Source of the DNA: a virus | Virus record (IMG/VR): IMGVR_UViG_3300031344_000005 | Location: 1-64,000 of that record | Direction: 5' to 3' (one strand) | DNA: 64,000 nucleotides | Shown: positions 1-64,000 of the stretch, one piece after another | Layout: each line of letters begins with the position of its first letter | Position numbering within the stretch: position 1 is the first letter of the stretch | Notes under the pieces: generated by a model | The model's database searches: none | What the model was told of the DNA's origin: nothing | What the model saw: the letters and a program-made list of their open reading frames with translations, nothing else | Translations under genes and position numbers: made by a program

Positions 1-360
1 ACTTGGACGGGGCGAACTTGGCCAGGGCGAACTTGGCCGGGGCGAACTTGGCCGGGGCGAACTTGGCCGGGGCGAACTTGGACGGGGCGAACTTGGCCAG
101 GGCGAACTTGGCCGGGGCGAACTTGGCCGGGGCGAACTTGGCCGGGGCGAACTTGGACGGGGCGAACTTGGCCAGGGCGTACTTGGCCGGGGCGAACTTG
201 GCCAGGGCGTACTTGGACGGGGCGAACTTGGACGGGGCGTACTTGGCCGGGGCGTACTTGGCCGGGGCGTACTTGGCCGGGGCGAACTTGGACGGGGCGA
301 ACTTGGCCGGGGCGAACTTGGACAGGGCGTACTTGGCCGGGGCGAACTTGGCCAGGGCGA
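1..360 (+). repeat. 15-bp tandem repeat encoding pentapeptide units
   Basis: About 24 head-to-tail copies of a 15-bp unit (consensus acttggccggggcga) fill the left edge. The unit length is a multiple of three, and each copy encodes one A(N/Y)L(A/D)(G/R) pentapeptide. It is therefore a coding repeat rather than a CRISPR or satellite array. Variation is limited to a few bases (gcc/gac, ggg/agg, gaa/gta), which implies recent expansion or homogenisation. Confidence 0.9.
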
Positions 361-434
361 CGATCCACGAGGGCGCTTCGCTGCCAGCCGGATGGGTTCG
401 CGGCGATTCAGGAATCATCACGAGAAAGCCATGA
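3..434 (+). CDS. Pentapeptide-repeat protein, 5' end cut by window edge
   Basis: The frame is open from the window edge, so the true start probably lies upstream. The first 120 or so residues are uninterrupted A(N/Y)LxG/R pentapeptides. This pattern folds as a right-handed quadrilateral beta-helix in the pentapeptide family. A short non-repetitive tail (about 23 residues) follows. Some family members mimic DNA and protect gyrase, but nothing here shows that role. The stop overlaps the next start (ATGA), so the gene heads a run of translationally coupled small genes. The family call is firm; the function is unknown. Confidence 0.8.
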   Translation: MDGANLARANLAGANLAGANLAGANLDGANLARANLAGANLAGANLAGANLDGANLARAYLAGANLARAYLDGANLDGAYLAGAYLAGAYLAGANLDGANLAGANLDRAYLAGANLARATIHEGASLPAGWVRGDSGIITRKP

Positions 435-664
435 GCACCCAACGGACCTATCAACTCAAACACAAGGCGCTTGGTCTTTGCACTCTCTGCCCACGCAGGG
501 CTATCAACAAGTCCCACTGCGCGAAACATCGGGACGCTGCTCTTGCTCTCGCCAGAGCAGCGTTTCGCGCAAAGAACCCGAACGCGAAGACGCGGCAGTG
601 CCATGGGTGTCTTGGTTGGGGGCACAACATTCGGACGTGTACGAAGAAGGGGGCCGTGCGATGA
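431..664 (+). CDS. Small CCHC zinc-knuckle protein
   Basis: This 77-residue basic protein starts at the ATG overlapping the previous stop. Near the C-terminus (residues 57-70) it has a classic zinc knuckle, C-x2-C-x4-H-x4-C (CHGCLGWGHNIRTC). An N-terminal Cys/His cluster (C-x2-C...C-x2-H, residues 17-31) may bind a second metal. Zinc knuckles usually bind single-stranded nucleic acid, so a nucleic-acid-binding role is likely, but the partner is unknown. It is followed by another ATGA overlap. Confidence 0.65.
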   Translation: MSTQRTYQLKHKALGLCTLCPRRAINKSHCAKHRDAALALARAAFRAKNPNAKTRQCHGCLGWGHNIRTCTKKGAVR

Positions 665-1476
665 CGTCTCACGCAAGACACTGCCAAGACCCAGAGTGCG
701 CTAAGCCTGCAACGGCGGAGCGATGGGTAAAAATCGGGGAGCAGGTCAAGGTCAAGGCTGGCCCCGGCGACTGGTCGCCCAAGAGAGGCGTAGTCGTAAG
801 CACCTACGACGTTGGGTTTGTGCCTAAATGCTTCTATGCCTCGGTAAAGGACCTAGGGACCTGGGGGCCATATTACCTCAATGAGCAATTCGGCCTGTGG
901 GACTTCGCCGACGAGCCGACGACGAAATCCACACGTGACGCAACCATTCGGCGTAACACCATCCCAGCCCCGGCGCCCGAACATGCCGATCAGTGCGATG
1001 GTACGGATTGCGACTACGATTACTGTCAGGCGCAAGGGGCGCCCAAGGTGACTGACGGGACGAAGCAGCCGTCCGTGACGTACACCGTGGCAAGCGACGG
1101 CGCCGGCAAGTGCGAGACGAGGATCGACGGCATGACCGAGCGAGAGCGGGGCGCGTGGGAGATGTATTTGGCGGACACCTCGACGAGGAGTGCCGACGAA
1201 CGATGCAGAGAGACGCTGGACGAACTGGCGCGTGTATGGGATAACCATCATGCTGATCTGGTGGGGTGGGCAGAGGCGCAGCGACAGCGCGACGAAGCCA
1301 GCGCCGTGGTCGAGCGTCTGACCAAGGAGCGCGACGAGCTGGCCCGCAAGCTCGAATCAGCTAAGGACGAGGGACGAATGGAGGCGTTTACGGCTGCGTT
1401 GGACAAGTGGAATAACCAAAATTTCAATGGGCGATTCACTGCGGCGTGGCTCCGCGAGAAAGCGGCAGGCAAATGA
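661..1476 (+). CDS. Hypothetical protein with N-terminal Cys motif and C-terminal coiled coil
   Basis: The start is placed at ATG 661, which overlaps the preceding TGA, giving 271 residues. The N-terminus has a C-x4-C motif (CQDPEC) and an SH3-like basic stretch (WVKIGEQVKVKAG). The middle contains an acidic Cys-rich patch, and the last 100 residues are charged and helical (ERLTKERDELARKLE), typical of a coiled coil. I do not recognise the family. The gene sits in the operon-like chain of small genes and shares an ATGA with the next gene. Confidence 0.6.
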   Translation: MTSHARHCQDPECAKPATAERWVKIGEQVKVKAGPGDWSPKRGVVVSTYDVGFVPKCFYASVKDLGTWGPYYLNEQFGLWDFADEPTTKSTRDATIRRNTIPAPAPEHADQCDGTDCDYDYCQAQGAPKVTDGTKQPSVTYTVASDGAGKCETRIDGMTERERGAWEMYLADTSTRSADERCRETLDELARVWDNHHADLVGWAEAQRQRDEASAVVERLTKERDELARKLESAKDEGRMEAFTAALDKWNNQNFNGRFTAAWLREKAAGK

Positions 1477-1967
1477 CCCTTTCAGAAGAACTCCGCGACG
1501 TGCGCGAGAACATCGACCGGGTGTGCAGGGTCGAGGGTGCTTTACGAGTAGCTAATCACGGCAGTGAACGCCGGGAGCTGATGTTCTACGAGCACGAGCG
1601 AGCAACAAATGAACTTCTCGTTCTCCGCGCCCGCGAGCGTGAGTTGATGGCCGGGATGACCGAGCAAGTATCAGTCGAGGCGGCAGCAGACGCGATAGAG
1701 GAAGCCAGCGCCGAAGGCATAGCGCAGGGGCGGCGGGAGCTGGCCGTCAAACTAAGGGGCAGGATCGAAAAGGGAGAATTCAGCGTGGCGAGCTATCTGT
1801 CGGATGCATGTGAAATTTTCGTTCGCGCCGCGAAGGATGTGTGCAGAGATGCTAGGGCCGTGGGCCGGCGAGAACTGGCACGGGAGGCTTTAGCCCGCGG
1901 TGGCGGATCTTCCACCGTTGCGCATGTCTCCATCGTTGAGTTTCTTGCAGCGGAGGCTAACAAGTGA
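1473..1967 (+). CDS. Hypothetical helical protein
   Basis: A 164-residue charged, Ala/Arg/Glu-rich protein starts at the ATG overlapping the upstream TGA. It is predicted to be almost entirely alpha-helical, and the motif QGRRELAVKLRGRIEKGEF resembles a DNA- or protein-binding helix pair. A related GRRxGRxE-type phrase recurs in the small protein at 2502, and both have a CxIF/DAxDLYE-like helical region. The two may therefore be paralogues. The function is unknown. Confidence 0.55.
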   Translation: MTLSEELRDVRENIDRVCRVEGALRVANHGSERRELMFYEHERATNELLVLRARERELMAGMTEQVSVEAAADAIEEASAEGIAQGRRELAVKLRGRIEKGEFSVASYLSDACEIFVRAAKDVCRDARAVGRRELAREALARGGGSSTVAHVSIVEFLAAEANK

Positions 1968-2068
1968 GCCGTTCTCTTCTCCGCGAATTCATCCACGACC
2001 ACGCGGCCGCGCTGCTGTTGTTCGCGCTGGTTATGGTGGCGGCGTGCCCGGTGAGGTGCGCGCCGTGA
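1964..2068 (+). CDS. Tiny membrane or lipoprotein-like peptide
   Basis: GTG 1964 overlaps the upstream TGA and has GGAGG about 8 bases ahead. It opens a 34-residue frame, ending at a TGA that overlaps the next ATG (TGATG). The peptide has a short basic N-terminus, a hydrophobic stretch (AALLLFALVMVAAC) and a lipobox-like VAAC, so it could be a very short lipoprotein or single-span membrane peptide. It sits directly upstream of a wall-degrading-enzyme-like gene, and a spanin or holin-accessory role is possible. Its small size limits certainty. Confidence 0.45.
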   Translation: MSRSLLREFIHDHAAALLLFALVMVAACPVRCAP

Positions 2069-2505
2069 TGGACGTCGCCCTTATGCTCCTCAGCTTGTGC
2101 GGTCCCGGCCATGCCGCTCTGGCGCCACTGGTGGCGCGCGAGGCTGCCAGGTACGAGCCCCACCGGCCCGCCGTCTTGGTGGCAATGGCGAGGGTAGAGT
2201 CGACTTGTGACCCCAGCGCAGAGGACGGTCGCGGTGACTACGGCCTGTTACAGATTCGTGTGGGTACACGGGCGGCTCGCGGCCACACAGCCGAAGAACT
2301 CAAACGGCCACGGCTGAACCTACATCTCGGAGCGGCACACCTTGCGGACAGGCTGCGGCTCTGCAACGGTAATCTGCTGTTTGCGCTGTACGTGTACGCG
2401 GGGCGGAAGAAGTGCAGGGATTACGGCGCGGACAAGTACGGGAGGGACTACGCACGACGTGTGCTGAGGTGGACCGAACAGGCAGAACGGGAGGACGAAT
2501 CGTGA
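2068..2505 (+). CDS. Lytic transglycosylase (SLT-like) protein
   Basis: The start is set at ATG 2068, giving 145 residues. The sequence has the goose-type/SLT lysozyme order: a catalytic-type glutamate in MARVEST (about residue 43), then GDYGLLQI (about 56-63), then a helical NLHLGAAHLADRL, then ALYVYAG. Family members cleave the MurNAc-GlcNAc bond without water. A hydrophobic N-terminus (MDVALMLLSLC) may act as an export signal or anchor. The gene is far from the late lysis genes, so it could act in DNA entry or as a virion-associated muralytic enzyme. Confidence 0.75.
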   Translation: MDVALMLLSLCGPGHAALAPLVAREAARYEPHRPAVLVAMARVESTCDPSAEDGRGDYGLLQIRVGTRAARGHTAEELKRPRLNLHLGAAHLADRLRLCNGNLLFALYVYAGRKKCRDYGADKYGRDYARRVLRWTEQAEREDES

Positions 2506-2687
2506 GCAAAGACGTTCCCATCATGCAGTTGCCTATGGATGAGATGAAAGTGGTCGCAGGGAAGGCTTTTCGTGAGGGGCGCCGTGTTGGCCGCCTAGAA
2601 TTCGCCGAGGAAATCGCGAAGTCTCTCGATGCGCACGACTTGTATGAGGCGGCCAAGTGGGTGCGCGAGAAAGCGGTGGCACCATGA
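2502..2687 (+). CDS. Small hypothetical helical protein
   Basis: GTG 2502 overlaps the transglycosylase TGA and has a GGGAGG ribosome-binding site about 8 bases upstream. The 61-residue product contains FREGRRVGRLEFAEEI and an amphipathic C-terminal helix ending WVREKAV. The same WxREKA ending is seen in the protein ending at 1476, which suggests shared ancestry or a conserved docking tail. There is no known family. The gene is coupled to the next one by ATGA. Confidence 0.55.
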   Translation: MSKDVPIMQLPMDEMKVVAGKAFREGRRVGRLEFAEEIAKSLDAHDLYEAAKWVREKAVAP

Positions 2688-2971
2688 TCGAGTGGGTAAA
2701 ACAGCCAGACACCACGTGCCCGGCCGGGTGGATAGTGAAGGAAGAGCGCGCAATCCTCGGGAGGTTTGCACTGCGCGTGCTCACGGTGGGGCGCGAAGGG
2801 AAGGTGTGGGCTGGAAATTGTCCAGGCGTTTGCATGACAGGCGATTACGACGCCATCGCGAAGGCTAAGGCTGCTTTGCTGAAGTTGGTCCGCAAGGAGC
2901 TGCAAAAAGCGCTGGCCGAGTTGGATGAAACCCCAACGAAAGCGGCGGTGTCCGCGGAAGGGAATCCATGA
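2684..2971 (+). CDS. Small hypothetical protein, dsRBD-like N-terminal half
   Basis: ATG 2684 overlaps the previous stop; the product has 95 residues. The N-terminal half is beta-rich with two conserved-looking cysteines (AGNCPGVCMTG). The C-terminal half is helical (KAKAALLKLVRKELQKAL). This beta-then-helix arrangement is compatible with a small substrate- or RNA-binding module, but I cannot assign one. It belongs to the same overlapping gene chain. Confidence 0.5.
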   Translation: MIEWVKQPDTTCPAGWIVKEERAILGRFALRVLTVGREGKVWAGNCPGVCMTGDYDAIAKAKAALLKLVRKELQKALAELDETPTKAAVSAEGNP

Positions 2972-3165
2972 CCGACTACGAACGAAAACGTCGCGATGAG
3001 TGCATCAAGCTTCGCGCGTCTGAACAGAGGCTCAAGGAGATGGTGCGCGGGCTGATCCATCAGCGCGACTGTGCCTTGCGGGAACGAGATGCCGCCGTGA
3101 TTCGCGAGGTCACGTGGGCGCTTGCTCACGCGCAGCTTTGCGAGGGGCTGGGAAAGAAGTCGTGA
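2968..3165 (+). CDS. Small hypothetical coiled-coil protein
   Basis: A 65-residue Arg/Glu-rich helical protein starts at the ATG overlapping the previous TGA. The whole chain (RKRRDECIKLRASEQRLKE...) has coiled-coil character. It is the last gene of the left overlapping series. Beyond it come about 230 bases without a convincing gene, which include the promoter at 3357-3389. An open frame from GTG 3162 to 3440 crosses that promoter, but its composition is not protein-like. Confidence 0.5.
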   Translation: MTDYERKRRDECIKLRASEQRLKEMVRGLIHQRDCALRERDAAVIREVTWALAHAQLCEGLGKKS

Positions 3166-3356
3166 GCCTTGCCATGAACCCAGCCATCATCGCCCAACGT
3201 CTGGGTTCACACCACGGGGATGACCCGACCGGATCTCTACGGGCGCGCGTGAAGACCGGATCGCACGTTTTCAAAAGCCTGTCAATACGCTGTGCGAACC
3301 GTGTGAGACCACACCGGAAACGTCGCGCGTTAGAAGTCCATTACGTGAGCGGGCTC

Positions 3357-3389
3357 TTGACAGTTGTGATGGGTTGTGTAATTTATAAA
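3357..3389 (+). promoter_or_regulatory. Sigma70-like promoter for XRE regulator
   Basis: A perfect TTGACA -35 box lies at 3357-3362. It is followed by an unusually AT-rich stretch (TAATTTATAAAC) containing TAATTT 16 bases downstream and TATAAA slightly further on. The AT-richness stands out in this GC-rich window. Transcription would begin roughly 5-10 bases before the TTG start at 3400, giving a very short leader with no Shine-Dalgarno sequence. Confidence 0.6.
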
Positions 3390-3399
3390 CAGACCCGTC

Positions 3400-3615
3400 T
3401 TGAAATGCTTTCGACTTCTGCGGCTCATTCTCGGCATTAGCCAGGAGACCGTGGCCAAGGAGCTGGGCATCACCACTATGGCGCTGAACAACTACGAAGC
3501 GGGCCGGCGGTTCCCGAGCCGCTACTTGTGCAAGAAAATGGACGATGGGTTGATCGAGTTGATTGACCGGCGGGCTCTCGCTGCACTCGCGGAGCGGCGC
3601 AGTGGGAAGGCGTGA
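3400..3615 (+). CDS. XRE-family helix-turn-helix regulator
   Basis: This 71-residue protein consists almost entirely of a Cro/C1-type HTH. LRLILGISQETVAKELGIT forms the first helices and TTMALNNYEAGRRFPS the recognition part (the NYExGRRxPS signature). The only usable in-frame start is TTG 3400, close behind a strong promoter. It is the most repressor-like protein in the window and could act on the palindromes at 5427-5550, but that link is inference. Its TGA is followed within 5 bases by the next gene's GTG. Confidence 0.75.
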   Translation: MKCFRLLRLILGISQETVAKELGITTMALNNYEAGRRFPSRYLCKKMDDGLIELIDRRALAALAERRSGKA

Positions 3616-3619
3616 GGCC

Positions 3620-4378
3620 GTGGCTACATTGGTCACGCGAGCCCAGCGGTCGAGAAGGAAGGGTGCGCCGGACTGCCTGCGCGACTCCAAGACACAGGCT
3701 ATCGCGGATGAGGCGGCCGAGCGGGCGGTAGCGGCCCCGCCGCCGTTGCCCCCCGAAGACGAGCCGGAGGGCGCGACCCTCACACTGGAGCAGGAGCGCG
3801 CGAAGGCGAAGCGCGAGGAAATCGAGAAAGACCCTGGGGTCATGGGCCGGCCATCCGTGCGGCTGTTCCGCATGGTGATGGCGACCGAGTCGCTCAAGGA
3901 CATCTTTGGCAATCCGCTAAAGGACAAGAATGGCCAAGTCTCGACGATGGTGATGGAGGACCAGGTCACCTACGCGGCAGTCGCGGCGGCCGTGAACCCG
4001 GCGCACCCGAAGCAGTTCGAGTTCGCGCAGATGATTTTTCAGTACCTACGCGACAAGCCACGCGAGTCCATCGCGTTGACGGGCGAGAACGGCGGGCCCA
4101 TTCGGTCGGTGGTCGAAGCCGAGTCGCTGACCCCCGAAGAGATGGCGGCGCGATTCGTACGGGCGGCCCGCATCGCCCAGGAGATCATGGCGGCCGAGGC
4201 GGCGCCGCCGAAGGCCATCGAGGCGGTGGAAGTCGGCGCGCAGCCCGCGGTGGCCGTTGTGCCGCAGCCCGGGCAAGTCGCGATCGAGGCCATGCCGGCG
4301 CCCGTGCTGTCCAGTGTTCCGATGCCAGCGGTGCAGCACCCGGCGTTCGTCCAGACGGGCGCGATTCCGAGGAAGTAG
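3620..4378 (+). CDS. Possible terminase small subunit
   Basis: A 252-residue protein using GTG 3620, just after the XRE gene. The N-terminus is basic, followed by an acidic Pro-rich linker. The centre (residues about 70-175) is helical and ends in IALTGENGGPI, a phrase like the C-terminal ends of phage small terminases and other packaging HTH proteins. The rest is a low-complexity Ala/Pro/Val tail. It lies upstream of the large terminase but is separated by about 4 kb of other genes. The assignment is tentative; it could be an unrelated DNA-binding protein. Confidence 0.4.
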   Translation: MATLVTRAQRSRRKGAPDCLRDSKTQAIADEAAERAVAAPPPLPPEDEPEGATLTLEQERAKAKREEIEKDPGVMGRPSVRLFRMVMATESLKDIFGNPLKDKNGQVSTMVMEDQVTYAAVAAAVNPAHPKQFEFAQMIFQYLRDKPRESIALTGENGGPIRSVVEAESLTPEEMAARFVRAARIAQEIMAAEAAPPKAIEAVEVGAQPAVAVVPQPGQVAIEAMPAPVLSSVPMPAVQHPAFVQTGAIPRK

Positions 4379-4393
4379 CGTCGGCGCTTGTCC

Positions 4394-4579
4394 TCACGCT
4401 GGCTGCGTCTTTGGCGGTTCGGGCGGCTCGTGTGGCGTGAAGTGAAACACGGCCATCCCGCGCGGTCCCACGTGGACGACGTACAGCAGCAGGCCCGGCC
4501 ACGTGACTTCGGCCCAGGGGCCGGCCGACCAGGCGGTCATGGCGGCGAGGTCGTGCGGTGGTTTTAGTTTGCCTCGCAT
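4394..4579 (-). CDS. Small hypothetical protein
   Basis: A 61-residue protein on the minus strand whose ATG lies 16 bases inside the end of the upstream gene. It is Trp/Pro-rich with a hydrophobic centre (WPGLLLYVVHVGP) and a Pro-rich tail. No family is recognised. It is the last of three small overlapping leftward genes. Confidence 0.45.
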   Translation of the reverse strand: MRGKLKPPHDLAAMTAWSAGPWAEVTWPGLLLYVVHVGPRGMAVFHFTPHEPPEPPKTQPA

Positions 4580-4770
4580 GTCGGCACTGCCTCCCGCGCG
4601 ACATACCAGCAGCGGTCACGCGCTCGCTTGAACACGCGCCAGCCTGGCCCCATGGATGCGGCTTTGCGTTCGGCCTGAGTTGCGTTGGCGTAGCTAAGAG
4701 GCCAATCGTCGCCGTCTTTGGCGAGCACCATTTGCCCACAGCGCAGGCGGTACATGGAAACGACGGTCAC
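4564..4770 (-). CDS. Small hypothetical protein
   Basis: GTG 4770 overlaps the TGA of the gene upstream on the minus strand (GTGA). The 68-residue product has the phrase WPLSYANATQAERKAASM, followed by a WRVFKRARDRCWYVA strand. This is a compact alpha/beta layout typical of small phage proteins that read as 'query, tag, display' modules. The function is unknown. The coupling to both neighbours supports it as a real gene. Confidence 0.55.
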   Translation of the reverse strand: MTVVSMYRLRCGQMVLAKDGDDWPLSYANATQAERKAASMGPGWRVFKRARDRCWYVAREAVPTCEAN

Positions 4771-5006
4771 GCGCGCACCTCCTCGAACGTGGCGTCTTCG
4801 CATTCCGCCTGCGCCAGTAGGATTCTGGCTCCTGCCATGGCGAGGTATCGCATGGATTCATGGAGCGGATTCGCGATTTCATCGACGCGGCGATCCTGGT
4901 AGACCGCTCCGACGCGCTTCAGTAGCTTTTCGAGTACGCGAAAAATGGCCTTCAATTCGGCCGCCTGCTCCCTGGTCTGCTTTTCTGCTGCGCTTGCGTT
5001 ATTCAT
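4767..5006 (-). CDS. Small hypothetical helical protein
   Basis: The start is set at ATG 5006, because AAAGGA lies at good spacing from it. An in-frame ATG two codons earlier sits too close to that site. The product is 79 residues, helical and amphipathic (KAIFRVLEKLLKRVGAVY), resembling small phage accessory proteins. It is the first gene of the leftward trio 4394-5006. About 150 bases upstream carry no convincing gene. Confidence 0.5.
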   Translation of the reverse strand: MNNASAAEKQTREQAAELKAIFRVLEKLLKRVGAVYQDRRVDEIANPLHESMRYLAMAGARILLAQAECEDATFEEVRA

Positions 5007-5156
5007 GGTCATTTCCTTTGCAGGTTCGGTGCCAGCTACCCGACAACTTCGGCCATCGTCAGGCCCGGACAGGACCGCGTCTCATGCGTAAGCTTGTATC
5101 CCTGCTGAGTCAGCAGTGCAGCGGCTAGGCTGGCAGTCTCAGCGACAACTGCGTGC

Positions 5157-5357
5157 CTACTTCGTCGGCCGGAATCCCTTGCATTCGCGCTGCACTCCCT
5201 CGATCATGTCGTCCACAATGTGCGGCGCCTCTGCGGTGTGCTGCCCGAGCGTGAGCCCGCAGCGCGCGCAAACGCGGTCCCACTGCCCGTCATAGCTATA
5301 GCGGCCCGAGCTGCGTTCCCTGGTTTGCGTCTGCCGTCCCGTCGTCGAAGTTGCCAT
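5157..5357 (-). CDS. Small zinc-ribbon-like protein
   Basis: A 66-residue product from ATG 5357. It has a C-x2-C pair (VCARCG), a histidine (QHT) and a distal cysteine (QRECKGF), the pattern of a one-metal zinc ribbon widespread in phage and mobile-element proteins (CARCGL...H...C). It faces the control region at 5427-5550 and is divergent from the gene at 5632. A TATAGT box lies immediately before the start. The role is unknown. Confidence 0.55.
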   Translation of the reverse strand: MATSTTGRQTQTRERSSGRYSYDGQWDRVCARCGLTLGQHTAEAPHIVDDMIEGVQRECKGFRPTK

Positions 5358-5426
5358 GACTATAGCTAAAGCAACGCGCGTGCCAGGCGGACGACCACGC
5401 GGCCAAAGGTCATGACGCAGGCCAGT

Positions 5427-5550
5427 CTCAGGAATCTGAGGCGGTTTCTGGCTACACCGCGCAATGAAATCGAGAAAGGCTAACACTTGCGCGCAGTTAG
5501 CAGTCTCAGAAATCTGAGGATGAGCAACGCGCTAACCTCAGAAATCTGAG
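5427..5550. promoter_or_regulatory. Three-copy 14-bp palindromic operator candidate
   Basis: The perfect-dyad element CTCAGAAATCTGAG occurs at 5505-5518 and 5537-5550, with a one-base variant (CTCAGGAATCTGAG) at 5427-5440. Each has arms CTCAG/CTGAG around four bases. All three lie between the leftward gene 5157-5357 and the rightward gene at 5632, where a repressor would sit. I noticed no other copies in the window. Confidence 0.65.
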
Positions 5551-5631
5551 AGTGGACGGTGCGGCAATTGGCGCCAGTCCACGGCCAAGCGGCGCGCATG
5601 GCCTGGCATGGCGCCTGCAATAGGTCCAGGT

Positions 5632-5949
5632 ATGTCAAATCAAATCGCCCAGACCATTGCAGACCAGATCGGACGCCGCGCCATGGTGATGATCGGCGCC
5701 AAGGACCTGCTTGCCGGTGACAACTACCTCAGCATGCACGTCGGACGCGGCCCGCGCGGCGCTACGCACGTGCGCGTGGTTCTGGAGCCCGACGACACGT
5801 ACACGGTTGAAAGCATCGCCTGCCGGCACGTGCGGCACAACGGTATCCCCGAGCTAACCCGCAAGGTCATCGCCAGCACCTCGGACATCTACGCCGAGCA
5901 ACTGTGCCAGGCGATTGAAACCGTGACCGGACTCTACACCAGCCTGTAG
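5632..5949 (+). CDS. Mobile-element-associated protein of unknown function
   Basis: A 105-residue protein from ATG 5632. It matches my memory of a family common in phages and mobile islands: an N-terminal helix, then MIGAKDLLAGDN, then HVRVVLEPDDTYTVE, and the ending YAEQLCQAIETVTGLYTSL. Such genes usually sit next to a gene like the one at 5977, as here. No biochemical role is known to me. The start follows the palindrome cluster, so the gene is probably controlled by it. Confidence 0.6.
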   Translation: MSNQIAQTIADQIGRRAMVMIGAKDLLAGDNYLSMHVGRGPRGATHVRVVLEPDDTYTVESIACRHVRHNGIPELTRKVIASTSDIYAEQLCQAIETVTGLYTSL

Positions 5950-5976
5950 GCACGCAACCTGCAAGGACTTAGGATC

Positions 5977-6489
5977 ATGACCACCACATTCAACCCCGGA
6001 CAGACCTACAGCGCCAGCATGATCTGTGACCACAATTGCATTGTGTCAATTACGGTTGCGAAACGCACTGCGAAATTTCTGACCACGACCGACGGCAAGC
6101 GCCTCGGCATTTCGGTCTATGACGACGCTGAGCAGATCTACCCTGACGGACACTACAGCATGTGTACGGTCATCAGCGCTACCGCGCCGGCGGTTATCCT
6201 GACTGACTGGCAGCGTGCCGCTCAGCGCAAGACCGAAGTCGAGGCAGCCAAGGCAAGCGCGCCAGTGGTCACGCCGTCAATCACGCCAGCGCTTCGCCTT
6301 GCGGTTGAGGCTGGCTTTGTGAGCCGGTGCTCAATCGTCCCTGTCAAGTGCTCGTGTGGTCACACCATGCTGCGCCTTATGCGCGATACCACGCGGACCA
6401 CGTCAAGCTGTCCCTGCGAAGTGTGCCGCGGCGACCTGACCCAAGCCGACGCCGACGCGCATAACCTGGAGGTGCTGAGGCACGGCTGA
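5977..6489 (+). CDS. Partner mobile-element-associated protein of unknown function
   Basis: A 170-residue protein. Its N-terminal half has the layout typical of the partner of the preceding family: GQTYSASMICDHNCIVSITVAKRTAK, later DAEQIYPDGHYSMCTVISA, with conserved Cys residues. The C-terminal region holds a separate Cys cluster (CSCGH...CPCEVC) that looks like a zinc ribbon. That C-terminal extension is longer than I remember for the family. The pairing with 5632 supports a two-gene unit. Confidence 0.6.
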   Translation: MTTTFNPGQTYSASMICDHNCIVSITVAKRTAKFLTTTDGKRLGISVYDDAEQIYPDGHYSMCTVISATAPAVILTDWQRAAQRKTEVEAAKASAPVVTPSITPALRLAVEAGFVSRCSIVPVKCSCGHTMLRLMRDTTRTTSSCPCEVCRGDLTQADADAHNLEVLRHG

Positions 6490-6552
6490 CCCCTGCCACG
6501 CCGGCAGAGTGAGACGGATTAGGCACAAGACGTGCGATGGAATAGGAAGCAA

Positions 6553-7029
6553 ATGGAAACAACAATCCGACAGTTTGGCCGACCGTGGATGGCTGTAACC
6601 ATGAAGTGCCTAAGCGTGCGGCAGCCGTGGGCCTGGGCCATCATCCACGCGGGCAAGGATGTGGAAAATCGCACATGGGCGACTAGCTATCGCGGGTTGC
6701 TGGCGATTCACGCCGGCAAGGGCTGCACGCGCGCCGAATATGACGCCGCCGCCGTCGAGATAGAGCGGATCACTGGCAGGCGTCCGCCGCCGCTGTCCGA
6801 GTTGCCGCGCGGTTGTGTGGTCGGCATGGTGGAGATGAACGACTGCGTAACCAGCGGAGAGACCGAAAACGACTGGGCACAGGACGGCTACTGCTGGTGG
6901 ATGCTCACCAATGCGCGGGCGTGCAACCCCGCAGTCACGCGTGGTCATCTAGGGCTGTTTGAGGTAACCACGGAGCTTCTCTTCCCCAACGTAGCGGTCA
7001 TCGCGGGCGCAGCCGAGACTTTCGGCTAG
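6553..7029 (+). CDS. ASCH-domain protein
   Basis: The sequence carries the ASCH signature SVRQPWAWAII (residues 21-31), KDVENRTW (35-42) and YRGLLAIHAGK (46-56), followed by GCVVGMVEM. ASCH proteins have a PUA-like RNA- or nucleotide-binding fold, and some have nuclease or amidohydrolase activity. Start choice: ATG 6553 has AGGAAG upstream, while ATG 6601 is closer to the domain but lacks a ribosome-binding site. The 3' end overlaps the convergent gene at 6949 by 81 bases. Confidence 0.7.
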   Translation: METTIRQFGRPWMAVTMKCLSVRQPWAWAIIHAGKDVENRTWATSYRGLLAIHAGKGCTRAEYDAAAVEIERITGRRPPPLSELPRGCVVGMVEMNDCVTSGETENDWAQDGYCWWMLTNARACNPAVTRGHLGLFEVTTELLFPNVAVIAGAAETFG

Positions 7030-7686
7030 CCGCTCGCGCGCCTCGCGACTTTCGCAGATTACAACCAAGTAGCGTTCCGTATCTTCGGCGGTCGCGTCGG
7101 CATGGCCCTTGGCGCGCATCTGTTGGCGAGCCTCTTTCGCCTTCGCTTCCGCGACGGCTCGTTCTTCAGGCGTTGGCTCTGGCTTCTTTCGAGTGGCGGC
7201 GATGTCTTGCAACTCCCCGATGGCGTTTTGCATTTCGGGAGCCTGCGATTCCAGGGAAAAGAGTCCTGTCCCGTCGAACATGATCTCCAGTTCCGTCACG
7301 TCGAAGCCTGTCTGATCTAGGTTAAGTTCTGGCAGCATGGGGGCCAACAAGGCGAGATCCCACTCTCCCATGGCTGCGGCGTTGTTCAGAAAGAGCCCCT
7401 GCTCTTTCTCTTGCTTCTCGGTTAGGTTGACCACCGAAACATCTAGCATGTAGTCCGTCGATCCCTCCAGTGCGTCGAGGCACGCAAGGCGTTGGTGGCC
7501 ACCGACAAGGTGGCCCGTCTTCTGGTTGAAGATGACCGGCTCAAGCATCCCAACGCGCTTGAGGTTGGCCTGGAGCTTTTTCTTTGCGTGAGGGGAAATC
7601 TTGCGCGGGTTGACCGGAAGGCCCACGATGGAATCGCGCGAGACTCTCTCAACCTTGAACTTCTGAAACTTGGTCAGGTCGCTCAT
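6949..7686 (-). CDS. ParB-like (IbrB-like) nuclease-domain protein
   Basis: A 245-residue protein with a ParB N-terminal-like fold: NPRKISPHA (about 26-34), MLEPVIFN, and the nucleotide-binding box LVGGHQRL (60-67). The middle (EKEQGLFLNNAAAMGEWD) also fits phage ParB-like proteins. The C-terminal half is charged and divergent. It follows and overlaps an IbrA-like PAPS-reductase-family gene by 38 bases. That pairing is the IbrA/IbrB arrangement known from E. coli prophage elements. GGAGG lies upstream of the ATG. The substrate is unknown. Confidence 0.75.
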   Translation of the reverse strand: MSDLTKFQKFKVERVSRDSIVGLPVNPRKISPHAKKKLQANLKRVGMLEPVIFNQKTGHLVGGHQRLACLDALEGSTDYMLDVSVVNLTEKQEKEQGLFLNNAAAMGEWDLALLAPMLPELNLDQTGFDVTELEIMFDGTGLFSLESQAPEMQNAIGELQDIAATRKKPEPTPEERAVAEAKAKEARQQMRAKGHADATAEDTERYLVVICESREARERLAESLGCARDDRYVGEEKLRGYLKQP

Positions 7687-8359
7687 GGATCATGGCCTCC
7701 GCAAAGGGGAACGAGCGAAGAAGGGTTTGCCAGTCCTCGGAGTGGTTGCATTTCAGCCAACGCAGACACGGGGTGATGAGGGCGAATCCTCCCATGCGTG
7801 AGTTCTCGTCGCCAAAGCGGATTGGCGTAGGAATCTTGCGTGCCCGCATGTAGCCGAACACATCGGCATCGACCCAGTCCCAGATGGGCGCCACTTTTCC
7901 CCCCTCGGCTCCGCGGTCATGGATGCCGTCGACCTTGCGATGATGCAGCCGCCTCGTCATGGAGTCGGTTGCACGTTCGCCGTAGGCGAACCAGGAGATG
8001 CCCGTCTTCTTGGTCAGGTAGTGCTCCACGTCCCGCAGCTTCAGCTCGGGTAACTTCTCGGCCGCATCTACATGTGGCCGGAGCACGGCATACTTGGCGA
8101 TGCGAGCGAGATCCCAGTGCGGGACGAAGTGCAGCGGAACATTCGCGCGTTTGGCCGCTTGCTCGACTTGGTCCTCTACGCAGCGGAGACCCCGACACAA
8201 ATACATGAAGTAGGCTTCGACATGAGAGAAGGCACGGCAGCAAATATCCAACGTGACCAGGCTGTCCTTGCCGCCCGATAGCCCAACAAGAAGCGAGCCG
8301 CCCGACATCTGAGATGCACGGGCGGCTCGCTCTGAAGCTGTCGCCAGCTTCGATGGCAT
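7649..8359 (-). CDS. PAPS-reductase-family PP-loop protein (IbrA-like)
   Basis: This 236-residue protein has the ATP-pyrophosphatase PP-loop SGGKDS at residues 28-33 and a sulfonucleotide-reductase-like core. Near its C-terminus lie two cysteines (TPCLRWLKC) in place of the usual catalytic motif. In the family this fold activates substrates by adenylation, and relatives include DndC-type proteins. With the downstream ParB-like gene it forms an IbrA/IbrB-type pair. Its ATG comes 2 bases after the tiny gene 8362-8424. No dndD or dndE neighbour is present. Confidence 0.78.
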   Translation of the reverse strand: MPSKLATASERAARASQMSGGSLLVGLSGGKDSLVTLDICCRAFSHVEAYFMYLCRGLRCVEDQVEQAAKRANVPLHFVPHWDLARIAKYAVLRPHVDAAEKLPELKLRDVEHYLTKKTGISWFAYGERATDSMTRRLHHRKVDGIHDRGAEGGKVAPIWDWVDADVFGYMRARKIPTPIRFGDENSRMGGFALITPCLRWLKCNHSEDWQTLLRSFPFAEAMIHERPDQVSEVQG

Positions 8360-8361
8360 TG

Positions 8362-8424
8362 CTAGACGCGGCCCGAACCGCCGCCGCCTTTGCCCTTCTT
8401 GCCCTTCGCTGCTTTCTTTGCCAT
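8362..8424 (-). CDS. 20-residue Lys/Gly-rich basic peptide
   Basis: A short frame starting at ATG 8424 encodes MAKKAAKGKKGKGGGGSGRV. It has a well-placed GGAG ribosome-binding site (about 7 bases upstream) and stops 2 bases before the IbrA-like start. The good translation signal and tight spacing suggest real translation, possibly as a coupling leader or a nucleic-acid-binding peptide. Its size makes it uncertain. Confidence 0.45.
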   Translation of the reverse strand: MAKKAAKGKKGKGGGGSGRV

Positions 8425-8502
8425 GGTGTTCTCCTACTTACTGCCCCTGTAGACCGGGGCCGTCACGTGACGCGAAGTATGTTACCATAGTCGTGGCACG
8501 AG

Positions 8503-9978
8503 ATGCTAGCTTCCGCCGAACTCCACGACCTCGAAGGCGCCTACCGCACCGCTGATGAGACGCTGGTGCGGCTGGCCCGCCGGTCGATGAAGGCGTTTTT
8601 CAGCTACGTGATGCGGGACGAGGAGACCGGCGCACCCGTCGAGTTCGCGCCGATACATGAAGACTGGCACCGGCTGGCCGACCAGTACGACCGGCTGATG
8701 CTGTGGAGCTTCATGGAGTCAGGCAAAACCTTCAGCCTTAGCGTCGCCCGCACGCTCTGGGAGTTGGGGCGCGACCCGACGTTGCGCTTCGCCATCGTCA
8801 GCAACACCAGCGGCATGGCGGTCAAGATCGCGAATCAGATCGGAAAGTACATCACGCAGTCGGCGGAACTGCACCGGGTGTTTCCACACCTGGAGCCTGA
8901 CCCCAGCATGCCGTGGAACAGCGAGCAGCTCACGGTCAAGCGGCCGACGTTGTCCAAGGACCCGTCGGTCAACACTCTCGGAATCGGCAGTAACACACAG
9001 GGCGCCCGCATCGATCGGGCCATCCTGGACGACGTGCTGAACCGCGAAAACACGCGCACCCAGTACATGCGGGACGAGTCGCAGGACTGGTACCTGAAGA
9101 CCATCCCGGGCCGCATGACGGAACGTGGCCGCATCCTCGGAGTCGGCAACGCTTGGAACCCGGACGACCTCTACCACCGGCTGGTGAAAAACCCGCGCTG
9201 GAAGGGCTACAAGTTCCCCATCCTGAAGCCCGACGGCAGCAGCGCGTGGCCCGAAGTCTGGCCGCTCGACCGCATCGAACGGCGCCGCCAGGAGTTGGGC
9301 CCGCTCGAATCCATGAGCCAATTGATGTGCCAGCCCATCGACGACGCCATGGCGCGGTTCAAGCGGGAGTGGATCGAGGCTTGCCTGCGGCGTGGCGAGG
9401 GCAAGTCGCCCGTCTACGCCCTGCGAGGCATGCCGACGGGCCTGCGGGTCTTCTGCGGCGTCGACTTGGCGGTGGGGCTGAAGAAGAGCCACGATCTGAC
9501 GGCGTTCTTCGTCCTGGCTGTTCACCCGAATGGCGACCGCGAGGTACTGTGGGTCGAAGGTGCGCGCCTCCTCGCGACCGACATCATGGGCAAGGTGCGG
9601 GAGTTGCGGGATCGCTTTCACCCCATCTTCGTGATCGAGAACGTGGCGGCGCAGGACTACCTAGTGCAGCTCCTCCAGGGAAGCACGTCGATTCCGATCA
9701 TTCCCTTCGCTACGGGCAAGAACAAAGCTGACCCGACATTCGGGCTCGAAGCGATGAGCGCCGAGTTCGCAGCCGGCAAGTGGATAATCCCGAACCATGG
9801 CGGCGTCTGTGAGCCCGAGATCCAGGCATGGGTCGACGAAATGCTCAGCTACAGCCCGTCGGCACACTCGGGCGACAGGTTGATGAGTTCGTGGTTCGCC
9901 AAGGAAGGCGAGCGCCTCGGGGCCGTCGCGCCCGCTCCGCCCACCGGGATCATGCCGCTCCGTTTGAATCGCTGGTGA
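8503..9978 (+). CDS. terL: Terminase large subunit
   Basis: A 491-residue ATPase-nuclease motor of DNA packaging. The Walker-A-like loop is MESGKT (residues about 71-76), which lacks the usual leading glycine. Walker B is RAILDD (172-177), and the coupling motif is GVGNAWN (213-219). The C-terminal RNase-H-like nuclease has acidic residues at CGVD (D321), FVIEN (E379) and SGDR (D458). The order and length fit large terminases. The start follows the divergent promoter region shared with the leftward IbrAB-like genes. Confidence 0.92.
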   Translation: MLASAELHDLEGAYRTADETLVRLARRSMKAFFSYVMRDEETGAPVEFAPIHEDWHRLADQYDRLMLWSFMESGKTFSLSVARTLWELGRDPTLRFAIVSNTSGMAVKIANQIGKYITQSAELHRVFPHLEPDPSMPWNSEQLTVKRPTLSKDPSVNTLGIGSNTQGARIDRAILDDVLNRENTRTQYMRDESQDWYLKTIPGRMTERGRILGVGNAWNPDDLYHRLVKNPRWKGYKFPILKPDGSSAWPEVWPLDRIERRRQELGPLESMSQLMCQPIDDAMARFKREWIEACLRRGEGKSPVYALRGMPTGLRVFCGVDLAVGLKKSHDLTAFFVLAVHPNGDREVLWVEGARLLATDIMGKVRELRDRFHPIFVIENVAAQDYLVQLLQGSTSIPIIPFATGKNKADPTFGLEAMSAEFAAGKWIIPNHGGVCEPEIQAWVDEMLSYSPSAHSGDRLMSSWFAKEGERLGAVAPAPPTGIMPLRLNRW

Positions 9979-10004
9979 CCTGAGAAAGTGTTAAGGTGTA
10001 GCCC

Positions 10005-11651
10005 ATGGCAAGTGCAATCCACAGGGATCCGGCAGCAGGAGAACGACTCGTGAACGCAGTGGCCCAGCAAGACCTTGTCGCCGAGCAGATGCGGCGGGTG
10101 GGCCTGTCGCAGCGGCAAGTCGAGCTGAACCAGTTGTATTCCTATGCCCGCGCGCAGCAGCACGACACGTGCGCGCTTGACTGGGACGGCAGCCCGCATC
10201 CCACGGCCATCGACCGGCAGGCCATCGTCTCGTCGAACTTCCTGCCGCAGGGATGGAAGGACCCAGGCGGGAATCTGGACCCCCTGCCCCTGCGGTATCG
10301 CCGGCCGTCGGTGCCCTGCCACCTTGGCAAGGTGATCCCGGCGCGCTTCACGGCGCTCCTCTTCGGGGAAGGCACGCACCCGCAATGGAAAGTGCCTGGC
10401 CTCCCCAACACCGAGGCATGGATCGAGGCCGTGAGCCACTCCTATGACCTCTGGTCGAAGATGACGCTGGTGCGAGACATGGGCGGCGGCATGGGAACGG
10501 CCATCATCGGTTTCAAGATCATCGACGGCGAAGTGGTGTTTGAGGAGTTCGATGCCCGCTGGGCGTTCCCGACGTTCGACCCGCGGCGGCCCGGCCTGCT
10601 CTCGATGCTGGAGATTCGGTACATGTTCCCGCAGGAAACCATGGACCCGCAGACCGGGAAGTGGCGCGAGGACAAGTTCTGGTATCGCAGGATCATCGAC
10701 ACGAAGAGCGACTGTCTTTGGAAGCCGCAGCTCGTCGGCGACGGCACGCAGGAGCCGAATTGGAAGGACCCCGCGACGGCCGCCTCAATAGTCGACCACG
10801 AGTTTGGCTTCGTGCCGGTCTGGTGGATCCAGAATATCGAAGTCACCGGGGACATTGACGGCGATCCGGACTGCCACGGCTGCTACGACTATTTCGACCG
10901 CATTGGTGAGCTGGACTCGCAGTCCCACAAGGGCGCGGTCAGGAACGCAGACCCAACCGCCACGATTGCCAGCGACGGGAACTACTCGACGGTCCAGATG
11001 GGCAGCGACCAGGTGCTCAAGATGGAGAAAGGTGCGACCGCCGGCTACCTCGAAAGCCAGGGGACCGCCGTGAAGGCCGCGTCCGACGAATCCGACCGCT
11101 TGCGCTCGAAGGCGCTGGAAATCGCGGAGTGCGTGATGCCCGACCAGGAAGACCGCGAGGGCGGACCCGTCACCGCGACCGAGATGCACAAGAAGACCGC
11201 CGCCATGTACGCGAAGGCGGCCCGCATGCGCCAGCAGTACGGCAGCAAGGGACTCGTCCCGATGATGACCGCGCTGGTGAAGGTGGCGCAGAAACTCAGT
11301 ACCGCCACCGTTGTCGGCGATGCCATCGTTAGGCGCCCCATCAAGCTGCCGCCCAAGATGGACGAGCAGCAAATGGGCGCGTACCAGCTCGACCCCAGCG
11401 ACAACGCGCAGCTCAAGTTGGAATGGCCGCCGTTCGCCGAGCCCACGCCAGGCGACACGCTGTCGACCGCGCAGGCGACTGTCTTGCTTGTGGGGAGTGG
11501 CATCGTCACGAAGAAGACCGCTACGCGAAAGGTGGCCTCGCACTACAACATTGAGGACATTGACGCTGAAGTCGCGCAGGCCGCGAAGGAAAAGCCCGTG
11601 ATGCCGGACTTGGGTGCGCAGTCGCTGAGCGAGTTGAACCAAGGGAGGTAA
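10005..11651 (+). CDS. Portal protein
   Basis: A 548-residue protein directly after the large terminase. It has the portal layout: an N-terminal wing with VPCHLGKVIPARFTALLFGEG, a central GELDSQSHKGAVRNADPT segment, and a long helical stem with TATEMHKKTAAMYAKAARM. A C-terminal acidic/helical crown follows. It resembles SPP1 gp6-type portals. Twelve copies form the ring at the head vertex through which DNA is pumped. The start ATG has AAGG about 10 bases upstream. Confidence 0.85.
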   Translation: MASAIHRDPAAGERLVNAVAQQDLVAEQMRRVGLSQRQVELNQLYSYARAQQHDTCALDWDGSPHPTAIDRQAIVSSNFLPQGWKDPGGNLDPLPLRYRRPSVPCHLGKVIPARFTALLFGEGTHPQWKVPGLPNTEAWIEAVSHSYDLWSKMTLVRDMGGGMGTAIIGFKIIDGEVVFEEFDARWAFPTFDPRRPGLLSMLEIRYMFPQETMDPQTGKWREDKFWYRRIIDTKSDCLWKPQLVGDGTQEPNWKDPATAASIVDHEFGFVPVWWIQNIEVTGDIDGDPDCHGCYDYFDRIGELDSQSHKGAVRNADPTATIASDGNYSTVQMGSDQVLKMEKGATAGYLESQGTAVKAASDESDRLRSKALEIAECVMPDQEDREGGPVTATEMHKKTAAMYAKAARMRQQYGSKGLVPMMTALVKVAQKLSTATVVGDAIVRRPIKLPPKMDEQQMGAYQLDPSDNAQLKLEWPPFAEPTPGDTLSTAQATVLLVGSGIVTKKTATRKVASHYNIEDIDAEVAQAAKEKPVMPDLGAQSLSELNQGR

Positions 11652-11656
11652 GCAGG

Positions 11657-11920
11657 ATGAAACGGAAGCCAATTATCCGACCGACGAGATACGCACGCCC
11701 ATGCGATGACTCCGTACCAGGTTGGTGCGTGGCTGAAGTGGAGATCGGACCGAAGGGCGTCAAGTGGGTCGGCACGCTCTTTGAGCCGGTGCTGACGGTT
11801 CGTGGGATGAAGTTGATTGGACGTCCCCGGTGGATCAAGCACGGGATGACGAGAAACCAGGCGACCAAAGAGGCGAGACTCTGGAACGAATTGGAGAGAG
11901 CCAAGCCTAAGAGGAAGTAG
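11657..11920 (+). CDS. Small hypothetical protein
   Basis: An 87-residue basic protein (pI clearly high) with a GGAGG ribosome-binding site that overlaps the portal stop region. It is beta-rich in the centre (CVAEVEIGPKGVKWVGTLFEP) and ends in a Lys/Arg-rich helix. It is tucked behind the portal gene and may be a minor head protein. The family is not recognised. Confidence 0.55.
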   Translation: MKRKPIIRPTRYARPCDDSVPGWCVAEVEIGPKGVKWVGTLFEPVLTVRGMKLIGRPRWIKHGMTRNQATKEARLWNELERAKPKRK

Positions 11921-11923
11921 CGA

Positions 11924-12088
11924 GTGGACCGGCCCGACATCATCCCATGCTGGCAGCATCGGTTAGCTGATCTTCGCCGAACCGTGCGCGATTGCCAGCA
12001 TGGTGGGCAGAAGCTACGCAACGATGAGGGGCAACTCTTCTGTGCGGATTGCGGACGCCACTTGAACGACGATGGGGGCGAGGTTTGA
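11924..12088 (+). CDS. Tiny zinc-ribbon protein
   Basis: GTG 11924, with GAGGAAG about 8 bases ahead, opens a 54-residue frame. It contains C-x2-H, then C-x2-H, then FCADCGRH, a plausible zinc-binding set. Its TGA overlaps the TTG start of the next gene (TTGA), the coupling seen throughout the window. The function is unknown. The length is below what most automated calls keep. Confidence 0.5.
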   Translation: MDRPDIIPCWQHRLADLRRTVRDCQHGGQKLRNDEGQLFCADCGRHLNDDGGEV

Positions 12089-13227
12089 AGATCGCGATCG
12101 ACTGGGATGGCACGGTGGTCAGCCGAGACCGATCGTATGCCGATGTCACGACGCCCATGGAGTTCGTGCCTGGGGCCAAGGAAGGGCTGCTGGCGCTGAA
12201 AGCCGCTGGCCATTTGCTTCTGCTTTGGAGCGGCCGCGCGAGCCGCGCTTTGCTGGTAGACCCCGAGCTTGACCCCTTCGTGCGCGCCGGCGTCGTCGAG
12301 GTGGACCGCCGACATTGGCAAGAGTCGCGCTGGCTTCATCAGGCGCGTTATGACCAGATGATCGAGTTCGTCGAGCGTGAATTGCCCGGCGTGTTCGATG
12401 CCATCGACGACGGCCTGGCGGGTAAACCCAGCGTGGATCTCTTCATTGACGACAAGTGCATGGCGATGCGCGGCCCTGCCACGTGGGCGCGGATTGCTCG
12501 CCAGTACGGCGAAGAGCAGCCCCTGTTCGACGAGCCCGCGGCGACTGGCCTGCTGGCCCGCCCGGTCGCGAGCCTGAACTTAGTGCCTGCCGGGCCCCTG
12601 AAGGACATTCTCGACAGCGTGCGGGGCGAACTGAAGGCCGCCGGCATCGTGCACTTCGAGCCGCACTTCGCCTTGGGGGATTCGGGCTTCTGGTGTGCCG
12701 ACCGCGCCCTGACGGTCAATATCCCATGGTTTCTCGCCACCGAGGAGCTGCACCAGCTCGCCCAGGCCCGCTACCCGATGCAGTGGAGCGACGTGCTCCG
12801 GGGCGTCCGGCACGAAGTCGGGCACGCCTTGAACTACGCCTTTGAGCTGTGGAAGCGCGAGGATTGGCGGCGTACCTTCGGCGACTTCACGGCGCCCTAC
12901 CCGGATCGGCCCTGGCCTGTGGCGCCCGACAGCCCGGACTTCGTTGAGTACGTGCGGGACAGCGGGCCAGGGTACAGCCAGCGGCACCCCGATGAAGACT
13001 GGGCCGAGTCTTTCGCCTGCTGGCTGGACCAGGCGTCAGATTGGCGGCGACGCTACATGGCGGGTGCTCGTCGTAAGCTGGAATACGTGGTCATCATCGC
13101 CCGGGACGTGCTCTGCGGCTGGCCTAGCAACTACAACCTGGGGACGCCGCGGGCTTGGCGGGAAGCTTTCAGGGGGCAGACCGTCGCGCAGGCCCTGGCG
13201 ATACCAACCGCAGAAAACGGGCCTTGA
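12085..13227 (+). CDS. HAD-like domain fused to zinc metallopeptidase-like domain
   Basis: TTG 12085 is chosen because it overlaps the upstream TGA and begins exactly at the HAD motif, giving 380 residues. The N-terminal part (about 1-140) has HAD motif I DWDGT (6-10) and a late acidic motif FIDDK (120-124). The C-terminal part has HEVGH (243-247), a gluzincin-type HExxH, with a downstream ExxxxE-like EDWAESFA (304-311) that could supply the third zinc ligand. Similar HExxH...EDWAE patterns occur in putative zinc-binding metallopeptidases. The fusion within a head-gene cluster is unusual. The role is unknown. Confidence 0.7.
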   Translation: MKIAIDWDGTVVSRDRSYADVTTPMEFVPGAKEGLLALKAAGHLLLLWSGRASRALLVDPELDPFVRAGVVEVDRRHWQESRWLHQARYDQMIEFVERELPGVFDAIDDGLAGKPSVDLFIDDKCMAMRGPATWARIARQYGEEQPLFDEPAATGLLARPVASLNLVPAGPLKDILDSVRGELKAAGIVHFEPHFALGDSGFWCADRALTVNIPWFLATEELHQLAQARYPMQWSDVLRGVRHEVGHALNYAFELWKREDWRRTFGDFTAPYPDRPWPVAPDSPDFVEYVRDSGPGYSQRHPDEDWAESFACWLDQASDWRRRYMAGARRKLEYVVIIARDVLCGWPSNYNLGTPRAWREAFRGQTVAQALAIPTAENGP

Positions 13228-13252
13228 CACCGCCGTAACAGTCCGCTACTGT
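13224..13252 (+). promoter_or_regulatory. Leaderless-type promoter
   Basis: TTGACA at 13224-13229 is followed after 17 bases by TACTGT at 13247-13252. Only six bases separate this -10 box from the ATG at 13259, so transcription would start at or next to the start codon. No Shine-Dalgarno sequence is present. The -35 overlaps the stop codon of the upstream gene. Confidence 0.6.
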
Positions 13253-13258
13253 CACGAT

Positions 13259-13480
13259 ATGGCACCAGAAGCGCGTAACCCAGGCCACGTCGTTCGGCTG
13301 AGTGACGCAGCATACGAACAACTCCTCGCACTGCAGGAAGTTGTCGCGTCGCGGGGCTGGCAGGTGGTCGGCGTGAAGAGTGCCGAGCCGGCGACCCTGG
13401 CCGCCGTGCTTGGCATGGCTATCGCACAGGTGAGCGACATGGTGGCCGAGCTGACGGCAGAGAAGAAGGGAGAGGGCTGA
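13259..13480 (+). CDS. Small hypothetical protein, RHH-like
   Basis: A 73-residue protein with VVRLSDAAYEQLLALQEVVASRG followed by a second helix pair (PATLAAVLGMAIAQVSDMV). The strand-helix-helix order with a VxLSDAAYEQL start resembles ribbon-helix-helix or CopG-like DNA-binding proteins. The gene has its own leaderless-type promoter. It might autoregulate, but no operator is evident. Confidence 0.5.
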   Translation: MAPEARNPGHVVRLSDAAYEQLLALQEVVASRGWQVVGVKSAEPATLAAVLGMAIAQVSDMVAELTAEKKGEG

Positions 13481-13483
13481 ACG

Positions 13484-13966
13484 ATGCCGATCATGCACAC
13501 CAATATCTCGGGGGACTTCTGGAACTGCGACTGCAAGAATTACCCGAACCCCATCGAGTTTTCCTTCTGCCCACTCTGCGGCAAGAAGCGGCCCGAACCA
13601 CTGCCCGCAATCGGCGATAAGGTCTGGGTCAAGGCGCAGGTCAAGGAAGTTGTCGAGCCGATTCCTGGTGGTGTGCTCACTCAGCCAGGTTTCCGTCTCT
13701 TCGATCACGCGGGCCTGTTCGTGCCAGCGGACTACGGCGAGACGTGGATGCGGGTGGATTCCGGTGGAGAAGCGCCGGCGGGGCACATACCGCTGCTCAA
13801 GGGGGCCCGCGCGGGCCCCCTTGAGCAGCTGCCACTCATCGAGCAGTATCCCGGACTCCGGGAAATCTTAGAGGCCAACGTCGCTGGGTTGCTGGGCGAC
13901 GACGATGGGCCGACGATGCGAGACAGGCTGGCTAAGAACATCATCGACCTCATCTTCGGGGGCTAA
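13484..13966 (+). CDS. Hypothetical protein with N-terminal zinc ribbon
   Basis: A 160-residue protein preceded by GGGAGAGGG. The N-terminus contains CDCKNY...FCPLCGKK, a likely zinc ribbon. The middle is an SH3-like beta stretch (KVWVKAQVKEVVEPI), and the end is helical. A perfect 38-bp palindrome lies inside the frame and encodes LLKGARAGPLEQ. The frame stays open through it, so it is either an insertion tolerated by the protein or a regulatory structure. Confidence 0.55.
   Translation: MPIMHTNISGDFWNCDCKNYPNPIEFSFCPLCGKKRPEPLPAIGDKVWVKAQVKEVVEPIPGGVLTQPGFRLFDHAGLFVPADYGETWMRVDSGGEAPAGHIPLLKGARAGPLEQLPLIEQYPGLREILEANVAGLLGDDDGPTMRDRLAKNIIDLIFGG
13792..13829. repeat. Perfect 38-bp palindrome inside a coding sequence
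   Basis: Two 19-base arms (GCTGCTCAAGGGGGCCCGC and its exact complement) abut with no spacer at 13810/13811. As RNA it would form a very stable GC-rich hairpin. It lacks a following T run, so it is not a standard intrinsic terminator. It may be a cruciform, a recombination or protein-binding site, or a translational roadblock. Confidence 0.85.
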
Positions 13967-13968
13967 CC

Positions 13969-14382
13969 ATGGGACGTGAAGCGAAAGCAAAGGCTGAACG
14001 CGGCTACCTGAAGAAGCTCTTCGACGGCCAGACCACCGCCCAGGACGTGTGGCGCCAGGCTGTGATCAGGCGGCACACTTGCAACAAGTGCCAGGCTCAG
14101 GCGACGATGGAGGCCCACGTGTTCTGGCCGGTGGAGGACTTCGAGCGCGACCAGCCGTTCCTGGCGGTCAAGATCGCGAGCGATCACCACGGCGGGATCC
14201 CGTTCGTATCGTTCAAATCGTCCGGTGGTGGACGGCGCGACTTCGTCCACATGCCGACCCTGTACGCCTGCGACGGGTGCTCGGCCGAGCTCGAGAAGAT
14301 GCTGGCGCACGCCCCAAGTTACGTGGTGGTGGAATTCCGCCGCGGGCCCGGGCCGGAGAAACCGCAGGTGCAGGTGTCGTGA
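13969..14382 (+). CDS. Hypothetical zinc-binding protein
   Basis: A 137-residue protein with two well-separated C-x2-C pairs (CNKC about residue 39 and CDGC about residue 101), which can bind one metal. The sequence between them is beta-rich with a His pair. The N-terminus is basic and helical. It is not assigned to a family. It is coupled by GTGA to the lipoprotein gene downstream. Confidence 0.5.
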   Translation: MGREAKAKAERGYLKKLFDGQTTAQDVWRQAVIRRHTCNKCQAQATMEAHVFWPVEDFERDQPFLAVKIASDHHGGIPFVSFKSSGGGRRDFVHMPTLYACDGCSAELEKMLAHAPSYVVVEFRRGPGPEKPQVQVS

Positions 14383-14855
14383 AAAATCTCGCTTGTCTTG
14401 CTGCCCTGCTGGCATCTTGCGCGACCGGCATCGAGCCACCGCCCGACGCGGGGGCAACTGGCGGGGCATCTATCGGGGCGACGTTCCCAGCCGCCACAGG
14501 CGGGGCGCGCGCATCTTCCACCGCTGAGGGGGCAGGGGGAACGGCGGCGGCCGGCGGTGTGATGACTACGGGAGGCGCGGCCGCAACGGGCGGGACAACG
14601 ACGAGCCCACCACGCGATGCCGGTGTGGCACGGGACTCCCTGGCGAAGATCGACTTGCCCCCCGACGCCTGCACGGTCGACATGTACGGCAAGGTCACGG
14701 CGTGCGCAGTGTTTCTCGGCCAGACGCCACCGCTGGTGTTTTGCCCGTGGAATATGAATTGCCAAGTGGCGTCGTGCGCGGAAAACTCATCGGGGCTAAC
14801 GACGCCCGGAGTTCTGTGCTCGGCGGGTGGGCCGAGCTGCGCATGCACGAGGTGA
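14379..14855 (+). CDS. Phage-encoded lipoprotein with Gly/Thr/Ala linker
   Basis: GTG 14379 overlaps the upstream TGA. The N-terminus (MKNLACLAALLASC) is a lipoprotein signal with lipobox LASC. A roughly 80-residue low-complexity linker rich in G, A and T (repeated ATGG-type phrases) follows. The last 55 residues form a Cys-rich module with about eight cysteines and a CPWNMNC phrase. The linker style is typical of secreted Myxococcota proteins. A surface lipoprotein from a phage may block superinfection, but this is inference. Confidence 0.65.
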   Translation: MKNLACLAALLASCATGIEPPPDAGATGGASIGATFPAATGGARASSTAEGAGGTAAAGGVMTTGGAAATGGTTTSPPRDAGVARDSLAKIDLPPDACTVDMYGKVTACAVFLGQTPPLVFCPWNMNCQVASCAENSSGLTTPGVLCSAGGPSCACTR

Positions 14856-14859
14856 AGCG

Positions 14860-15042
14860 ATGATCATCGAAGCCATTATTCTCGGGTACGCCATCTATCG
14901 AAGCCGCAATCCAGTCTGTTGGCGGATTGTTTGGAGTGGTGACTGTGTCTCATGTTCGGACACGTTCCGCCCGGTGGATCCTGACCGACTACTGAGACTT
15001 GCGGGGCTGGGTCTGCCATGCCGACTACCTTGGCCGATTTGA
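14860..15042 (+). CDS. Small hypothetical protein
   Basis: A 60-residue frame from ATG 14860 with GAGGTGAAG upstream. The N-terminus is hydrophobic (MIIEAIILGYAIY), followed by a Cys pair (DCVSC). It could be a small membrane-attached protein. Its 3' end runs into the promoter region of the next gene, which lowers certainty. Confidence 0.4.
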   Translation: MIIEAIILGYAIYRSRNPVCWRIVWSGDCVSCSDTFRPVDPDRLLRLAGLGLPCRLPWPI

Positions 15043-15054
15043 CCCCACTTGGTG

Positions 15055-15060
15055 TACAAT
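15055..15060 (+). promoter_or_regulatory. -10 box (TACAAT) for HNH gene, leaderless type
   Basis: TACAAT lies seven bases before the ATG at 15068, with no ribosome-binding site between. A weak TTGGCC -35 lies 19 bases upstream. The spacing predicts an mRNA starting at the start codon. Confidence 0.5.
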
Positions 15061-15067
15061 AGCCACC

Positions 15068-15529
15068 ATGTCTCTCGCCTCCGTCCAGTTCGCCAAGACC
15101 CAGCAGAAGCCACAGCAGCCCCAGCCCGACAAGCCCAAGCTGAACGCACAGGAACGCCTGGCCCTCAAGAAGATGCGCCGAGAAGCCAAGGCGGCGGGGG
15201 CCACGCTGCAGAACAACGGTGAGGGAGGACTCGCACCGTCACTTGTGCTTGGGATCATGCGCCGGGACCATTTTCGTTGCGTGAACGAGGACTGTCCCAC
15301 TCCCAAGAAGAATTTGTCCCTTGACCACATCAGTGGCCACCCGCAGGAGATTGCGGCGGATCCGGAAGCCCGTCACAGGAAAGACCTGAAGCGTGGAATC
15401 AAACTCGGGCACGTGGCCAAGATGGAAGCCCTGAGAACTATTTGCGCACAATGCCATGATCGTTGCCACGACCGCGAGCGTGAGATAGACGCCGGCGAGA
15501 AACCGCAACCCATGCGAGGCAAAGAGTAA
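15068..15529 (+). CDS. HNH endonuclease-like protein
   Basis: A 153-residue protein with a basic Gln/Lys-rich N-terminus and an HNH core: RRDHFRCVNEDC (Cys71, Cys76), LSLDHISGH (His87) and RTICAQCHDRCHD (Cys126, Cys129, His130). This is the zinc-supported HNH layout of phage endonucleases. It may be a homing-type enzyme or help packaging, as HNH proteins near terminases can. It sits six genes downstream of the large terminase. Its own promoter suggests independent acquisition. Confidence 0.75.
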   Translation: MSLASVQFAKTQQKPQQPQPDKPKLNAQERLALKKMRREAKAAGATLQNNGEGGLAPSLVLGIMRRDHFRCVNEDCPTPKKNLSLDHISGHPQEIAADPEARHRKDLKRGIKLGHVAKMEALRTICAQCHDRCHDREREIDAGEKPQPMRGKE

Positions 15530-15532
15530 AAT
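15527..15532 (+). promoter_or_regulatory. -10 box (TAAAAT), leaderless type
   Basis: TAAAAT overlaps the stop codon of the HNH gene and lies six bases before the ATG at 15539. There is no Shine-Dalgarno sequence. No good -35 is visible, so strength is uncertain. Confidence 0.45.
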
Positions 15533-15538
15533 CCCGCC

Positions 15539-16486
15539 ATGACGATCACCGTCGGTCCTCACGACACCACATTCATGCCGAGGATTTGCGCGAAGTGCGG
15601 ATCCTCCTACGAGGGAACGAGGATGCTTTGCGATGGCTGTCGCGTCGGCAAGTGCCCGACGTGTGGTGGCCCACTGGTGCAGACGAGGGGCGTGGGGCAC
15701 GTCTACAAGTACTGCTCCTATGAGTGTCGGGACAAGGGGCGCAAGGGCATCTCACTCAAGGGCAAGGTGACGGTCGCTTGCGAGGTATGCCAGAAGGCAT
15801 TCGAGGTGTTCCCCTCACGAGTCGGAGTCGTGAAGTATTGCTCGAAGGAATGCGGAAATGTTGGAGCGGCGAGACACCTATCTGCAGTGGGATCGAAACT
15901 GCGAGCCGATCCGGCCTATCGAGCGGCGCAGTCGGCGCGCACGCGGGAGTCTTGGAAAGATCCGTCCAAGCGCGCGACGCACGAGGCAGCGGTGCGCACC
16001 GTGGAGTACCGCAAGGTCAGATCTGAGATCGCATCACGACCGGCTTCGATGGAACGGATGCGCGTGTTGGGCAAGACATGCAACACGCACGAAGCCATGC
16101 TGCGTAGAAAGGCCCCCGATTGGCCCAAGTGGACCGCTTACGTCGATACGAAGGGCGTCGAGCACAGATTTCGTTCTTCGTGGGAAGCCGACTGGGCCAA
16201 GTGGTTTGATTGCCTGGGGCTCGAATGGAAGTACGAACCCAAGCGGTTCGATCTCGGCCCACAACACCTAGGCGTCTACACGCCAGACTTTCACGTACAG
16301 ACCATGTTCGGCGCTTGCTATGTCGAGGCGCACCGAATAGAGAAAGTGCGACCGGGTGATGAGAAGAAGGTAGCCAAGCTCAGACGGATCGCTGCTGAGG
16401 GCATTCTCGATCTGCCGCTCGTACTCATGGGCGAATCCCAGATCAAGAGTATGCGCAAGGCAATGCGAGAAAGGCTGGCCGCGTGA
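15539..16486 (+). CDS. PD-(D/E)XK-type nuclease with multiple zinc ribbons
   Basis: A 315-residue protein. Residues 17-105 hold a series of C-x2-C/C-x3-C motifs (CAKC, CDGC, CPTC, CEVC, CSKEC), like zinc ribbons in homing nucleases. The C-terminal domain has the T7-endonuclease-I-like order: SSWEADWAKWF (Glu216), WKYEPKRFDL, YTPDF (Asp250) and YVEAH (Glu263-x-His265). The last position is normally a lysine, so the active site is atypical. The protein could be a mobile endonuclease inserted among head genes. Confidence 0.65.
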   Translation: MTITVGPHDTTFMPRICAKCGSSYEGTRMLCDGCRVGKCPTCGGPLVQTRGVGHVYKYCSYECRDKGRKGISLKGKVTVACEVCQKAFEVFPSRVGVVKYCSKECGNVGAARHLSAVGSKLRADPAYRAAQSARTRESWKDPSKRATHEAAVRTVEYRKVRSEIASRPASMERMRVLGKTCNTHEAMLRRKAPDWPKWTAYVDTKGVEHRFRSSWEADWAKWFDCLGLEWKYEPKRFDLGPQHLGVYTPDFHVQTMFGACYVEAHRIEKVRPGDEKKVAKLRRIAAEGILDLPLVLMGESQIKSMRKAMRERLAA

Positions 16487-16752
16487 AGGTCAAGATTTTC
16501 GTCACCTTCGACAAGCTCGGGGGCAGCGCCGAGGTAGAGTTTTGGACAAAGGACGGTACACTTCGCCGGGCTAACGGGGCGTGGTTCTTGAATGTCCCGG
16601 TGGCTGACCTTCCGATCGGCATTCGGGCCATCAAGAGTGCGCGCGTAGTAGTAGACGGCGAGAAGATGGGCACCTGCGACGACATCGAGGTGCTGTTCGA
16701 CGACGGCGGATCGCCCTATATGGTGGAGTGCCGTGGCCGAGTCGCTATATGA
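16483..16752 (+). CDS. Small hypothetical protein
   Basis: GTG 16483 overlaps the nuclease TGA. The 89-residue product is beta-rich (VKIFVTFDKLGGSAEVEFW, then ARVVVDGEKMG). It overlaps the MuF-like gene by 20 bases. No family is recognised. It may be a minor head protein. Confidence 0.5.
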   Translation: MKVKIFVTFDKLGGSAEVEFWTKDGTLRRANGAWFLNVPVADLPIGIRAIKSARVVVDGEKMGTCDDIEVLFDDGGSPYMVECRGRVAI

Positions 16753-17671
16753 GCAGGTGGTGAGCGCCCATCGGCGCACACTAGACAGACTGATCGAAAA
16801 AGGCTCAGTCGAGCGCTTGCGCAACGTCTACGAGAAAGCGTCCGCCGAGGTCCTGGCGAAGCTCGAACGGTTGGGCCGCGGGTCTACCAGCTTCACGGCG
16901 CATCACCTCCGCATGGCGCTCGCGCAGTTGAAGGCCGGCCAGCTCTACATTGACGATGCGATGATCGGCGAGCTGAATGCTGCCACACGCGAGGCCCAGG
17001 TCGAAAGCCTGCACATGTTGGTACGCGACTACAAGCGCCTTGGAAAGCACTTCACCGGCCACGCGCCAGTCTTGCCCATCGAGGAGGCGGCGCGGTTCGC
17101 CGGGGTCATCGACAAGAGCCGCAGCTCGCTCCTGCGCCAGCACGCGACGAGCATCAAGCGCTACGGCGCGGCCGTCATCGACCAGACCCAGGAGGCGATG
17201 GGCGTGTCGCTGGCAAGCGGAGAAACGCTTGACGGCACTATCGGGCGTGTCCACAAGGTCATCGGCGGGCAGTTCTTCGCGGCGGAACGGATCGCGCGAA
17301 CGGAAACCTGCTATGGCGCGAACGTCGCCCATTCCGACGGCATCAAGGAAATCGCCAAGGAAGACCCCGCGATCCTGCAGCAGTGGTGCGAATTTTGCGC
17401 GCCAGACGGGCATCCGCTCGACGATCGCGTGGCAGTGGACAGCATCGCAATGCACGGCCAGGTGACGGACCCTGGCGGCGAATTCACGATGCCAGCGACC
17501 GCGCCCTTTCCGGACGCCAAAGGCCGCACGAAGGTTGACGAGTCCCTGGTGGGCAAGTCGTGGGCCGTGCCGCCGTGCCGGCCGAATGGGCGCGAGACAG
17601 TACTGCCCTGGCGCAAGGACTGGGGCTCGCCCGGCTGGCGCTACAAGGGCGGCCGACGTGTTCCCGCCTAG
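16733..17671 (+). CDS. MuF-like minor head protein
   Basis: A 312-residue protein from GTG 16733. The C-terminal half has the Mu gpF/SPP1 gp7 signature: AERIARTET (183-191) followed by a Cys-x2-Cys/His loop WCEFCAPDGHPLDD (218-231). The N-terminal two-thirds is helical. Such proteins are present in a few copies near the portal and help head assembly or DNA injection. Its TAG stop shares a CTAG with the stop of the convergent glycosyltransferase. Confidence 0.8.
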   Translation: MAESLYEQVVSAHRRTLDRLIEKGSVERLRNVYEKASAEVLAKLERLGRGSTSFTAHHLRMALAQLKAGQLYIDDAMIGELNAATREAQVESLHMLVRDYKRLGKHFTGHAPVLPIEEAARFAGVIDKSRSSLLRQHATSIKRYGAAVIDQTQEAMGVSLASGETLDGTIGRVHKVIGGQFFAAERIARTETCYGANVAHSDGIKEIAKEDPAILQQWCEFCAPDGHPLDDRVAVDSIAMHGQVTDPGGEFTMPATAPFPDAKGRTKVDESLVGKSWAVPPCRPNGRETVLPWRKDWGSPGWRYKGGRRVPA

Positions 17672-18963
17672 CCCCGCAGGTGGTAATAGATCCCGTTCTC
17701 AGGCGTCTCGCCGGGCGGGAAGTCTTGCCGAATCGTCACTGCTCCCGCCTTCGTCGCCGAGAACATCGAGTAGTCCCGGAACGCCCGCCCCAGCATCTTG
17801 CGGGTGAGCGCCGGCTCCGCGTCCAGGAAGCCCTTGCCCGAATTGAGGTGTAGCAGGGATGTGAAGTAATCCTCGTAGGCAGCGCCGACGCGCTCGAAGC
17901 TGTTGTTCTTCTCGACCCACTGGCGGCAGACAAACGGATCGATCGGTGGCACGCCGTCCGTCTGTCCCAACAGGTTTCGCGCCGCCCAAACCGACTCCTC
18001 AAACGTACTGACCCGCCAGCCGGTGTAGCCGTGAGCCACGGTGTCGGTGTAGCCACCAAAGTCTGTCGAGATGACGGGGCAGCCAGACGCCGCGGCCTCA
18101 AGCGCGACCGCGCCAAGCGGTTCGACGTAGCGGCTTAGGCTGAACAGGCCCTTCGCTTTCTGCATGAGTTCGCGGCGGACCTTCGCCGACGTCATGCCGA
18201 TGTACCTCGCGCCCGCTGGCCACTCAGCGACGAAGCTGCTGGCGTCACCGCGTCCTGTGAGGAAGATGGGGGTCTTGAGTTCGCGAGCAACTTGGATCGC
18301 CCAGCGGACGCCCTTGGGCTCCAGCATGCGGGTCTGAACCAGAAAGTAGTTCAGCTTCTCGGCCGTCGGCAGCGCTGGGCCGAACAGGTCGAAGTTGAGC
18401 GGTAGCGGTATCACTTGGTGCCACCACTTGTCTCCTCCGAAGTTCTTGTCAAACCCTTCGTGGAAATGCCGCCAAGCGTGCGATAGGTACACCCGGAAAG
18501 GCGCATACGCGTACGGCGAACCGATGCCGCATTCGACGACGATTTGAGGCACGTCCTTGGTACAGCCCTGGTGGCCCCACAGGCAAGACACGATGGACGA
18601 GTATGGCGCGCCACCGCGTTCGAGCAGAATTTTGCGGACGTTTGCTTCGTACAGGTCCCACTGCTGGGAGTAGGCGTGCTCGCGGCACAGGATGAAGGGC
18701 GCTTCGGGTTTCTTCCAGCCATAGAGGATCCGCCACCAGTCCTCCGTCATGGCGTCGACGTGTTCGACGCCTTCGGGCGGCCGGCTGCCGGGCATACCGA
18801 TGTGGATAACCTCATGGGACGGCTTGCCGTCGGCGTCGCGGCGGTCGGCCATCATCTTGGCGAAGTACCAAACCTGCTCAGTGAATGGACACAGGTTGAC
18901 CAGGTCCTCGTCGCGTGGGTCCGTGGTCTGAGTATGTGGGAAACCCACACAGATGATCCTCAA
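17668..18963 (-). CDS. GT4/GT1-like glycosyltransferase
   Basis: TTG 18963 overlaps the TGA of the upstream HNH gene (TTGA), giving 431 residues. The C-terminal Rossmann domain carries the retaining-GT signature YVEPLGAVALEAAASGCPVI, with the E-x7-E pair at 281/289. The N-terminal part (RIICVGFPHTQTT) is an acceptor-domain strand. It probably transfers a sugar from a nucleotide donor onto a surface glycan, phage DNA or a virion protein; the target is not shown. It is the last gene of a leftward cargo island in the head region. Confidence 0.78.
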   Translation of the reverse strand: MRIICVGFPHTQTTDPRDEDLVNLCPFTEQVWYFAKMMADRRDADGKPSHEVIHIGMPGSRPPEGVEHVDAMTEDWWRILYGWKKPEAPFILCREHAYSQQWDLYEANVRKILLERGGAPYSSIVSCLWGHQGCTKDVPQIVVECGIGSPYAYAPFRVYLSHAWRHFHEGFDKNFGGDKWWHQVIPLPLNFDLFGPALPTAEKLNYFLVQTRMLEPKGVRWAIQVARELKTPIFLTGRGDASSFVAEWPAGARYIGMTSAKVRRELMQKAKGLFSLSRYVEPLGAVALEAAASGCPVISTDFGGYTDTVAHGYTGWRVSTFEESVWAARNLLGQTDGVPPIDPFVCRQWVEKNNSFERVGAAYEDYFTSLLHLNSGKGFLDAEPALTRKMLGRAFRDYSMFSATKAGAVTIRQDFPPGETPENGIYYHLRG

Positions 18964-19637
18964 GATTGCACCTCCAATTCCACGTGTTTCCACGTCTTGC
19001 GAGCGAGGATGTCGTAGATATTTCTAACACACACGCCGAAGTCGGCGGCAAGTTGAGGCACGGTCCATCCTTGGGCGCGAAGCTGAAAGACGGAGCGCAC
19101 CTTCTCATCAGTCAGTTTGGATCTACTGTGCCCTTCTCCACGTGGGCGAGATTCCGGATGCAAGCGTGAGCCGCTGTGTTCACCACGCGCCATTCGCTCT
19201 GGGTGCAAGTGGGACCAATGCGCATCGCCGCGCGCTACACGTTCCGGGTGCCTATGTGACCAGTGCTCGTCGCCATAAGAATGTGGCGGATCACTTTGTC
19301 TGCCCTTCGCCATCATGTCCCTGGTATTGTCCTTCATCGTTCCGAGAAACAAGTGCTCATCGGCAACACAGGGCGGATTGTCGCACTTATGGGGGACGTG
19401 CAGGCCATCGGGGATTGGGCCGTGAGCCAACTCCCATGCTACGCGGTGGGCACTTTCCCCACTGCCAGCGCGTCCCAGACGGCTGCTGAGCCTACCGTAC
19501 CCATGATAATCCAGCGCGGCCTGCCATTCTAGGCAAGGCGTTGTCATGCCCGGTCTGATGAAATCGGCAAGCTTGGCCTTCGCGAGGAATCGCTGCTTAA
19601 GTCGGTCGAGTACGAAGATGCGCATGGTTAGCTCCAT
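18960..19637 (-). CDS. HNH homing-type endonuclease with C-terminal HTH
   Basis: A 225-residue protein. Residues 64-110 match the HNH_3 family: AHRVAWELAHGPIPDGL, HKCDNPPCV, EHLFLGTMKDNTRDM. Residues 123-165 hold three imperfect copies of a HWSHxHPERxARGE-type repeat. Residues 170-215 form a helix-turn-helix (SKLTDEKVRSVFQLRAQGW), as in recombinase-like homing enzymes. The ATG abuts the upstream gene's TGA with no gap. It is likely a selfish insertion between the glyco- and methyltransferase genes. Confidence 0.8.
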   Translation of the reverse strand: MELTMRIFVLDRLKQRFLAKAKLADFIRPGMTTPCLEWQAALDYHGYGRLSSRLGRAGSGESAHRVAWELAHGPIPDGLHVPHKCDNPPCVADEHLFLGTMKDNTRDMMAKGRQSDPPHSYGDEHWSHRHPERVARGDAHWSHLHPERMARGEHSGSRLHPESRPRGEGHSRSKLTDEKVRSVFQLRAQGWTVPQLAADFGVCVRNIYDILARKTWKHVELEVQS

Positions 19638-19844
19638 TCAATGGCTGCCGTCGTAGCCCGGCGGACGCCCCTGCCATGGCGGTGCGGGCGGGAACATTGG
19701 CTCTGGTAGCTTCTCGCCCGGCTCCATCATCCGCACCTCGACCACGTTGTAGTCCAGTTCGACCGCTCGCTGCTGCGCGCGCGCCGGGTCCTCCCATGCC
19801 GAGTCGAGGTGCAGAACGTTGCGGACGATGAAGATGGTTTTCAT
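19638..19844 (-). CDS. Small hypothetical protein
   Basis: The start is ATG 19844, overlapping the TGA of the methyltransferase gene (ATGA); the product is 68 residues. It begins with a beta strand (MKTIFIVRNVLHLDSAWED) and ends in a Pro/Trp-rich tail (FPPAPPWQGRPPGYDG). The family is unknown. It is part of the leftward island by coupling. Confidence 0.5.
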   Translation of the reverse strand: MKTIFIVRNVLHLDSAWEDPARAQQRAVELDYNVVEVRMMEPGEKLPEPMFPPAPPWQGRPPGYDGSH

Positions 19845-20557
19845 GGTCTGCACACAATGTCGTAGCCGTCTCTCCCGTCGCTCGGGTTGAACGGCTGTCC
19901 CGTGCGGATGTCCTTGCATTCCGCCGAGTAGCCAAGCCAGCGCAGCTCCGTCTCCAAGTCGCGGATCGTGAAGCCTGAGAGACCTAGTCCCCAGGAATTG
20001 ACTTCGACGACCATGATGGGCCGGCAGCGCAGAATTGTCCCACGCGCGCCTCGCAGGGCCAACACCTCGTGGCCTTCGATGTCCCACTTGATGAGCGCTG
20101 GCGACAGACCGAAGCTGTCGAGTGTCACCACCTCGACCGGCACGTCACCGTCTGCGTCGATGTGGCTGGCCCCGGCGTTTTCCTCACGCTTGATCTTGAG
20201 CGAAGCCACGCGATCTGACAGGCCGCAGTTGTGGAGCACGACGTTCGGCAGGTCCGCACAGTTCTGCCGGAGGCACTCGAAGGGCTCAACTTGCGGCTCG
20301 AAGGCATGCACGGTGCCGGCCTTCGTCGCATAGGACGAGGCGTGGTCTCCAAGGCTGGCGCCTGCGTCGATGACGGTCGATCCTTCCGGTATCAGGTCGA
20401 GCACCAGCGGAATCAGTTTGATCGGTGGGCACGACAGATCTGCGCCGAGACAGTGGTGCTGTTCGATCCATCGCGACAGGTGCGTGTCGTCCTTCAGAAC
20501 TGCGATCGAGCGTTCGCCCGGAAGACCGGGGATGATGCCGGGCGTGTGGATAATCAT
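19841..20557 (-). CDS. FkbM-family methyltransferase
   Basis: The start is set at ATG 20557, with GAGGGG upstream, giving 238 residues. The SAM-binding motif I is VIDAGASLGDH (about 62-72). The acidic loop is HAFEPQ, and the family-typical KWDIEGHE lies at about 157-164. These place it in the FkbM class I SAM methyltransferases, which often O-methylate sugars. Together with the glycosyltransferase it suggests glycan modification of host or virion. It might alternatively act on a small molecule. Confidence 0.8.
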   Translation of the reverse strand: MIIHTPGIIPGLPGERSIAVLKDDTHLSRWIEQHHCLGADLSCPPIKLIPLVLDLIPEGSTVIDAGASLGDHASSYATKAGTVHAFEPQVEPFECLRQNCADLPNVVLHNCGLSDRVASLKIKREENAGASHIDADGDVPVEVVTLDSFGLSPALIKWDIEGHEVLALRGARGTILRCRPIMVVEVNSWGLGLSGFTIRDLETELRWLGYSAECKDIRTGQPFNPSDGRDGYDIVCRP

Positions 20558-20585
20558 ACTCTGCCCCTCGGATTGGCCAAAGAGA

Positions 20586-20801
20586 TCAAGGTGTCTTCCC
20601 CTGTTGGTCTCTCGCCGCGATCTGATGGGCAAGTAGCAGCGCGGTCCCTCGGTGGATTCGCAATCCGCCCGCTGCGCGTTCGAGGGCCGGCCTGCTCAGA
20701 CCCAAGTGCCGCGCGGCTTGGCATGTGCCCTGTGCTTCGATGAGGGCCTTCAGGCGGGTCTGATGCTCTGGGCTCATCTCGGTGTCGTTCTTTTGCTTCA
20801 T
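20586..20801 (-). CDS. Small helix-turn-helix protein
   Basis: The start is ATG 20801; the product is 71 residues. The central part (TCQAARHLGLSRPALERAAGGL) is a Fis/XRE-type helix-turn-helix. It is the first gene of the leftward island and faces the acidic-protein gene. A 12-bp palindrome immediately upstream of the start, overlapping the predicted transcription start, is a natural autoregulatory operator. Confidence 0.6.
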   Translation of the reverse strand: MKQKNDTEMSPEHQTRLKALIEAQGTCQAARHLGLSRPALERAAGGLRIHRGTALLLAHQIAARDQQGKTP

Positions 20802-20868
20802 GGTGCTTGCACCATCATAGCAACGAAGTTGGGCCAAAAGTCAAGCTTACATTTTCGTGAGGCACGAA
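20802..20868. promoter_or_regulatory. Divergent control region with two palindromes
   Basis: On the minus strand, TATGAT (20819-20814), preceded by TGC, forms an extended -10, and TTGACT lies 19 bases farther up. The predicted start falls within the palindrome GGTGCTTGCACC (20802-20813). A second dyad, TTCGTGaggCACGAA (20854-20868), lies toward the rightward gene at 20895. Confidence 0.6.
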
Positions 20869-20894
20869 TTGTGTTACCTCGGAAGTACACGACC

Positions 20895-21434
20895 ATGACC
20901 AGCCAAGTTGACCCGAAGAAGCTCAAGTCGCTGCTGAACAAGTCACAGACCGAACTCGATCCGCCAGAGGACGAGGGTGGAGGTGGGGATCCCGCCGACA
21001 CTGGAGCGGCCTCGGACGACGGCTCCGACGACGACGAGGAAGAGGGCGGCGAAGAGGAAGAGCAGACGGTCGAGTCGCTGACGGCGTCGCTGAAGGAAGC
21101 CGTTCCAACGATCAACGAGATCATCGACGAGTTCCGCACGGGCAGCGACGCGCAGCCGAAGGCCGGCGTCGAACAACTCGAAGAAGAACTCGATGCCGAG
21201 GCGGTGCACGGGTTCTGTGGCTGGACCGAGGAAGCGGGCAAGAAGGACTTTCGCAAGCTGGGCGAAGCGCTCGACGTGGAAGACGTCGATGGCTTCGTCG
21301 GCTGGTGCCGGGCCGTCCGCAAGATGGAGGAGGAAGACGGCGAGGGCGGGGAGAGCGGCGGCGAGGAAGGGGCGACCGAAGAAGAGCCCGAAGGTGGCGA
21401 GCCCGAAGGCGAAGAGGAACCCGAGGCCGAGTGA
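20895..21434 (+). CDS. Highly acidic protein, probable head-associated
   Basis: A 179-residue protein from ATG 20895, with GGAAG upstream. Two long Glu/Asp/Gly-rich segments (about 30-60 and 145-179) flank a folded middle with two related HGFCGWTEEAGKKDFRKLG / DGFVGWCRAVRKM units. The extreme negative charge resembles DNA-mimic or scaffold-like head proteins. It begins the rightward head series leading to capsid. The exact role is unknown. Confidence 0.5.
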   Translation: MTSQVDPKKLKSLLNKSQTELDPPEDEGGGGDPADTGAASDDGSDDDEEEGGEEEEQTVESLTASLKEAVPTINEIIDEFRTGSDAQPKAGVEQLEEELDAEAVHGFCGWTEEAGKKDFRKLGEALDVEDVDGFVGWCRAVRKMEEEDGEGGESGGEEGATEEEPEGGEPEGEEEPEAE

Positions 21435-21706
21435 TGCCGGGCAACCTCAAAAACGCCTTGCGCGCAGAGCCCGCTGGCGGGACCGTCAATGTGGATCTGA
21501 CGAGAACGACGCCCAAGGCTGACCCGCGGTTTATGCCCGAGCAGGCGCCCCCGGAATCTGATTCCGCGATGGACGCTCCGGGCCTGACCGTCACTGGGAA
21601 GTCACCCAATGCTCGCATCGCACTACCGGCAAGCCAGAAGCTGCCCAATTTGCCACCGGCCAGGAACCCGAATTTGTTCGAGGCAACCCCGAGGAAGCGA
21701 ACATGA
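21434..21706 (+). CDS. Small hypothetical head-region protein
   Basis: ATG 21434 overlaps the previous TGA (TGATG). The 90-residue product is Pro/Asn-rich and probably largely unstructured. It ends basic (RKRT). It is coupled by ATGA to the next gene. Confidence 0.45.
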   Translation: MPGNLKNALRAEPAGGTVNVDLTRTTPKADPRFMPEQAPPESDSAMDAPGLTVTGKSPNARIALPASQKLPNLPPARNPNLFEATPRKRT

Positions 21707-21912
21707 GCGAAGCTCTTTCACCAGGTCGACGGCGCGCGCTTGAGCTTGGCCGCAAGTTCGGGACGATTCGCGAAGACAAGCCTCGCACCGCCCCTGACGG
21801 TCTGACCGGCGGGCGGGGAGCCTCCGAGATGGCGAAGGCTGAGAAACCACTACTCGAAGGCGCGAGCGTGAAGCCCGCCGTCGAAAAACCGCTCCCGTTT
21901 CGACGGGGGTAA
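21703..21912 (+). CDS. Small hypothetical head-region protein
   Basis: A 69-residue protein overlapping the previous stop. The C-terminus ends KPLPFRRG. The next protein has the related KPLPFKS near its end. A shared short motif in adjacent small proteins may be a docking peptide for a capsid or scaffold partner. Confidence 0.45.
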   Translation: MSEALSPGRRRALELGRKFGTIREDKPRTAPDGLTGGRGASEMAKAEKPLLEGASVKPAVEKPLPFRRG

Positions 21913-21922
21913 GGAGAACCAG

Positions 21923-22081
21923 ATGAGCGACGAGAGCACCCCTGTCAAAGAGTACGACGCAAAGCACGGTTCCTACAAGCCCAGCGGACTGGAAGTCAAC
22001 ACGGCTTCTTCGGTGCTTCCGGCGAAAGATAAGCCGCTGCCGTTCAAGTCGACGGTTGGCAACACGAACGCCGACAAGTGA
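21923..22081 (+). CDS. Small hypothetical head-region protein
   Basis: A 52-residue frame from ATG 21923, with AAGGAG about 8 bases upstream. It carries KPLPFKS near the C-terminus, matching the KPLPFRR ending of its neighbour. It is acidic to neutral and lacks hydrophobic segments. Its good translation signal argues that it is expressed. Confidence 0.5.
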   Translation: MSDESTPVKEYDAKHGSYKPSGLEVNTASSVLPAKDKPLPFKSTVGNTNADK

Positions 22082-22119
22082 TCGGCGGCATCAGTCACTG
22101 ATTTGAGGAGAGACATTCC

Positions 22120-22992
22120 ATGGCCATCAACGACACCACGACCCACTCCAGCACAGTTCGCGACGCCTACAACACCGGCATTCTGGGCAAAGAGTCCGAC
22201 GCCAGCCAGAAGGCGCCTCTGGGCGACATCCTCTCGGTGTTGCTCGACGTCGCCAACACGGCCGTCTCGGTTTCGGCCGTCACCGTCGGAACCGCCGTCA
22301 CCCCTACGCTCACGCCGACGGCAACGTCCGGGGCGACTGGGATCATCCCCACGGCAACTGCCGTAGTTACGGTCTCCGCTTCGTCGGTTTCAGTTGCGAC
22401 GGCGGTTTCGACGGCCGCCGTTGCCTACGCATCGCCCGATCAGACGATTCTGGCGAACCTGGCAAACGCCAACTACGTCTCGGTGAACCAGTGCGTGACC
22501 GACATCAAGGCTCTGATCACCAAGGTCAACGCCGCAGTGGTGGACATCAGCGCGACCGATGCCAAGCTGAGTGCGGTTCTGGTGGACCTCAGCGCCGCCA
22601 AGGTCGACAACACCGCACTGGCTGCGCAGGTCAATGCCGCGCTCGTCGACATCAAGTCGCTGCGAGCCTGTATGGCGGCCACCGCCGCCAACGGCACAAT
22701 GGGCGGCTGCACCGAGCCGAGCCTCACCGTGACGAGCTACCTCACCGGGACGCTGACCTACACGCCGTCATCGATCATCAGCATCCACGGCTACGGCACG
22801 ACCCCGGGCGTCCTGAAGCTCATCCGCGATCCGAACCACACGCTCTCGACTGGTGAAGTTTTTTGGGATGGCTATCGCGGTCTGAAGTTCTGCGCCGCCG
22901 ACCTCCTGACCACCTACGACGCCATCTACGCCAAGGCCGACAGCTCGCAGAAGGTGAGTTGCCTCATGGCCTCGATTGCGGACATCGTCTAA
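22120..22992 (+). CDS. Putative virion structural protein
   Basis: A 290-residue protein, preceded by GAGGAG. It has a long Thr/Val/Ala/Ser-rich segment (about 45-110), then helical heptad-like repeats with regularly spaced VDI/AALVDI phrases. A C-terminal beta domain with several cysteines follows. The composition fits a head fibre or decoration protein. It lies upstream of scaffold and capsid genes. No homologue is recognised. Confidence 0.5.
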   Translation: MAINDTTTHSSTVRDAYNTGILGKESDASQKAPLGDILSVLLDVANTAVSVSAVTVGTAVTPTLTPTATSGATGIIPTATAVVTVSASSVSVATAVSTAAVAYASPDQTILANLANANYVSVNQCVTDIKALITKVNAAVVDISATDAKLSAVLVDLSAAKVDNTALAAQVNAALVDIKSLRACMAATAANGTMGGCTEPSLTVTSYLTGTLTYTPSSIISIHGYGTTPGVLKLIRDPNHTLSTGEVFWDGYRGLKFCAADLLTTYDAIYAKADSSQKVSCLMASIADIV

Positions 22993-23014
22993 CCGACGGA
23001 GTCAGTAGCGCCAC

Positions 23015-23170
23015 ATGAAACCTTTCAGCGGGACACACGCCAACCTGAGATTCACTCAGGGCGCCTCTGTCCCGCGCAACGTGGCTCGATACCTTGCGTG
23101 CCCGCCCGTTGAAGTCGTCACTCGTGACGACGGCGACGATACAGCCGGTGACCGCGACGTAAACGAGTAG
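23015..23170 (+). CDS. Short hypothetical protein
   Basis: A 51-residue frame (MKPFSGTHANLRF...) ending 16 bases before the scaffold-like gene. There is no clear ribosome-binding site. The C-terminus is Asp-rich. It may be real, since it fills the gap neatly, but support is weak. Confidence 0.3.
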   Translation: MKPFSGTHANLRFTQGASVPRNVARYLACPPVEVVTRDDGDDTAGDRDVNE

Positions 23171-23186
23171 CTCCGAGGAGCGAGTC

Positions 23187-24041
23187 ATGCCGAACGAAAA
23201 CCAACCCGATCCGAATCAACCGCCAGCCCCAGGAACACCGCCAGTAAGCACTCCGCCCGTCGGAGCCGCACCTCCCGCCCCCCAGGGCAAGAACGTCATG
23301 ATCCCCCAAGCCGCATTTGACAAGCGAGTCGAGCAGGCGAAGAGAAGCGGTCGAACCGCCTACCAAGCCGAACTCGACGCGGCTGCCGTGGCCAAGGGAT
23401 ACGCGAACCACACCGCACTGATGGCCCACGTCGATGGGTTGCTCACTCGACGAGCCGCCGCGCCGAAGTCACCGCAGGCCCAGCCGCAGGGCCAGGCCAG
23501 CGGATCACCTCCTCCCCCGGTCCCGCCCAAGAACCGCAATGACCGCCAGGCCATGCAGCAATTCGAGCGAGACAAGGCGAGGGCGCAGCGCGAGCGAGAA
23601 CAGTCCGAACGACGATTGGCAGACGAGCAGAAGCGACGCCGCAGGGCCGAGCGAGAACGCGATGCCATCGAAGCCCGGTCCAACCTCGAACGCATTGCCG
23701 GCCGGTGTGGCGTCAAGGACGTCGACTACGCGATCCATCTGTACACCCAGCACTGCCAAGGGAAATCCGAGGACGAGCTGAGCAAGATGGACGAAGATAA
23801 ATTCTTCAAGGAGTTGCGGCAAGGACACCCCTACATCTTTGGGGAAACGGTCGTGCCCGCGACGACCGGGACCGTGGGAGCGCCCCCCGGCTCTCATGTA
23901 CCGCCATCGGCCGCGGGAACCGCAGCCGCTGCCGGGCAGGCCGGAACCATCGACGTTACGAAGATGAACAAGGAACAGTACCGCGAGTATAGGCGGAATC
24001 GCGGCTACGACCGACCGCTCCTGACAGGCAGAGCAAGCTGA
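23187..24041 (+). CDS. Scaffold-like protein
   Basis: A 284-residue protein directly upstream of the capsid gene. The N-terminus is Pro-rich. A long, highly charged coiled coil (about 115-170, REREQSERRLADEQKRRRRAE) follows, and the C-terminus is basic with KMNKEQYREYRRNRGY. This organisation and position are typical of phage scaffolds, which template head assembly and leave before DNA entry. GAGGAG lies ahead of ATG 23187. Confidence 0.65.
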   Translation: MPNENQPDPNQPPAPGTPPVSTPPVGAAPPAPQGKNVMIPQAAFDKRVEQAKRSGRTAYQAELDAAAVAKGYANHTALMAHVDGLLTRRAAAPKSPQAQPQGQASGSPPPPVPPKNRNDRQAMQQFERDKARAQREREQSERRLADEQKRRRRAERERDAIEARSNLERIAGRCGVKDVDYAIHLYTQHCQGKSEDELSKMDEDKFFKELRQGHPYIFGETVVPATTGTVGAPPGSHVPPSAAGTAAAAGQAGTIDVTKMNKEQYREYRRNRGYDRPLLTGRAS

Positions 24042-24086
24042 AACTGACGGCCAACAGCCGACGAACACCAACGAAAGAGGAAATCC

Positions 24087-25502
24087 ATGGACTTCTCAGT
24101 CATCCAACAGTCGCCCCAGGTCCGAGAACTGGTGCAGCAGAACGTGCTGCAGCGGGAGTTCAAGGACGCCCTGTACCCCCGCAATCTGTTCCGCGGCGAA
24201 GCCGAGCCGGTGGAATGGCCCGCCAACATCGGCGACAGCATGGTGTTCACCGGCCGCGGCCTGATGAAGCCGTCGACCAAGCCCTTGAAGCCCGGTGACG
24301 AGCCGCGGGCGAAGAGCGTCGAGTATGAACAGTGGTCCGCCCAGCTCCATCAGTGGGTCGGCCGCGCCCCGGACATCTCGACTGTGACCGACCTCGTGTC
24401 GATCGCGCGACTGTTCGTGAGCAACGTCCAGGCCCTCGGGTTGGATGCTGGCATGTCGCTCAACCGCATCGTACGCGATCGGTTGTACAACGCCGCGCTG
24501 AGCGGCCAGACGGTCGCGACAGTGACCGCGACTTCGGGCCACACCATCACGGTGGCGCGCTTGAACGGTTTCACGACCGCGCGGCGCCCCGACCTGTCGA
24601 CTGGATCGACGGTCAAGTTCGACACCGTGTCGAGCAACAACCCGCTGATCGCCTACACCAAGCACGCCTCCGGCGCCACGCTGACCCTCACCATCACGGG
24701 CTTCACCCCGACCTACACGGGCGACGAAACCGGGCCAGGCACCCTGACGGTTGCCGAAACCTTGAGCGGGAGCAACGTCACGGCGCGGGATCCGATCTGG
24801 ACCGCTGACGCCAGCTTCATCAACCGCGCGGGCGCTGGCCTGAGCGTCGATGCCGTCACGAGCACGGGCCACGGCTTCACGTTCGACCTGTACCGCAGTT
24901 CGGTGGGCCACATGGCGGACAACAACGTGCCGAAGATGTCTGACGGCTTCTACCACGCGCACTTCAACAACTACTCCAAGGGCCAACTGTTCAGCAGCGA
25001 CGAGAGCCAGCGGCTCTTGACCAGCTTGCCGGACTACTACTGGTACAAGGAGTTCACGATCGGCGAGGTGCTGGGTGGCCTGGTGTTCGAGGACACCGAG
25101 ACCCCGCAGGCGTCGAACGTCCAAGGTGGCACCTCCAACGTGTACGACGGCTCCGACACCGGCGAAGCGTTCGGCGGCGAGATGTACAACTACACCAGCG
25201 ACCTCATCCAACGCCCGATCTTCATCGGCGCCGAAGCGGTCTACGAATACTACCGGCCCCTCGGCGGTCTCGTGACTGAGGCCGGCGTCAACGGGCAGGT
25301 GGGTGAGTTCACCGGCCTGACCAACAACGGCATCGAGGTGAATGTGGATCGCGTGCAGGTCTACCTGCGAGCGCCCGTGAACGTGACGGGCGACATCGTG
25401 ACGTCGGTGTGGAAGAGCGTGATGGATTGGCCCTGCCGAACCGACGTGCTCACCGGCGACAGCGCCAGGTTTAAGCGGTGCGTCGTGGTGGAACATATCT
25501 AG
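24087..25502 (+). CDS. Major capsid protein
   Basis: A 471-residue protein after the scaffold gene, with AGAGGAAA upstream. The N-terminal arm (FSVIQQSPQVRELVQQNVLQREFKD), an E-loop-like region (EPRAKSVEYEQW) and a C-terminal VNVTGDIVTSVWKSVMDW fit a HK97-fold capsid subunit. Residues about 155-250 are Thr/Ser/Gly-rich beta sequence that could be an inserted surface domain. Assignment rests on position, length and composition. Confidence 0.75.
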   Translation: MDFSVIQQSPQVRELVQQNVLQREFKDALYPRNLFRGEAEPVEWPANIGDSMVFTGRGLMKPSTKPLKPGDEPRAKSVEYEQWSAQLHQWVGRAPDISTVTDLVSIARLFVSNVQALGLDAGMSLNRIVRDRLYNAALSGQTVATVTATSGHTITVARLNGFTTARRPDLSTGSTVKFDTVSSNNPLIAYTKHASGATLTLTITGFTPTYTGDETGPGTLTVAETLSGSNVTARDPIWTADASFINRAGAGLSVDAVTSTGHGFTFDLYRSSVGHMADNNVPKMSDGFYHAHFNNYSKGQLFSSDESQRLLTSLPDYYWYKEFTIGEVLGGLVFEDTETPQASNVQGGTSNVYDGSDTGEAFGGEMYNYTSDLIQRPIFIGAEAVYEYYRPLGGLVTEAGVNGQVGEFTGLTNNGIEVNVDRVQVYLRAPVNVTGDIVTSVWKSVMDWPCRTDVLTGDSARFKRCVVVEHI

Positions 25503-25543
25503 CGAAACGCGCGTCACAGCCTGAGAAGGAAATGTGCTTTTCC

Positions 25544-25592
25544 CGCGACTATCCCGACACGACGAGCGCACCGGCGCCACGGGATAGTCGCG
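25544..25592 (+). terminator. Long-stem hairpin downstream of capsid gene
   Basis: The arms CGCGACTATCCC (25544-25555) and GGGATAGTCGCG (25581-25592) are a perfect 12-bp match around a 25-base loop. CCTCAGTTTT follows, so there is a short T run. It may reduce read-through after the heavily expressed capsid gene or stabilise its mRNA end. Confidence 0.6.
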
Positions 25593-25600
25593 CCTCAGTT

Positions 25601-25616
25601 TTGCCCTTCGGGGCAA
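25601..25616 (+). terminator. UUCG-tetraloop hairpin
   Basis: TTGCCC-TTCG-GGGCAA makes a six-base-pair stem capped by the extra-stable UUCG tetraloop, followed by TTAAA. It sits eight bases beyond the larger hairpin. Together they look like a tandem terminator or RNA stabiliser. Confidence 0.6.
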
Positions 25617-26051
25617 TTAAAGGGCCTGGAGCTTCGGCTCGTAAACACACGCGGTCGTGTCGCTGTGTTCTGGCCCGCCGGCATGGTGGCGGCGCTTCGG
25701 TGCTTGCCCATACGAACGTGCCGGTTCATGTCCGCGCTGGTCGCCCGATTGTGACGGGATTGCGCTTGCCCGCTTTGGTCAGTGGACATTCGCGCCCATC
25801 TATGACGGCGAACTCAACCGAGCTTTGTGCTCTGGATGAGTTGTTGCGCGGCTATCGGGAGACGCCAACCCTGGCCCTTGGCCATGGAACCGCGTCGCCC
25901 TCTGGCGGCCCCACTTCTAGAGAGTGGTCGGTGGCTTCGGCCATGACTCTGGACTCGCGCTCAAGCAGATCCCATCAGCGTGGGTTAAACGCTGTCACTG
26001 CTAGTGCCTGAGTCCGGTGCCCCGCCTCTTTTTGACCAACAGGAGAATCCG

Positions 26052-26441
26052 ATGAGCCTGATGAGCGACAGAGCAGCAGCGAAGCAAAAGGATGCCAAGC
26101 CGGCGTCAGTGAAAGCTCAGGAACCGCCGGCCGCTCCGGTAGTCTCTCCTCCGCCACCCGTAGATCCGGTGGCAGCCTTCGCCGTGACGGCCGAGGAGTT
26201 CTCTGCCAAGGATGCGCCCATCGAAGCGCTCGACATCGTGGTGCCTCCGCCGGAGGCGCTAGCCCCGAAGGTCGCGCTTGCTCCTACCCGTCGCGTGCGC
26301 GTGCTGGCGGACGGCAAGGTGTTGCTGGGTGCTTGCATGCACAGATTCCGCGCAGGCAACGTTCTGGACGCCAATCAGTACGATAACCACGTGTTCGGCC
26401 AACTCCTGAAGGCCCTCAAGACGGAGCCGATCGAGAACTGA
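26052..26441 (+). CDS. Hypothetical virion-region protein
   Basis: A 129-residue protein from ATG 26052, with AGGAGAA upstream. The N-terminal half is Ala/Pro-rich and disordered. The C-terminal half (RRVRVLADGKVLLGACMHRFRAGNVLDAN) is beta-rich and resembles small head-completion or capsid-associated proteins. It opens the connector gene group. Confidence 0.5.
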   Translation: MSLMSDRAAAKQKDAKPASVKAQEPPAAPVVSPPPPVDPVAAFAVTAEEFSAKDAPIEALDIVVPPPEALAPKVALAPTRRVRVLADGKVLLGACMHRFRAGNVLDANQYDNHVFGQLLKALKTEPIEN

Positions 26442-26443
26442 CG

Positions 26444-26860
26444 ATGGCCCTCACGCTTTCAGAGAAGGCCCGTGTCCGCTACCACTTCGGCTATCCGAAT
26501 ACGTCGATGAATGCTTCTCTGTCGATTGGGATCCCGCTGGACACGCAGTTCATGTTTTTGCTGGACCGGGCGATGAACCTGATTCTGCCGGAAGCGGAAG
26601 AGACCGTGCGGATGCTGATCGGACGGCTCGACCAGACTGACGATGCGATCTTCCAATGCCAGCTCCGAATGCAGGTCAGCAAGGTCGACGGAATCGAACT
26701 GCGGGCCGACGAAATGGATGCGCTTGAAAACGCCTACTACGGGCAGGCCACGCGCCTGGCTGACATGCTGCACACGCCGCTGTACCCGTTCTCGGCTCGA
26801 TTCCAGGGCAGGGGCGGGGTGACGAGCGCGCCCCAAACCGGAATGGTCGCGAGGCACTGA
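26444..26860 (+). CDS. Head-tail connector-like protein
   Basis: A 138-residue helical protein. The start LTLSEKARVRYHFGYPN is one I associate with phage head-tail region proteins. Helices LDRAMNLILPEAEETVRMLIGRL and a C-terminal QATRLADML follow. Position after the capsid and before completion proteins supports a connector or adaptor role. Confidence 0.55.
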   Translation: MALTLSEKARVRYHFGYPNTSMNASLSIGIPLDTQFMFLLDRAMNLILPEAEETVRMLIGRLDQTDDAIFQCQLRMQVSKVDGIELRADEMDALENAYYGQATRLADMLHTPLYPFSARFQGRGGVTSAPQTGMVARH

Positions 26861-27252
26861 TGTCAACGCCCATCATCGTCAACCACGCAGGAGTCGCGGT
26901 CGGGACCAGCTCGGGCGGCTCGTTCGGCTGCGGCCCGTTCGACACCAGCTTCAACGCGACCTATGCGGCGCAGAAGAGTGGCCAGGACGATGTGGTGAGC
27001 GCGACCTTGGGGGCCCCCCTCGTGCTGCCCCTGGAGAACGTGGCGGGTGTTCGGGTGCTCATCATCAGCGTGAGCGGGAACAGCGTGACGTTGCTACTCA
27101 CCAGCGCGTCGGGCACCTTGCAGAAGATTCCGCTCAGCAGCGGGGGGATCATGATTTTCCACCAGCCGACCCTGGGCGACGAGTTCACGGCGATTGAAAT
27201 CGTCGGCAACGGCGCCACCGTCAGCTACTTCGTCGCGGGAGACCTCGCCTGA
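26860..27252 (+). CDS. Hypothetical structural protein
   Basis: A 130-residue beta-rich protein, coupled by TGATG to the previous gene. Ser/Gly/Val-rich strands (VRVLIISVSGNSVTLLLTSASG) suggest a small beta-sandwich, as in decoration or neck proteins. No specific family is seen. Confidence 0.45.
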   Translation: MSTPIIVNHAGVAVGTSSGGSFGCGPFDTSFNATYAAQKSGQDDVVSATLGAPLVLPLENVAGVRVLIISVSGNSVTLLLTSASGTLQKIPLSSGGIMIFHQPTLGDEFTAIEIVGNGATVSYFVAGDLA

Positions 27253-27845
27253 TGCTGCAGGATCGTACCAGCCCGAGCGACGTGAAGGCCGAAGTGCCGT
27301 CCCTGTCGGGGCAGGTGCATCCCGAGCCCACCGTCAGGCGCAGCCTGGCCGATTCCCTGGTGCCCGCCATTGACCGGATCCGTCAGATCAAAACGGACCT
27401 CGGCTTTTCGCCATATCGCGTCTTCTTGGTCCACTGGCGCTGGCCCGGCAAGCGCGGCATCGGGCGCCCGGTCGAAACCGCCCGGATCGAAATTCAGCCG
27501 ACCCCTCGTGTCCAGGACATGCTCAGCACGTCCTTCGGCGTCTCGGCGTTCGGCCTGACGGAGGGCGGTGGGCTGTTTGTCGACCGCATCAGCGCACGAT
27601 TCAGCGAGGCGGACCTGACGGGCCGCACGCCTGACCTGATGGACCCAGCGCGCCCGCAGACCAGCGCCAGCAACGCAGAGTTCTTCTGGGAGGTGCGGGA
27701 GACGCGCCGAACGACGCCGCCGACGAAGCCCCGCCGCTACGCCGTGAGCGGCGTTCCAATGCTCAACAAGACGGGCCTCCACTGGCGCGTCAACCTGACC
27801 AAGCAGGACACATCCTGCGAAGTCGAGCCCGAGGTGGCGTCGTGA
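27252..27845 (+). CDS. Hypothetical neck-region protein
   Basis: A 197-residue protein overlapping the upstream stop by one base. The centre (PYRVFLVHWRWPGKRGIGRPVE) and the C-terminal beta strands suggest a phage neck or stopper protein. It is coupled by GTGA to the next gene. The family is not recognised. Confidence 0.45.
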   Translation: MLQDRTSPSDVKAEVPSLSGQVHPEPTVRRSLADSLVPAIDRIRQIKTDLGFSPYRVFLVHWRWPGKRGIGRPVETARIEIQPTPRVQDMLSTSFGVSAFGLTEGGGLFVDRISARFSEADLTGRTPDLMDPARPQTSASNAEFFWEVRETRRTTPPTKPRRYAVSGVPMLNKTGLHWRVNLTKQDTSCEVEPEVAS

Positions 27846-28450
27846 TTCGCACGGTCCACATCCGCGACCTGGGCGGGTACGTGTCGAAGATGCCCAAGGA
27901 GCGCCACGCGGCGGCCGTGCGGGCCGTCCGCAGGTGCATGCGCAGCCGCGGGCGAGTCATCGTCAACGAGGAGATCAATGCGACGAAGCCACGGCCGCCC
28001 GTCGACCGCCGCACCTACGCGAACTCCTGGGAGACGCTAGCGATCGACGATGGCTGCCGCATCTATTCGACAGATCCCAAGGCGTCCGTCATCGACCGCG
28101 GCCGACGTCCTGGCTTCGGAATCGGCCGGGCCGGCATCGAGGCCCTGATGGGCTGGGTCCACCGGCACGGCATGGATACCGTGAGCCACCCGGCAGCCCA
28201 GCGAGTTTCTCAGCGGCAGATGTTGCAGCGGGCACTCGGTCAGCGCGTGATGACCCTCAGAGCCGCCAAGAGCGAACAGGTGGGAGCGGCTGCCCGTTCC
28301 ATCGCGTACGCCATCGCGGCCGCCATCAAGAAGCGCGGTCTGTGGATGCCCAAGGGTCTGCAGGTATTCGCTCGCGCCAGCAAGCGCATCGTCGAGGAGT
28401 GCCGAACGGCCGTTCGGCGGGCTATCGCGGGCGCTGAGGGGGGCAACTGA
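27842..28450 (+). CDS. HK97 gp10/Mu gpG-like tail completion protein
   Basis: A 202-residue basic protein from GTG 27842. The features NSWETLAI, a Gly-rich loop (RRPGFGIGRAGIEALMGWVHRHG) and a long C-terminal basic helix match the usual layout of HK97-gp10-like neck proteins. These sit between head and tail and help join them. It is a moderate-confidence structural analogy. Confidence 0.55.
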   Translation: MIRTVHIRDLGGYVSKMPKERHAAAVRAVRRCMRSRGRVIVNEEINATKPRPPVDRRTYANSWETLAIDDGCRIYSTDPKASVIDRGRRPGFGIGRAGIEALMGWVHRHGMDTVSHPAAQRVSQRQMLQRALGQRVMTLRAAKSEQVGAAARSIAYAIAAAIKKRGLWMPKGLQVFARASKRIVEECRTAVRRAIAGAEGGN

Positions 28451-29151
28451 TGTACGCCTCCCAATTCTTTCCCTTGGCCATCTGCGACGTGCGGGACGCC
28501 TGCGCGTTGGCTCTCAGTCGGGTCATCGAGGCCATTGACACTACGATTGGCGGCCAGCGCATCAAGTTCAACCACGTGTTCGATGAGTGGCCGACTCAGG
28601 ACGACAAGTACGACCCACCGGCCGCCTGCGTGATCGCACCTCCCGAGTGGGAATACTCGGACAGCGGCGAGCCGAAGCTGTTGGAGGACACGGTTCAAAG
28701 CTTCACTACGGGCGCGGATGACCCGCCGTCCTACGGACTCTACAAGACGGCCGAAATGCTGGACCAGTTCGGGCTGCAGATTCGGGCAGGAAGCGCCGCC
28801 ATGCGGTCCATGCTGAAGCTGGCCGTCGAGGACGCCTTTCAGCTTCGCGAAGCCGCCATGTACCCCCTGAGACAGCGGTACGGCCTGCAGTTGGATCTAC
28901 CTGAGTATTGGGGACTGACCGCACGCGCATCGCTGCTCAAGGGCAGCAACACCGATTCCGAGGACGCGGCCATGCGAAATCAGCGCGAGGCTTCGTTCGT
29001 GATTTCCATGCAGGCCCCCAAGGTGCAGCTCATGGCCATCTGGCCGATGAGCATCACCGTTACCGAGAAGACCTTCACGGGCGATGGGCGGCTCATCAAT
29101 AGCGCCACCATCAAGCCCAGCGACGATCCGCCAACCATGACCAGGAGCTAA
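28450..29151 (+). CDS. Tail terminator-like protein
   Basis: A 233-residue protein directly before the sheath gene, where tail terminators usually lie. It has alternating strands and helices, including IKFNHVFDEWPTQD and FVISMQAPKVQLMAIWP. It is longer than many terminators. The role is inferred from position. Confidence 0.45.
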   Translation: MYASQFFPLAICDVRDACALALSRVIEAIDTTIGGQRIKFNHVFDEWPTQDDKYDPPAACVIAPPEWEYSDSGEPKLLEDTVQSFTTGADDPPSYGLYKTAEMLDQFGLQIRAGSAAMRSMLKLAVEDAFQLREAAMYPLRQRYGLQLDLPEYWGLTARASLLKGSNTDSEDAAMRNQREASFVISMQAPKVQLMAIWPMSITVTEKTFTGDGRLINSATIKPSDDPPTMTRS

Positions 29152-29154
29152 CCC

Positions 29155-30993
29155 ATGTTCATTTACCGCACAACCACGATGCCGACCCTGGCGAAGCTCA
29201 CGGAACTGGAGCGCATCGTCGCCGTCGACGGCGCAGGTCCCAACCAACCAGTGAGCGGCGGAACCGTCCGCGCTTGCGCGGTGGGCGAGTGCCTGCAGGG
29301 GCCGTTCGTTCCTACGGTGGTCAACGCCCCCAGCGACATCGAGAACTACTTCGTTGGCGACCGCACCCGGTTCGCTCTGCTCAGCCAGAGCGGGTTCGAC
29401 CCCGCGACGGCCGTGCAAGACGGATCCGGCGTGACGTTCGACGGCAACGTCTGGGCCGAACTGAAGGGCAAGACGTTCAGCGGGCTTGTGATTCAGCGGG
29501 TCGACTGCGACATGGTGACGGCGACGGCGTCGGTCACGACCAAGGCGTTCGTCGCCTTCACGCTCACGGTGAACTCCGCCGACTACACGACGGTCAGCAA
29601 CGTCCAGTATACCAACAAGGACATCGTGATTCCGTCGGGAACTCGGTTCTCCGATGCGGCCAACGTCGTGATCGCAACCTCTCAGCAGATCACGATCCCA
29701 ACTGGAACCATCATCACGACTGGCGCGCTGGCGCTTGCCATCAGCTTCACGCAGAACGCAGCGTCGGGCGCTCTGACGTACGTTGCCTCGGGTGCAACGA
29801 CTGGCGCCACCTGTTTTTTCGTCAAGGGCACCACGAAGGCCATCGCCGGCATCAATACGGCAGTCGACGTCGTGTTGCCAGGCGTGAACGCCGGCACGGT
29901 GATTGCGGCTTCTGGTGTGTCGACCATCAACATCACACCCGCCGCCACCGCCATCTTCGCCCCGACGGGCGGCGGGGCGGCTCCGAGCGGCGACACCCTG
30001 TCCAACCGCATCATCCTGAACTACCCCGCAGCCATCACGAAGACGCTGCCGGGTGTGGCGGCCACGAACGACATCGTGGCCATCTGGTCGGCTCGCAACT
30101 ACCAGTCCAGCACGGCAGACACCGGCAAGACCATGCGGGCGAACCTTTGGGCCAACGCCATCGCAGCGAGTACCACAGGCCGTGGGCGCGCCGCCTGTGT
30201 GACGGGTGCTCCAGTGGTGGGAATCACCGCGAGCGACCAGACGACCGCCAAGGGCCTCTACGAGGCAATCATCGGCACCACCGACACCATCACGGGCGCC
30301 GACGCAGACCGCTACTGGCTCAGCGGTCCCTACATCCAGGTCTTCAGCAGCGAGCTGAACGCCGACATCGTCATCAGCGTCTGTGGCACCCGGGCCTGCA
30401 TGAAGGTCAATCTGGCGAACGCCGGCAAGTCCGAATACCAGACGAGCGTGGGGAGCCCGGAGAACGACAGCATCCAGGCCGTCGACGCCCAGGAGCCCTG
30501 CTTCGCCGCCAACCCGATGGTCGAGGCGGACTTCACCGCCATGAAGGCCGCGGGGGTCGCGTGGTTCGTGAAGGATCGTACGGCCGGCTGGTGGTTCTAC
30601 AGCGGCGTGACGGGCGCGAATCGCATCACCTACCAGAACCGCGTGTCCGACAACCGCCGCAGCTTTGCGGACGAGATCCAGGACATGATCTTCGGGCTCG
30701 GGACGCCGTACTCGAAGAAGCCCGGTACGCCACAGCGAGCCGACTCCTACATGCAGGACATCACGGCATATGTGGACATGCTGGTGAAGCCTCCGATCGG
30801 TGACAGCCGTGCCATGGCGGCCACTGTGCTCGACGGCGCGGCGGCGGGCAACAGTCAATATCTCAACGCCCACGGCGTCTATCTGTTCGAGACCGACGTG
30901 GCGATGTACGGCGACATGAACGCCATCGTCATCAAGACCATGATCGGTCCCAACGTCATCATCAGCCAGGCCACCTCTCAGGCCGGCACGTAA
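29155..30993 (+). CDS. Contractile tail sheath protein
   Basis: A 612-residue protein. The C-terminal third has sheath-like phrases: MKAAGVAWFVKDRTAGWWFYSGVTG, NRVSDNRRSFADEIQDMI, and a final LFETDVAMYGDMNAIVIKTMIGPNVI strand. An inserted Thr/Ser/Ala-rich beta region (about 125-280) could be an exposed domain on the sheath surface. The next gene is tube-like, as in all contractile tails. It contracts to drive the tube into the host envelope. Confidence 0.82.
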   Translation: MFIYRTTTMPTLAKLTELERIVAVDGAGPNQPVSGGTVRACAVGECLQGPFVPTVVNAPSDIENYFVGDRTRFALLSQSGFDPATAVQDGSGVTFDGNVWAELKGKTFSGLVIQRVDCDMVTATASVTTKAFVAFTLTVNSADYTTVSNVQYTNKDIVIPSGTRFSDAANVVIATSQQITIPTGTIITTGALALAISFTQNAASGALTYVASGATTGATCFFVKGTTKAIAGINTAVDVVLPGVNAGTVIAASGVSTINITPAATAIFAPTGGGAAPSGDTLSNRIILNYPAAITKTLPGVAATNDIVAIWSARNYQSSTADTGKTMRANLWANAIAASTTGRGRAACVTGAPVVGITASDQTTAKGLYEAIIGTTDTITGADADRYWLSGPYIQVFSSELNADIVISVCGTRACMKVNLANAGKSEYQTSVGSPENDSIQAVDAQEPCFAANPMVEADFTAMKAAGVAWFVKDRTAGWWFYSGVTGANRITYQNRVSDNRRSFADEIQDMIFGLGTPYSKKPGTPQRADSYMQDITAYVDMLVKPPIGDSRAMAATVLDGAAAGNSQYLNAHGVYLFETDVAMYGDMNAIVIKTMIGPNVIISQATSQAGT

Positions 30994-31002
30994 GGAGCTA
31001 CC

Positions 31003-31449
31003 ATGGCGACTGACTATCGAGTTCTCGGCCGAGACACGAACATCCGGATCACCCAGAGCGGTATCCTGCTGACCGAGATCACGGCCATCAAGAATCTGGA
31101 CTTCGGGCCCGAGTTGACTTTGCTGTCCGAGGGCTTCCTGGGCGAGTCTGCCGAGCGCCACCGGGAAGTCTTCAAGTCGGTGGACGTCAACTTTGTCGTC
31201 GAACCCGAAGGCGAGTCAATCTTCCAACTGCAGTATGCGATCTACCAGCGGGCGCGAAGCGGCCAGGCGAACGATCTGCAGATCAACCTGGGGTACAGGA
31301 TTCAATTCCCGTCCGGGACCATCTTCCGCATGACCCTGCCGGACCTGCGGTTCAGCGACCCCGGCAAGCTCGCGAACGCGGGCCGCGAGTCGTTCCTCTC
31401 GCAGTCCTTCGCGGCCAAGACCGACCGCTACATTCCCAACTTCACCTGA
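31003..31449 (+). CDS. Tail tube protein
   Basis: A 148-residue beta-rich protein immediately after the sheath, of the normal tube length, with AAGGAG upstream. The sequence (LLTEITAIKNLDFGPELTLLSEGFLGE... and VNFVVEPEGES) matches the small tube fold. It forms the inner channel for DNA passage. Confidence 0.75.
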   Translation: MATDYRVLGRDTNIRITQSGILLTEITAIKNLDFGPELTLLSEGFLGESAERHREVFKSVDVNFVVEPEGESIFQLQYAIYQRARSGQANDLQINLGYRIQFPSGTIFRMTLPDLRFSDPGKLANAGRESFLSQSFAAKTDRYIPNFT

Positions 31450-31476
31450 TCCCCCAACCCGACATAGGAGGCCACC

Positions 31477-31875
31477 ATGTCCGATCCACTGAACCTAGGG
31501 ATGCAAGCTGCGGCAGCGATCGCAGCCTTGCCCCGCACGACCTTCACGGTCCCCGAAACCGCTCGCACCGCCACGGACCCCAAGACCGTCACGATTCGCC
31601 AACTGACGTTCGCCGAAGAGAAGGCGGCTCTGGAGGCCAAGGGGCACGGCGGCCACTCGTTCGAGTACGAGGGCGCCAAGCGGGCGCTCTGTGCCATTGA
31701 CGGCCAGCCCATCACGTGGACCGACAACCAGATCGAGAACGTCTTCATGGGCCTGTCGAACAAGGTGCGCGACATGGTGATCCGTGGCTTCTCCCTCGTC
31801 TGCCTGCCGAGCCAGAAAGAGGCGGACGATTTTTTAGCCAGCGCGAGCGCCACGGACTCAGCGAACAACTCCTAG
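31477..31875 (+). CDS. Tail assembly chaperone, unshifted product
   Basis: A 132-residue protein with a flexible N-terminus and a compact helical core (TIRQLTFAEEKAALEAKGHGG and FMGLSNKVRDMVIRGFSLV). It lies between tube and tape measure genes, the standard place for the lambda G/T-type chaperone pair. A slippery heptamer near its 3' end lets some ribosomes read on into the overlapping frame. It coats the tape measure during tail assembly. Confidence 0.75.
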   Translation: MSDPLNLGMQAAAAIAALPRTTFTVPETARTATDPKTVTIRQLTFAEEKAALEAKGHGGHSFEYEGAKRALCAIDGQPITWTDNQIENVFMGLSNKVRDMVIRGFSLVCLPSQKEADDFLASASATDSANNS

Positions 31876-32024
31876 ACGCCCTATGGGACGACGTCGTCTA
31901 TATAGCTCGATACGCACACCAGGACTTCGACAAGATACTCAGCCGACCGCGTTCTGAAATCATCAAGATCAAAGAAGCCCTCGGGCGGCTGGTGGACCAA
32001 GAGAACAACAAGAAACCCACCTAA
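31477..32024 (+). CDS. Tail assembly chaperone, -1 frameshift product
   Basis: Shifting back one base at 31830-31836 joins the first 120 residues to a 62-residue helical extension (QRERHGLSEQLLDALWDDVV...IIKIKEALGRLVDQ). The extended protein would be about 182 residues. The downstream part has no start codon or ribosome-binding site of its own and ends 6 bases before the tape measure gene. This fits the long/short chaperone pair used across tailed phages. Confidence 0.72.
31830..31836 (+). promoter_or_regulatory. -1 ribosomal frameshift slippery site
   Basis: The heptamer T TTT TTA lies exactly in the reading frame of the chaperone (codons TTT TTA at 31831-31836). It is the U UUU UUA class of slippery site. 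GC-rich sequence follows that could form a stimulatory structure. Confidence 0.75.
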
Positions 32025-32030
32025 GCCGCC

Positions 32031-33863
32031 ATGAGCGAGAATACGACACAGGTTGAGGGCCTAGACTTTACGGTCAAGGACCACGCGACGCCGGCCGCCG
32101 AGCACATGGCGAAGGCGTTCGAGCACGTCCACCACGCGGCCTCGGCTACGACCCAGAAGTTCAGTCAGATGACCCACAGCGCCGCCATGTCGGGCCTCGC
32201 CATGGTGGGACTTGGGTTCGGGTTCCGCGAGGTGGCGAAGTTCGCGGGCGACGCCAACCTGGAGCTTGAGAACGCGGTCAAGAGGATCGCGGGCGTTCAG
32301 TTCACGTTCGGCCACTGGAAGGCCGGCACGACGGCACAGGAGAAGTGGAACGAGTCGCTGACGGAGGGGAATGAGATCGTCGGCAAGTTGGAGGCGTCCG
32401 AGGGCAAGCTGAAGATGAAACGGGCCGAGTTGGCCGAGGTTTACTCGTCTCAGGCGATGATGTCGGAGCGCTACCACCAGACGCAGGCGCAGCAGATCGA
32501 TCTGACCGAGAAGCTTGGCGCTACGCAGAAGGTGCTGGGCATCAGCGCGGAGGCGGCGGGCGACATGATCGGCCGCGCCGCCATGACGGGCGCCATTCCA
32601 CTGCGCAGCCATCTTGGACGCCAACTCGCCAGCAGCATCGGGGATCTGAAGAAGTTCAAGCACGCCTCCGAGGCGGTGCGGTTCGAGAAGCTCAAGAAGG
32701 CGCTGGGCGACATGATGCCGGCGGCCGAAGGGATGGGGAAGGGACTGGCGGGTTCCATGTTCGACGTGCGCAAAGCCGTAGAGGATCTCACGCGGGATCT
32801 GACGGGAGGCGTCTTCAAGCAAGTCACGAAGGACTTCGCCGACTGGGCGCACAAGCTGACAGACGTGCGGGAGAGCGGCCAGAGCGTCGCGAAGGTTTGG
32901 GGCGAGAAGCTCGTGACGGATTTCGGCTACCTGAAGGACGCGACGGCATTCATCGCCGATCATTGGAAGGCCATTGCCGGCATCTTCGTGGCCACCAAGT
33001 TTGCGGGTACCATGCAGGGGCTGGCGGGGCGCTTCGGGGCTGGGGGCGTAGCGGGGGCGGCCGGGGGAGCGGCGGCGGGTGCCGGGCTGGCCGGCGTGAT
33101 GAACGTGAAGGCCGGTACCGTGAACGTCCAGGGAGGCGCAGCGGCGGCACTGGGGGCCACCACGGCTTCCGAGATTGGGGCGAAACTCAAACCCAGCTTG
33201 TCGGAGACCGTCACCAAATTCAGTAACATGGCGGCCAGGGTCGGAATAGTCACAGAGGCCCTTGGGGGGCTCTACATTGGTCTGGACGCTCTCGCCAAGT
33301 GGGCACTGTCGAAGCAAGACGAGGGCATGGCCAGGAGCGCGGCGGCTCCGCGGGCTATGTCATCGCTCACCGCTGGTGCTAAGGCCATGTCGTCCGCACT
33401 GCATGAGGAATCGGTCGAGAAGACATTCGGCCACCTAAAGTCGGCCTTTGAAGCCTACGGCCTGAAGCCTGGGCAGATGCTCGACCGGGCGACGCTGTCC
33501 GCCGAATTGCGAGCGATGGAGCCTGGTCTCGCGGCCAAGCAGATCGCCATGTACGGCATCAAGGGCGCTTCCGCCAAGAGCGTCCAGGCCCCTGGCATGT
33601 TGGACGAGGCCGCCGGCAGGATCACGACGCTCCTGAACAACTATGCCGCGCAGTTGTTGGCGGCGAATCCCGATCTGGCCAAGGGAGTCTCACAGCGGAA
33701 GACCACGGCCGCACCCGTGACGAACATCAACGTCCAGCACCTCGAAATCACCCAGGACTTCAAGCAAGCCGATCCTGACCGCGTCTTCCACAACGTCCCG
33801 CGAGACATCGCCGACATGGTCCGCAACCCGCGCGGCAGCAACATCGGGGCGGTGTCAGGATGA
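32031..33863 (+). CDS. Tail tape measure protein
   Basis: A 610-residue, mostly helical, Ala/Lys/Glu-rich protein after the chaperone pair. It has coiled-coil stretches, an amphipathic Gly/Ala-rich hydrophobic segment around 330-365 (a likely membrane-active region), and a C-terminal motif typical of tape measures (INVQHLEITQDFKQADP). By the usual scaling of about 0.15 nm per residue the tail would be roughly 90 nm long. It sets tail length and helps channel DNA. Confidence 0.75.
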   Translation: MSENTTQVEGLDFTVKDHATPAAEHMAKAFEHVHHAASATTQKFSQMTHSAAMSGLAMVGLGFGFREVAKFAGDANLELENAVKRIAGVQFTFGHWKAGTTAQEKWNESLTEGNEIVGKLEASEGKLKMKRAELAEVYSSQAMMSERYHQTQAQQIDLTEKLGATQKVLGISAEAAGDMIGRAAMTGAIPLRSHLGRQLASSIGDLKKFKHASEAVRFEKLKKALGDMMPAAEGMGKGLAGSMFDVRKAVEDLTRDLTGGVFKQVTKDFADWAHKLTDVRESGQSVAKVWGEKLVTDFGYLKDATAFIADHWKAIAGIFVATKFAGTMQGLAGRFGAGGVAGAAGGAAAGAGLAGVMNVKAGTVNVQGGAAAALGATTASEIGAKLKPSLSETVTKFSNMAARVGIVTEALGGLYIGLDALAKWALSKQDEGMARSAAAPRAMSSLTAGAKAMSSALHEESVEKTFGHLKSAFEAYGLKPGQMLDRATLSAELRAMEPGLAAKQIAMYGIKGASAKSVQAPGMLDEAAGRITTLLNNYAAQLLAANPDLAKGVSQRKTTAAPVTNINVQHLEITQDFKQADPDRVFHNVPRDIADMVRNPRGSNIGAVSG

Positions 33864-35164
33864 CGACCTTCGCCGAACTGAATGCGCAGGGCGACGCCGC
33901 CGACAAGGACTCGACGGCGCAGGGCCATATCCAGATCATCCCGCTCGAAGGCACCCTGCCGACCATCGACCTATGGGCCGACGCCATGCCGTTCAAAGGC
34001 ATGGAGTTCGCGGGCGAGCAGCGGATCTCGACGAAATACTACGTTGGCAACCCGGTGGCGACACAGCAGATCGGCGGTCCCATCAAGACCCCCAGTACAT
34101 GGATGGGGCATTGGATGGACGTCGACCTGGGCGAAGGCGGGGCCCGTGCGTTGGTGCTGCAGTTCGAGAACCTGCGCGACCTCGGGATCCCGGTGGAGGT
34201 GCGGTGGGGCGGCCGAAATCTCGCGGCCGGCGAAGACCCCGCGGTGGTTCGTCGCGGGCTCATCAAAAAATTCACGCCGAAGTACAACCGCCTCCAAGAC
34301 ATCGAATGGTCCTGTGAGTGGGAATGGCGGGGCGAAACCCTGCAGACCAAGCCGCCGACGTTCGCGTCAGATGCCTTCGCGACCAGCCAAGACTTCTCGG
34401 CGCTGCGGGAGCAACTGGCCGAAACACAGGACGAAACGACGTCCTGGAGAGACGTTGCGTGGGACATCCTGGGCACTGGCGCCAACGCCATGTTGACCGT
34501 CTCGGATGCGCTGGACGATGTACAGAGTTCCATCGCCGCGGCCATCGACGTGGTGGACGGGGCGAGCGACATGTTGTCGCAGGTCGCCAGTCTGCCAAGT
34601 GACATTGCCGACCGCATGCGCGGTGTCTGCGCTCGCGTGGTGATTGCGTGTGCCAATGGTCGCGCGGCCGTAGGGGATTTCTGCGGGCTCTGGCCCGGCG
34701 TCGAGGGCATCGCGATTGGGGTGGACATCACGGAGGCCGGCATGTTCATCCGCCGGCAGGCCGGTATGGCGAAGCTCGCGATGTTCCCGCATGACAACCC
34801 CATGGAGCACCTCGACGGCCAAACGGCTCAATACGACCTGATCCGGTCTTGGGACCTGCTGGCCCAGCAGGCGGCGGTGGCCTCCGCGACGCTTGCGAGT
34901 CAGCAGGTCCCAGACATTATCGCGACCGTGCGACCGCCAGCCGGCACTGACCTGCGGGACCTCGCCGTCAAATACTACGGCAATGCAGATCTGTGGATCT
35001 TGATTGCCGACTACAACGACCTTGACAGCTCGGAGGTACCGGCGACGCCAGCCGGCGTGAGCGACAACGGCGCGCCGCCGATCTATATCCCGCGACAGAC
35101 AGCATTTGTCGCGATGCTAAATGAACTATGGGGCAGCGGCGGCGCTACGGGGGCCTCGCCATGA
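33860..35164 (+). CDS. LysM-like baseplate/tail protein
   Basis: A 434-residue protein coupled by ATGA to the tape measure. The N-terminal domain is beta-rich. A helical middle follows, and the C-terminal part resembles the LysM-type phage module (VRPPAGTDLRDLAVKYYG, then LWILIADYNDL), which binds the tail tube or peptidoglycan. In phages with this gene order such proteins (gp53-like) lie at the baseplate hub. The exact class is uncertain. Confidence 0.6.
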   Translation: MTTFAELNAQGDAADKDSTAQGHIQIIPLEGTLPTIDLWADAMPFKGMEFAGEQRISTKYYVGNPVATQQIGGPIKTPSTWMGHWMDVDLGEGGARALVLQFENLRDLGIPVEVRWGGRNLAAGEDPAVVRRGLIKKFTPKYNRLQDIEWSCEWEWRGETLQTKPPTFASDAFATSQDFSALREQLAETQDETTSWRDVAWDILGTGANAMLTVSDALDDVQSSIAAAIDVVDGASDMLSQVASLPSDIADRMRGVCARVVIACANGRAAVGDFCGLWPGVEGIAIGVDITEAGMFIRRQAGMAKLAMFPHDNPMEHLDGQTAQYDLIRSWDLLAQQAAVASATLASQQVPDIIATVRPPAGTDLRDLAVKYYGNADLWILIADYNDLDSSEVPATPAGVSDNGAPPIYIPRQTAFVAMLNELWGSGGATGASP

Positions 35165-37311
35165 GCCAGTCACAGCCCCGCCTTTACCGGCCAGCGTGGT
35201 TTCTGCGTTTCCATGTGCGTCTAGAGGACTTCGGCCAGACCGACGAGTCCGACGCCCAGGACGGCTCGAAGCCCTACACGGACGCCAAAGCGACGCAACT
35301 CCAGCTATCGAGCGACACCGAGACTCTGCTGGCCCAGCAGGCGGCGGCTGGCGGGTACAGAAAGTCAAGTCAGATCGGCCTGCTGAAACTATCGAGCGGG
35401 CTGCGTCGGGACGCCGCCAGGGTCGGCGCCAAGTCATCGGCGGGCGATGGTGGCAAGGCCGATCCGTTCTCGGTGGAGTTCGTCACGGCCCCCATGGAGC
35501 TGTCGATCGAAGACAAGGGCTTCCGCGAGGCGGACGTTCTGGAGGCCAGCTTCCCCTTCATCGACATGCCGCTCAACCCGCTAATCGTTCGCGAGATTCG
35601 CGTCGAGGGCTGGGTCGGGACCGTGAAGGCCGCCGACTTTGCGACCCCGCAGAACTGGCACCTGGAGCCGCGGATGTCGAAGACCAGCGTGCTGCGGTTC
35701 AACGGGTACGTGGACTTGCCCGAGATGGAAGCCGACGAGAACGCCAACACGGTGCACATCAAGGCCCGCAGCTACATCTCGGTGCTCATCGACGGCAAGA
35801 TCAATCCGCACGCCAAGGCGTACCGGATCCAAGGGAAAGAAGAACTGCTGACCGCCTACATCAACCGCATCCTGTCGCTGTACCCGCCGACATCGGGCGA
35901 CACTGGCGGCGACCCTTTCCGCGCCTACTGGTACGCGAGCCCGTCCGAGAAAGAGCCGACGCTGAGCCGCAAGACCCTGTTGCGGTCGCTTCAGAGCGCG
36001 AAGAGCCGCAACCAAGCGGCCGGGCAATCACCCGGCAGCGACAGCAGTGCGCAGCCGGACCCCGCGGGCGAAGCCCCCGATCCAGCCGGGCTGGGTGACG
36101 CTGCCAGCGGTGGCGCACCGGCGATGCCTCCCAAGGCCGTGAGCGAAGAAGGAATTTCGATCTGGGATCTCATCACGCAGGCGTGCGAGCTGTGCGGTGT
36201 GCTCCCGATGTACAAGCCGAGCCTGCCGCCGTTCAAGGGGCCAGATGGGAAAGACATCGATCCCGTCAACTGCCTGCTCGTCACCCCGCCGGAAGCGTTC
36301 TTCGATGATATTTCGAGCGCCGTGCAGATCGCTGGCGGTGCGCGGGACGGCTTCACACGCGACTTCAGCCTTGAGACAGGCGGCGCGTTTACCTCGGACG
36401 TCCGCTTCATGGTGTGGGGACAGAACCTCAGCAAGATGAAGCTAGCCCGTCAGATGGGGAAGGTACGTCCAACCGCCGTCGAGGTGCGCGGCTACAACAT
36501 CGACGCCAGCGACAAAGGCGGCGAGATGGTGGCGCGCTTCCCAGCCCACAATCCCAGGAAGCCCAAGGGCAAGGGACGCTCGGCGCACAAGATGACCGAG
36601 AAGGGCGGCGGGAAAATCGATGCGATCCGCACGTTCGTCTTGAAGGGCATTCGCAGTCCGCAGATGCTCATGGACGCCGCCAAGTCCATCTATCACCAAC
36701 TCTGCCGGCCCGAGCTGACCATGAGCTTGGAGACCGACGAACTGGCCAGCTACATCGACCCCGCAGCGTCCATGCAGGCGGGTACGCTGGTCGAGAACCA
36801 CAACGACAACCCCGACATCCTGCGACTTTGTGCCGGCACGCCCGTACATGTCGTGGTGGCGAAGAAGTCGAAAGATCCCAACAACCTCACGATCTGCAGC
36901 CTCTCAGAATTCTACGACCTGAAGGGCGACCAGATCGTAGAGCTGCTGACCAAACAAAACGACCGCTGGGGTGCCTTCCACACCGACGGGACACTCGACC
37001 AGCAAGGCATCGAAGCCACGGCGCAGAAGATTCAGGCGGCGTACCGGGCGGCCAAGCTCCCGAGCGTCTACTACTGCAAGGCCGTTCGCTTGCAGTTCAA
37101 GGCGGACGATGAGTTCTTTCACTGTTCGATGGAGCTGGCGAACTACATGCCGACGAATGACCCGGCCAACATGGATGCCGACACGCATGCCCTAAACGAC
37201 GAGCGCAGGATGAAGCCAACGTCGTCGGCCGCCAGGCGGGCGGCAGCACAAGCCAAACAGTCAGACGACATCACGAACCGAGCTGCGCGCCAGTCTTCGG
37301 GGGGTGTCTGA
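35161..37311 (+). CDS. Baseplate hub protein (gp27/gpD-like)
   Basis: ATG 35161 overlaps the previous stop; the product is 716 residues. The N-terminal half has beta-barrel-like strands (ADFATPQNWHLEPRMSKTSVLRFNGYVDLPEM) as in phage late-control D/gp27 hub proteins. A low-complexity Pro/Ala/Ser/Gly linker (about 275-325) interrupts it, and hub-like folds resume after. It lies just before a spike-like protein, the normal order. The linker may be an insertion. Confidence 0.65.
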   Translation: MSQSQPRLYRPAWFLRFHVRLEDFGQTDESDAQDGSKPYTDAKATQLQLSSDTETLLAQQAAAGGYRKSSQIGLLKLSSGLRRDAARVGAKSSAGDGGKADPFSVEFVTAPMELSIEDKGFREADVLEASFPFIDMPLNPLIVREIRVEGWVGTVKAADFATPQNWHLEPRMSKTSVLRFNGYVDLPEMEADENANTVHIKARSYISVLIDGKINPHAKAYRIQGKEELLTAYINRILSLYPPTSGDTGGDPFRAYWYASPSEKEPTLSRKTLLRSLQSAKSRNQAAGQSPGSDSSAQPDPAGEAPDPAGLGDAASGGAPAMPPKAVSEEGISIWDLITQACELCGVLPMYKPSLPPFKGPDGKDIDPVNCLLVTPPEAFFDDISSAVQIAGGARDGFTRDFSLETGGAFTSDVRFMVWGQNLSKMKLARQMGKVRPTAVEVRGYNIDASDKGGEMVARFPAHNPRKPKGKGRSAHKMTEKGGGKIDAIRTFVLKGIRSPQMLMDAAKSIYHQLCRPELTMSLETDELASYIDPAASMQAGTLVENHNDNPDILRLCAGTPVHVVVAKKSKDPNNLTICSLSEFYDLKGDQIVELLTKQNDRWGAFHTDGTLDQQGIEATAQKIQAAYRAAKLPSVYYCKAVRLQFKADDEFFHCSMELANYMPTNDPANMDADTHALNDERRMKPTSSAARRAAAQAKQSDDITNRAARQSSGGV

Positions 37312-38087
37312 TGGGCCACGCATTCGGCACCGAGATCCGGCGCAACATCGACGCCAAGGCGCTCGGCAAGGCCATCTCGGCGCCGGGCCTCGACCTGCGG
37401 TACTGGTGCAGTCTTGCCGTGGTCTGCACCCACGATCCCGAGACGGGCGAAAAGGACCTGACCGACAAGCTCGCCATCTACAACGACAGCGCAGGCGTGG
37501 ACGTCGACGTGGAGTTGCAGCCGCTTGGCCAGCCCTGTACGTGCAAGTACGCCGGCATCCAGGCCGGCGACGTGACGATTTGCGCGCCCATTCGGCCCGG
37601 TGACATCGTATTGGTGGAGTGCCCGGACGGCGACCTGTACACGCCCGTCATCACGCACATCGTGCACAGCCGAGCGAAGCGCCAGCCGACAGAGGACGGG
37701 AAACCCATCTTCGACAACAACCGCCTGCTCATCTATGCCAAGAACGTTCCGATTGACATTCGCACGGCCGGCGGTGTGCGGATGCTGCTTGATCAAGATG
37801 GCAATGTGAACGTCACGGCATCCACCGTCACCACCACCGCCACGACGTTCACCACCAAGGCCGAGACCAAGCTGGGCGATGAGAATGCTTCACAGCACGT
37901 GATGCACGGCGAATTGTTCACGACCGACTTGTCTGCCGCTCTCACCGCGATTCTGGCGGACCTAGTTCTGGCGTTTACGATGCTGGGGCTAACTCCGCCG
38001 GGGCCAACGTCCACGGATCCCGTCACACAGGTGCTCACCGGTATCGCGTCCGGCACCTATCTCGCGACGAAAGTGACCGCCACATGA
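37311..38087 (+). CDS. Baseplate spike/gpV-like protein
   Basis: A 258-residue protein after the hub gene. The first half is an OB-fold-like beta barrel ([46 protein letters not shown]). The second half has Thr/Val strands ([21 protein letters not shown]) typical of the intertwined beta-helix of central spikes. It would pierce the outer membrane during contraction. Confidence 0.65.
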
Positions 38088-38349
38088 GCGCCGCGGGGAA
38101 TGCCATCGGGACGGCCATCGTAGCCTACGAGAAAACGGCGTTAGCTGCGTTCGTGGCTGCGCGCAAGCCAGGGCCCTATTCGGCGGCCGAGTTGGTTCAA
38201 CTGCAATTGATCCGGAATCAAGCCGACGGCAACGCCATTGTGGACAATCTGCCGTCTTCGCAGGGCGGCAGCGGGGCGTCCAACTGGGACGGTGGGCAGG
38301 CAAACACCAATTACGGCGGCATGCCTTCGATCAATGGGGGCAACGTCTA

Positions 38350-38350
<1 letters not shown>
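38084..38350 (+). CDS. Small baseplate-region protein
   Basis: An 88-residue protein with an ATGA overlap. The C-terminal third is Gly/Asn/Ser-rich. It sits between the spike and fibre genes and may be a spike tip or fibre-attachment protein. It does not show the metal-binding PAAR signature, so this is a guess. Confidence 0.45.
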
Positions 38351-39845
<1,495 letters not shown>

Positions 39846-39849
<4 letters not shown>

Positions 39850-40820
39850 CCGAAAAGATCAGTGCAGTCATCTGCACCTACAACGAAGAGGACAACATCG
39901 CGGCCTGCATCGAGTCGGTTGCAGGCGTCGACGAGGTCGTGGTGAGTGACGACTATTCGGAGGACTCGACAAGGGAGATTGCCGAACGCCTCGGCGCCAA
40001 GGTATTGTTGCGCAGCAAGGAAGGCGGTGGTTCACGGCTCGGCGGTGACATCATCACGGAGACGCATGTCAACGACTTCCACGAGCGCTTCGGCTGGGCG
40101 CCATCATTCCACGCTGGCGACCGCATTTGCAACGGCGCCGACAAGGCCCGTGAGGCCGTGGGGTTCGCCCAGGGGGACTGGATCATTAGTCCAGATGCGG
40201 ACGAGCGTGTCACCTGGAACTTACCAGCGTTGCGGGAATTGCTTCCGGTCTGTGATCAGATCGTGCACGAGTTCGTCCACTCACACGACGCTGAAGGGAA
40301 GCCTCACCGAGTAAGCACTATCTCAAAACTATTTCGCAAATCCATGACCGGGTTTGGAGGGCGCACGCACACTTGCATGCTGCCGGCGGGGAGGATCCTC
40401 CAGACGAACCTGCTTCGCATTGACCACTACCAAAAACCCCACGACCAGCCGCACGTGCTGCCAACGATGGAGTACAGCGTGCTGACGGACGACGATCAAC
40501 GAAGTCGGTTTTATCTCGGGCGCGAATATTACTTCTATCGTCACTACGACAGGGCGCTCGTTCTCTTGGATCTGTACCTCAAGAACGCCACCGGACACAT
40601 CCCAGAGATTGCACAGGCACGGTTGTACGCGGCTCATTGCTACTGGGAGGATGGCTCGGGACGTGGCGATGAAGCGCGGCGGAGCTGCATGGAAGCGTTG
40701 ATCCTCAACCCCGAGCACCGGGACGCACTGGCATTCATGGCCGAGCTGTATCACGAGCCGTGGAAACACAAATGGCTGCACCTCGCTAGCGTGGCCACAG
40801 ACGAGGATATTCTATTTTGA
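39846..40820 (+). CDS. GT2-family glycosyltransferase with TPR-like tail
   Basis: A 324-residue enzyme starting at the ATG overlapping the fibre stop. The GT-A motifs are [10 protein letters not shown] (9-18), [10 protein letters not shown] (33-42), and a DxD-type PDADERV (116-122). The C-terminal 100 residues look helical, like tetratricopeptide repeats ([26 protein letters not shown]), also found in other TPR-fused GT2 enzymes. It lies between fibre and baseplate genes, where glycosyltransferases are not usual. The target is probably a tail protein. Confidence 0.8.
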
Positions 40821-41653
40821 ACCCATTCGCCCGCGCAGGATTTGAACAAGCCGGACAGATGCTCGGCGAGGGCAGCTCGTTCTACGTCGCGCGGGCCATC
40901 AGCGTGGGCGGACAGATCGTCCGAATAGTGTTCAGCGGCGAGCCCAAGCACAAAAGTTCGGGTGCGCCAGATGATGCCCTGAACGCGGCGAACTACCAGG
41001 TTTCAGTCACGACCGGGACCGGCAATGATCCGGAGTCCATCGCGACCCTGCTAACCGTTGGGTTCTGGCCAGCCTTCGGGCTGCACGCTGACGGCGAGGC
41101 GTACGTCGATTTGCAAGTGGACCGCCCCCTCATCGTCGGCATGAGCTACACGGTCGCGGTGTCGCATGCACTGGTGGCGGCTGACGGCACTCCGATCGGC
41201 TCCCCCTACTCGTGGACCTTCAACGGCTCGGCGCGGCCGATTCGTCGACGCCAGCAACGCCGGCAAATCGGGCTAGTAGACTTCGCGAGCGATCCCTTCA
41301 CGGGCGGCATTAAAGTCGACCAATCGGGCGACTGGGCGAGCGAGGAAGGTTTGTCCGGCACTCGCAAGCGCGTTTGGCGGACTGCCCTCACGCCATTCGG
41401 CGCATTTTCGTTTCTGCAGAATTTCGGTCTGAAGTACGACATCAAGAAGCCCGGCACGCTCAGCATCCTGGGCAACTTGCGCACCGAACTGAAACAGCAG
41501 CTTCTGCAGCAGCCCGACATCAAGAACGCCAGCTCGTCGGTGGCGATGGACTCGCGTGGCTTTTTGGCTATCACGATCAACACCCAGACCAGCACGGGTG
41601 AGAATCTTTCCGATACCATGCAGGCAACCCCCAGCGGAATGGTGACAACGTAA
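40817..41653 (+). CDS. gp25-like baseplate wedge protein
   Basis: A 278-residue protein beginning with TTG in a TTGA overlap. The N-terminal part is a beta domain. The C-terminal part has the gp25-like arrangement GTRKRVWRTALTPFGAF, NFGLKYDI and a strand ending FLAITINTQ. It precedes baseplate-J-like genes, as gp25-type proteins commonly do. Confidence 0.55.
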   Translation: MNPFARAGFEQAGQMLGEGSSFYVARAISVGGQIVRIVFSGEPKHKSSGAPDDALNAANYQVSVTTGTGNDPESIATLLTVGFWPAFGLHADGEAYVDLQVDRPLIVGMSYTVAVSHALVAADGTPIGSPYSWTFNGSARPIRRRQQRRQIGLVDFASDPFTGGIKVDQSGDWASEEGLSGTRKRVWRTALTPFGAFSFLQNFGLKYDIKKPGTLSILGNLRTELKQQLLQQPDIKNASSSVAMDSRGFLAITINTQTSTGENLSDTMQATPSGMVTT

Positions 41654-42762
41654 TGCCCTCTTCCTTCGTTTCGCGCCAAGACCTCTTCGCGGTTGGCCGC
41701 GCCGCCATTGTCGCCACGCCTGGAATCCGCATCAACCCAACGATGATCGATGTTCCGGGCAGCGATCTAAACCTCACGGTCGGGGTAGACGCCGTGTTGG
41801 GCGAAGAAATATCGATGCGTTCTGCCTATGCGATGCGGGGGGCGTTCGCGGAGTTAGCGCGCGGCTCGCAGCTCGACCGAGTGATCTATGACCGATCGGG
41901 CCTCCTGCGGTTCGGCGCCACGCCGGCCAGCGTAGATCTCGTGCTGAGCAGGCCAACCGCAACCGGGGGCGCCGGGACCCTTGACGCTGGCTCAGTGGTC
42001 CAAACGGCCGCTGGCACGCAGTTCGGGCTGGATTACGCGGTGGTTTTTGGCGATGCGCTTCTCACGACCACGGCGTCCGCGACATCTACAACGTCGGGCG
42101 CCGATACCAACGTGGCAGCCGGGACCGTGACAGGGTTCTCAACTCAGCCGTTCGACACGACTTTGACGGTGACCAACCCCACGAGCGCGGCCGGCGGAAC
42201 CGATGCCGAGGATGCCATTGCGTTCCTGGGGCGCTATCGCGGCTACTTCCCGACGCTCAGCAGGGGCACGCTGGGGGCCATCGAATATGGGGCCACGCAG
42301 GTGCCTGGCGTTGCCGTCGCGACCGCCACCGAGGTGGTGAACCCAGGGACGGGCTACCCTGCGGCTATCGTCCAGTTGGTGATCGGTGATGTCTCGGGAA
42401 ACGCGACCTTCGACATGGTGAAGGCCGTGGCCAATATGATGCTGACCTACCGGGCACTCGGTATCTACGTGCAGGTACTGAGCGGCGTCGTATTCCAGCA
42501 GGCCGTCGCGTGGTCGCTCGCGTTCCAAACCGGAGTCAACGAAGCGCTGGCGGTGTCGCGCGTGCGGGCCGTTACGGTGGCGTGCGCGCAATTCCTGGCG
42601 CCGGGCGCCACGCTCTACAGGTCGACTCTTATCAGCGCGGCCCGAAAAGTGCCTGGCGTCATTATCTCGGATTCGTCACTCGTCTACCCGCTCGGAGACG
42701 TCGAGCCTACGTCGGTTCAGCAAATGATCCGTGTCGCAAGCCAGGCGGTCACCTTCCAATGA
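41653..42762 (+). CDS. Baseplate J-like protein 1
   Basis: A 369-residue protein. The phrases GTDAEDAIAFLGRYRGYFPTLSR and GAIEYGATQVPGV are like those in baseplate J (Mu gp47) proteins. Long Thr-rich beta segments precede. A second J-like protein follows, and the pair may form the baseplate wedge. It starts with TAATG overlap. Confidence 0.65.
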   Translation: MPSSFVSRQDLFAVGRAAIVATPGIRINPTMIDVPGSDLNLTVGVDAVLGEEISMRSAYAMRGAFAELARGSQLDRVIYDRSGLLRFGATPASVDLVLSRPTATGGAGTLDAGSVVQTAAGTQFGLDYAVVFGDALLTTTASATSTTSGADTNVAAGTVTGFSTQPFDTTLTVTNPTSAAGGTDAEDAIAFLGRYRGYFPTLSRGTLGAIEYGATQVPGVAVATATEVVNPGTGYPAAIVQLVIGDVSGNATFDMVKAVANMMLTYRALGIYVQVLSGVVFQQAVAWSLAFQTGVNEALAVSRVRAVTVACAQFLAPGATLYRSTLISAARKVPGVIISDSSLVYPLGDVEPTSVQQMIRVASQAVTFQ

Positions 42763-44252
42763 GTCAGGGCGGTCCTCTCTCGCAGGCTGACCTACTGGCG
42801 TTTCTGCGCCGGACGACGGATAGCGCTTGGCTGCAGGCCATGCTCGACCAGCCCGATGGCGCTGCCATCATCGCCAGCAAGCTCGCGGTTTTCGAGGCGA
42901 CCAGCGAAGCCGTCATGGCCCAAGCCGATGCCACCATGATTTCAACAGCGCCGACTGGGCGCTCGGGAGTGTGCACGCTGACGCTCAGCCGTAGCAATAC
43001 CAGCGTGGCCGACACAATCCCGAAGGGGTACTCGTTCGTGACCAACCTTGGCGTCGCCCTAACGGTCGCGACCGACACCATCGTGGCGACGTCGCAGAGC
43101 ACCGTGGCGGTCCCGCTTGAAACCGTCAGGATGATCGATTTGGTCAACACTCCTGGGCCCGCATTCGACGACCTTCTCACGCCCGGCGGATACGTCGACG
43201 CCGCCCTGGGCACCAACGGGGCATGTGTGTTCTTCGATGCCCCACACACGTCCGGGACGCTCACCTATGTTTCGTCGACTGCTATCACCGGCGCCGCCGA
43301 AGACTGGCTGAGTGCTCTTGGCGCCGAGCGCGGCTGCTACCGTCAGGACGGCGAGGACGGCGAAGCCTACAGGGCACGAGTCCGCATGATTCCCGATGCC
43401 GTGAGCCCCAGAGCTATTGCGGCCGCCGTCGATGCCCCGTCGACGGCCTTGCCGCCGCGCTGGCTCGCCGAACCGTTCAACGACGGCGCCGATGTAGACG
43501 TCCGGCTGGCCATGAGCCTGGGATTCTTCGACGCTCCGTTCTGCGACATTGGGACTAACGGCTGGCCGCTCAGCTACTGCGACGATTGGCTTGGCGCGAC
43601 ACTTGCGGCAAAAAACCCCGTCGCGACTGTCGAAACCCCCGGCATGCGGGAGAGCCGCGCCTATTTCCGCATCGACCTGGTCGGCCCGTTGTGCGACCCC
43701 GATGGCCTGCTCCTCTATGCGGACGTCGGATATACCGACGACACCGAATGGGGGTTCCCCGACATCGGCTGCCTGCCGGGCTCTTCGATTGGAGTGCATC
43801 CCGTCATAGGCGCCGCCAGCCAGGCCCTTCTGCATGAGGCGCAGACCAAGAAGGCCGGGGGAGTGCAGTTTGACATCTACCTCGAAGACGCAACAATTCT
43901 GCAGGCGCAGAACTACCACAACGGCACCACCGACCCGACCGGGGCCGTCGTCTGGACGCTCACGCCGGAGTCTGACACCGCATGGTATCTACGCGAAGGG
44001 CTCGCGACCGGAGACGCTGGCGAAATGATGAATCCCGCAACACAAGGGATCAAGGTGCGGCTCACCCTGGCGGACAGCACCGTCATCGATACCGGGTGGC
44101 GCGTCGGCTGCCTCCCGTTGCGGATGTTCGAGCTGAAAGCCCTTGGGTATCACAGCCAGCGCGTCGCTAAAATCGAGGGCCTGGTGAGGGCCGATGTGCC
44201 CGCGTTCTTGAACCTAGTTGGAAATTTTCTAGTGAGTACGTGCACAATCTGA
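42759..44252 (+). CDS. Baseplate J-like protein 2
   Basis: ATG 42759 overlaps the upstream TGA; the product is 497 residues. EDGEAYRARVRMIPDAVSPRAI (written here in part) is the J-domain signature, around residues 205-225. The C-terminal half carries CDP/GPLCDPDGLLLYADVGY and other beta strands that may be an extra attachment domain. It is close in order and type to the preceding J-like gene. Confidence 0.6.
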   Translation: MSQGGPLSQADLLAFLRRTTDSAWLQAMLDQPDGAAIIASKLAVFEATSEAVMAQADATMISTAPTGRSGVCTLTLSRSNTSVADTIPKGYSFVTNLGVALTVATDTIVATSQSTVAVPLETVRMIDLVNTPGPAFDDLLTPGGYVDAALGTNGACVFFDAPHTSGTLTYVSSTAITGAAEDWLSALGAERGCYRQDGEDGEAYRARVRMIPDAVSPRAIAAAVDAPSTALPPRWLAEPFNDGADVDVRLAMSLGFFDAPFCDIGTNGWPLSYCDDWLGATLAAKNPVATVETPGMRESRAYFRIDLVGPLCDPDGLLLYADVGYTDDTEWGFPDIGCLPGSSIGVHPVIGAASQALLHEAQTKKAGGVQFDIYLEDATILQAQNYHNGTTDPTGAVVWTLTPESDTAWYLREGLATGDAGEMMNPATQGIKVRLTLADSTVIDTGWRVGCLPLRMFELKALGYHSQRVAKIEGLVRADVPAFLNLVGNFLVSTCTI

Positions 44253-44269
44253 CGACATAGGAGATCCCC

Positions 44270-45841
44270 ATGGCAGCCGGTTCTAAGTCACATTTCATTC
44301 AGAATCCCCGCGAGATGATCGTGTCGACCGACCTCACTCGCATTGGCAAACTGGCAGTCCGCGAACAGCAGGACGCCGACCAGGCCAAGAGCGTTCGCGC
44401 GGACTTTTACACGTCTGCATCGGGCACCATTGACGACTTTGGCCCCGCCAATCGGGCCACTGCGGCGACGCCGATCTCTGGCGCGCTGGTGGCGCCGTCG
44501 CTCACCGGGAGCCCGGGCACGCTCAACATGCTCATAGGAGCAGGCGAAGTCGAGTTCGCGTCGAGCGATACATCTGTACCCGACGTGTCGGCATACCAGA
44601 CGACGCGGTGGACGGGTCAAATCGTCACGTGGCCGACGGCCGCCAACCCCGACGCGAACTATCCCAAGATCGCAACTATCTGCGTGACCCCGGGTGATGA
44701 CGGCTTCGACGTCGCCAGTCGAAACATTCTACTCAATCCCACGACGCGCCAGTTCGAGCCGCAGAACGTGCCGAAAACCAGCGATCCAACGGGCACCATC
44801 TCGGTCGTCGCCGGCACCGCCGCCACTACGCCGTTCCCGCCTGCGGTGCCATCTGGCGCCGTCGCGCTGTTCGATGTGCTGATGCATGCCGGTGACACGC
44901 AATCATTGTCATTTTGCATTACTCGCCGCTGCTGGCGGCGCATTGAATTTCCGGGCAGTTCGCAGCATGGAATCCTGAAGGACTGCGTGCCCACGTGGGC
45001 CTACGGAGCGGAGTCCGCAGGGTCAACCACCAAGCTCGTTACCGCCAGTCGGGTACACCGGGCCATCATCGACGGCGAGCTGCTGACGTTCTCGGGAACC
45101 GGCTACATCACGCCCGTCACCGATACGGTCAACGGTCCCACGAGCGCGCCGGCGGGGAACGACATGGCGACGTACCTCTACCTGTGTGGAGGCCGGAATT
45201 GGCCGTATGCCCTACTGACCAACGGCGGCCTGTCGGCCGTCCCGGTCGTGCTGGTTGAAAGCCTCACGGCACCGGACGCCATGGGTCACCCCAGCGCGGC
45301 TCTGGCTTGGGCCGGATCCGCAATCCCGCGAGCGGCGGCGCTGTTCATCGGCTGCGCGTTCAGAATTGCCAACACCAGTTTGACGAAGTCCGTGTTCTAC
45401 GACGGCGACTGGGTGCGACCGCAGGACAGCACAAGTGGCCCCGCTTTTTTGGGGTTCTATCTGGCTACCATCACGACGATCGCTGATGGATACCCTGTGA
45501 CAACCCTGGATCTGAGCGGTGGAGGCGGAGGCATTCCGGCCGTATCGACAGCCCTGGAGTTACAGGCCGACTACAATCCCGGCGCAGCCGGCGCCTACCA
45601 GGTAGGCGTTCGCATCACCTACCCGTCATCGGGCCCGGTAATACTCCGCCCGACCATGCAGGGACTCAACGGCGGGATCGATAGTATAGGTGAGGTCGTC
45701 AGTCCCCCGGCGCGCATCCCCTGTTCCGCCGGTGCGGCAACGGTCGGCTATCAAGGGTTTGGAAACAGCCCGACGACGGGTATCGCACTACACATCCGTC
45801 CCACCGCCTACAACATGAACATCCCGCGCGTCGGCAAGTAG
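44270..45841 (+). CDS. Tail/baseplate structural protein
   Basis: A 523-residue protein with a TAGGAG ribosome-binding site. It is beta-rich and Thr/Ser/Gly/Pro-rich with few charged helices, like adaptor or short-fibre proteins in this position. A Cys/Arg patch (FCITRRCWRRIEFPGSSQHG) is unusual. No family match is recognised. Confidence 0.5.
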   Translation: MAAGSKSHFIQNPREMIVSTDLTRIGKLAVREQQDADQAKSVRADFYTSASGTIDDFGPANRATAATPISGALVAPSLTGSPGTLNMLIGAGEVEFASSDTSVPDVSAYQTTRWTGQIVTWPTAANPDANYPKIATICVTPGDDGFDVASRNILLNPTTRQFEPQNVPKTSDPTGTISVVAGTAATTPFPPAVPSGAVALFDVLMHAGDTQSLSFCITRRCWRRIEFPGSSQHGILKDCVPTWAYGAESAGSTTKLVTASRVHRAIIDGELLTFSGTGYITPVTDTVNGPTSAPAGNDMATYLYLCGGRNWPYALLTNGGLSAVPVVLVESLTAPDAMGHPSAALAWAGSAIPRAAALFIGCAFRIANTSLTKSVFYDGDWVRPQDSTSGPAFLGFYLATITTIADGYPVTTLDLSGGGGGIPAVSTALELQADYNPGAAGAYQVGVRITYPSSGPVILRPTMQGLNGGIDSIGEVVSPPARIPCSAGAATVGYQGFGNSPTTGIALHIRPTAYNMNIPRVGK

Positions 45842-45845
45842 TTCG

Positions 45846-48800
45846 ATGGGGTTCGCCTCCGCCAGCATTCTGATTTCCGTCAATGGCGACACCCCCGTCG
45901 CCCAGTGGCGGCAGGACTGCGTGGCGGGTTCGGTCGTCACGGTCGCGCTGTCCGACAACATCGGCGCCAACACGTACCGCTGGCGCCTCATCGGCAGACC
46001 CGAGGGCTCCACGACCGCCGGCACCGGGCCAGAGCCGTTGTCACTCGGGACCGCCGCCGTTGCGGCTTTCACGATCGATATTCAGGGCACCTACGTGGTC
46101 GAGTGTCTGGTGAACGGTGGGGCGCCAGACGCGATCATCATCGTCGGCGGCGTGGCGTATCTCGAAACATTCACCAACCCGCTTGGGCTGCTATTGCGCC
46201 TCCTGGGTCCAGGCGAAACCAGCGAGGACAATGCGGACCCGCAGATAGCTCAGGGCTGGATCAAGATGCTGAACCGCTGGCTGAAGGTTCTGCGAGCCTT
46301 CGTGAGCCAAGCAGCTTTGTTCCTGAGCGATCGCATTCCGCTGCCCAATGGAGTTGGCGCTTCCGGCACTGGCAACGAGGCGACGCGATGGGATCACGTC
46401 CACCCACTCAAGCCGGTGCCGGTCCTGACCACGCGGTACTATTTGACCGGCAACCCCTCCGATACTTCGGGCGACTATCTGTTTTCGACGATTCAGCCAG
46501 CGCCTGCAGATCTGCAGCCGCCTAGCGGGTCGACCTACCCGATCATTCAAGATTCCCCCGTCGGCGATCCGGGGATCGCGACGTGGCCAGCGGGCGTCGT
46601 GATGGCCCACATTGTGGCGCGGGTGCTAAATGCCCATGGCGGGGGAATGTCCTATCCCATGAGTTTCGGCACGTCAGGGGAAGGCGCCGCAATTCTGGGG
46701 CGCGTTTCAGGCGGCCGCGGCGGCTTGGCATACCAGACGGCGCCCTGGCCAGATCAGCCGCTGCTGACATCGGATTACCAGACGTTCGTGGTTCCGCTCT
46801 ACGTGCAAAGCTTGGATGGTAGCGCGGGCGACCGGCTAAGGGCTTGGTTCCGCTGCAACCCCACCGGCGGTACCATCACAGACGAGCAATTTGAGATCCA
46901 TCTCAGTGACAGCTACCTCGATACGCTTTTCCCTCCCTCAGATGGTGGCACCGGCGGCGACACCTACAAGGTCAAGCGCGACGTCGATGCCACGCCCGTA
47001 TATGGGGATCAGTTACTCGTCAGTCCGAATGGAAGCCTCTCGCTTGTCAACGATCCCGAGTCCGACTCAATTGACATTCAGGTGGTGTGCAGTTCCGACT
47101 TGCCGCTGCCAGACGACCCTGTGGCGTCGGCGGGCGACCCCAACGATCGACCCGCCAGCATAAAGCATGTCCACTCCCTCGTCCCCGCCTCCACCAACGG
47201 CAGCAAGCTCTGGACAGGCCTCATCCCAGCCCTCGGGGAGCTTGCAGCAGTTGACTGCGTGTTCTCGGGCGGCTTGGGCGGTAACAGCGGCTGGAGCCAG
47301 AGAGGGACGGGCGTCTGGCAGTCGAATGGTTACGGCGGGATACCCCCCATCGCGCTCGACTCGGCAATCCCCTTTGTCGGTATGCGGGTATTGGACGCCG
47401 TCGATGGTGTCGAAGCTGGTATCTACGTCCTGACCGATACTGGGCAAGATGTCGTCACGGCCAATACGCCATACTATATCCAGGCCGACGGCTCGCTCGC
47501 ACTCACACCGCCCACGACATCGGGAAATCTGACGGCCACTGTCTCGGGTCAAGCGGCGACCATCGAGATGCAGTCGTCTGCGATTGGTCTCACGACTTGG
47601 CCTGGCGGCACAGTTCCCGTAACCGTAACCGCATGGATAACCGGCGGTTCCGGCGACTACACGTTTGGTTTCATCGTAGGAGAATCCATTGCTTTAGATC
47701 GAGGCTACGCTGGCGGAGGAGGCAGCGCCTACTCCTACTCCGACCACGCGCACCTGCCCTCGACTCAGGCCATTACGAGCACACCCCAGCAATTCACGTT
47801 CAACGTGCCGGTCACCGGAACGTCGAGTGCTAACCTAACGGACTGGCTCATGTTGGCGCTTACCGCTCATGGCAATGATGGCGCCGTTCTGCACATCGGC
47901 TACGACCCTTCACAGTCCGGTGCTATCACCACGCTGTTCACGACGACGTTCTATCACTTTGCAGTCCTGCAACGCTCTTCCGATGCCAACGCTACCGCCG
48001 ACTTCAGCAATGGGATGTACGTGCTGGTCAACGGCGGCTCTACCCATGCGGGCCAGACGTGGGGAGCGACACTGCCTAGCCCCTTCGAGCTGGACGTCTC
48101 ATCCCAGTCCTGGACGCAGATCAGCCCGCCAACTTCCACGCCTCTCTACCAGCTTCTTACGGCTGCACAGCTTGGCTTCACCAGCCCCAACACCGGGCAA
48201 GCATCGGCGGCGGTTTCGTCGACCACGGGCGAGGTCGTGATTGGGTCGCTGACTTTCGATGAGCGCACCGCCGACCTGGCCGGTACTACGATCCCCGCGA
48301 CCGGAGTGTGGCGCTCCCACCTACCACTGAGTTTGGGTGGCGACCTCGCGGCCAACACGGTCGTGAAAGCCTACGCAAAGGGCGCACTCGATGGGACTTG
48401 GCACCTTGTCGGTACAACGTCGGCACTCCACAGCGCAGGCCCCGGAGTCTTCATCGCGGTAGGCGCCTTTGGCGGCGCCGGCTACTCAATGGGCGGCGCC
48501 GAGCCACTGCAGATGCAATTCACGGCGTCGACGGACTCGACGGACGGCGTGACTGTGGCGTGGACCTACAACGATCCGACGCATCAGTGCTACATCGAAG
48601 TCCCGATGGTGCTGGGGTTCTCGGGAACTGACAACCACCAAGACCTCATCAAGCGCGGCGTGTTCCTCGTCGCTGGCAATGAAACCAAGTATGGGCATCC
48701 CCAGAGCTACATCGAGCCGGGCCGTGTGCATTCGCCATACGGCGACCTGGTGACGACGGTGGGCGGGGTTTTCACGGCGCCCAGAAGCAATTCTGTTCAG

Positions 48801-49091
48801 ATTGATGGCAACGAGGATTTCATTGGCATTGACCTAGAAGCCACGGGAAGTGATCCATGGTTACCCGGCGACCGTCTCTGGGTTCACTACGCTAGTGCTC
48901 GCAACGTGGTGGCGATGCGAACTGTGCCGAGCGGTTGCGGAGCGCTCTGGTTCAATGTTCCCCCCGACCCCTCCGACCCATCAGGTAGCTCGCCTACTGT
49001 GAGAGTGGGGACTGGCTCCGTGATGTGCTTTGTCTGCAACGGCACCCTATGGGTAGCCGCCACACCACCTGCGTTTGGAAATATCGAATGA
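45846..49091 (+). CDS. Large tail fibre protein with HxH motifs
   Basis: A 1081-residue, beta-rich protein. Three HxH motifs lie at DHVH (about 183), KHVH (about 439) and DHAH (about 632). They follow Gly/Ser/Ala-rich turns, as in trimeric phage fibres where HxH sites bind iron. The N-terminus (SASILISVNGDTPVAQW) looks like an Ig-like attachment domain. It is the largest structural gene after the next one. ATGA couples it to the next fibre gene. Confidence 0.65.
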   Translation: MGFASASILISVNGDTPVAQWRQDCVAGSVVTVALSDNIGANTYRWRLIGRPEGSTTAGTGPEPLSLGTAAVAAFTIDIQGTYVVECLVNGGAPDAIIIVGGVAYLETFTNPLGLLLRLLGPGETSEDNADPQIAQGWIKMLNRWLKVLRAFVSQAALFLSDRIPLPNGVGASGTGNEATRWDHVHPLKPVPVLTTRYYLTGNPSDTSGDYLFSTIQPAPADLQPPSGSTYPIIQDSPVGDPGIATWPAGVVMAHIVARVLNAHGGGMSYPMSFGTSGEGAAILGRVSGGRGGLAYQTAPWPDQPLLTSDYQTFVVPLYVQSLDGSAGDRLRAWFRCNPTGGTITDEQFEIHLSDSYLDTLFPPSDGGTGGDTYKVKRDVDATPVYGDQLLVSPNGSLSLVNDPESDSIDIQVVCSSDLPLPDDPVASAGDPNDRPASIKHVHSLVPASTNGSKLWTGLIPALGELAAVDCVFSGGLGGNSGWSQRGTGVWQSNGYGGIPPIALDSAIPFVGMRVLDAVDGVEAGIYVLTDTGQDVVTANTPYYIQADGSLALTPPTTSGNLTATVSGQAATIEMQSSAIGLTTWPGGTVPVTVTAWITGGSGDYTFGFIVGESIALDRGYAGGGGSAYSYSDHAHLPSTQAITSTPQQFTFNVPVTGTSSANLTDWLMLALTAHGNDGAVLHIGYDPSQSGAITTLFTTTFYHFAVLQRSSDANATADFSNGMYVLVNGGSTHAGQTWGATLPSPFELDVSSQSWTQISPPTSTPLYQLLTAAQLGFTSPNTGQASAAVSSTTGEVVIGSLTFDERTADLAGTTIPATGVWRSHLPLSLGGDLAANTVVKAYAKGALDGTWHLVGTTSALHSAGPGVFIAVGAFGGAGYSMGGAEPLQMQFTASTDSTDGVTVAWTYNDPTHQCYIEVPMVLGFSGTDNHQDLIKRGVFLVAGNETKYGHPQSYIEPGRVHSPYGDLVTTVGGVFTAPRSNSVQIDGNEDFIGIDLEATGSDPWLPGDRLWVHYASARNVVAMRTVPSGCGALWFNVPPDPSDPSGSSPTVRVGTGSVMCFVCNGTLWVAATPPAFGNIE

Positions 49092-52000
49092 AAAACCCAT
49101 TTGCAGTGCTCCTCGCGACTCTTGGCATCGCCATCGGCGGGAGTACACTCGTCTATGGCGCCTCGGTTGGCTACAGCTACCTCTACGGTAACAACTGCTC
49201 AGGCTATGGGTGTACCAACCCGCTCACAACCGTCACCGGCACCCTCGCCGCCGCACATGGCGACGCTGGAGTCAACGTCATGAACAGCCCCGCGCCCACG
49301 GCAGTTGGGCAGGCGCTGCTCGCAAAATCTATTGGCCCTTCCGCGAGTGCCAATTGGGCAACCATCCCCGGCGCAAATGCAGATATGATCTGGACGATTC
49401 GCAGTAGCGCTGCGGACAACAGTTGGTACAGCGTCACCTACGGCAACGGTACGTTTGTCGCCGTGGCGCCTACGGGGACGGGCAATCGAGTGATGACGTC
49501 GCCCGATGGAATCGCATGGACGATCCGCAGCAGCGCTGCGGACAACAGTTGGTCCAGCGTCACCTACGGCAACGGCACGTTTGTCGCCGTGGCGACTACA
49601 GGGACGGGCAATCGAGTGATGACATCACCCGATGGGATCACATGGACGATCCGCAGCAGCGCTGCGGACAACAGTTGGTTCAGCGTCACCTACGGCAACG
49701 GTACGTTTGTCGCCGTGGCGCCTACGGGGACGGGCAATCGAGTGATGACGTCGCCCGATGGAATCGCATGGACGATCCGCAGTAGCGCTGCGGACAACAA
49801 CTGGTACAGCGTCACCTACGGCAACGGTACGTTTGTCGCCGTGGCATACTCGGGGACGGGCAATCGAGTGATGACGTCGCCCGATGGAATCGCATGGACG
49901 ATTCGCAGTAGCGCCGCGGACAACGGCTGGATCAGCGTCACCTACGGCAACGGTACGTTTGTCGCCGTGGCATACACGGGGACGGGCAATCGAGTGATGA
50001 CGTCGCCCGATGGAATCGCATGGACGATCCGCAGCAGCGCTGCGGACAACAGTTGGCACAGCGTCACCTACGGCAACGGCACGTTTGTCGCCGTGGCGAA
50101 TACAGGGACGGGCAATCGAGTGATGACGTCGCCACCTTGGACCAACACGCCGCTATCCTCGTCGGTGCCTCCACTCGTCGCCGCAGGCCCCGGTGTGGCC
50201 GGCACGGGAACAAGCGCCCAGCGGTCTGATAGCCAGCAAGGGCTCTCCGCGACCAACCCCAACAAGGGCGACTTCTTCCGCTCGCCCGTAGGAACCGATA
50301 GCGCCACGAATACCAGCATCGGATGGGATCACGCCTTGGATCTCGTGCGCTACGCGGGCAGTGGTACGGCAGATCCAACGGCTGGGGCAGGCGTGCCTTG
50401 CCTACTGGCCTCTGGGTCTCCGCTTAGCATGTGCCTGTACTACCAGACGGTCCATTGCAACGACGGTGGATGTAGCTACGCGATTTGGTGGAAATCGGGC
50501 AGTGGTGATACCCAATGGACGCAGTTTGGCACGGGTGGGGGAGGTGGAGGAGGTACCATCGCGCTCACGTCACCGCTTGGAACCATCAACATCGGCGCAG
50601 GTGGTGGCCTGACGACCGAGGACGTGGTCTACGGCCATGCGATTCATACAGCGCTGCAGGGTTCCGAATGGAACGTGGCCAGCGGTGTCTGTCCTCTCGA
50701 CCCGAATACCATGGTTCCGCTGGCGAATCTGTACCCCAGCACCGAATCGCACGCCGGCACCATGAGCGCGGCTGACAAGACCAAGCTCGACGGCATCTCA
50801 GCCGGCGCAACCGTTGATGCCTTCACCGTCAAGGCTGCTTCGGGCTCAACGCCAGGCTATCTCGGTGCCGTCTGCGAATCCACCGACAGCAGTATCACCA
50901 TTGGCCAGACCGGCGACTACGTGACGTTCGCCGCGAACTTCGGCACCGGCGCGGCTCAGGTCTGCAGCGGTGCTACCTGCGCGGGCCTGCAGAGTCAGCT
51001 TCCCGCGTGCGCGCCTGGACAGATCGAAATCTTTGGCACAGTTACACAGACCGGGACGGCCACAGGGACGGTTACGAGCCGCACTTGCCAGAATTCGCCC
51101 TATCAGCCGGTGGGCAGCTATCAACCGGCGCTACCACCTGGGACAAACAACCAGGTGCTGGCCTACTCTGTGACGGGCACGGGGACCGGAACCAATATCG
51201 TAGCCAAAACTCCCAGCGTGAATGCTGGCAATGGCATCTCGGTGAGTGGCACCAACCCGGTCACGGGCCTCACAATTTCGGCCAACATCGCCAGCAGCCG
51301 CAACATCTCCACCGCGACTGCTAGCACGACTGCCGTGTCAACGGCTACCACGATGTACGGGTCTGACTCACAGGTGGTGCTGCCTGTGGCCAACGCGACC
51401 ACGCAGGGCATCTCCAAGGTTGCCAGCAATGCCGCTATCGCCAGCTCGACCAATACAGGCACGGCGTCGTCGACGGCGGGTGCCACCTGCATGCCGGCAG
51501 ATGCGACGGCCAACGGTGATCACCGGGTCAGCGTGGCGTCTGGGTCGACCCCGTACTACCTGGGGGACGCCGTCATAGCGGCGGCGAGTCCCGCGGTCGG
51601 TGGGGCTCCGATCGCCTTGAGTATAGACGACGAAGGCGGTGGTGTGAAGTATCTGATGCTCGGTGCGCGCGCGGGCTCCTCCTCGGTGAGCGGCATGGTG
51701 CGGCTCGACCCCAACGCACCCCCTGCCCTCGACGGCGGCCCGGCCACCACGGGCTCGCGTGGGCTTGCGGCTGATTCAGGCAACAAACCCAAGCTGGGCG
51801 GCAACTCGCCCACGCCGCGGCAAGCGCTCATCGGCGGGACCTGCAGCAACACCGCCACGGGGACCAACACCACAACCGCGATCAATTTCTGCCCATTGCA
51901 AGTCACGGACGTCAACGGCGCGGTGGGCGGCAGTGGGTCGACCAGCCATTACTCCAAGTGGACTGCTGGCAGTCAGCTTGGCAACGCCTTCATCACCGAA

Positions 52001-52816
52001 GACGCCGCCCAGCCTCAAATGAATGGCAGCTTCTCGGCGGGCACGACCTCGATTGACTATGTGGGACCCGCGCAATACAGCGCGATGGAATTGCCACGAG
52101 GCGAGCTGCTATTCAGCAACACCAATGCATCCAATCAGGCGTACCTGGTCAGCAACGCTTACGAGAAGTCAGACGGGACGCAGGCTTACCGCTACACGGG
52201 ACCAGCGGCAGGGCTGGGGATGCAAGACGGGATTATCTACGCTTTGACGGCGCCGAGCGGGACGCAGAATGCGGCGATTTCGTGGGTGACACAGGCGACG
52301 ATTTCGTCAACAGGGATTGCGGGCAGCAACATCACGGCCACACCAACGGCGAATGCGATTCCCAAGGCCGATGGTAGCGGGACACTCAATGCGTGGGTGA
52401 CAAATCACGCCAGCATCTTTCACGACACTTCGCTGGCCACCACCGTAGCGATCGGAGACTATCCTACCTGGCACACCATTCTGACATTTAACACAGGCGG
52501 AACTGCTGGAGCCATTGTTGTTCACGCCACGGTGACGGTCAAGTGTAATGGCGGGGGTAGTAGCGCAATCGCTTATGTGAGGCTTGCGATGGGTGCCGCC
52601 CAACTCGATGGGCAGTATTTGGCGACCGTGCCAGCCGCTGCATACGGGTACTACGGATACGCGACGTTAAGCGCCAACAGCTACGCGCCATTTTCGGCGG
52701 GAGCACACACGGTAGGTCTGCAAGCGTACACCGACACCACTAGCTGCGTCGTCCAGGGAAACGATCAGATCACGGGCGGCTCTGCTGTCCTCGTAGCCAC
52801 CGAATACACGAACTAG
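49088..52816 (+). CDS. Repeat-containing tail fibre with signal-like N-terminus
   Basis: ATG 49088 overlaps the previous stop; the product is 1242 residues. Residues 1-30 look like a signal peptide or anchor (KNPFAVLLATLGIAIGG), odd for a virion protein. Residues 102-353 are six 42-residue repeats of the W-T-I-R...GNGTFVAV...SPDG type, like propeller repeats. The rest is long Ser/Thr/Ala beta sequence with a C-terminal fibre-tip-like domain. It is probably a receptor-binding fibre. Confidence 0.65.
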   Translation: MKNPFAVLLATLGIAIGGSTLVYGASVGYSYLYGNNCSGYGCTNPLTTVTGTLAAAHGDAGVNVMNSPAPTAVGQALLAKSIGPSASANWATIPGANADMIWTIRSSAADNSWYSVTYGNGTFVAVAPTGTGNRVMTSPDGIAWTIRSSAADNSWSSVTYGNGTFVAVATTGTGNRVMTSPDGITWTIRSSAADNSWFSVTYGNGTFVAVAPTGTGNRVMTSPDGIAWTIRSSAADNNWYSVTYGNGTFVAVAYSGTGNRVMTSPDGIAWTIRSSAADNGWISVTYGNGTFVAVAYTGTGNRVMTSPDGIAWTIRSSAADNSWHSVTYGNGTFVAVANTGTGNRVMTSPPWTNTPLSSSVPPLVAAGPGVAGTGTSAQRSDSQQGLSATNPNKGDFFRSPVGTDSATNTSIGWDHALDLVRYAGSGTADPTAGAGVPCLLASGSPLSMCLYYQTVHCNDGGCSYAIWWKSGSGDTQWTQFGTGGGGGGGTIALTSPLGTINIGAGGGLTTEDVVYGHAIHTALQGSEWNVASGVCPLDPNTMVPLANLYPSTESHAGTMSAADKTKLDGISAGATVDAFTVKAASGSTPGYLGAVCESTDSSITIGQTGDYVTFAANFGTGAAQVCSGATCAGLQSQLPACAPGQIEIFGTVTQTGTATGTVTSRTCQNSPYQPVGSYQPALPPGTNNQVLAYSVTGTGTGTNIVAKTPSVNAGNGISVSGTNPVTGLTISANIASSRNISTATASTTAVSTATTMYGSDSQVVLPVANATTQGISKVASNAAIASSTNTGTASSTAGATCMPADATANGDHRVSVASGSTPYYLGDAVIAAASPAVGGAPIALSIDDEGGGVKYLMLGARAGSSSVSGMVRLDPNAPPALDGGPATTGSRGLAADSGNKPKLGGNSPTPRQALIGGTCSNTATGTNTTTAINFCPLQVTDVNGAVGGSGSTSHYSKWTAGSQLGNAFITEDAAQPQMNGSFSAGTTSIDYVGPAQYSAMELPRGELLFSNTNASNQAYLVSNAYEKSDGTQAYRYTGPAAGLGMQDGIIYALTAPSGTQNAAISWVTQATISSTGIAGSNITATPTANAIPKADGSGTLNAWVTNHASIFHDTSLATTVAIGDYPTWHTILTFNTGGTAGAIVVHATVTVKCNGGGSSAIAYVRLAMGAAQLDGQYLATVPAAAYGYYGYATLSANSYAPFSAGAHTVGLQAYTDTTSCVVQGNDQITGGSAVLVATEYTN
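49391..50146 (+). repeat. Six 126-bp tandem repeats in fibre gene
   Basis: Repeats begin at 49391, 49517, 49643, 49769, 49895 and 50021. Each is 126 bp and encodes 42 residues. Differences that change the protein are concentrated in codons 11, 13, 27 and 28. Other differences are mostly silent (for example gatt/gatc, agt/agc, ggt/ggc); the exceptions are the copy boundaries. The last repeat ends in a different sequence from about 50137. Confidence 0.92.
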
Positions 52817-52823
52817 GACCACC

Positions 52824-53027
52824 ATGCCCAAACGCAACCCTCGAACCATCTACGCGACCGGCTGGGGCGCCACCACGTCGCAACTCGCGCGCGACCGCAA
52901 GAGCATCTTGCTGCGCACGCCGGCCAACCCGGTCCTCAACCTGGCCGACGCGCGGCTACTGGCGGAGGGGATACTGCGGCTAATCGAAGAAGCGAAGAAC
53001 CCACCCACGAAGAATGTGATAGACTGA
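52824..53027 (+). CDS. Small hypothetical protein
   Basis: A 67-residue protein with TAGGACC upstream of ATG 52824. A basic N-terminus is followed by a C-terminal helix (LADARLLAEGILRLIEEAK). The family is unknown. It sits between fibre genes. Confidence 0.5.
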   Translation: MPKRNPRTIYATGWGATTSQLARDRKSILLRTPANPVLNLADARLLAEGILRLIEEAKNPPTKNVID

Positions 53028-53043
53028 ACGAAAGGATCCCACC

Positions 53044-53460
53044 ATGCCGATTACCCCCGCAACAAAGTACGACGTCAGCACCTCGCTGAATTTTTCGTTA
53101 GCTTTCTACCTGTCGGGCACCGCGACCCCGGCGACCGACATGAGCGCCGCCATGCGCACCAGCTGGATCTGCAAGTCGTCCCATGAGCTGTCGCTGTGGC
53201 TGAAATGGCCAGGCACCAGCGCAGGCGTGACCGCTCCTACCGGGACATGGTCCATCGAAGTGACGAACGACAGTTCCGAGGCGACGGGGATTGCTATCCC
53301 GCCAGCCGACATCCCCGGCCTGACGGCGGGACAGCCTGCGGGCACGTCCGGCCGGCTGGTCATCGACCCGCTTTCGATCGCCTCGACCTATTTCGCGGTC
53401 GTCTACACGCCGTCGAGTGGCGGCAGTGGCGCGGTCGCGACCGGCGCCGTGGGAGCGTGA
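53044..53460 (+). CDS. Putative tail structural protein
   Basis: A 138-residue beta-rich protein with AAAGGA upstream. The order of strands (SLNFSLAFYLSGTATP, HELSLWLKWPGTSAG, GTWSIEVTNDSSEATG) suggests a small jelly-roll or Ig-like fibre-associated domain. The role is unknown. Confidence 0.45.
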   Translation: MPITPATKYDVSTSLNFSLAFYLSGTATPATDMSAAMRTSWICKSSHELSLWLKWPGTSAGVTAPTGTWSIEVTNDSSEATGIAIPPADIPGLTAGQPAGTSGRLVIDPLSIASTYFAVVYTPSSGGSGAVATGAVGA

Positions 53461-53464
53461 CGCC

Positions 53465-55111
53465 ATGGCCGATACTCACGCTCGCAGCAAGCAGTCACTC
53501 GGTGGACTCACCCAGGACGACATCCCCGACGGCACGACGGCCAAGCAGTTCGTCCCCACCGCCGTCGCCATGACAGGCGGCACCTCAACCGACGTTGTCT
53601 CCTCCGACACGGTGACGTCTGGCGCTCTCGTCGTGGCAGGTGCAGCAGTAGGCCCGGCTCCCACTACGCAGAAGTGGAGCGCGGCCAGTGCAGCGTCAGC
53701 CAGCTCCCCTGGTATCTGCGGCGGCGTAGCGGTGGCGGCCGTGGGTGCAACTGACCTGGCGCTCAAGGTTCAAAGTGTTGGCATCACCGGCGTGATTGCC
53801 GATGCCCTCTGGGACTCCCTACCCGCTACGTCCGACGCGGGCAAGCCGGTCTACCTGAGCAAGACCGTCGGTCACTACACACTGGATGTCTCGGCCTACG
53901 TGACGACCGACCGCGTGCAGTCTCTCGGCATTCTCCATGCGGGCGGCACCGGGGCGTGTCGGATCAAGCTGGCGATTGGGCAGTCCCTCACGGCTTTGCA
54001 GTGGGTCGCCTTGCTCGCGGGCAACGCATCTATCAAGGACATCCCCGTCACGGCGCTGACGTTCACGCCGGCATACTTGACCGGGGCGACCGATGCAACA
54101 TCAGTGGTGGCGACCTGGCAGGCTGTGACTGCTGGAAGTTTCGCGGTCACGATTGACGGCACGGCCCGCACCATTTCAGGGCTCAACTTCTCAACCGATA
54201 CCACAATGGCGCTCGTAGCGAGTCGTATTCAAGCAGCGATTCGCGTGGCTACGAGTGCGCTGGAAACCTTCACTTGGTCGACTGACCACTTCGTCCTGAC
54301 TTCGGCGAGCACGGCCAATACCAGCGCCGTCACGGTTACGAGCGCCACCGGGTCGGGGACGGACATCAGCGGCGCGGCCGGTGGTTCGCGCTTCTTGTCC
54401 TGCAACTCCAGCAAGGGAGTCGTTACGGCCCGCGCACACGGTGTCTACACGCTCCTCACGACCGACCGCCGCTTGCGTCTATCCTGCACCGCTACTGACC
54501 CCGTCTGGCTGCTTCTCCCGACGTGCACTGCCGCCGGTGACGGCAAGCAATACATATTCGTCGATACCGGGTACCTCTCGGCGACGAACGTGATCACCCT
54601 CGTCCACAACGGGGCAGAGACGATCGCGAATGTCGCAGCAGACATCACGCTAGCGGCAAACGGCGGGGAGATCATTGTCACCTGCGACCTAGTCCACACC
54701 AACTGGACCAAGAACGTGGGCAGCATGGCGCAACTGGCGGCCACTCCTACGGCACTACTCGGTAGCGCTCAGGCCAATGCAGTCGCTGGGACCGTTGCGC
54801 CTCCCTCCACTGTGAACACGAACACATACACCCCGGTGTTGACCGACGCCTTTCTACCCAAATGGATGACCTATGCTGGCGCAAGCGCCGTCACGCTTCC
54901 GCAGGATTCTGACCTGGCGTTCCCCATTGGCAGCTCAATTTCTTTCAAGTGCGCGAACGCCGCAGGCAAGATCACGTTTGCGGCCGGCTCAGGAGCGACG
55001 CTAGTGGTGGCTCGCACCGGATGTGCATCGCTAATTCCGCAAAACCCATGGGGCGAGGTCTACAAGTCCGCGGCGAATACGTGGGAACTCATCGGGCCGT
55101 TCGTAGGGTGA
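53465..55111 (+). CDS. Putative tail fibre/structural protein
   Basis: The start is ATG 53465, with GGGAG ahead; the product is 548 residues. The N-terminus (DTHARSKQSLGGLTQDDIPDG) is typical of phage fibre-type proteins. The rest is Thr/Ser/Ala-rich beta sequence, with a C-terminal domain (SSISFKCANAAGKITFAAGSGATLV) like those in head or tail fibres. TGATG links it to the next gene region. Confidence 0.5.
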   Translation: MADTHARSKQSLGGLTQDDIPDGTTAKQFVPTAVAMTGGTSTDVVSSDTVTSGALVVAGAAVGPAPTTQKWSAASAASASSPGICGGVAVAAVGATDLALKVQSVGITGVIADALWDSLPATSDAGKPVYLSKTVGHYTLDVSAYVTTDRVQSLGILHAGGTGACRIKLAIGQSLTALQWVALLAGNASIKDIPVTALTFTPAYLTGATDATSVVATWQAVTAGSFAVTIDGTARTISGLNFSTDTTMALVASRIQAAIRVATSALETFTWSTDHFVLTSASTANTSAVTVTSATGSGTDISGAAGGSRFLSCNSSKGVVTARAHGVYTLLTTDRRLRLSCTATDPVWLLLPTCTAAGDGKQYIFVDTGYLSATNVITLVHNGAETIANVAADITLAANGGEIIVTCDLVHTNWTKNVGSMAQLAATPTALLGSAQANAVAGTVAPPSTVNTNTYTPVLTDAFLPKWMTYAGASAVTLPQDSDLAFPIGSSISFKCANAAGKITFAAGSGATLVVARTGCASLIPQNPWGEVYKSAANTWELIGPFVG

Positions 55112-55114
55112 TGC

Positions 55115-56056
55115 ATGTTGTCCATCGGCATACATGCAAGCACGTGGAAGGTAGGACGATTCGGCTATATCCTTGGAGGGTTTGCTGCATCCCCTGTCGC
55201 TACTGCGGACTGTACAACATTCTCCACACAGATCACCGCTGCCCTGGCAAGCGCGAATCTGTCGCAGAATAACTATAACGCGTGCTCTTTGAGTGACGCC
55301 GTGAGATACGGCTACGCGCTTGGAGGATACAACGCGATTTACCTCATTTCAACTGATCAAATCACTCTCTCCACACAGGTCACCGCCTTGCTCGCTACCT
55401 GCAATCTATCGCAATCCAGGTATCGCGCTGGGTCGCTAAGCGACGGATTTCAATTTGGTTATGTCTTAGGGGGGACGAATGGCGCCCCTGTCGCTACTGC
55501 CGACTGTACAACATTCTCCACGCAGGTCACCGCTGCCTTGGCAAGCGCGAATCTGTCAGAGGCTCGTTATGGTCTAAGCGGTCTGAGTGACGCCGTGAGA
55601 TACGGCTACGCGCTTGGAGGATACACCTCCACCTACGTGGCCACGGGTGGGTGTTTGACGTTCAGTACCCAATCACTAGCCGCCCTAGCAAGCGCCAACT
55701 TATCACAGGCTCGTAGGTACGCTTGCTCAATGGGCGACCCTGTAAGGTACGTTGGCTATACGATAGGCGGTTCCAATGGGAACGATCTAGCTACTGCGGA
55801 CTGTACAACATTCTCCACACAGGTCACCGCTGCCTTGACAAGCGCGAATCTGTCGCAGGCTCGTTATGGCGTTTCCGGCATGATCGACGGACTTCAATTT
55901 GGTTATGTCTTAGGTGGAGCCAATTCTGGAGGGAATCTAGCTACTGCGGACTGTACAACATTCTCCACACAGATCACCGCTGCCCTGGCAAGCGCGAATC
56001 TGTCGGCAGGGAACGCGCGAAGGTATGTGTCATCCGTGAGTGACTACAATGTTTAA
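55115..56056 (+). CDS. Kelch-like repeat tail protein
   Basis: A 313-residue protein made of six roughly 49-residue repeats. Each has a GY(A/V)LGG-type strand, then TFSTQ(I/V)TAALASANLS and an ARYGxSGLSD turn. The double-Gly strands resemble kelch propeller blades, found in phage fibre-associated proteins. The DNA repeats are highly similar, with ctgtacaacattctccac at 55210, 55504, 55801 and 55951. It is likely a receptor-binding or decoration protein. Confidence 0.7.
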   Translation: MLSIGIHASTWKVGRFGYILGGFAASPVATADCTTFSTQITAALASANLSQNNYNACSLSDAVRYGYALGGYNAIYLISTDQITLSTQVTALLATCNLSQSRYRAGSLSDGFQFGYVLGGTNGAPVATADCTTFSTQVTAALASANLSEARYGLSGLSDAVRYGYALGGYTSTYVATGGCLTFSTQSLAALASANLSQARRYACSMGDPVRYVGYTIGGSNGNDLATADCTTFSTQVTAALTSANLSQARYGVSGMIDGLQFGYVLGGANSGGNLATADCTTFSTQITAALASANLSAGNARRYVSSVSDYNV

Positions 56057-56615
56057 CCCGCCCCCTGAACTGCTGGCGGCATTTGCGGAAATCCAGCAAC
56101 CGCGCAGTCGGTATGCACTAGACAAACTGGTGGTTGGGCAGAAGTTTACGCCAGAGGCGCAGTATGCTCAATGCGTGCTGGAAGCACAGATCAAGTGGGT
56201 CAACATCCGTCTAGGTCGATTGGAAATGGAGCGTATTGATCTTGAAATTGCAGCCATCACAACGCCGGGCCGGCTCGGCGAAATTGAACGCGAAAAGAAG
56301 CAGATAGAAAAAGAACAGACCATGCACGCCATGCTGGGAGCCGAGCGAGAGTTAGCGTGTCTATGCGACATCTTCGGGCAATTCCCTTCAAAGTTCACCT
56401 ACGAGGAGTTGCAAGCTGCACAACCTGAGGAACACCGTCAACGTCTGTGCATGCACGCCATCCAAGACATTGCGGCGTTCGGCTACGTGACGCCCGGCAA
56501 CCAGGATGCCCTGCGGATGATCAAGGCCGCACTGGTCATCAACGAAGTCAACGGCAAGAAACAAATCACAATTGAATTGGCGACCGAAACAAATCAACTG
56601 AGGGCTCTTCCATGA
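56049..56615 (+). CDS. Hypothetical coiled-coil protein
   Basis: ATG 56049 is preferred because its overlap with the upstream gene is smallest; GTG 56040 is also possible. The 188-residue product is helical, with a coiled coil (LGEIEREKKQIEKEQTMHAM) and a Cys-containing helix. It may be a fibre assembly chaperone by position. Unrecognised. Confidence 0.5.
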   Translation: MFNPPPELLAAFAEIQQPRSRYALDKLVVGQKFTPEAQYAQCVLEAQIKWVNIRLGRLEMERIDLEIAAITTPGRLGEIEREKKQIEKEQTMHAMLGAERELACLCDIFGQFPSKFTYEELQAAQPEEHRQRLCMHAIQDIAAFGYVTPGNQDALRMIKAALVINEVNGKKQITIELATETNQLRALP

Positions 56616-57010
56616 TCAACTTGACTACGAACATCACCATCACGAACGACATTCCCCGCATTGTCAAATGGCAGGTAGCGGACGCGCACGATTGCGCGAA
56701 CCAGACGCCGCCGTGCCTGACTCTTGCTCTCAACCTGATCGGCCCTGGCGCTGTCATCTTCGGGTCGTACAATCTGGCAATCTTCGATACCTTGGCCAGC
56801 ACGACCCTCACCGTGAATCCTACGCCACAGGGAATCAGCGACCAGTTTCTCTACGGGTCGGCGGTGCTTACCGGCAACCAATACACGGCTCTTTCGGCAA
56901 TCTGGAACGGCAATTGCTCGGGTACAGGAACTAGAGCTAAGCGGCTGGCGGCCCTTGAGGCGGCTATTGTATCTGCGGGAGTTCTGTCCGCAGCGTTCTC
57001 GGGCACCTAA
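56612..57010 (+). CDS. Hypothetical tail-region protein
   Basis: A 132-residue protein overlapping the previous stop by ATGA. The N-terminal half is beta-rich (INLTTNITITNDIPRIVKW). The C-terminal end is helical and Ala-rich. It sits at the end of the structural run. Unrecognised. Confidence 0.45.
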   Translation: MINLTTNITITNDIPRIVKWQVADAHDCANQTPPCLTLALNLIGPGAVIFGSYNLAIFDTLASTTLTVNPTPQGISDQFLYGSAVLTGNQYTALSAIWNGNCSGTGTRAKRLAALEAAIVSAGVLSAAFSGT

Positions 57011-57012
57011 CC

Positions 57013-57303
57013 ATGCGGACAATACTCACGGCTTGCATTCTTCTATCCCTGTCCTGCGCAACCGTCCCGCCGACTCCTGCGCCTGCCTACACCTGTGCCA
57101 CGGCCTGCGCTCGCGGCACTGTACTCGACTGCGACTGGGCACGGTGGAATCCCGACGTCGGCAACTGCGCTTCTCAGTGCGTGGACTGGCGCGACACTTG
57201 GGGGTATGACGTGGCATGTATGAGTAAGGTCGCGACCTGTGAGGCGGCAGAGCATTGCCAGGGCCACACGTACGGAGTGCACAGGCTGAGTAAGAAGAAG
57301 TAG
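57013..57303 (+). CDS. Small Cys-rich lipoprotein
   Basis: A 96-residue protein. The signal MRTILTACILLSLSC has the lipobox LSLSC. The mature part has nine or so cysteines (CATACARG, CDWARW, CASQCVDW, CMSKVATC, CQGH). It resembles the small Cys-rich lipoproteins of phages and may serve as an o-spanin-like or exclusion factor. It is one of several exported proteins in this right-hand region. Confidence 0.6.
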   Translation: MRTILTACILLSLSCATVPPTPAPAYTCATACARGTVLDCDWARWNPDVGNCASQCVDWRDTWGYDVACMSKVATCEAAEHCQGHTYGVHRLSKKK

Positions 57304-57308
57304 CACCC

Positions 57309-57764
57309 ATGGAGTACCGCCGTCCCACACGAGAGGTTGCCACGCCGAGGGCGGTGGACGACTCGGAACACGTTGTGTGGTGCTGGGAAGGCGCAGGGCC
57401 GGGTGCACGATTGCGATTGCACGTTGACCAGGTGAAGAACAACATGAGCCAGCAGATTGACGGTGTAGCCAAGGAATCGCGCAAGGACATCACGGCTATC
57501 AACAAGCGCCTGTGGTACATCAGCGGTGGGGCGGCGGTGGTTGGGCTGCTCGCCCCTGTCGTCCTGGGAGTCTGGCTCAGCTATAGGCTCAAGGACAGCG
57601 ATGACCGCGCCGTGAAGCGTGCCGATGTGGAGCAGGCCGTCCAGAAAAGCGCTGCGATGGCAACGGCAAAGAGCCTCGACGATATGGGGCTGTTCAAACA
57701 GATGCTCGACAAGCAAGCCGCCGACATCGCACTGCCGACGGTGACGCCAAGGAACCGAAAATGA
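57309..57764 (+). CDS. Single-span membrane protein with coiled-coil N-terminus
   Basis: A 151-residue protein. ATG 57309 is used, but ATG 57444 has a better ribosome-binding site (AGGTGA) and would give a 106-residue protein. A single membrane segment (WYISGGAAVVGLLAPVVLGVWLSYRL) follows a helical stretch and precedes a charged cytoplasmic-style tail. This layout fits phage holin-like or spanin-like proteins. The call is uncertain. Confidence 0.5.
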   Translation: MEYRRPTREVATPRAVDDSEHVVWCWEGAGPGARLRLHVDQVKNNMSQQIDGVAKESRKDITAINKRLWYISGGAAVVGLLAPVVLGVWLSYRLKDSDDRAVKRADVEQAVQKSAAMATAKSLDDMGLFKQMLDKQAADIALPTVTPRNRK

Positions 57765-57847
57765 TCTGGACGTTCCTGCGAATCTTCGGCGTGCTCGTGG
57801 CCTTCGGCGTGCTGTGCATCGTGTGTTGGTGGTGGAGCAACAAGTAA
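57761..57847 (+). CDS. 28-residue membrane peptide
   Basis: ATG 57761 overlaps the upstream TGA. The product has a single hydrophobic span (MIWTFLRIFGVLVAFGVLCI) followed by CWWWSNK. It is a candidate small holin-like or accessory peptide. The good coupling supports expression. Confidence 0.5.
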   Translation: MIWTFLRIFGVLVAFGVLCIVCWWWSNK

Positions 57848-57863
57848 ACCAAGGAACATCACA

Positions 57864-58346
57864 ATGACCCCGTCCATCATCCAAGTCGCATCAGGCCCCG
57901 GCTGGGCCATGGTGATCGTGTTACTCGTCGGGCTCGCGGCTATCGTGGGCATCTTCGGTGCGCTGCTCAAAGGGATGTTGGAAAAATTCCACTTGCGCGC
58001 TTCTGAGGATGGCCAGATTACACGCGCCTCCATGTTGGCCGCAACCGACACCATGAGAGATATTCGTGAGTCCTGCACCACGTGCCAACAAAGCGTCCTC
58101 GTCGTGATCAAGACTGTGATGGGGGAGCAGGTAGAGCGGGTCCTCATGGACATCCGTGTCGAGCACGACGACACTCGAGCCTGTCTGTACGAGTTGCATA
58201 AGGACGGCGGGCGCGAGACAGATAGACTCATTGAGAAGCTTGATCAAATCAACAACACGATGCTGACATTGTCTACGCAGGGCGACTCGCCCCCGGTGCT
58301 CGGAGTGGGTTCCCAGGTTCGTGAAAGCGTGGCGTCGACGAAATGA
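57864..58346 (+). CDS. Membrane protein with long cytoplasmic-like helical tail
   Basis: A 160-residue protein with AAGGAA upstream. An N-terminal membrane span (AMVIVLLVGLAAIVGIFGALL) precedes a roughly 130-residue helical domain with a C-x2-C pair (CTTCQQS). This is the membrane-anchor-plus-coiled-coil layout of phage lysis-accessory proteins (i-spanin or related). The assignment is by topology only. Confidence 0.5.
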   Translation: MTPSIIQVASGPGWAMVIVLLVGLAAIVGIFGALLKGMLEKFHLRASEDGQITRASMLAATDTMRDIRESCTTCQQSVLVVIKTVMGEQVERVLMDIRVEHDDTRACLYELHKDGGRETDRLIEKLDQINNTMLTLSTQGDSPPVLGVGSQVRESVASTK

Positions 58347-58660
58347 TATGGCTCGCCCTCGCCCTCGTCGTCCTGGCAATCGTCGTCGGCGCGTTCGCGC
58401 TGGGCTGGCGGGCCTCGGCATGGTACTGCCAGCAAGCGACTCCGAGCTGTCCGCGGTGGCGCCCCCAGTGGCTTGCCATGTGGATCGCTGGCCTGAAGAA
58501 GCAATACCCCAACGGCTCGCATGAGCGGCGCCCTACGCCCGCGCCCACGCCGGGAGCGGTCCCGATGGCTAGGCTTGACAACGAATGGCGCGCGGGGATA
58601 CCATCTCAACGAATGGACACGCCGGTAACGGGCTGCGAAAATCCAAAGCGAAAAACATGA
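58343..58660 (+). CDS. Single-span membrane protein
   Basis: A 105-residue protein in ATGA overlap. One membrane span (LALALVVLAIVVGAFALGW) lies at the start. The tail has a Pro-rich section (TPAPTPGAV). It could be a small lysis-region protein. Its ending overlaps the homing endonuclease start. Confidence 0.5.
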   Translation: MIWLALALVVLAIVVGAFALGWRASAWYCQQATPSCPRWRPQWLAMWIAGLKKQYPNGSHERRPTPAPTPGAVPMARLDNEWRAGIPSQRMDTPVTGCENPKRKT

Positions 58661-59175
58661 AAGAAATCCCCCTCACGCAGGGCAAGGTCGCGCTCGTCGA
58701 TGACGAGGACTTCGAGGTGCTGAACGCGTTCAAGTGGTGCGCGGGACGAGATAAACGAACCTTCTACGTCATGCGGCGTGTACGTAGGCCGAGCGGAGGG
58801 TGGACAACGGAGAAAATGCACCGAGTGATTCTCATGCGTAAGCTAGGCCATTCGCTTGCCAAGGACGAACAGAGTGACCACGTCAATGGCGATGGCCTCG
58901 ACAACCGACGCGAGAACCTGCAGATGGCTACAACAGCGCAGAATCAACGAAACTGTCATCGGTTCATGCACACGGTAACTAGCCGATATCTAGGAGTGTG
59001 CTGGCACAAGCATTTTGCAAAGTGGACGCCGCGAGTTGGAGTTGCCAGAAAGCGCGTCAGCCTAGGCTATTATCGCACCGAATCCGAAGCCGCCCTTGCT
59101 CGCGAGTTCTACATCGCCGCACACCCCGAGCTACAGGCACGTAGCAACTTTGCAGGGCATGAACTGACACTGTGA
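58657..59175 (+). CDS. HNH homing endonuclease with AP2 domain
   Basis: The start is ATG 58657, overlapping the upstream TGA; the product is 172 residues. The HNH core is MHRVI (54-58), then DHVNGDGLDNRREN (74-87), ending in NLQMATTAQNQRN. The C-terminal AP2 domain is SRYLGVCWHKHFAKW...YRTESEAALAREFY. This domain pair is typical of free-standing phage homing endonucleases. It sits among membrane-protein genes and is probably a selfish insertion. Confidence 0.85.
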   Translation: MKEIPLTQGKVALVDDEDFEVLNAFKWCAGRDKRTFYVMRRVRRPSGGWTTEKMHRVILMRKLGHSLAKDEQSDHVNGDGLDNRRENLQMATTAQNQRNCHRFMHTVTSRYLGVCWHKHFAKWTPRVGVARKRVSLGYYRTESEAALAREFYIAAHPELQARSNFAGHELTL

Positions 59176-60074
59176 AAGGGACCACACACATGCGCATAAA
59201 TCTGAACACAATCCTGATCGTGCTCGCTGGGTTGGGCGTATTTTCCCCCGACATTGCCTCGGTGGCCGCGTGGCTCGCGTCCATGAACGTCGCGTGGCTG
59301 GGGACCGTCGTGAAAGGGCTAGGCCTGCTCGCGGCGTTCTGTAGCGCCGCGCCCCTGGTGGTTCCTCGGTTGCGCTCGTTCCTGGCGCTGCTTGGCCTGG
59401 CGACTCCTCCCGGGGCGGTGGCCCCATGGGACCCGACACGAGACGCGGGACCGGGCGCTGCCCCTCGCGCGACCACCACGACGAACGTCGTGGCTCTCCC
59501 TGGCAACCCAACTCCTCCTGCCGGTACTCCGCGACGTGGCCCCTACGGGCCCGGCCCGCTGGCACTGCTGGTCCTGGCTGGCTCGCTGCTGTGGGGCTCT
59601 ACCGCGAGGGCGCAGACACAACCGACTAGCCCCCAGCTTGGTGGATGCATCGCTAACGGCGAGATGTGTTTTGGAACCGCTGCCGACGTGGTGCTGACCA
59701 AGATAGGATTGTCGGGCGACAACAAGGGAATCTCGGGCGGCTTCTCGACAGGCGTGGGTTACGGTGCGACCTTCGCCCCTGACAAGTTCTACGCGACCGG
59801 GCTGGACCTGTTTTTGAATGTCAACCTGAGCGGAACTTCTGGTGTTGCAAGCCGTGTCTCACCCGCAATCATGCTCCATGCGATGAACTACCTGTTCCTG
59901 GGCTTGGGCCTGGACATCATCGCTCCAACCGATACCGTGAGCAGCTACGGGACAGGGTGGTCGCTGTTGCTCGGATTCGGTTCGACCATCACCAGTATCA
60001 CGCCGGGGTACGCAAAGAAGGAAGCCATTCGACAACTGGCAGCAGAGCGGGCCAGCGCGGAGGCAGGCAAGTGA
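59172..60074 (+). CDS. Holin-like membrane region fused to exported beta-rich domain
   Basis: GTG 59172 overlaps the upstream TGA; ATG 59190 is an alternative. The 300-residue product starts with two hydrophobic helices (about 12-33 and 43-63) like a phage holin. A Pro/Thr linker comes next, then a third hydrophobic stretch ending ARAQ (about 127-148) like a signal-peptidase site. The last 150 residues are Gly/Ser/Ala strands as in small outer-membrane barrels. Such an arrangement is unusual. Confidence 0.5.
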   Translation: MKGTTHMRINLNTILIVLAGLGVFSPDIASVAAWLASMNVAWLGTVVKGLGLLAAFCSAAPLVVPRLRSFLALLGLATPPGAVAPWDPTRDAGPGAAPRATTTTNVVALPGNPTPPAGTPRRGPYGPGPLALLVLAGSLLWGSTARAQTQPTSPQLGGCIANGEMCFGTAADVVLTKIGLSGDNKGISGGFSTGVGYGATFAPDKFYATGLDLFLNVNLSGTSGVASRVSPAIMLHAMNYLFLGLGLDIIAPTDTVSSYGTGWSLLLGFGSTITSITPGYAKKEAIRQLAAERASAEAGK

Positions 60075-60271
60075 ACGAGGAGGAGATCCAAACTCGCATC
60101 CGGCAGGGCATCGCCGACGGCATTCGCAAGCTCGAAGAGGGCCGGAGACTGGACGTGCTGTTCGCCGCAATTCGCGCGATCGAAGATCGCGACGAGCGCG
60201 TACGTGCCGTGCGAAAAATCTTCGAGGTCTTCGGGCCAGCGGCGGGACCGAACACAGGAGGAACGACATGA
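60071..60271 (+). CDS. Small hypothetical helical protein
   Basis: GTG 60071 overlaps the upstream TGA. The 66-residue charged helical product (IRQGIADGIRKLEEGRRLDVLF) is coupled to the next gene by ATGA. There is no family match. It may be cytoplasmic. Confidence 0.5.
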   Translation: MNEEEIQTRIRQGIADGIRKLEEGRRLDVLFAAIRAIEDRDERVRAVRKIFEVFGPAAGPNTGGTT

Positions 60272-60735
60272 TTGGTGATCTTGCTTCTGGCTTCGCTCGT
60301 GGCTGTCTTGGCGTGGTGATGCTGCTCGGGCTTGCGGGCGCTCAGTGTGCGCAGCCGCAGCCCATCCCTACGCCGCCGCAGGTGGTTGATGCCGCGCCAC
60401 CTCCTCCGTTTACTGGCCTCATTGTCAACTGCGGTGAAGTGCGAGCCCAGGTCGTAGCCGCTCGCCCAGCGGTACAGACCTGTCTGGCGACACAACCACC
60501 TGTCGCAACCATCCCACCTGTTCCCGCAGCGGTGGACAATGCGCTACCGGCCGACGGCTGCATGGTAGACCTACTGTCCACGTGGGGCCCTGGCCCACTG
60601 GCGTGCGCCGTGCGGGCCGAGGGCATGCAGGCGTTTGCCCGCGGGCACACCGACGCTGGGACCAACACTGACCAGGCCGTGGCGCATGCGTCGCGACTTT
60701 GGATCACGAGCCACGGCATCGGGTACAAGGATTGA
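60268..60735 (+). CDS. Exported Pro-rich protein
   Basis: A 155-residue protein. The N-terminus (GCLGVVMLLGLAGAQCAQ) is a signal sequence; the GAQC phrase may be a poor lipobox. The mature part has Pro-rich segments (PQPIPTPPQVV, PPVATIPPVPA) and five cysteines. This resembles the Pro-rich o-spanin Rz1 in type, though it is longer. It may be periplasmic. Confidence 0.5.
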   Translation: MIGDLASGFARGCLGVVMLLGLAGAQCAQPQPIPTPPQVVDAAPPPPFTGLIVNCGEVRAQVVAARPAVQTCLATQPPVATIPPVPAAVDNALPADGCMVDLLSTWGPGPLACAVRAEGMQAFARGHTDAGTNTDQAVAHASRLWITSHGIGYKD

Positions 60736-60737
60736 CC

Positions 60738-61523
60738 ATGAACAAGATGCGCTTTCTCGGCAAGCTACCGTTTCAGCCTGACCACCGCGACCTGAAGCTG
60801 GCCAAGTACATCGACAAGGCCAAGTTGATCGAGGCTGCGCAGGTTCCCGGCGCCGTGGACTGGGGCGTCTTCCCGACGCCGGACGGTTCGGATCCAGCGC
60901 CCGACACTGACCCGCTTGGCAACGACAAGGCCGGTGATTGCGTGTACGCGGCCCCTGGACACATGGTCAATCTTGTGGCCCAGCTCACCGGGGCACCCGT
61001 GAGGGTCACGACCGCTATGGCGATTGGAGCCTACTCGGAAGACACCGGATACGACCCGGTCACCGGCGCCAACGACAACGGCGCCAACATCCGCGACATG
61101 CTAAACCGCTGGCGGAAGCGGGGCCTGTACGGCACGACCCTCGCGGTCTACTGCGCGGTAGACCGGAACGACGCCGACGAGGTCACGATCGCAACCTGGC
61201 TCTGCGGTGGGCTCATCGGCGGATACAACTTGCCCAAGTCGGTTTGGGCACAAAATCCAGATTGGTACGTGCCCGACCCACTCACGCCAGACGATGAGAC
61301 AATCATCGGGGGCCATTGCGTGTTCTGGCATGGGACATCGCCAGGGCTCGACAACGGCACATCTTGGGGTGAGGACACAAGCGCGACGCCACCGTGGCGG
61401 AGACGGCACTGCGAGGAGCTTTGGGCGCCGCTACTCAGCATGTGGGTGCTGCGCTCGGGCCGGGCGCCAAACGGGTTTGCATGGGGGGATCTGCTTGCGG
61501 ATGTGAGCGCGAGGGGCGAATGA
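60738..61523 (+). CDS. Papain-like cysteine peptidase-type protein
   Basis: The start is ATG 60738, by the spacing to the previous stop; the product is 261 residues. Residues 61-68 are GNDKAGDC, with a cysteine at the position of a papain-type nucleophile. The later IGGHCVFWHG (His193) and NGTSWGED (Asn206/Trp210) supply the His and Asn/Trp of such enzymes. It could cut cell-wall peptides or act on a virion protein. It lies just before the amidase region. Confidence 0.55.
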   Translation: MNKMRFLGKLPFQPDHRDLKLAKYIDKAKLIEAAQVPGAVDWGVFPTPDGSDPAPDTDPLGNDKAGDCVYAAPGHMVNLVAQLTGAPVRVTTAMAIGAYSEDTGYDPVTGANDNGANIRDMLNRWRKRGLYGTTLAVYCAVDRNDADEVTIATWLCGGLIGGYNLPKSVWAQNPDWYVPDPLTPDDETIIGGHCVFWHGTSPGLDNGTSWGEDTSATPPWRRRHCEELWAPLLSMWVLRSGRAPNGFAWGDLLADVSARGE

Positions 61524-61693
61524 TCCGCTCCCTCCTACTCGAAAACGCGCTCCGGACCCACCGGCTGCGGATCTTCGCACGACTACCCGGCGCGCCGCTA
61601 CCGTGTCCGCTAGAAGAACTCGACGAGGTCACGCGGGCTTGCTGGGAGCTGCTGTTCGACTTCGAGCGACGAAACCAGGAGGTGCGGCCGTGA
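61520..61693 (+). CDS. Small hypothetical protein
   Basis: A 57-residue protein overlapping the peptidase stop (ATGA) and the next gene (GTGA). Leu/Arg/Glu-rich and helical. The function is unknown. Confidence 0.45.
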   Translation: MIRSLLLENALRTHRLRIFARLPGAPLPCPLEELDEVTRACWELLFDFERRNQEVRP

Positions 61694-62139
61694 CTCGCAC
61701 CGGCCAGGCCCACCAGCTCTATGCCGAGGGCAAGACCGCGCGGGAAGTTGCGGGCATCATGCACCTTGGACTCGACAGCGCGCGCAACCTCAAGTACAAG
61801 CCCGCCAGCACACGTGAGGCCCGTGCGCCCATCCCGGCCGCTACCGAGGCGGCCTGCGTGGCGCTGCTCAATGACAGGCGCACGACAAGAGCCATCGCCG
61901 ATGAGCTGCACATCTCGCCTGCGTCGGTATACGCGATTCGCGATCGGAACGGACTGACGACCAACCGGCGCAAGAAGCGGCACCTGATGTCCGACCAGGA
62001 CACGCGCGCGGGCCTGCCGACCTGCCAGTGGTGCCCAATGCTAGCGCCTTGTACCTGTACCGGGCCGATGCGTGCGGCGGACTTCGTCGGGCGCGCCGGC
62101 GAGTCGCGTGGCTCGCTCGTACTGCCGAGGCCGTTCTGA
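61690..62139 (+). CDS. HTH DNA-binding protein with C-terminal Cys cluster
   Basis: GTG 61690 overlaps the upstream TGA; the product is 149 residues. Two HTH units are visible: QLYAEGKTAREVAGIMHLGL (about 9-28) and TRAIADELHISPASVYAIRDR (about 65-85). The C-terminal part has CQWCPMLAPCTCTG. This resembles phage regulators with a double resolvase-like HTH. It lies just upstream of the amidase gene and might control late genes. Confidence 0.6.
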   Translation: MTRTGQAHQLYAEGKTAREVAGIMHLGLDSARNLKYKPASTREARAPIPAATEAACVALLNDRRTTRAIADELHISPASVYAIRDRNGLTTNRRKKRHLMSDQDTRAGLPTCQWCPMLAPCTCTGPMRAADFVGRAGESRGSLVLPRPF

Positions 62140-62152
62140 GTGGAGGTGAGAC

Positions 62153-62725
62153 TTGCTGATTCCTCAGTTTGTCCAGGCCCTGCACTACCAGGCGGCGAGC
62201 CGTAGCGCAATCAGTTGGGTTGTTCTCCACACCATGGAGGCCCCCTGCGTGACCGGCATGGCCCAGCGGTGCGCGCACAGCATGACGGGTGGCGGACGCA
62301 TCGATAGCGCCCACTATGCCTGCGACCCTGCCAACGTGATCCAGATGGTGCGCGAGCAGGACATTGCATGGCACTGCCGCAGCGATGCGACAGGCACGGT
62401 CAACCGTCTGAGTATCGGCGTCGAGCACGCGGGATACACGCTCGGCACTCCAACCGACTGGCCGCACGACCCACACGCGCAGGGCATGATGGACCTGAGC
62501 GCTCAGCTCGTGGCGGACATCTGCAGCCGCTACAACGTGCCGGTGGTGCGCTTGACGGTCGAGCAGATTCAGGCGGGCCAGCGGGGCATCATTGCCCATA
62601 TCGACGCGACCCACGCCTTCAACGTGCCGGGCGGGCACGTCGACGGCTCCACGTGGCCGTGGGATCAATACCTGCCCGTAGTGCAAGCGCTGGTCAAAAC
62701 GCCAGACGTCGAGATGATGTCATAG
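62153..62725 (+). CDS. N-acetylmuramoyl-L-alanine amidase (endolysin)
   Basis: TTG 62153 has GGAGGTGAG upstream. The 190-residue protein matches the amidase_2/T7-lysozyme fold: VVLHTME (His26), DSAHYACD, a core IGVEHAGY, AHIDATHAFNVPGGHVDG (His149, Asp164 as likely zinc ligands). It would cleave the lactyl-peptide bond of peptidoglycan at lysis. It is followed by a holin candidate. Confidence 0.82.
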   Translation: MLIPQFVQALHYQAASRSAISWVVLHTMEAPCVTGMAQRCAHSMTGGGRIDSAHYACDPANVIQMVREQDIAWHCRSDATGTVNRLSIGVEHAGYTLGTPTDWPHDPHAQGMMDLSAQLVADICSRYNVPVVRLTVEQIQAGQRGIIAHIDATHAFNVPGGHVDGSTWPWDQYLPVVQALVKTPDVEMMS

Positions 62726-62758
62726 AGGCGAGCATCCAAACAGAGGAGGGCCTTCGTC

Positions 62759-62923
62759 ATGTGGTTGTTCTTTTCGATTCCTGTCATTTTCATCATCATG
62801 GGTCTTGTCATCTGGGTGGCAGCGGCCAAGCCCAAGGTCAGCGAGTTCGGCAAGATGGCGGTATTCGTCGGGCTGTTCTGGTTGTGCTCGTCGTTGACGA
62901 CACACTACTTCCCCCACCGCTGA
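62759..62923 (+). CDS. Two-span holin candidate
   Basis: ATG 62759 with GAGGAGGG upstream opens a 54-residue frame. There are two hydrophobic helices (FFSIPVIFIIMGLVIWV and MAVFVGLFWLCSSLTT) separated by a short charged turn (KPKVSEFGK). This is a class II holin layout, and it lies just downstream of the amidase. It is too short to be kept by most automated length filters. Confidence 0.6.
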   Translation: MWLFFSIPVIFIIMGLVIWVAAAKPKVSEFGKMAVFVGLFWLCSSLTTHYFPHR

Positions 62924-62987
62924 CCGCTTGACAGCCACCGCGCGACGGGCGACACTGCCGCAATGGACGCCGACAAGCTCCGCGAAC

Positions 62988-63353
62988 ATGCCTAAGTTCT
63001 TCATCCCCGGCCCGCTTCCCGGCCTCAACGAAATGATCGACCAGGCCAAGGGCTGCGGTGGCCGCGGTGCCCGGTACGCGCGAATCAAGGACCAGTGGAC
63101 GCAGACCTGCGCGCTCCATGCCCTGGCTGCCGAGCTCAAGCCCATGGCCCGTGTGCAGCTAGAATTCCACTGGATAGAGCGCACCCGCCAGCGCAACCCC
63201 GACAACATCGCAGCAGCGCACAAGTACATCCTGGACGGTCTGGTTACCGCCAAGGTGCTGGCGAACGACGGCTGGAAGCAGGTGGCAGGCTGGTCAGATT
63301 CGTTCGAGGTTGGTGACCGGCTCGGCGTGTGGGTCACGGTCGAGCCGGTCTGA
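62988..63353 (+). CDS. RusA-like Holliday-junction resolvase
   Basis: The start is ATG 62988; the product is 121 residues, the usual RusA length. It begins FFIPGPLPGLNEMID. The catalytic-type run is RQRNPDNIAAAHKYILDGLV (Asp72, Asp83) followed by VLANDGWKQV (Asp94). RusA-type enzymes resolve four-way junctions as dimers and may act in phage recombination or packaging. An in-frame start upstream is possible but unsupported. Confidence 0.78.
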   Translation: MPKFFIPGPLPGLNEMIDQAKGCGGRGARYARIKDQWTQTCALHALAAELKPMARVQLEFHWIERTRQRNPDNIAAAHKYILDGLVTAKVLANDGWKQVAGWSDSFEVGDRLGVWVTVEPV

Positions 63354-63409
63354 CCTCGGCGCGCGCGGTGGCGATTGGGATAGGCCCACGCTCCAAGGGG
63401 CAGACAGCC

Positions 63410-63455
63410 GAACGGCCCGAGGTACAAGTTCTTGACTTGCGCCGCCGGGCCGTTC
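63410..63455 (+). terminator. Hairpin downstream of resolvase gene
   Basis: GAACGGCCCG (63410-63419) pairs exactly with CGGGCCGTTC (63446-63455), with a 26-base loop. A further ACAG/CTGT pair just outside could extend it after a small bulge. There is no T run, so Rho-independent termination is doubtful. A second hairpin, CCCGCT-GTCA-AGCGGG, lies at 63504-63519. Confidence 0.5.
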
Positions 63456-63915
63456 AAACTGTCGCTTGATGAGAACTACAAGGGTAAAGTCCCACGTAGT
63501 TATCCCGCTGTCAAGCGGGTTGAAAGGCGCCTCGAAGGGCGCTGTTGTTGCGCAAGCATCGTCCGGTCTCGTCAGGTCAACGGCGGCAGCCGAAATACTC
63601 CGCGCCCAATCGGGCGAGCACTCGAAACGCCGGCTCAGGATCCTCGGGCCACAGGGACGCTACCGCTGTCCTTGGCGCCGGCGCGAACCACCGCAACGGC
63701 TCACACGTGGATGCGTACCAAGCCAGCCCGCACGAAGAGTGACGGCTCGCCGGCGTACGGGACACGTGACAGCGCGTGTATGGGGCGAGCGCGCGACATA
63801 GAGCTGACCCGACGCAAAAAGACCCGCCGGCGTCAGTAGCAGCAGAGGACACGGAGCAAGAGGCAGAGCAGACCCAGACTCTCTTGGGTCAGGAAGAGCG
63901 GTCTGTCAATTGTGC

Positions 63916-63943
63916 TTGACGGCTAGCGTGAGTATGGTAACAT
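63916..63943 (+). promoter_or_regulatory. Leaderless-type promoter at right edge
   Basis: TTGACG (63916-63921), a 16-base spacer and TAACAT (63938-63943) form a promoter. The ATG at 63950 lies six bases after the -10 box. The 12-mer TATGGTAACATA here recurs, inverted, in the divergent region near 8478. Confidence 0.6.
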
Positions 63944-63949
63944 ATGGCC

Positions 63950-64000
63950 ATGGGCCAGGTATCAAAGCGCTTCCGCCTGAGCTTCGTCGTGCTGGACGAG
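63950..64000 (+). CDS. Start of unknown gene, cut by window edge
   Basis: ATG 63950 begins MGQVSKRFRLSFVVLDE and runs off the window. ATG 63944, directly after the -10 box, could also start it (MAMGQ...). Only 17 residues are visible, so no family can be named. It has the promoter at 63916-63943. Confidence 0.45.
   Translation, partial: MGQVSKRFRLSFVVLDE

Follow-up and report, generated by a model that had tools for sequence, protein, structure and literature searches.

Small basic proteins with Gly-rich tails accompany a widespread phage PP-loop/ParB gene pair: a tentative case for C-terminal tail activation

We found that a gene pair encoding a PP-loop ATP pyrophosphatase and a ParB-like protein is a real and widespread phage module, carried beside the packaging genes by many unrelated phages, and that small basic proteins are encoded with it. 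These small proteins share little but a flexible, usually Gly-ending tail, which suggests that the enzymes may act on the tail. The case is built on the linkage of the genes, the protein-level conservation of the small partners, their shared tail, the predicted folds of the two enzymes and the intact PP-loop residues. As the best explanation, we tentatively propose that the module carries out ATP-dependent activation of C-terminal tails, in which the tail would be the substrate, adenylation the probable chemistry and an amine acceptor a possible destination, with an ASCH protein in a possible accessory role.

Results

Organization of the locus

The window, that is, the whole stretch of DNA analyzed here, is the first 64 kb of the 82.8-kb virus record IMGVR_UViG_3300031344_000005 and has a GC content of 63%. 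The features of the locus are as follows.

6601-7029 (start at 6553 possible), (+) strand: ASCH-domain protein, convergent (phrog_3193, 2.1e-42)
6949-7686, (-) strand: ParB/Srx-fold protein of 245 aa with a GHQR motif and a conserved C-terminal domain (phrog_9353, 2.9e-51)
7649-8359, (-) strand: PP-loop ATP pyrophosphatase of 236 aa, PAPS-reductase fold, SGGKDS motif (PF01507, 4.8e-9)
8362-8424, (-) strand: 20-aa basic peptide MAKKAAKGKKGKGGGGSGRV, upstream partner of the PP-loop gene
8431-8436, (-) strand: TAGGAG ribosome-binding site of the 20-aa peptide, read from the sequence
8503-9978, (+) strand: TerL, divergent neighbour (phrog_38, 1.7e-67)

A preliminary description of this DNA had placed a 20-residue basic frame with a ribosome-binding site immediately upstream of the PP-loop gene, a convergent ASCH gene over the end of the ParB-like gene, and the whole group beside the terminase. 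Re-reading of the ORFs bore this out, with all coordinates right: the PP-loop and ParB-like frames overlap by exactly the 38 bp reported, 2 bp separate the stop codon of the peptide from the PP-loop ATG, and the ASCH gene shares 81 bp with the ParB-like ORF. The TerL and portal genes point away from the pair, on the side opposite from ASCH. For the ASCH start at 6553, an in-frame upstream ATG does exist, but the relatives start near 6601.

Elsewhere in the window, an ORF located 3' of the portal gene (12049-13227, + strand) matches phosphoheptose isomerase over its first 160 residues (phrog_1238, 4.1e-12), and it is possibly a sugar-related moron. The ORF at 38350-39849 (+ strand) encodes a tail-fibre protein with collagen-like matches (phrog_6320, 4.2e-31, and others).

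Distribution of the PP-loop/ParB pair

Scans of viral and genome contigs yielded 156 PP-loop loci, which were reduced to 70 non-redundant loci by clustering at 70% identity. A ParB gene lies on the same strand within 3 kb of the PP-loop gene in 66 of these 70 loci, so that the co-occurrence on which the preliminary description had staked the pair is present, and ParB overlaps the end of the PP-loop gene in 41 of them. The large neighbour gene encodes TerL in at least 31 of 60 loci, as counted by phrog_2 alone. The pair is found beside the terminase in the same order in Riemerella phage RAP44, with a 38-bp overlap, and in Lactobacillus phage LR1 (PP-loop AYN56722, ParB AYN56724, tagged protein AYN56723); in Bacteroides phage BS-TP2, the order is ASCH, a 53-aa gene, PP-loop, ParB (35-bp overlap), DUF5681, TerL and portal. 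The hosts include Bacteroidota, Lactobacillus, Neisseria, Actinomycetota, Spirochaetota and Planctomycetota. In the tree, the window PP-loop protein groups with that of locus L102 (98/90), then with L020 (100/97), and then with L021 and L022 (98/89). The record of Shigella phage Henu10 (OQ791282) has a PP-loop/ParB region as in Riemerella phages, with an identity equal to PT03/PT15, which suggests that this record is mislabelled or contaminated.

IbrA/IbrB-like pairs have been described from prophages and even from a Heimdallarchaeal virus (PMC8813620, PMC4490671, PMC6008420). Related genes are carried by phage Y8A (PMC10434257), and phage eta has a ParB homologue and no modified bases (PMC3918226); the accessible parts of these last two sources do not describe the tail protein.

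The Pfam ASCH score of the convergent neighbour is slightly under the cut-off. Of the 70 loci, 18 have an ASCH gene within 3.5 kb of the PP-loop gene, in 12 of them in convergent orientation. Genes of this ASCH subfamily are also common where the pair is absent (L108-L179, most ASCH loci), and of 80 ASCH loci, just 5 contain a PP-loop gene, including two copies of the window; ASCH is thus an optional associate of the pair. In some ParB-first loci, ASCH overlaps the end of the PP-loop gene instead, and the link therefore outlasts gene rearrangement. A YqfB-type amidohydrolase has the catalytic triad Lys21-Thr24-Glu74 (PMC6972931). We rejected this activity for the window protein, in which the nucleophile Thr24 is replaced by Glu and the Lys and Arg are kept.

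Small basic proteins upstream of the PP-loop gene

The window peptide ends in GGGGSGRV. In the nearest relative, L102, a 76-aa peptide (MAKK...SSGKSG) takes the position of the 20-aa frame, and across the relatives this position is filled by short basic ORFs with Ser/Gly tails, ending in LGLSGG, FGLSTG, SSGGGGG, KAGTSGGG, SSGKSG or LGGKGG. The conservation check proposed for the 20-residue frame thus gave a positive answer, with no peptide recognised upstream in the second-closest relative, L020. A basic ORF with a Gly-rich tail precedes 34 of 68 PP-loop genes; for the other genes of these loci, which served as controls, the figure is 19 of 341 (p = 1e-17), and ParB genes account for several of the 19. 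The suspicion that the tiny peptide was a missed component was therefore right.

The tail patterns used in this count were written after examples had been seen, and the count of terminal Gly residues is free of them, since 26 upstream ORFs were picked by position and ribosome-binding site alone. Seventeen of the 26 end in Gly, against 8% of small ORFs generally (p = 5e-13). In five of these 17 cases, the upstream ORF is ParB itself, from a locus with the ParB-first order, and its final GGA is in part dictated by an ATGA overlap; when these five are excluded, 12 of 21 upstream ORFs still end in Gly.

The terminal Gly is not universal, the exceptions being the window, L021 (ending in SGQ) and a Riemerella/Alistipes/B. 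fragilis clade. The loci of this clade (L016, L224, L227, L228, L232 and L233) encode a homologous family of basic upstream peptides (M.E.YAT...GerY.rk.DY..GR...), the ends of which are NGAI, RNIRR, GNGR and GGRVV. Six ParB-first loci (L028, L031, L033, L035, L023 and L181) have no small upstream peptide, and ParB itself ends in NKSGATG, NKSGLG, KTGAGG or GKGGMTG, as though ParB had taken over the tag, a pattern partly confounded by the ATGA overlap.

Might the 20-codon frame be merely a translational leader or a chance frame, with the pair acting alone? Its length and the stop codon just before the PP-loop start would agree with this, as would the fact that its only copies found sit in near-identical contigs, the two IMG/VR copies being 100% identical in their flanking proteins. 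As a control, we shuffled the spacer, and 65 of 5000 shuffles gave an ORF of at least 20 codons that was preceded by a Shine-Dalgarno sequence and ended at the PP-loop start. The comparative evidence for the peptide is far stronger than this figure, since the relatives show protein-level conservation, variable Gly codons and multi-copy tagged genes, and we regard a mere leader as highly improbable.

Further tagged proteins near the pair

Relatives often have one to four extra small basic proteins between or 3' of the pair, and where PP-loop and ParB are apart, the gap holds at least one more small basic ORF with an unrelated body and a similar tail. Three tagged ORFs occur in L095 (all ending in GLSNG), two in L066 and four in L205, and Lactobacillus phage JNU_P7 encodes QHJ75009 (GSTGSKGG), QHJ75010 (GSTGSRGG) and QHJ75013 (FGSKGG). 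The 109 distinct tagged ORFs, a few of which are evidently chance frames, fall into 66 body clusters. Their products are 19-170 aa in length with a net charge of about +0.1 to +0.4 per residue; GLSNG, LSGG and GSTGSRGG are examples of their tails, and the bodies are mostly unrelated. Unrelated bodies with one terminal motif near two enzyme genes look like a set of substrates that share a tag. A PHROGs search gave no significant match for the peptide or the tagged proteins, and neither PHROGs nor the literature searched, the coverage of which is incomplete, yielded a description of the tail proteins. When the whole 82.8-kb record was searched for tagged proteins, only the 20-aa peptide and one weakly charged chance frame were obtained.

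Tagged ORFs account for 30 of the 779 small ORFs lying between -500 and +1500 of the PP-loop start, compared with 14 of 6348 on the other strand (p = 2e-19), and for 27 of 10877 small ORFs in 75 ASCH loci without a PP-loop gene; the enrichment beside the PP-loop gene is approximately 17-fold. The terminal Gly codons are GGA (45), GGT (37), GGC (23) and GGG (4). Given that all four codons are used, a ribosome-binding site is not the general cause of the Gly tails, and we rejected the idea that these codons serve as the Shine-Dalgarno sequence of the PP-loop gene because GGT and GGC are common, with the GGA/ATGA overlap in ParB-first loci as a caveat. The pN/pS values (a dN/dS-type ratio) of alignable tagged-ORF pairs were 0.23 for the bodies and 0.40 for the last six codons, which indicates that the tagged ORFs are selected proteins.

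Another possibility is that the small proteins bind DNA or reside inside the virion, that their common tail serves as a tag for binding or packaging, and that no enzyme-substrate pair is involved. The internal proteins of phage T4, for example, share an N-terminal capsid-targeting sequence. The positive charge of the tagged proteins, the adjoining terminase and portal genes, and the combination of differing bodies with one tag are what this explanation would lead one to expect. However, tagged ORFs are dense around the two enzyme genes and no commoner than background at a distance of 2-3 kb, and this tight clustering points to a closer link with these enzymes than with packaging genes generally. 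We thus consider a packaging tag unlikely.

Features of the two enzymes

The window PP-loop protein scores 36.9 bits against PF01507 (cut-off 22.5). In 35 aligned members of the family, S28, G30, K31, D32, S33, H81, G127, D132, R136, P158 and D209 are invariant, and there is no invariant or near-invariant Cys; the three family alignments (A1, A3 and A5) all lack an invariant Cys. When the family profile was compared with solved structures, CysD, the small subunit of ATP sulfurylase, was matched at 3.8e-6. A Foldseek search with the AF2 model (pLDDT 93) gave TtuA as the closest structure (1.2e-9, TMq 0.55), followed by CysH, NcsA and LarE. The nearest predicted fold is therefore TtuA, and the nearest sequence profile is CysD. 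PP-loop enzymes adenylate carboxylates, carbonyls or oxyanions, and the features predicted here fit an ATP pyrophosphatase in which the adenylation of an oxyanion would need no cysteine relay.

The ParB-like protein resembles ParB both in a profile search against the PDB (4.8e-5) and in a Foldseek search with its AF2 model (pLDDT 87), in which ParB-CDP 6sdk was matched at 2.5e-6 and sulfiredoxins more weakly. It has GHQRL at the place of the GERRxRA nucleotide motif of ParB clamps. No HTH family was matched in Pfam and PHROGs searches, and no DNA-binding domain was recognised by inspection of the predicted model. Its C-terminal domain is conserved in the family.

Comparison with known systems

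IbrA, DndC, CysH, TtuA, QueC and the ParB clamp each fail at least one of the features tested. CysH identity was rejected because the catalytic C-terminal cysteine is missing from the family and the NCBIfam CysH scores are far under the cut-off.

Similar to IbrA/IbrB (YbdN/YbdM in K-12), the phage pair consists of a PAPS-reductase-fold protein followed by an overlapping ParB-like gene, and such pairs also occur in prophages. In contrast to YbdN, the phage protein has 236 aa rather than 406 aa, shows 21% identity in a single comparison (E = 0.002) and has no DUF3440 (PF11922) in a Pfam search, a domain that YbdN, an IbrA-type protein, carries (2.6e-32). We therefore rejected membership of IbrA, and the IbrA/IbrB-like label given earlier stands for the overlapping ParB-like partner but is loose for the enzyme. 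Inspection by eye of the 160 bp preceding ybdN revealed no Gly-tailed peptide. If the pair were nevertheless a regulator of this type, it would switch phage or host transcription together with the small basic DNA-binding proteins. IbrA/IbrB are co-activators of prophage eib genes according to a report cited in PMC6008420, and the gene order in K-12 is the same. The missing DUF3440, the low identity to YbdN, an alignment to YbdM of about 30 residues and a ParB-like model with no recognisable DNA-binding domain speak against a regulator, which we judge to be improbable.

DndC and BrxP also belong to the PP-loop family and have a ParB-superfamily partner (DndB) nearby. DndC has both a cysteine dyad and a 4Fe-4S site formed by three cysteines (PMC10853773). 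The phage family lacks these conserved cysteines, and a PADLOC run gave no DndC match, so that the DndC-like thiolation raised in the preliminary description is not supported. More broadly, the pair could protect phage DNA by a DndC- or TtuA-like sulfur or base modification of nucleic acid, with the peptide as a sulfur carrier or nucleic-acid anchor. Although TtuA, NcsA, LarE and CysH are the top fold matches and ASCH proteins can read or hydrolyse modified bases (PMC6972931), the same lack of cysteines and of a DndC match makes this, to a similar degree as a regulator, improbable.

TtuA-TtuB and Ncs6/NcsA-Urm1 provide the closest predicted fold and a PP-loop enzyme served by the C-terminus of a small protein; TtuA receives the C-terminus of its donor TtuB (PMC7138817). 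However, TtuB is a folded ubiquitin-like protein that is activated elsewhere, and TtuA requires Fe-S cysteines, whereas the phage family has no conserved Cys and its putative partners are short, basic, 19-170-aa proteins without family matches, often several per locus. QueC-family PP-loop proteins, including the conjugases Cap9 (type IV CBASS) and QatC, act on flexible Gly-containing protein N-termini (PMC13279940, PMC11996544). These enzymes, which are PF06508 members with Zn cysteines, have an N-terminal Gly as their target, whereas the phage enzyme is PF01507-like, with a PF06508 score of 14.8 bits against a cut-off of 22, and the tails encoded beside it are C-terminal. Activation of a C-terminal carboxylate by ATP is the chemistry of CBASS Cap2, Bil and microcin C MccB, which use E1/ThiF-fold enzymes; none was seen at the phage locus.

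Discussion

According to our proposal of tail activation, a cysteine-independent PP-loop ATP pyrophosphatase and its ParB/Srx-fold nucleotide-binding partner would act on small basic proteins, with the flexible Ser/Gly-rich C-terminal tails as the point of contact. ATP-dependent adenylation of the C-terminal carboxylate, usually that of Gly, would be the likeliest chemistry. The protein may then be transferred to an amine, or its tail modified, beside the genome-packaging machinery, and ASCH, where present, may be an accessory reader or eraser of the product. In the window, the partner would be the 20-aa peptide, the tail of which (GGGGSGRV) implies either that a final Gly is not needed or that the tail must be trimmed. 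One argument against tail activation is that the known PP-loop enzymes served by Gly-tailed carriers depend on Fe-S cysteines and on a carrier of beta-grasp fold, neither of which is present here.

The position beside the terminase and ParB makes delivery linked to DNA or the virion a reasonable if speculative idea, and a counter-defence or modification role of the pair is possible. In its most specific form, the module would be an undescribed phage protein-tagging system: a PP-loop ATPase would stand in for E1 and work with a ParB-fold partner to activate the C-terminal Gly of small basic proteins that have nothing in common but a terminal recognition tag. These proteins would then be attached to DNA, to a nucleotide or to a virion protein, with delivery or counter-defence as the probable purpose. 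We regard this full scheme as rather unlikely as it stands.

Phage PAPS-reductase-like genes are routinely annotated as auxiliary sulfur metabolism, and IbrA/IbrB-like pairs as regulators. Our data argue that at least this widespread PP-loop family does something else, together with small partner proteins that have been overlooked. The module is present in isolated phages (Lactobacillus LR1 and JNU_P7, Bacteroides BS-TP2 and Riemerella RAP44), and it is thus testable now. If the tails are indeed substrates, then phages would own a C-terminal activation chemistry that is independent of E1 enzymes.

Follow-up and report, generated by a model that had tools for sequence, protein, structure and literature searches.

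We have identified an array of near-identical propeller blades that is likely a recognition propeller in a probable tail fibre, diversified by amplification, recombination and positive selection; its ligand is untested. Our analysis shows the repeats, the position of the variable residues in loops of a structural model, an excess of replacements in specific columns of many arrays, turnover of blades between near-identical contigs of related phages and no reverse transcriptase among the records searched. That the variable face binds a ligand on the host surface, that the excess arises from selection and not from a targeted mutator, and that ordinary homologous recombination drives the turnover are inferences. 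The DNA analysed, referred to here as the window, comprises 64,000 nucleotides (positions 1–64,000) of the 82,815-bp record IMGVR_UViG_3300031344_000005 of IMG/VR.

Tandem Repeats Finder places the array at 49391–50133, with a period of 126, 5.9 copies and 92% matches. Read in frame with the fibre-like coding sequence, the blades span 49391–50134 and form six 42-residue repeats (Table 1), with a mean DNA identity between blades of 0.924. Copy 6 counts as a blade only up to codon 38, because codons 39–42 (PWTN) represent the end of the array. Since blade 6 stops after strand C, its missing strand could be supplied by WTIR, the N-terminal strand of blade 1; this closure of the ring is inferred.

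Table 1. Positions in the window of the array gene, its blades and the modelled stretch, with the residues at blade codons 11, 13, 27 and 28
Feature	Coordinates	Strand	Remarks
Fibre-like CDS, 1242 aa	49088–52816	+	Hydrophobic N-terminus, propeller at ~102–349, then long fibre-type region
Blade 1	49391–49516	+	Ser 11 at 49421–49423, Tyr 13 at 49427–49429
Blade 1, second pair		+	Pro 27 at 49469–49471, Thr 28 at 49472–49474
Blade 2	49517–49642	+	S,S,T,T; also codon 42 A>T
Blade 3	49643–49768	+	S,F,P,T
Blade 4	49769–49894	+	N,Y,Y,S
Blade 5	49895–50020	+	G,I,Y,T
Blade 6, 38 codons	50021–50134	+	S,H,N,T; stops after strand C
Stretch modelled as six-bladed propeller, 281 aa	49340–50182	+	AlphaFold2

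A preliminary description of the window, made from the sequence alone, had reported six near-identical 126-bp copies with amino acid change confined to four codons. This held, with three corrections. The blades end at 50134 and not at 50146, copy 6 being a shortened blade; the A>T change at codon 42 of copy 2 raises the number of amino-acid-variable columns in the array from four to five; and the other differences are mostly silent, silent changes being not rare, with silent-only variation at columns 3, 5, 7, 20, 26, 36, 37 and 38. The codon series given for codon 13 (TAC, TCC, TTC, TAC, ATC, CAC) and codon 27 (CCT, ACT, CCT, TAC, TAC, AAT) are exact.

We counted the minimum number of amino acid changes as the number of distinct residues minus one per column, excluding codons 39–42 of copy 6. 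Ten of the 11 changes fall in codons 11, 13, 27 and 28, and the eleventh is that at codon 42 of copy 2. The probability that chance alone would place 10 or more of the 11 changes in the best four columns is 5e-5 by simulation, and the binomial probability of the same concentration, with the four columns taken as given, is 8.5e-10. In these columns pN is 0.398, compared to 0.003 in the other 38, for which pS is 0.141. Seven site pairs are in four-gamete conflict among the six copies, a sign of exchange or recurrent change within the array.

The AlphaFold2 model of the window stretch comprises six four-stranded blades, with a mean pLDDT of 87.1 and a pTM of 0.83; its ends are weak, and residues 1–14 and 270–281 lie below a pLDDT of 50. 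Column c of blade i corresponds to model residue 17+42(i−1)+c, and the strands occupy approximately columns 14–18 (A), 21–25 (B), 34–37 (C) and 2–4 of the next repeat (D). Of the variable columns, 11 and 13 precede strand A, and 27 and 28 follow strand B; the two pairs are therefore situated in the D–A loop and the B–C loop, respectively. Both loops are predicted to open on one face of the propeller, an argument based on the topology of the up-down meander; exposure was not computed. The folding alignment contained 53 natural stretches, of which 46 are seven-blade arrays cut after about six blades, and it is therefore unable to reveal a seventh blade. A seven-bladed relative, L021, was predicted by AlphaFold2 with a pLDDT of about 93–98 across the propeller.

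The nearest solved folds are propellers, most of them six-bladed. Foldseek places the designed protein SAKe6 and kelch folds at the top, and VIA-align Vgb lyase, NHL and Pizza6 (Z about 21–24), the best VIA-align match of the window model having a Z of 24.3 and an rmsd of 3.2 over 245 aligned residues. Matching predicted structures from viruses are those of uncultured Caudovirales proteins and of a Hokovirus collagen-repeat protein that is 60% identical. The proposal in the preliminary description that the repeats form a propeller is thus upheld by the model and its nearest folds, and the placement of the variable residues on one face is supported by the loop topology. Burial of the four positions would have refuted this proposal; it has not been encountered so far, the positions lying in loops of the model and not in its strands.

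The best Pfam match of the window protein in the array region is the EPTP repeat (PF03736; 7.3e-12, 45.6 bits against a cut-off of 21). This match may represent a likeness only and is no proof of kinship; it is summed over short repeats, with no single stretch passing. Members of the seven-blade alignment match DUF6242 (PF19755) in 46 of 52 cases and EPTP in 41 of 52, at E 0.001. The window protein has no Pfam match to DUF6242 up to E 1, and no paper on DUF6242 was found in the open-access literature searched. The Pfam scan up to E 1 contained neither NACHT nor WD40 for this protein, NCBIfam gave nothing above cut-off and a PDB sequence search returned a single match, to BtSGBP-B, over one part (E 0.0083). 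An Asp-box propeller was considered and rejected, the canonical S/T-x-D-x-G-x-T/S-W motif being present in merely 6 of 1264 blades from 179 arrays; a one-residue-shorter motif, S/T-x-D/N-G-x-x-W, occurs 1068 times in the same blades.

Relatives were collected from two sources. A scan of IMG/VR matched 251 relatives, from which the best 80 were taken and 77 loci kept, and a scan of species genomes matched 172, from which the best 80 were kept. A third scan (best 80 of 259 relatives) was used only in the strain comparisons and the reverse transcriptase search. A blade HMM identified 776 blades in 128 arrays of the viral loci and the window; 106 of these arrays have four full blades and 76 are distinct. 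The genome set of 122 arrays was reduced to 103 distinct arrays with four full blades. We excluded arrays lacking four full blades and counted once those that had half or more of their blades in common. The scan patterns held parts of the variable columns (SAADNSWY and WYSVTYGN), which would, if anything, produce a bias toward sameness there.

In every identity bin of both the viral and the genome set, replacement is highest at columns 11, 13, 27 and 28. Fifteen distinct viral arrays, including that of the window, have a DNA identity of at least 84%, and the four columns are amino-acid-variable in 15, 14, 15 and 15 of these, respectively; column 14 (nine arrays) and column 3 (seven arrays) follow. 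All four columns vary in each of the 14 viral arrays at 75–84% identity and each of the 35 at 62–75%. For genome arrays, the ranking by pN is led by columns 13, 27, 11 and 28 in each of the three identity bins (9, 32 and 51 arrays). When the top four variable columns are chosen array by array, with the window excluded, their mean overlap with the four columns is 2.7–3.0 of 4, where 0.38 is expected by chance.

With the window again excluded, pN in the four columns (hot) exceeds pS in the remainder (cold) in 14/14 viral and 9/9 genome arrays at ≥84% identity. At ≥75% this is the case for 24/28 viral and 38/41 genome arrays, leaving four viral and three genome exceptions in which hot pN is not above cold pS. 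In two of the nine genome arrays at ≥84%, cold pN is not below cold pS, and their frame is without a purifying signal. We pooled the 23 arrays (14 viral and 9 cellular) and obtained a dN(hot)/dS(cold) of 3.80 (95% CI 3.16–4.63), a dN(hot)/dS(hot) of 2.55 (CI 1.88–3.70) and a dN(cold)/dS(cold) of 0.28 (CI 0.22–0.35) by pairwise counting, without a recombination-aware codon model. Since hot dN exceeds both the cold dS and the dS of the same codons, the pattern reflects more than a loss of constraint. Synonymous change is also raised within the four codons (pS 0.255 versus 0.183 elsewhere), and it is conceivable that this stems from a mutator or from old alleles.

The blades carry 1000 distinct four-residue codes among 1212 blades, and in 25 of 29 viral arrays no two blades have the same code. 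The weakest of the four columns is 28; its entropy over all blades is 2.46, compared to 2.72 for column 3, and it has fewer than four residues in one strain group (group B). Columns 3, 14 and 30 are more variable than the frame. Columns 30 and 38 do rise in the genome set (pN of 0.29 and 0.23, respectively, in the closest genome arrays), which qualifies the argument, made below, that other loops are quiet. The isolates Alpinimonas psychrophila (L088) and Afipia massiliensis (L144) show the same pattern, which is therefore not solely an effect of metagenome assembly.

Seven blades are the rule, both in viral (57 of 76) and in genome arrays (83 of 103). The window belongs to the 8 of 76 viral arrays with six; arrays truncated at contig ends are counted in all these figures. 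The window model is also less sure at both of its ends than that of the seven-bladed L021, and it is therefore possible that one copy of the window array was lost in assembly.

Four contigs of one phage (L012, L021, L024 and L026) have 4-kb upstream flanks that are 99.5–99.8% identical, and the downstream flanks of L021 and L024 are 99.7% identical over 2.8 kb. Their arrays contain 5, 7, 9 and at least 6 blades, respectively, with differing residues at the four columns; the array of L026 leaves the contig. L021 and L024 have two whole blades in common, and L024 and L026 have five. A scan with a flanking protein for further strains of this phage recovered only these four contigs. The flanks of L018 and L025 are 100% identical, and their arrays comprise seven and six blades, the absent blade being one of three that are nearly identical. 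In a second group (L179, L180, L182, L184, L185, L186 and L189), with arrays of up to 15 blades, the 3′ blades are common and those toward the 5′ end differ; several of these arrays are cut by contig ends.

Arrays of equal length were compared in four pairs. For L062 and L067, the flanks of which are 99.86% identical over 7.9 kb, the sole two differences in the array are replacements at columns 13 and 11. Four of seven replacements fall in the four columns for L242 and L244 (flanks 97% identical over 774 bp) but merely one of six for L055 and L072, and L068 and L070 differ by one silent change and no replacement. Taken together, the four columns account for 7 of 15 replacements (binomial P 2.3e-4). 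Among the array pairs compared more widely, 43 differ and 88 are identical; these include contigs fetched twice and cut arrays, and we derive no rate from them. Strains share whole blades, and there are few exact half-blade recombinants; within-blade exchange is therefore less well supported than the turnover of whole blades. Some of the differences between contigs may reflect assembly chimeras.

No strain of the window phage was found among the relatives scanned, and turnover is shown in relatives only. The nearest relatives that we found (L078, L079, L080 and L081) have no such blades, and thus no strain comparison is possible for the window array; the baseplate proteins of L079, L080 and L081 are 83, 67 and 67% identical to that of the window phage. 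Stenotrophomonas phages CM1 and RAS14 were tried as a turnover test in isolates and are uninformative, being identical over the locus with blades that have long diverged. The blades of Synechococcus phage B23 and Limnohabitans phage DC31 are diverged, too.

These comparisons bear on three further claims of the preliminary description. The view that the frame is held by selection while the surface is diversified is supported by column-wise divergence in relatives. Even change over all codons in relatives would have refuted it, and replacement is uneven. The spread of new versions by repeat recombination is supported by the four-gamete conflicts and by gain, loss and replacement of blades between near-identical relatives. 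That the repeats belong to a fibre is likely from the genomic context described next, and remains unproven.

Upstream of the array gene are a baseplate J-like gene (41653–42762) and then three large ORFs; judged by this position, the array gene probably sits in the tail module. PHROGs provides no tail annotation for the window array protein. Its translation contains a SAADKTKLDGI-type sequence, which we take to be a fibre motif. The C-terminus of the L021 array protein (470 residues) matches a PHROG tail-fibre family, and when ten array ORFs from relatives were scanned, three (L014, L056 and L006) matched tail-fibre or tail families and seven did not. The window protein is thus likely a tail fibre, an assignment that rests on position and motifs and is not proof; receptor binding is inferred, and there are no binding data.

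At the corresponding place, L080 encodes a 946-residue protein with collagen-like and tail-fibre matches. L079 carries a lactonase-type propeller-like stretch of seven 45-residue repeats inside its homologue of window gene 42510–44252, the insertion point being between residues 242 and 251 of that window ORF. These repeats are near-identical as well, and their variation is at what appear to be the same two loops, which were inferred by motif without a model. We also inspected ten loci of named or single-organism genomes by eye. Array proteins of Alpinimonas (L088), Limnohabitans (L129), Runella (L156) and Flavobacterium (L116) look secreted and have sorting-type C-termini, and those of Paenibacillus (L095 and L139) and Chryseosolibacter (L128) resemble prophage tail proteins. 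These carriers are most simply read as pointing to surface recognition on the phage and the cellular side alike, a role inferred without ligand, host or binding data.

In the mechanism that we propose, one 42-codon blade would be amplified in tandem. Strong purifying selection, together with sequence exchange between blades, would keep the frame of the blade uniform, and the D–A loop (11 and 13) and B–C loop (27 and 28) on the same face would gather replacements under diversifying selection. Each blade would then represent a four-residue code, and the ring would show six codes (seven in most relatives) to the ligand. Unequal or homologous recombination would add, remove and reorder blades, resulting in near-identical phages with different binding faces. 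Ordinary recombination of tandem blades and diversifying selection on two loops probably suffice for what we observe.

An alternative source of the variation is targeted mutagenesis by a diversity-generating retroelement, whose error-prone reverse transcriptase would copy a template repeat, the adenines of the target codons being randomised in the process. The preliminary description had hinted at such an element, and two observations fit: window codon 13 varies at the first two bases with its third base fixed as C, and most variable first and second codon positions in the arrays include A. We nevertheless regard this explanation as very unlikely. An RVT_1 reverse transcriptase was found in 0 of 75 records (the window's own, 35 and 39), while the retroelement phage p00, used as a positive control, was matched; the earlier remark that no reverse transcriptase gene is visible thus holds and is extended. 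Two of the 75 records (L079 and L080) are without blades. Given that the records are fragmentary or of uncertain completeness, the absence of a reverse transcriptase hit is not proof. Blade 1 matches only the six array copies in its own, possibly incomplete, record, and no copy that could be a template repeat was found there outside the array. Of 29 arrays, 16–20 vary at the third codon position of the four columns. Also, column 10, the direct neighbour of hot column 11, has an Asn codon that reads AAT or AAC in 142 blades, and only 5 of 24 arrays show any change of residue there; this AAY codon is almost fixed. The hint is therefore not supported by the search for the enzyme, the search for a template, the third positions or the fixed codon.

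A second possibility is relaxed constraint only, whereby the loops tolerate any residue and a recent amplification drifts without selection for diversity. In its favour, the variable positions are situated in loops, which are expected to be tolerant; propellers are repeatedly re-amplified from single blades (PMC9218822); and 7 of the 69 arrays at ≥75% identity have a hot pN that is not above cold pS. However, relaxation predicts replacement at the synonymous rate, and we observe 3.8 times the cold dS and 2.55 times the dS of the same codons. Moreover, other loop columns of the closest viral arrays, 18–20 (A–B turn) and 39–41 (C–D turn), have a pN of no more than 0.06, and we consider relaxation alone unlikely. 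Least credible, alongside the retroelement, are two further explanations. The arrays might be assembly artefacts, chimeras of strain variants in metagenomes whose blade number and order are unreal: 126-bp repeats at 92% identity are difficult for short reads, several arrays leave contig ends and the blade number of the window is off the family mode. Yet column-specific replacement recurs across all identity bins of the viral and genome sets, and likewise in named isolates, and chimeras would reorder blades but not generate replacements at four columns. Finally, varied loops might have a structural or multimerisation role and prevent mispairing or aggregation of identical blades, without binding a ligand. 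Repeat proteins with identical neighbours can indeed misfold. Against this role, variation is found at two loops of one face and not along the strands, and it alone leaves unexplained why near-identical phages have differing codes; the all-distinct codes of most viral arrays (25/29) also speak against it.

We therefore retain diversifying selection and blade recombination as the best explanation. A bolder reading, which we can neither favour nor dismiss, is that phages and bacteria share a retroelement-free diversifier of surface recognition, independent of the fungal HNWD genes discussed below yet using the same two loops. It would consist of a self-amplifying blade with four hypervariable sites, the turnover of which provides near-identical phages with different recognition faces. 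Since the baseplate-region protein of L079 contains another type of propeller with seemingly the same loops varying, there is a hint that the system extends beyond a single blade family. If the reading is true, the top face of the propeller would be a general solution for rapid change in recognition, like antibody loops. The main routes known by which phages change their host recognition are point mutation and domain swapping, joined in some phages by retroelements. Our data suggest a further route, a modular ring in which blades are gained, lost or reordered while four positions per blade change. This predicts the specificity residues of many unannotated surface proteins of phages and bacteria (251 and 172 relatives were matched in the two collections), and it provides a testable case of convergence with a fungal immune receptor family.

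Retroelements are known to diversify phage receptor-binding proteins, with hypervariable residues on a recognition surface and a fixed frame; their mechanism has been described (PMC10907252). The array differs from such targets in that no reverse transcriptase and no template repeat were found and no adenine rule was seen. Highly repetitive beta-propellers are continually re-amplified from single blades, as described by Pereira and Lupas in 2022 (PMC9218822). Their propellers are alike in the tandem amplification of one blade, a blade identity of >60%, a preferred blade number with variants and the presence of viruses in the dataset. Their study describes amplification and decay; we are not aware of a per-column selection analysis or a phage strain comparison in it.

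The closest known process is that of the NWD/HNWD genes of Podospora anserina (het-d, het-e and het-r), the WD40 repeats of which undergo concerted evolution and positive selection (PMC1805685, PMC2873952, PMC4986451). In the NWD repeats, codons 7, 9, 25 and 27 are positively selected and map to the d–a loop and the b–c turn (PMC1805685), and the repeats vary in number and undergo exchange (PMC2873952, PMC4986451). Both systems have near-identical propeller repeats within each gene and four diversified codons in two pairs, located on the top of the propeller in the fungal proteins and, as inferred from topology, on one face here. An HNWD-type replacement excess at four codons of the D–A and B–C loops is present here, as determined by pairwise counting, whereas the fungal work used FEL. 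Change in blade number and exchange are likewise present, as shown by relatives and not by strains of the window phage itself, and with the caveat of metagenome assembly. HNWD codons 7 and 9 flank a conserved residue in the d–a loop, just as codons 11 and 13 flank Trp12 of the D–A loop, a residue without variation in the closest arrays. The second pair, 25 and 27, again flanks a conserved residue in HNWD, whereas 27 and 28 are adjacent in the B–C loop, and the spacing between pairs is 18 codons in HNWD versus 15–16 here. HNWD proteins are intracellular fungal NLRs with NACHT and WD40, whereas our arrays occur in a probable phage fibre and in bacterial surface proteins and belong to another propeller lineage. 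This kind of process is thus known from fungi; its carrier, propeller family and phage setting are apparently undescribed in the open-access literature, which we searched at the level of title and abstract. We infer that the likeness to HNWD is one of mechanism, not of descent, and represents convergence.

Besides the fibre-like gene, the window carries another repeat ORF, whose units of 49–50 residues (TFSTQVTAALASANLSQARYG..GYALGG) we judged by eye to be kelch-like. Counting by the anchor gives six copies, the final one truncated by the stop, and the repeats contain fast-changing stretches. Short tandem repeats occur at two further places. The array that opens the window consists of a 15-bp unit repeated 24 times; one frame, read by eye, gives ANLxG and is pentapeptide-repeat-like, and the array extends past the contig start. 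The other array lies slightly upstream of the tail genes and has, again by eye, a collagen-like reading of the TGATGA type.

A family 2 glycosyltransferase gene is situated immediately upstream of the baseplate J-like gene, and its product may possibly modify glycans of the virion or the host. Downstream of the tail module, an HNH endonuclease gene with a weak AP2 match is homing-endonuclease-like.

The sister phage L079 encodes a homologue of a window gene into which a whole propeller-like stretch of the lactonase type is inserted. Its seven repeats are near-identical, with residue changes at two spots. In L021, a viral relative with a seven-bladed array, two more tandem-repeat ORFs (units of ~28 residues, FAKDVPGADIQALQARVLE) sit downstream of the fibre and lysin genes.

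Positions of the additional repeat and enzyme features
Source	Positions	Strand	Feature
Window	1-360		15-bp repeats
Window	38722-39085		Collagen-like repeats (by eye)
Window	39846-40820		Glycosyltransferase, family 2
Window	42510-44252		Homologue of L079 gene
Window	55115-56056		Kelch-like repeats (by eye)
Window	58585-59175		HNH endonuclease
L079	10858-13533		Gene with propeller-like insertion
L021	10003-11257	-	Two tandem-repeat ORFs

Loci L022 and L016 lie on a single 246,901-bp contig of a large phage, one region of which holds many separate arrays of the window's blade type, two of them with 14 blades. The predicted propeller of BFVD entry A0A1V0SF56, a collagen-repeat protein of the giant virus Hokovirus HKV1, is 60% identical to that of the window.
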